NCBI GenBank assembly: GCA_903917505.1
Contig: CAIXAY010000224.1
Location: 1 to 6,120, forward strand
Origin: an uncultured beta proteobacterium
GTDB lineage: Bacteria; Pseudomonadota; Gammaproteobacteria; Burkholderiales; Rhodocyclaceae
Length of the DNA stretch: 6,120 bases
Direction: 5' to 3'
Below the pieces are notes generated by a model. The model worked only from the letters and a program-made list of their open reading frames with translations. It did no database searches and was not told where the DNA came from. The stretch's first letter is position 1; the number at the start of each line of letters is the position of its first letter. Of the stretch, positions 1 through 6,120 are shown piece after piece. The position numbers and the translations under genes are program-made.

Positions 1-73
1 CAGCATTCCCGAACAGGCTTTCTACATGGTCGGCGGCATCGACGAAGTGTTCGAGAAAGCCAAGACGCTTTAA
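1..73 (+). CDS. atpD: F1Fo ATP synthase subunit beta, C-terminal end (partial)
   Basis: Only the last 23 codons are present, reading in the frame that begins at base 2 and ending at TAA 71-73. The peptide includes [19 protein letters not shown], the typical carboxyl end of the catalytic beta subunit of F1 ATP synthase. This is the peripheral F1 part that makes ATP from ADP and phosphate on the cytoplasmic face of the membrane. The nucleotide-binding and catalytic residues lie upstream, outside the window. The identification rests on this short conserved tail plus the position directly before atpC, separated by 17 bases, which is the usual order in bacterial atp operons. Nothing looks broken in the part visible. 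Confidence 0.93.
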
Positions 74-90
74 GCGCAACGAAAGAAACC

Positions 91-513
91 ATGGCACTCA
101 GAGTTCATGTCGATCTGGTCAGCGCCGAAGAACTGATCTTCTCCGGCGAGACCGATTTCGCGGTGTTCCCGGGCGAAGCCGGCGAGCTCGGGATATTCCC
201 TCGGCATACGCCGCTGCTGACCCGCATCAAGCCGGGAACCGTGCGCCTGAAGATCCCGGGTCGCGAGGAATACGAGCTGATCTATGTCTCGGGCGGAATC
301 CTCGAAGTGCAGCCGACGCTGATCACCCTGCTCGCCGACACCGCGATCCGCGCCCACGATCTCGACGAGGCCAAGGCCATCGAAGCCAAGCGCCGCGCCG
401 AGGAAGCGCTGAAGACGCGCAGCGCCGATGTCAGCTACGCCGCCGCCGAAGCCGAACTGGCGCAGGCCATCGCGCAGCTGCAGACGATCAAGAAGCACCG
501 TCCGCAGCATTGA
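91..513 (+). CDS. atpC: F1Fo ATP synthase subunit epsilon
   Basis: A complete 140-residue protein, the usual length for the epsilon subunit. Epsilon sits in the central stalk of F1, couples rotation of gamma to catalysis and can inhibit ATP hydrolysis. The N-terminal beta-sandwich covers about residues 3-85 and contains the family signatures [14 protein letters not shown] (31-44), VSGGILEV (66-73) and LADTA (81-85). The C-terminal pair of helices (about 89-135) is rich in Ala, Glu and Lys and carries the helix-turn-helix hairpin used in auto-inhibition. The ATG at 91 is preceded by a purine-rich stretch (GAAAGAAA) rather than a strong Shine-Dalgarno sequence; translation may be helped by the close upstream atpD stop. 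It appears to be the last gene of the atp operon: the following 350 bases hold no intact + strand gene. The sequence style is betaproteobacterial, which is an inference from resemblance. Confidence 0.95.
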
Positions 514-548
514 TCGGGAAGGGCATGGGGTTTCGACACCGGCTCCCG

Positions 549-565
549 GCGCCGTTGAGCGGCGC
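549..565 (+). terminator. Weak hairpin after atpC, possible terminator
   Basis: A perfect 6-bp stem (GCGCCG / CGGCGC) closes a 5-base loop (TTGAG) 36 bases after the atpC stop. Position and GC content would suit the end of the atp transcript. No T-run follows, so it is not a canonical intrinsic terminator. Short GC-rich dyads also arise by chance at this base composition. Treat it as a candidate only. Confidence 0.2.
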
Positions 566-667
566 ATGTCCATCGCCGCCATGCTGACCTGAGCTGCACG
601 GGACGATAGCGCGGGCATCCGCTCGCAGCATCTTCGACGCCAGGTCCCTGCGCCACCCGGCGCGTAT

Positions 668-865
668 TCAAAATTGCGCGCGCCCGCAGGCGTGCGCCCC
701 GAGTCCGAACTGATCGCGCGCGATGACCGGCAGCAGCGCCCACAGCGCGCTCGCGCAGACGCAAAAACACGGGTTGCGCAGGAGCAGCGCCAGCATCGGC
801 GGCGAGTGTCTGGCGAAGCGCAAGCCAATCTGAGCGCCGGAAAGCAGCATTTCCGGCACGCCCAA
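668..865 (-). pseudogene. Remnant of an MFS exporter (EntS / MFS_3-like)
   Basis: The minus strand encodes a 65-residue open stretch containing LRFARHSPPMLALLLRNPC, then CASALWALLPVIARDQFGLG. This closely resembles an internal block of MFS efflux proteins of the MFS_3 / EntS type (Pfam PF05977), where a polar Arg-His-Ser-Pro stretch precedes a helix ending in SALWALLP, followed by AR(D)-x-LGLGA. Intact members have about 400 or more residues and 12 membrane helices; here there is one block. The similarity is lost after about position 695 and the frame closes at 668. The upstream side abuts the stop codon of the sigma-54 activator (867-869). A further stretch near 575-590 on the same strand (AAQVSM) may be a second scrap of the same gene in another frame, which would imply an internal deletion; this is weak. 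It is best read as a decayed fragment left at a rearrangement junction. The family call is from memory of the motif. Confidence 0.6.
836..857 (-). terminator. Perfect 8-bp stem-loop just after the activator gene
   Basis: GCCGGAAA (836-843) and TTTCCGGC (850-857) form a perfect 8-bp stem with a 6-base loop. It begins 9 bases beyond the stop codon of the minus-strand activator gene, where a transcript end would be expected. No T-tract follows in either direction, so it may be a 3'-end stabilising or weak termination structure. It also lies inside the MFS remnant, so it could be chance. Confidence 0.3.
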
Positions 866-866
866 T

Positions 867-2729
867 TCAATCCATATCCGCCGTCGTGATCGAGATATTC
901 TTCATTTTGCGCCACAGCGTCACCCGGCTGATTCCCAGACGCTTGCACAGTTCGTCGGCGCTGTGCTTGGCGAGCAGGTTGCGGATGATTTCCGATTCCA
1001 TCTGTTTCAAGGAGCCGCATTCGGGAATCGTCATGAAGTTCGCCTCGCTGAGCGGGCGCTCCTGTTCGCCGAGCACCTCGGCAATCTGGCGCGCATCGAC
1101 GTGCTCGCTTTCGCTGTAGGCGACGACTTCGGCCACGTTGCGCAGCTGCCGGATGTTGCCCGGCCAGGAATGGGAGCGCAGCAAGTCCTTCGCGTCGTCG
1201 GCGAGATGGGCGTGGCGCCCGGCCTGGCCGGCGAAGCGCTGCAGGTAGTGCTCGAAGATCTGCGGGATGTCCTCGGTGCGCGCGCGCAGCGGCGGAATGC
1301 GCAAGCTGACCACGTGGATTCGGTAGTAAAGATCCTGGCGAAAACTTCCCGAGAGCGTTTGGGCAAAGAGATCGCGGTTGGTCGCCGAGATGATGCGCAC
1401 GTCGATCGGGATGATCCGATCGTCGCCGATGCGCATGATTTCGCGTTCCTGCAGGACGCGCAGAAAGCGATTCTGGATCTCCGGCGCGAGTTCGCCGATT
1501 TCGTCGAGGAACAGCGTGCCCTGATGCGCGAGTTCGAAAAGTCCCGGTTTGCCGCCTTTGCGCGCGCCGGTGAAGGCCCCGTCGACGTAACCGAAGAGTT
1601 CGCTCTCGAGCAGGCTGGGTGCGATCGCGGCGATATTGATCGAGACGAAAGGACCCTTGCTGCGCTTGCTGCTGTTGTGGATACTCTGCGCGAACACTTC
1701 CTTGCCGGTTCCCGTTTCGCCGTAGATCAGCAGGTTGGCGTCGTGTCCGGCGTAGGTCCGGGCGCGTGCGGTCACCTGCTGCATGAGCAGCGAGTCGCCG
1801 ATCACATCCTTGAAGCGGTAGCGCGCATAGAGCCCCTTCTGATAGAACGACGAACGAATTTTGGATTCTGACGCCTGGATCTTGCTCACTTCGTGCAGCG
1901 TCAACACCTTGCCGCGCACCGCATTGTTGAATTCGAGCGGGATGCTGCGGGCAATCACGCTGTTGCCGTTGATCGTGGTGATCTGCTCTTTTTCACCGGC
2001 GTCGAAAACCGCGAGCGCGTGCCTGAAATCGGGCGGGCTCGCCGGGCTGATCGCGCAGATGCGGCGGGCGTGCCGGTTGTAGAAGCTCACTTCATGCTCG
2101 GGCGTGACCGCGATCACCGCTTCGTCGATGTTGTCGATGATCGCCGCGAGTTGCGCCGCCTGGAGCTTCTCCCGTTCTTTCGCCGCGAGGATGCGCATCG
2201 CCTCCTGCAGCGCGGTGCGAATCGAGACCGGTCCGCTCTCGATGAAGACCGCCTCGATGCCGAGCTCGCGCGCCGTCGCGAAAGCCACGCGGCAGCCGAT
2301 GATCGCCTCGTAACCCTCGGCGGCGAGCTCTCTGATCGCCGACTTGATGCCTTCTTCATCGGCCTGCGGCCGGATGCTGACCAGCGCATCGAGAATCCGG
2401 AAGTCGCCGAGCGCACCACTGAAGAGATTCGCTTGGCTGACGATGCCGATGCGCTTGATGCCCTTGGCGGTAAGCTCGCCGAGATTGGCGAGCAATTCGT
2501 TGAGCGACATGGCGATTTCGACGACGCTGATGCCCGGAATCCGGCGCACGAGTTCGGCGAGCCCGCCGCGCGTGACGACCACCTCGACACCCGGGTAGTC
2601 GCGAACGCGATCGAGTGCGCCGGCGTCGTCCGAAATCTCGATCGAGATGTCGATGCCCAGTTCGCGGGCGATGGCGGGCGCCAGGTCGGCGATGCTCTGC
2701 ATCGGGCTGAGTAAGAGAATGGGGAGCAT
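867..2729 (-). CDS. Sigma-54-dependent activator with PrpR_N sensor domain
   Basis: A cytoplasmic bacterial enhancer-binding protein of 620 residues when started at ATG 2729. It would bind an upstream site and use ATP to remodel sigma-54 RNA polymerase. Residues about 1-178 match the PrpR N-terminal ligand-sensing fold (PF06506), opening MLPILLLSPMQSIADLAPAI. Residues about 188-283 look PAS-like. The AAA+ domain has Walker A GETGTGKE (337-344), the sigma-54 contact loop GAFTGA (384-389), Walker B LFLDE (406-410), sensor I ATNRD (449-453), arginine-finger region FRQDLYYR (463-470) and sensor II WPGNIRQL (522-529). A Fis-type helix-turn-helix lies at about 591-610 (ADELCKRLGISRVTLWRKMK). All key catalytic parts are intact. 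Earlier in-frame starts exist at GTG 2780 and ATG 2765. I prefer 2729 because the family fold begins there and a candidate promoter and operator arm cover the upstream codons, although no start has a strong ribosome site. It is divergent from uxaBA, so it is probably their activator. PrpR itself senses 2-methylcitrate; the ligand here is unknown, perhaps a uronate intermediate. Confidence 0.93.
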   Translation of the reverse strand: MLPILLLSPMQSIADLAPAIARELGIDISIEISDDAGALDRVRDYPGVEVVVTRGGLAELVRRIPGISVVEIAMSLNELLANLGELTAKGIKRIGIVSQANLFSGALGDFRILDALVSIRPQADEEGIKSAIRELAAEGYEAIIGCRVAFATARELGIEAVFIESGPVSIRTALQEAMRILAAKEREKLQAAQLAAIIDNIDEAVIAVTPEHEVSFYNRHARRICAISPASPPDFRHALAVFDAGEKEQITTINGNSVIARSIPLEFNNAVRGKVLTLHEVSKIQASESKIRSSFYQKGLYARYRFKDVIGDSLLMQQVTARARTYAGHDANLLIYGETGTGKEVFAQSIHNSSKRSKGPFVSINIAAIAPSLLESELFGYVDGAFTGARKGGKPGLFELAHQGTLFLDEIGELAPEIQNRFLRVLQEREIMRIGDDRIIPIDVRIISATNRDLFAQTLSGSFRQDLYYRIHVVSLRIPPLRARTEDIPQIFEHYLQRFAGQAGRHAHLADDAKDLLRSHSWPGNIRQLRNVAEVVAYSESEHVDARQIAEVLGEQERPLSEANFMTIPECGSLKQMESEIIRNLLAKHSADELCKRLGISRVTLWRKMKNISITTADMD

Positions 2730-2760
2730 GGCCAACTCGTTGGGAAAGGTGAGGGCCGAG

Positions 2761-2788
2761 ATCATAGCAGAATGTTTCACAAATGCAA
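2761..2788 (-). promoter_or_regulatory. Candidate sigma-70 promoter of the activator gene
   Basis: Read on the minus strand, TTGCAT (+ strand 2783-2788) and TATGAT (2761-2766) are separated by 16 bases. The -10 hexamer is extended by TGC. The -35 matches only three of six consensus bases, so the extended -10 would carry most of the activity. Transcription would begin near 2754, leaving a leader of about 25 bases before ATG 2729. The -35 lies within the left arm of the inverted repeat, so the activator could block its own transcription when bound. Confidence 0.4.
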
Positions 2789-2813
2789 TTTCAGTGCTTG
2801 CATTAGTGAAACA
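2773..2813. promoter_or_regulatory. Inverted repeat, likely activator binding site (UAS)
   Basis: The left arm TGTTTCACAAATGCAA (2773-2788) and the right arm TTGCATTAGTGAAACA (2798-2813) are reverse complements at 15 of 16 positions, separated by 9 bases. The centre (2793) lies about 86 bp upstream of the predicted sigma-54 transcript start, inside the usual range for enhancer-binding proteins. The outer TGTTTCAC/GTGAAACA half-sites have centres about 33 bp apart, roughly three helical turns, which fits oligomer binding on one DNA face. The neighbouring PrpR_N-type activator is the natural candidate to bind. The repeat itself is directly seen; its role is inferred. Confidence 0.72.
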
Positions 2814-2833
2814 AATCCATCGTATCCAGGCGC

Positions 2834-2846
2834 TAAGTCGATGATT
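2834..2846 (-). promoter_or_regulatory. Candidate IHF site between enhancer and promoter
   Basis: On the minus strand AATCATCGACTTA matches eight of the nine defined positions of the IHF consensus WATCAANNNNTTR; the sixth base is T instead of A. It lies between the inverted repeat and the -24/-12 promoter, where IHF commonly bends DNA to bring the activator to sigma-54 polymerase. The consensus is loose, so chance occurrence is possible; the position raises its value. Confidence 0.4.
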
Positions 2847-2852
2847 TTTCTA

Positions 2853-2868
2853 TGGCACAGGCTTTGCT
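2853..2868 (+). promoter_or_regulatory. Sigma-54 (-24/-12) promoter of uxaBA
   Basis: TGGCACAGGCTTTGCT fits the sigma-54 consensus TGGCACNNNNNTTGCW at every defined position. The invariant GG (2854-2855) and GC (2866-2867) are ten bases apart, as required. Transcription is expected to start near 2879, giving a leader of about 35 bases before the uxaB start at 2915. The adjacent divergent gene encodes a GAFTGA-containing sigma-54 activator, which independently supports the assignment. Confidence 0.9.
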
Positions 2869-2904
2869 ATAGGTGACCATCATTCAAAAACCCTTAGTTT
2901 CCCT

Positions 2905-2908
2905 GGAG
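2905..2908 (+). promoter_or_regulatory. Ribosome binding site that fixes the uxaB start
   Basis: GGAG stands 6 bases before GTG 2915, within TGGAGAAGCCCGTG. The upstream in-frame GTG at 2873 has no such motif at proper spacing and lies before the predicted sigma-54 transcript start (about 2879), so it should not be in the mRNA. Confidence 0.75.
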
Positions 2909-2914
2909 AAGCCC

Positions 2915-4414
2915 GTGATCGCCCTGAATCGAATCCATCTTGCGCAAGGCAAGTTCAATGTTGAAGCCAATGCCGTGTCGAGCCGCAAACCCGTCGGCAT
3001 CCTGCAAATCGGCGACGGCAATTTCCTGCGCGCCTTCGTCGACTGGATGGTCGATGTGGCCAACGGCGCCGGCCTGTTCAACGGCGAGGTCACGGTCGCG
3101 CAACCGCTGGCGCAGGGCATCGCCGACTTGATGAACGAACAGGACGGCCTCTATACGGTCCTGCTGCGCGGCGTGCAGAACGGCGTCGCGGTCGATTCGC
3201 GGCGCATCGTCACCTGCGTGAAGAAAGCGGTGAACCCCTACACGCAATGGGAAGCGATGCTGGCCACCGCACAGGACCCGTCCCTGCGCTTCGTCGTCTC
3301 CAATACCACCGAAGCCGGCATCGCCTACGCCGACGAAGCCCTTATCGACGGCCACTGCCCGGCCAATTTCCCGGCCAAGGTCACGGCGCTCCTGCACGCC
3401 CGCTTCGTTGCGCTCGGCGGCAGCGCCGCTCCCGGCCTCGTCTTCCTGCCCTGCGAACTGATCGAGGCCAACGGTTCCAAGCTGCTCAAGTACGTGCTGC
3501 AGACCGCCGAAGCCTGGCGCTTGTCCGCCGAGTTCGTCGCCTGGGTGAAGCGCCACAACATTTTTTGCAACACGCTCGTCGATCGCATCGTTCCGGGCTT
3601 TCCGGCCGCCGAAGCCGCGGCGCTGTACGCCGAACTCGGCTACGAGGACCGCCTGCTGGTCGCCGCCGAGCCCTTCCACCTGTGGGTGATCGAAGGCCCG
3701 GCCGCGCTCGCCGCCGAGTTGCCGCTGCAGCAGGCCGGACTCAACGTCGTGTGGACCGACGACCTGCAACCCTACCGCACGCGCAAGGTGCGCATCCTCA
3801 ACGGCGCGCACACCGCGAGTTCGCTCGCCGCTTTCAGCGCCGGCCTCGATACGGTTCAGGCGATGACCGAAGACCCGGTCGTCTCGGCCTTCCTCAACAA
3901 GGTGATGTTCGAAGAGATCGTCCCCTTCGTGCCGCTGCCCGAAGCCGAGCGCCAGGACTATGCGCAAACCATCATGGAACGCTTCGCCAACCCGAACATT
4001 CGCCACGAACTGATTTCGATCGCGCTCAACTCGGTCTCCAAGTGGCAGGTGCGCGTGCTGCCGACCGTCAAGGACTACGTCGCCGCGCACGGCCAGGCGC
4101 CGGCCGGCCTGTCGTTCTCGCTCGCCGCGCTGCTCAATTTCTATCACGGCAGCCTCGCCGAGGGCGGTGAATTCGAGGGGCTGCGCCAGGACCAGGCGTA
4201 CCCGATTCGCGACAGCGCCGAAGTCGTCGACAGCCTGCATACGGCATGGCAGGGCGCCACCGACGCGGGGGGCGTGGCGATCGGTCTGCTCGCCGATACG
4301 CGCCTGTGGGGCGAGGATCTGACGAGCATCCCCGGCCTCGCCGAACGGACGGCCGCCGCGCTGACGCGAATCAAGGCGGTCGGCGTCGGCGCGGCGATGG
4401 CCGAGTTGGCTTGA
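2915..4414 (+). CDS. uxaB: Tagaturonate reductase (altronate oxidoreductase)
   Basis: A cytoplasmic NAD-dependent enzyme of the mannitol dehydrogenase family that interconverts D-tagaturonate and D-altronate in galacturonate breakdown. With the GTG 2915 start it has 499 residues, close to the E. coli enzyme (about 483). The opening M-I-A-L-N-R parallels the E. coli start M-K-T-L-N-R. The Rossmann nucleotide-binding segment is GILQIGDGNFLRAFVDW (28-44). Other family-typical blocks are QDGLYT (76-81), SNTTEAGI (129-136), LPCELI (178-183) and CNTLVDRIVPG (218-228). The catalytic region RKVRILNGAHT (290-300) holds the conserved Lys291, Asn296 and His299 of this dehydrogenase family. No frame damage is seen. 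It is the first gene of an operon with uxaA, 17 bases apart, behind a sigma-54 promoter. A longer form from GTG 2873 (513 residues) is unlikely. A fructuronate reductase (UxuB) role is less likely given the sequence style and the uxaA partner. Confidence 0.93.
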   Translation: MIALNRIHLAQGKFNVEANAVSSRKPVGILQIGDGNFLRAFVDWMVDVANGAGLFNGEVTVAQPLAQGIADLMNEQDGLYTVLLRGVQNGVAVDSRRIVTCVKKAVNPYTQWEAMLATAQDPSLRFVVSNTTEAGIAYADEALIDGHCPANFPAKVTALLHARFVALGGSAAPGLVFLPCELIEANGSKLLKYVLQTAEAWRLSAEFVAWVKRHNIFCNTLVDRIVPGFPAAEAAALYAELGYEDRLLVAAEPFHLWVIEGPAALAAELPLQQAGLNVVWTDDLQPYRTRKVRILNGAHTASSLAAFSAGLDTVQAMTEDPVVSAFLNKVMFEEIVPFVPLPEAERQDYAQTIMERFANPNIRHELISIALNSVSKWQVRVLPTVKDYVAAHGQAPAGLSFSLAALLNFYHGSLAEGGEFEGLRQDQAYPIRDSAEVVDSLHTAWQGATDAGGVAIGLLADTRLWGEDLTSIPGLAERTAAALTRIKAVGVGAAMAELA

Positions 4415-4431
4415 AGCGCGGAGCCGATGCC

Positions 4432-5946
4432 ATGACCCACGCTTCAGTGATCCGTCTGCACGCCAATGACGACGTGCTGATCGCCACCCGGCAGCTCTTG
4501 CCCGGCACTCTGATCGAATCCGAGAATGTGACGGTGCGCGAGCCGATTCCCCCGGGCCACAAAATGGCCGCGCATGATTTCAAGAGCGGCGATCCCGTGC
4601 GCCGCTACAACCAGATCATCGGTTTCGCCAAGGCCGACATCGGCGCCGGCCAGCACATCCATGCGCACAACCTGGGCATGGGTGAATTCGAGCGCGACTA
4701 TGGCATCGGCGAAGGCGTCCTGGAAACGGTGCCGGTCGAAACGCCGGCGACCTTCCTGGGTTACCGCCGTCCGAACGGCAAGGTCGGGACGCGCAACTAC
4801 ATCGCGGTGATTTCCTCGGTCAATTGCTCGGCGACCGTGACCCGCGCGATCGCCAGCCATTTCAGCAAGGAACGGCTCGCGAATTTTCCGAACATCGACG
4901 GCGTGATCGCCCTGCCGCACCCGCAAGGCTGCGGCATCAACGTTGCCGGCGAAGGCATGCAGATCCTGCGCCGCACGATGGTCGGCTACGCCCAGCATCC
5001 GAACTTCGCCGGCGTGCTGTTCGTCGGCCTCGGCTGCGAGCAGAACCAGATCGCGCCGCTGCTCGAGAGGGTCGGGGCGCACGAAGAAGGCATGCTGCAA
5101 AGCGTGATCATGCAGGCCGAAGGCGGCACCACGGCGGCGATCAAAAAGGGCATCGCGCTGGTCGAGGCCATGCTCGCGCGCGCCAACGCCTTCCGGCGCG
5201 AGGCGGTGTGCGTCAGCAATCTGATCGTCGGTCTCAATTGCGGCGGCTCCGACGGCTATTCGGGAATCACCGCCAACCCGGCGCTCGGCGGCGCTTCCGA
5301 TCTGCTGGTCGCCAACGGCGCCACCACGGTGCTCTCGGAAACGCCGGAAATCTACGGCGCCGAACACCTCTTGACGCGGCGCGCGGCCAGCCCGGAAATC
5401 GCGCAAAAACTGATAGCCCGGATCGAGTGGTGGAAGGACTACACGACGCGCACCGGCAGCGAGATGGACAACAACCCTTCGGTCGGCAACAAGGCCGGCG
5501 GGCTGACGACCATCCTCGAAAAATCGCTGGGCGCGGTGGCCAAGGGCGGGACGAGCACGCTCAAGGGCGTCTACCTCTTCGCCGAACAGATCGACCGCAA
5601 AGGCTTCGTCTTCATGGATACGCCGGGCTACGATCCGGTATCGGCGACCGGCCAGGCGGCGGGCGGCGCGCAGATCATCTGCTTCACCACCGGCCGCGGT
5701 TCGGCTTTCGGCTGCGCCGGCGTGCCGACCATCAAGCTGGCGACCAACAATGCGCTCTACGAACGCATGCGCGACGACATGGACATCAATTGCGGCGACC
5801 TGATCACCGGGACGCCGATGCCGGCGATCAGTCAGCGCATCTTCGACGCCATCATCCGCTACGCCTCAGGCGAAAAGGTGCGCAGCGAAGAGCTCGGTTA
5901 CGGCAACGACGAGTTTCTGCCTTGGCAAGTCGGCGCGGTGATGTGA
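4432..5946 (+). CDS. uxaA: Altronate dehydratase
   Basis: A 504-residue cytoplasmic dehydratase of the UxaA/GarD family, close in length to E. coli UxaA (495). It would convert D-altronate to 2-keto-3-deoxy-D-gluconate, the step after UxaB; characterised members need Fe2+ or another divalent metal. Residues about 1-80 form the SAF domain with PPGHKMAAHDF (40-50). A short linker leads to the catalytic domain (about 108-504), with SVNC (129-132), HPQGCG (163-168), GLGCEQNQ (199-206), CGGSDGYSGITANP (270-283), GNKAGG (352-357) and TTGRGSAFG (419-427). Several conserved Cys are retained (132, 167, 202, 270, 454). ATG 4432 is chosen because GGAG (4420-4423) precedes it by 8 bases and it follows the uxaB stop by 17 bases; the longer in-frame extension would overlap uxaB deeply. 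Some blocks look nearer to galactarate dehydratase (GarD) than to enterobacterial UxaA, so galactarate is an alternative substrate, but linkage to uxaB favours altronate. Confidence 0.9.
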   Translation: MTHASVIRLHANDDVLIATRQLLPGTLIESENVTVREPIPPGHKMAAHDFKSGDPVRRYNQIIGFAKADIGAGQHIHAHNLGMGEFERDYGIGEGVLETVPVETPATFLGYRRPNGKVGTRNYIAVISSVNCSATVTRAIASHFSKERLANFPNIDGVIALPHPQGCGINVAGEGMQILRRTMVGYAQHPNFAGVLFVGLGCEQNQIAPLLERVGAHEEGMLQSVIMQAEGGTTAAIKKGIALVEAMLARANAFRREAVCVSNLIVGLNCGGSDGYSGITANPALGGASDLLVANGATTVLSETPEIYGAEHLLTRRAASPEIAQKLIARIEWWKDYTTRTGSEMDNNPSVGNKAGGLTTILEKSLGAVAKGGTSTLKGVYLFAEQIDRKGFVFMDTPGYDPVSATGQAAGGAQIICFTTGRGSAFGCAGVPTIKLATNNALYERMRDDMDINCGDLITGTPMPAISQRIFDAIIRYASGEKVRSEELGYGNDEFLPWQVGAVM

Positions 5947-5966
5947 AGCCTTGAATTCCTGATTCC

Positions 5967-6120
5967 TCAATCGATATATTTCAGCCCCGCCCTGGCCAGC
6001 GGTTCGCGCATCGCGTACATGTCGAGGCCGAGTTCGCCGGCGGCGAAGCGTTTGCGCTTGTCGGCTTCGTTCGCTTCGCGCGCTTCGGCCGCGTCGGCCA
6101 CCTGCGCCGCGACCTGGCGC
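5967..6120 (-). CDS. C-terminal end of an unidentified convergent gene (partial)
   Basis: The minus strand is open from the window edge to TGA at 5967-5969, giving the last 50 residues of a protein whose start lies beyond the window. The tail has a charged, helix-prone stretch rich in Ala, Glu and Lys ([20 protein letters not shown], then KRKRFAAG) followed by [20 protein letters not shown] and a final Ile-Asp. The codons are G/C-ending like the neighbours, and the ordered tail makes a real gene end likely. I do not recognise the family. It converges on uxaA with only 20 bases between the two stop codons and no visible terminator, so the two transcripts probably overlap at their 3' ends. A function in the same sugar-acid pathway is possible from position only. 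Confidence 0.6.

Follow-up and report, generated by a model that had tools for sequence, protein, structure and literature searches.

What switches on the sugar-acid genes uxaB and uxaA in an uncultured bacterium of the Rhodocyclaceae, and to which compound does the switch respond? The original prediction for this locus was a galacturonate-branch operon under a sigma-54 promoter and a divergent activator whose PrpR_N sensor had been adapted to a uronate-pathway intermediate. We analyzed the whole 6,120-nt stretch of contig CAIXAY010000224.1 (here called the window), in which the following features were delimited.

867 to 2729, minus strand: activator gene, with PrpR_N (residues ca. 1 to 190), PAS-like (ca. 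200 to 285), AAA+ with GAFTGA, and Fis-type helix-turn-helix (HTH) domains
2773 to 2790, no strand assigned: predicted operator 1, TGTTTCACAAATGCAATT, left half perfect, right half degenerate
2796 to 2813, no strand assigned: predicted operator 2, GCTTGCATTAGTGAAACA, right half perfect, left half degenerate
2834 to 2846, minus strand: IHF-like site, one mismatch to the consensus used for site matching, 19 nt upstream of the promoter
2853 to 2868, plus strand: predicted sigma-54 (-24/-12) promoter, TGGCACAGGCTTTGCT, from consensus search, alignment of relatives, and matrix
2915 to 4414, plus strand: uxaB, tagaturonate reductase (NCBIfam NF002969), GTG start preceded by GGAGAAG
4432 to 5946, plus strand: uxaA, altronate/galactarate dehydratase family, from Pfam, BLASTP, and a fusion in a relative

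The activator has the traits of a sigma-54 enhancer-binding protein: its AAA+ domain carries Walker motifs and the GAFTGA motif (at residue 384), and a Fis-type HTH lies at the C terminus. Pfam recognized PrpR_N (96.9 bits, cut-off 29.1), Sigma54_activat (218.8 bits), and, at the C terminus, HTH_8 (28.9 bits, cut-off 22). There is no internal stop, so the predicted intact activator was confirmed, with one small correction: aligned with its homologues, the protein starts at the ATG at 2729. Since the 50 matches listed for a model of the full-length protein were sigma-54 activators, the N terminus was modeled alone; the predicted model of residues 1 to 300 matched PrpR (2pju, TM by target 0.62 to 0.76) and PAS domains. 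A scan of viral contigs found no relative.

On the other side, uxaB scores 601.6 bits with the tagaturonate reductase model, above the cut-off of 359. As a small correction, its start is more likely the GTG at 2915 than the GTG at 2873, a position ahead of the predicted transcript start (ca. 2879, 12 nt past the GC of the -12 element). The name uxaA was given by position; the product is 36.4% identical to E. coli UxaA and 35.9% to E. coli GarD (BLASTP), and the context favors the former. A natural UxaB-UxaA fusion occurs in one relative. Within the window, open reading frames and Pfam revealed neither an LgoD-type dehydrogenase nor a TRAP or other transporter, and no GntR/ExuR-type regulator appeared among the five window proteins scanned with Pfam.

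The promoter matches the sigma-54 -24/-12 consensus TGGCACRNNNNTTGCW without mismatch, as originally predicted, and it is conserved in relatives. Considered alone, this match is suggestive rather than conclusive, because when the window was shuffled 200 times, 20 shuffles also had at least one site with up to one mismatch. No sigma-70 promoter was found between 2650 and 3000. Transcription of uxaBA would depend on sigma-54. The near-perfect inverted repeat described earlier is real (16-nt arms at 2773 to 2788 and 2798 to 2813, 94% complementary, 9-nt gap), and its center at 2793 does lie 86 bp upstream of the predicted start, but comparison with relatives resolves it into two adjacent operators. 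These are palindromic, in tandem, of the type TGTTTCA-N4-TGAAACA, with centers 23 bp apart and a nearly fixed distance to the -24/-12 promoter across relatives, and they are the probable binding sites of the activator. The outer TGTTTCAC/GTGAAACA pair at the same spacing, allowing three mismatches, was found in none of 200 shuffles. A possible IHF site between repeat and promoter was also found, but on the strand opposite to that of the relatives, whose sites occupy nearly the same place on the plus strand. Among 14 other loci, six had an exact match, six a one-mismatch match (all at -17/-18, plus strand), and two only a two-mismatch match.

To measure conservation, a matrix of the whole block was built from 11 relatives, with 60 simulated windows as a control. 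The whole block of the window scored 50.2 bits, its operators 39.0, and its promoter 20.5, versus -3.1, 20.4, and 17.8 for the best simulated windows; the window's whole-block score lies below every training row (74.7 to 114.4), and its spacer is not recognized by the matrix. We also searched 23 genomes for a composite pattern (operator, 25 to 55 nt, sigma-54 promoter). Exactly one match each was found in 13 of the 15 activator-bearing proteobacterial genomes and in two of four Firmicutes, none in four genomes that carry uxaB but in which no activator was found, and none in any of the 23 genomes with the reversed pattern; by coordinates, all 15 matches adjoin the activator gene. Tandem operators with a sigma-54 promoter stand beside related activators in Betaproteobacteria and at 14 of 23 Firmicute loci. 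Across the latter 23, an operator pair with a score of at least 14 accompanied 16 of 24 sigma-54-like sites (scores of 16 to 20 at 13 of the 24), against 180 of 2,400 in shuffled upstream regions. Five loci (L116, L118, L119, L120, and L125) had no exact sigma-54 site, and four (L021, L022, L121, and L124) had no operator pair despite a sigma-54 site. Many genomes are incomplete bins and scoring covered the best five to seven candidate places per genome, so that absences in general are not certain; the loci are also related, some being near-copies (L118/L119/L125, L006/L007, and L012/L067). The conserved block thus supports the proposed anatomy, in which sigma-54 and a divergently encoded PrpR_N activator would control uxaBA. 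However, the expected conservation did not extend to its position, as the block lay directly upstream of none of 25 other uxaB genes examined.

What the block faces in relatives is a TRAP transporter, an LgoD-like dehydrogenase, uxaB, and uxaA, in this order, and uxaC lies outside the activator loci, so the label of galacturonate-branch operon could not be kept. Among 17 proteobacterial loci, TRAP genes face the activator in 14, and the LgoD-like zinc dehydrogenase is present in 12 and UxaB in 10. The 19 activators in a sample of the class of Anaerospora (300 genomes) were accompanied by the dehydrogenase in 16 cases, UxaB in 13, and UxaA in 15. Overall, the switch is tied to TRAP and/or the LgoD-like dehydrogenase at 15/17 proteobacterial and 16/19 Firmicute loci. 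This layout is that of an L-galactonate operon, entering the pathway at tagaturonate, and not of a UxaC-type galacturonate operon, and the sugar acid imported and oxidized by these genes is probably L-galactonate. Identity of the dehydrogenases to E. coli LgoD is only 32 to 40%, barely above the 33% of the unrelated-looking enzyme of L011, and the five tested fell below every NCBIfam cut-off. Nearest to the DctP of one relative in the PDB are the binding proteins 4ovt and 4o8m, whose ligands we take to be L-fuconate and L-galactonate; a literature search gave no confirmation of these ligands. Some loci depart from the scheme: L009 is a reduced form without TRAP, L120 has the activator and none of the pathway genes, and L123 and L124 have uxaA without UxaB or dehydrogenase. 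Four further Firmicute loci outside these counts carry dehydrogenase, TRAP, and UxaB (L018), UxaA only (L022), or none (L017 and L021). Since close activator homologues at L005 and L011 sit with TRAP but other enzymes, effector specificity may vary. In a sample of the family (297 genomes), seven had the activator, 17 UxaB, and six both (Fisher P = 9e-8, relatedness ignored), with six weaker activator-like matches (E values of 1e-21 to 1e-25); in a Burkholderiales sample, the only activator match at E 1e-50 among 399 genomes was the known Rhodoferax genome itself.

We therefore consider it likely that a conserved PrpR_N/sigma-54 module, ancestrally serving an L-galactonate operon, here switches on uxaBA. 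The activator would bind the two tandem operators, its sensor would bind a pathway sugar acid (an aldonate or ketouronate, i.e., L-galactonate or its oxidation product D-tagaturonate), and ATP-driven opening of sigma-54 RNA polymerase at the -24/-12 promoter would turn the genes on. The ancestral target would have comprised TRAP import, LgoD-like C5 oxidation to tagaturonate, UxaB, and UxaA. In the lineage of the window, the import and oxidation genes would have gone from between promoter and uxaB, so that the switch would now act on the downstream part common to L-galactonate and galacturonate breakdown. As to the signal, gene content makes L-galactonate a leading candidate alongside tagaturonate. 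L010 has a tagaturonate epimerase (UxaE) behind the dehydrogenase, where others have UxaB; this makes altronate less likely and also weakens it as sole effector. We also considered the absence of UxaC as proof of a role in L-galactonate use only, and rejected it, since 23 of the 25 related genomes, all but G008 and G199, yielded a uxaC match, although never within an activator locus (the nearest, in G014, ca. 14 kb away). UxaBA could accordingly serve galacturonate too, and the part that the window's genes play in L-galactonate use is probably no smaller than their part in galacturonate use.

The window is the sole locus seen with uxaB directly behind the promoter (0/17 proteobacterial and 0/19 Firmicute loci elsewhere). 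In a UxaB tree of 31 of 32 rows (the truncated L001 protein was dropped), its product falls in a clade (support 99/97) of 15 rows, 10 sigma-54-linked, three stand-alone, and two ungrouped; its closest neighbors there, L065 (stand-alone) and L080, are weakly supported (88/68). The UxaA tree (28/32 rows, the rest lacking a usable match) places it in an unresolved fork. The trees do not separate deletion from transplantation as the putative cause of this order. Derivation of the uxaB leader from a uxaC-linked copy was dropped, as the match to L148 was reached in 11 of 2,000 shuffles and, without the ribosome-binding site, in 616 of 2,000.

With only uxaBA behind the promoter, the module might instead be a galacturonate regulator here, its sensor re-tuned to UxaC-derived tagaturonate or to altronate and without a role in L-galactonate use. 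The frequency of UxaC in relatives, the near-identical uxaB 5' end behind uxaC in G001, and two Firmicute loci with uxaA and neither UxaB nor dehydrogenase agree with this. We nevertheless regard it as unlikely, given the linkage to TRAP and/or the dehydrogenase at most loci of both phyla and a composite pattern found once per matching genome, beside the activator and not at uxaC. Concerning the junction only, and compatible with the other readings, a chimeric or mis-assembled contig could hide a TRAP-dehydrogenase segment between promoter and uxaB. An order seen nowhere else and near-identical uxaB copies at contig ends in a close relative would fit, but the junction leaves a clean promoter, predicted start, ribosome-binding site, and start codon, and a reduced form is known (L009); we hold such an artifact to be quite improbable. 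PrpR responds to 2-methylcitrate, and PrpR_N domains are mainly known from propionate control. The activator shares PrpR_N, AAA+, and Fis-type HTH with PrpR, also its best NCBIfam model (TIGR02329), but an ordinary 2-methylcitrate PrpR with uxaBA as a chance neighbor, and operators serving something else, is highly implausible with a score of 354.1 bits (equivalog cut-off 499.2), scanned window proteins that include no prp gene, and linked sugar-acid genes in Proteobacteria and Firmicutes.

The preferred reading, a module inherited from an L-galactonate operon, has partial precedents. XduR, a sigma-54 activator, is predicted to control kdgT-uxaA in Clostridiales (PMC6615313), and altronate dehydratase is named among sigma-54 targets in Bacillota (PMC12316311), so that the distinct regulatory design once claimed is new only in part. 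The XduR operator, TGT-N10-12-ACA (PMC6615313), fits the TGTTTCA-N4-TGAAACA (TGT-N12-ACA) of relatives such as L001; in the window, operator 1 shows TGT but not ACA, and operator 2 the reverse. Compared by description, the published XduR target differs in being without UxaB, TRAP, and LgoD (PMC6615313). The annotated E. coli L-galactonate locus comprises lgoT, lgoR, and lgoD, with lgoR beside lgoD, unlike here. In Halomonas and Chromohalobacter, LgoD occurs, in Halomonas together with uxaA, uxaB, and a TRAP transporter, but a figure legend names predicted FucR sites (PMC5507952). No sigma-54 activator appeared in the material consulted on these L-galactonate loci. Unlike these loci, the window itself has no lgoD or TRAP genes. 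The L-gulonate pathway of Haemophilus influenzae similarly uses TRAP import and C5 oxidation by GulD, followed by UxuB and UxuA, but runs via fructuronate and mannonate, and the primer list of that study includes UxuR (PMC5788505).

For uxaBA, the corrected pathway label is probably L-galactonate beside galacturonate. The exact operator-promoter pattern is tied to one place per genome in most activator-bearing proteobacterial genomes (13/15), and Propionivibrio dicarboxylicus DSM 5885 (L012) offers a named strain for testing sigma-54 control of sugar-acid use directly. If our reading is true, PrpR_N domains would gain a second, testable ligand class. More tentatively, and at somewhat less than even chances, the activator family common to Betaproteobacteria and Firmicutes may be a dedicated L-galactonate (or tagaturonate) sensor, a traveling module rewired in the lineage of the window to the galacturonate-shared uxaBA, in which case a sensor for one sugar acid would gate the breakdown of another.

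The features of the window, each with its coordinates and strand, are as follows.

91-513, forward strand: atpC
867-2729, reverse strand: activator gene (PrpR_N, AAA+, and HTH)
2915-4414, forward strand: uxaB
4432-5946, forward strand: uxaA
5967-6119, reverse strand: LigK-like aldolase gene, 3' end only

The last resembles a 4-carboxy-4-hydroxy-2-oxoadipate aldolase gene, convergent with uxaA and truncated at the window edge. The -24/-12 element of the original prediction was confirmed, matching the consensus exactly at 2853-2868. Chance hardly accounts for the inverted repeat (2773-2813), whose centre lies 86 bp from the predicted transcript start (2879), the distance that had been claimed. 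Motif position bore out an intact GAFTGA in the activator, whose predicted N-terminal model matches 2pju (TM by target, 0.62-0.76) and which has a PAS-like domain after PrpR_N. In relatives, the equivalent of the repeat consists of a tandem pair of TGTTTCA-N4-TGAAACA palindromes, least clear in loci L009 and L010. The window operators (2773-2790 and 2796-2813, 23 bp centre to centre) resemble one long inverted repeat because each keeps a perfect outer half, the inner halves being degenerate. An IHF-like site at -17/-18, in the interval between operators and promoter, was found with at most one mismatch in 12 of the 14 other loci (6 exact); the window has a one-mismatch site on the strand opposite to theirs. 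Sites were judged against the IHF and sigma-54 consensus sequences.

As sequence, the switch (two tandem operators, a sigma-54 promoter, and a divergent activator gene) is real and conserved. A matrix was trained on 11 of the 15 aligned rows, omitting the window, L007 and L067 as near-copies, and L010 as aberrant. With it the whole window block scored 50.2 bits; the highest score across 60 simulated windows was -3.1, and every training row scored higher than the window (74.7-114.4). The operators alone, whose best fit is shifted by one base relative to the promoter, scored 39.0 (training rows, 18.1-49.5; simulated maximum, 20.4), and the promoter alone 20.5 (simulated maximum, 17.8); the window spacer was not recognized by the relatives' matrix. 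The exact composite pattern had a single match per genome in 13 of the 15 activator-bearing proteobacterial genomes (absent from G010 and G013) and in 2/4 Firmicutes genomes, with no match in the four uxaB-bearing genomes without a found activator, nor, as a reversed-pattern control, in any of 23 genomes. The suggested check for conservation of the repeat, the -24/-12 element, and a linked PrpR_N gene came out positive for the promoter block. Each match adjoins the activator gene, judging by coordinates, and therefore the predicted regulon looks like a single promoter. Besides the window, 14 of the 17 proteobacterial loci carry a sigma-54 site that departs from the consensus at one position at most and points away from the activator; the site of L011 has a further change, and L014 and L015 have none within 260 nt. 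Named genomes with activator relatives include Propionivibrio, Accumulibacter, other Rhodocyclaceae, and one Rhodoferax.

Among 23 Firmicute loci (L017-L022 and L109-L125) there were 24 exact sigma-54-like sites, 16 of them (in 14 loci) preceded by an operator pair scoring at least 14, a score reached by 180 of 2,400 shuffled upstream regions; 13 of these pairs scored 16-20 with a spacing of 21-24 bp. L115 and L117 have a single good operator each, L021, L022, L121, and L124 a sigma-54 site without an operator pair, and L116, L118, L119, L120, and L125 no exact sigma-54 site.

Gene content was read by tblastn. In the 17 proteobacterial loci (L001-L016 and L067) we found TRAP transporter genes in 14, a dehydrogenase resembling E. 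coli LgoD in 12, and UxaB in 10 (partial in L001). L014 is interrupted by a contig end, L015 has no such divergent genes, and L009 lacks TRAP, with the order dehydrogenase-uxaB-uxaA. Left out of the LgoD count were L005 and L011, where the TRAP genes are accompanied by another kind of dehydrogenase and by further, dissimilar enzymes: close activator homologues stand beside TRAP genes and a DAK-type kinase set (L005, 1-6700) or an enolase-family dehydratase and an SDR (L011, 684-6605), which suggests relatives of the switch serving other acids. Among 19 Firmicute loci from a 300-genome sample of the class of Anaerospora, the dehydrogenase was found in 16, UxaB in 13, and UxaA in 15, with none of the three in L120. 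Four further Firmicute loci were outside these counts: L018 (dehydrogenase, TRAP, and UxaB), L022 (UxaA only), and L017 and L021, where no pathway genes were found. L112 encodes a natural UxaB-UxaA fusion of 1016 residues (3025-6075, reverse strand); it follows an activator, the gene for a LgoD-like dehydrogenase, and an MFS gene that has a sigma-54 site. In L155, genes for a pfkB-like kinase and for a KDPG-type aldolase, named by eye from first residues, occur in two copies ca. 10 kb apart (1144-2950 and 11404-13270). Across 297 genomes of the family, the activator was found in 7, UxaB in 17, and both in 6 (Fisher p 9e-8, relatedness ignored); in each genome the 5-7 top-ranking candidate places were scored, so absences are uncertain.

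Across the 36 counted loci, uxaB was never seen to lead the genes that follow the promoter, nor is any of the 25 other uxaB genes examined immediately preceded by both an operator pair and a sigma-54 site. In the window lineage the intervening genes are missing, through deletion, transplantation, or assembly error, among which UxaB and UxaA trees do not decide.

Sigma-54 control of the sugar-acid gene uxaA has been predicted before, so the "distinct regulatory design" originally proposed is new only in part. Passages of PMC6615313 predict that the sigma-54 activator XduR controls kdgT-uxaA in four Clostridiales genera (operator TGT-N10-12-ACA), a target resembled by L123 (6788-8262) and L124 (6882-8356), where uxaA comes as two separate genes (98 and 386 residues) with a sigma-54 site in front, an MFS gene next (Pfam for L123 only), and a more distant activator. 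Parts of PMC12316311 list altronate dehydratase among Bacillota sigma-54 targets, and of PMC8743547, on an E. coli RpoN screen, a site by uxaB, which may or may not bear on the present switch. Among the matches listed from open-licence literature (titles, abstract starts, and passages), none describes such control of betaproteobacterial uxaB or L-galactonate genes.

L-galactonate is oxidized to D-tagaturonate, followed by UxaB and UxaA, according to passages of PMC5507952 and PMC12632266, and the E. coli lgoD annotation agrees with this oxidation step; the hexuronate isomerase route appears in part of PMC6353982. The relatives' dehydrogenases share 32-40% identity with LgoD (that of L011 is hardly lower, 33%), and five tested score below every NCBIfam cut-off, so the name rests on context. 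In L010, a tagaturonate epimerase UxaE (929-2176, reverse strand; PF16257, 183 bits) follows TRAP and the LgoD-like dehydrogenase at UxaB's place, supporting tagaturonate as the dehydrogenase product; UxaB in that genome is a distant relative only. UxaC was found in 23/25 genomes, so that galacturonate use is also likely. G001 has a near-identical second uxaB 5' end, behind uxaC. The nearly identical uxaB 5' ends L001 1-420 (behind the LgoD-like dehydrogenase) and L148 1-420 (behind uxaC) belong to one genome, and both contigs start inside uxaB.

We propose that the activator would bind the tandem operators, sense an acid of the pathway through PrpR_N, and open the sigma-54 polymerase, the effector probably being L-galactonate or tagaturonate in the first place and altronate less likely. 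"Galacturonate-branch operon" would be too narrow a name: judging by the relatives' TRAP and LgoD-like genes, the pathway label of the uxaBA switch needs to be widened to L-galactonate.
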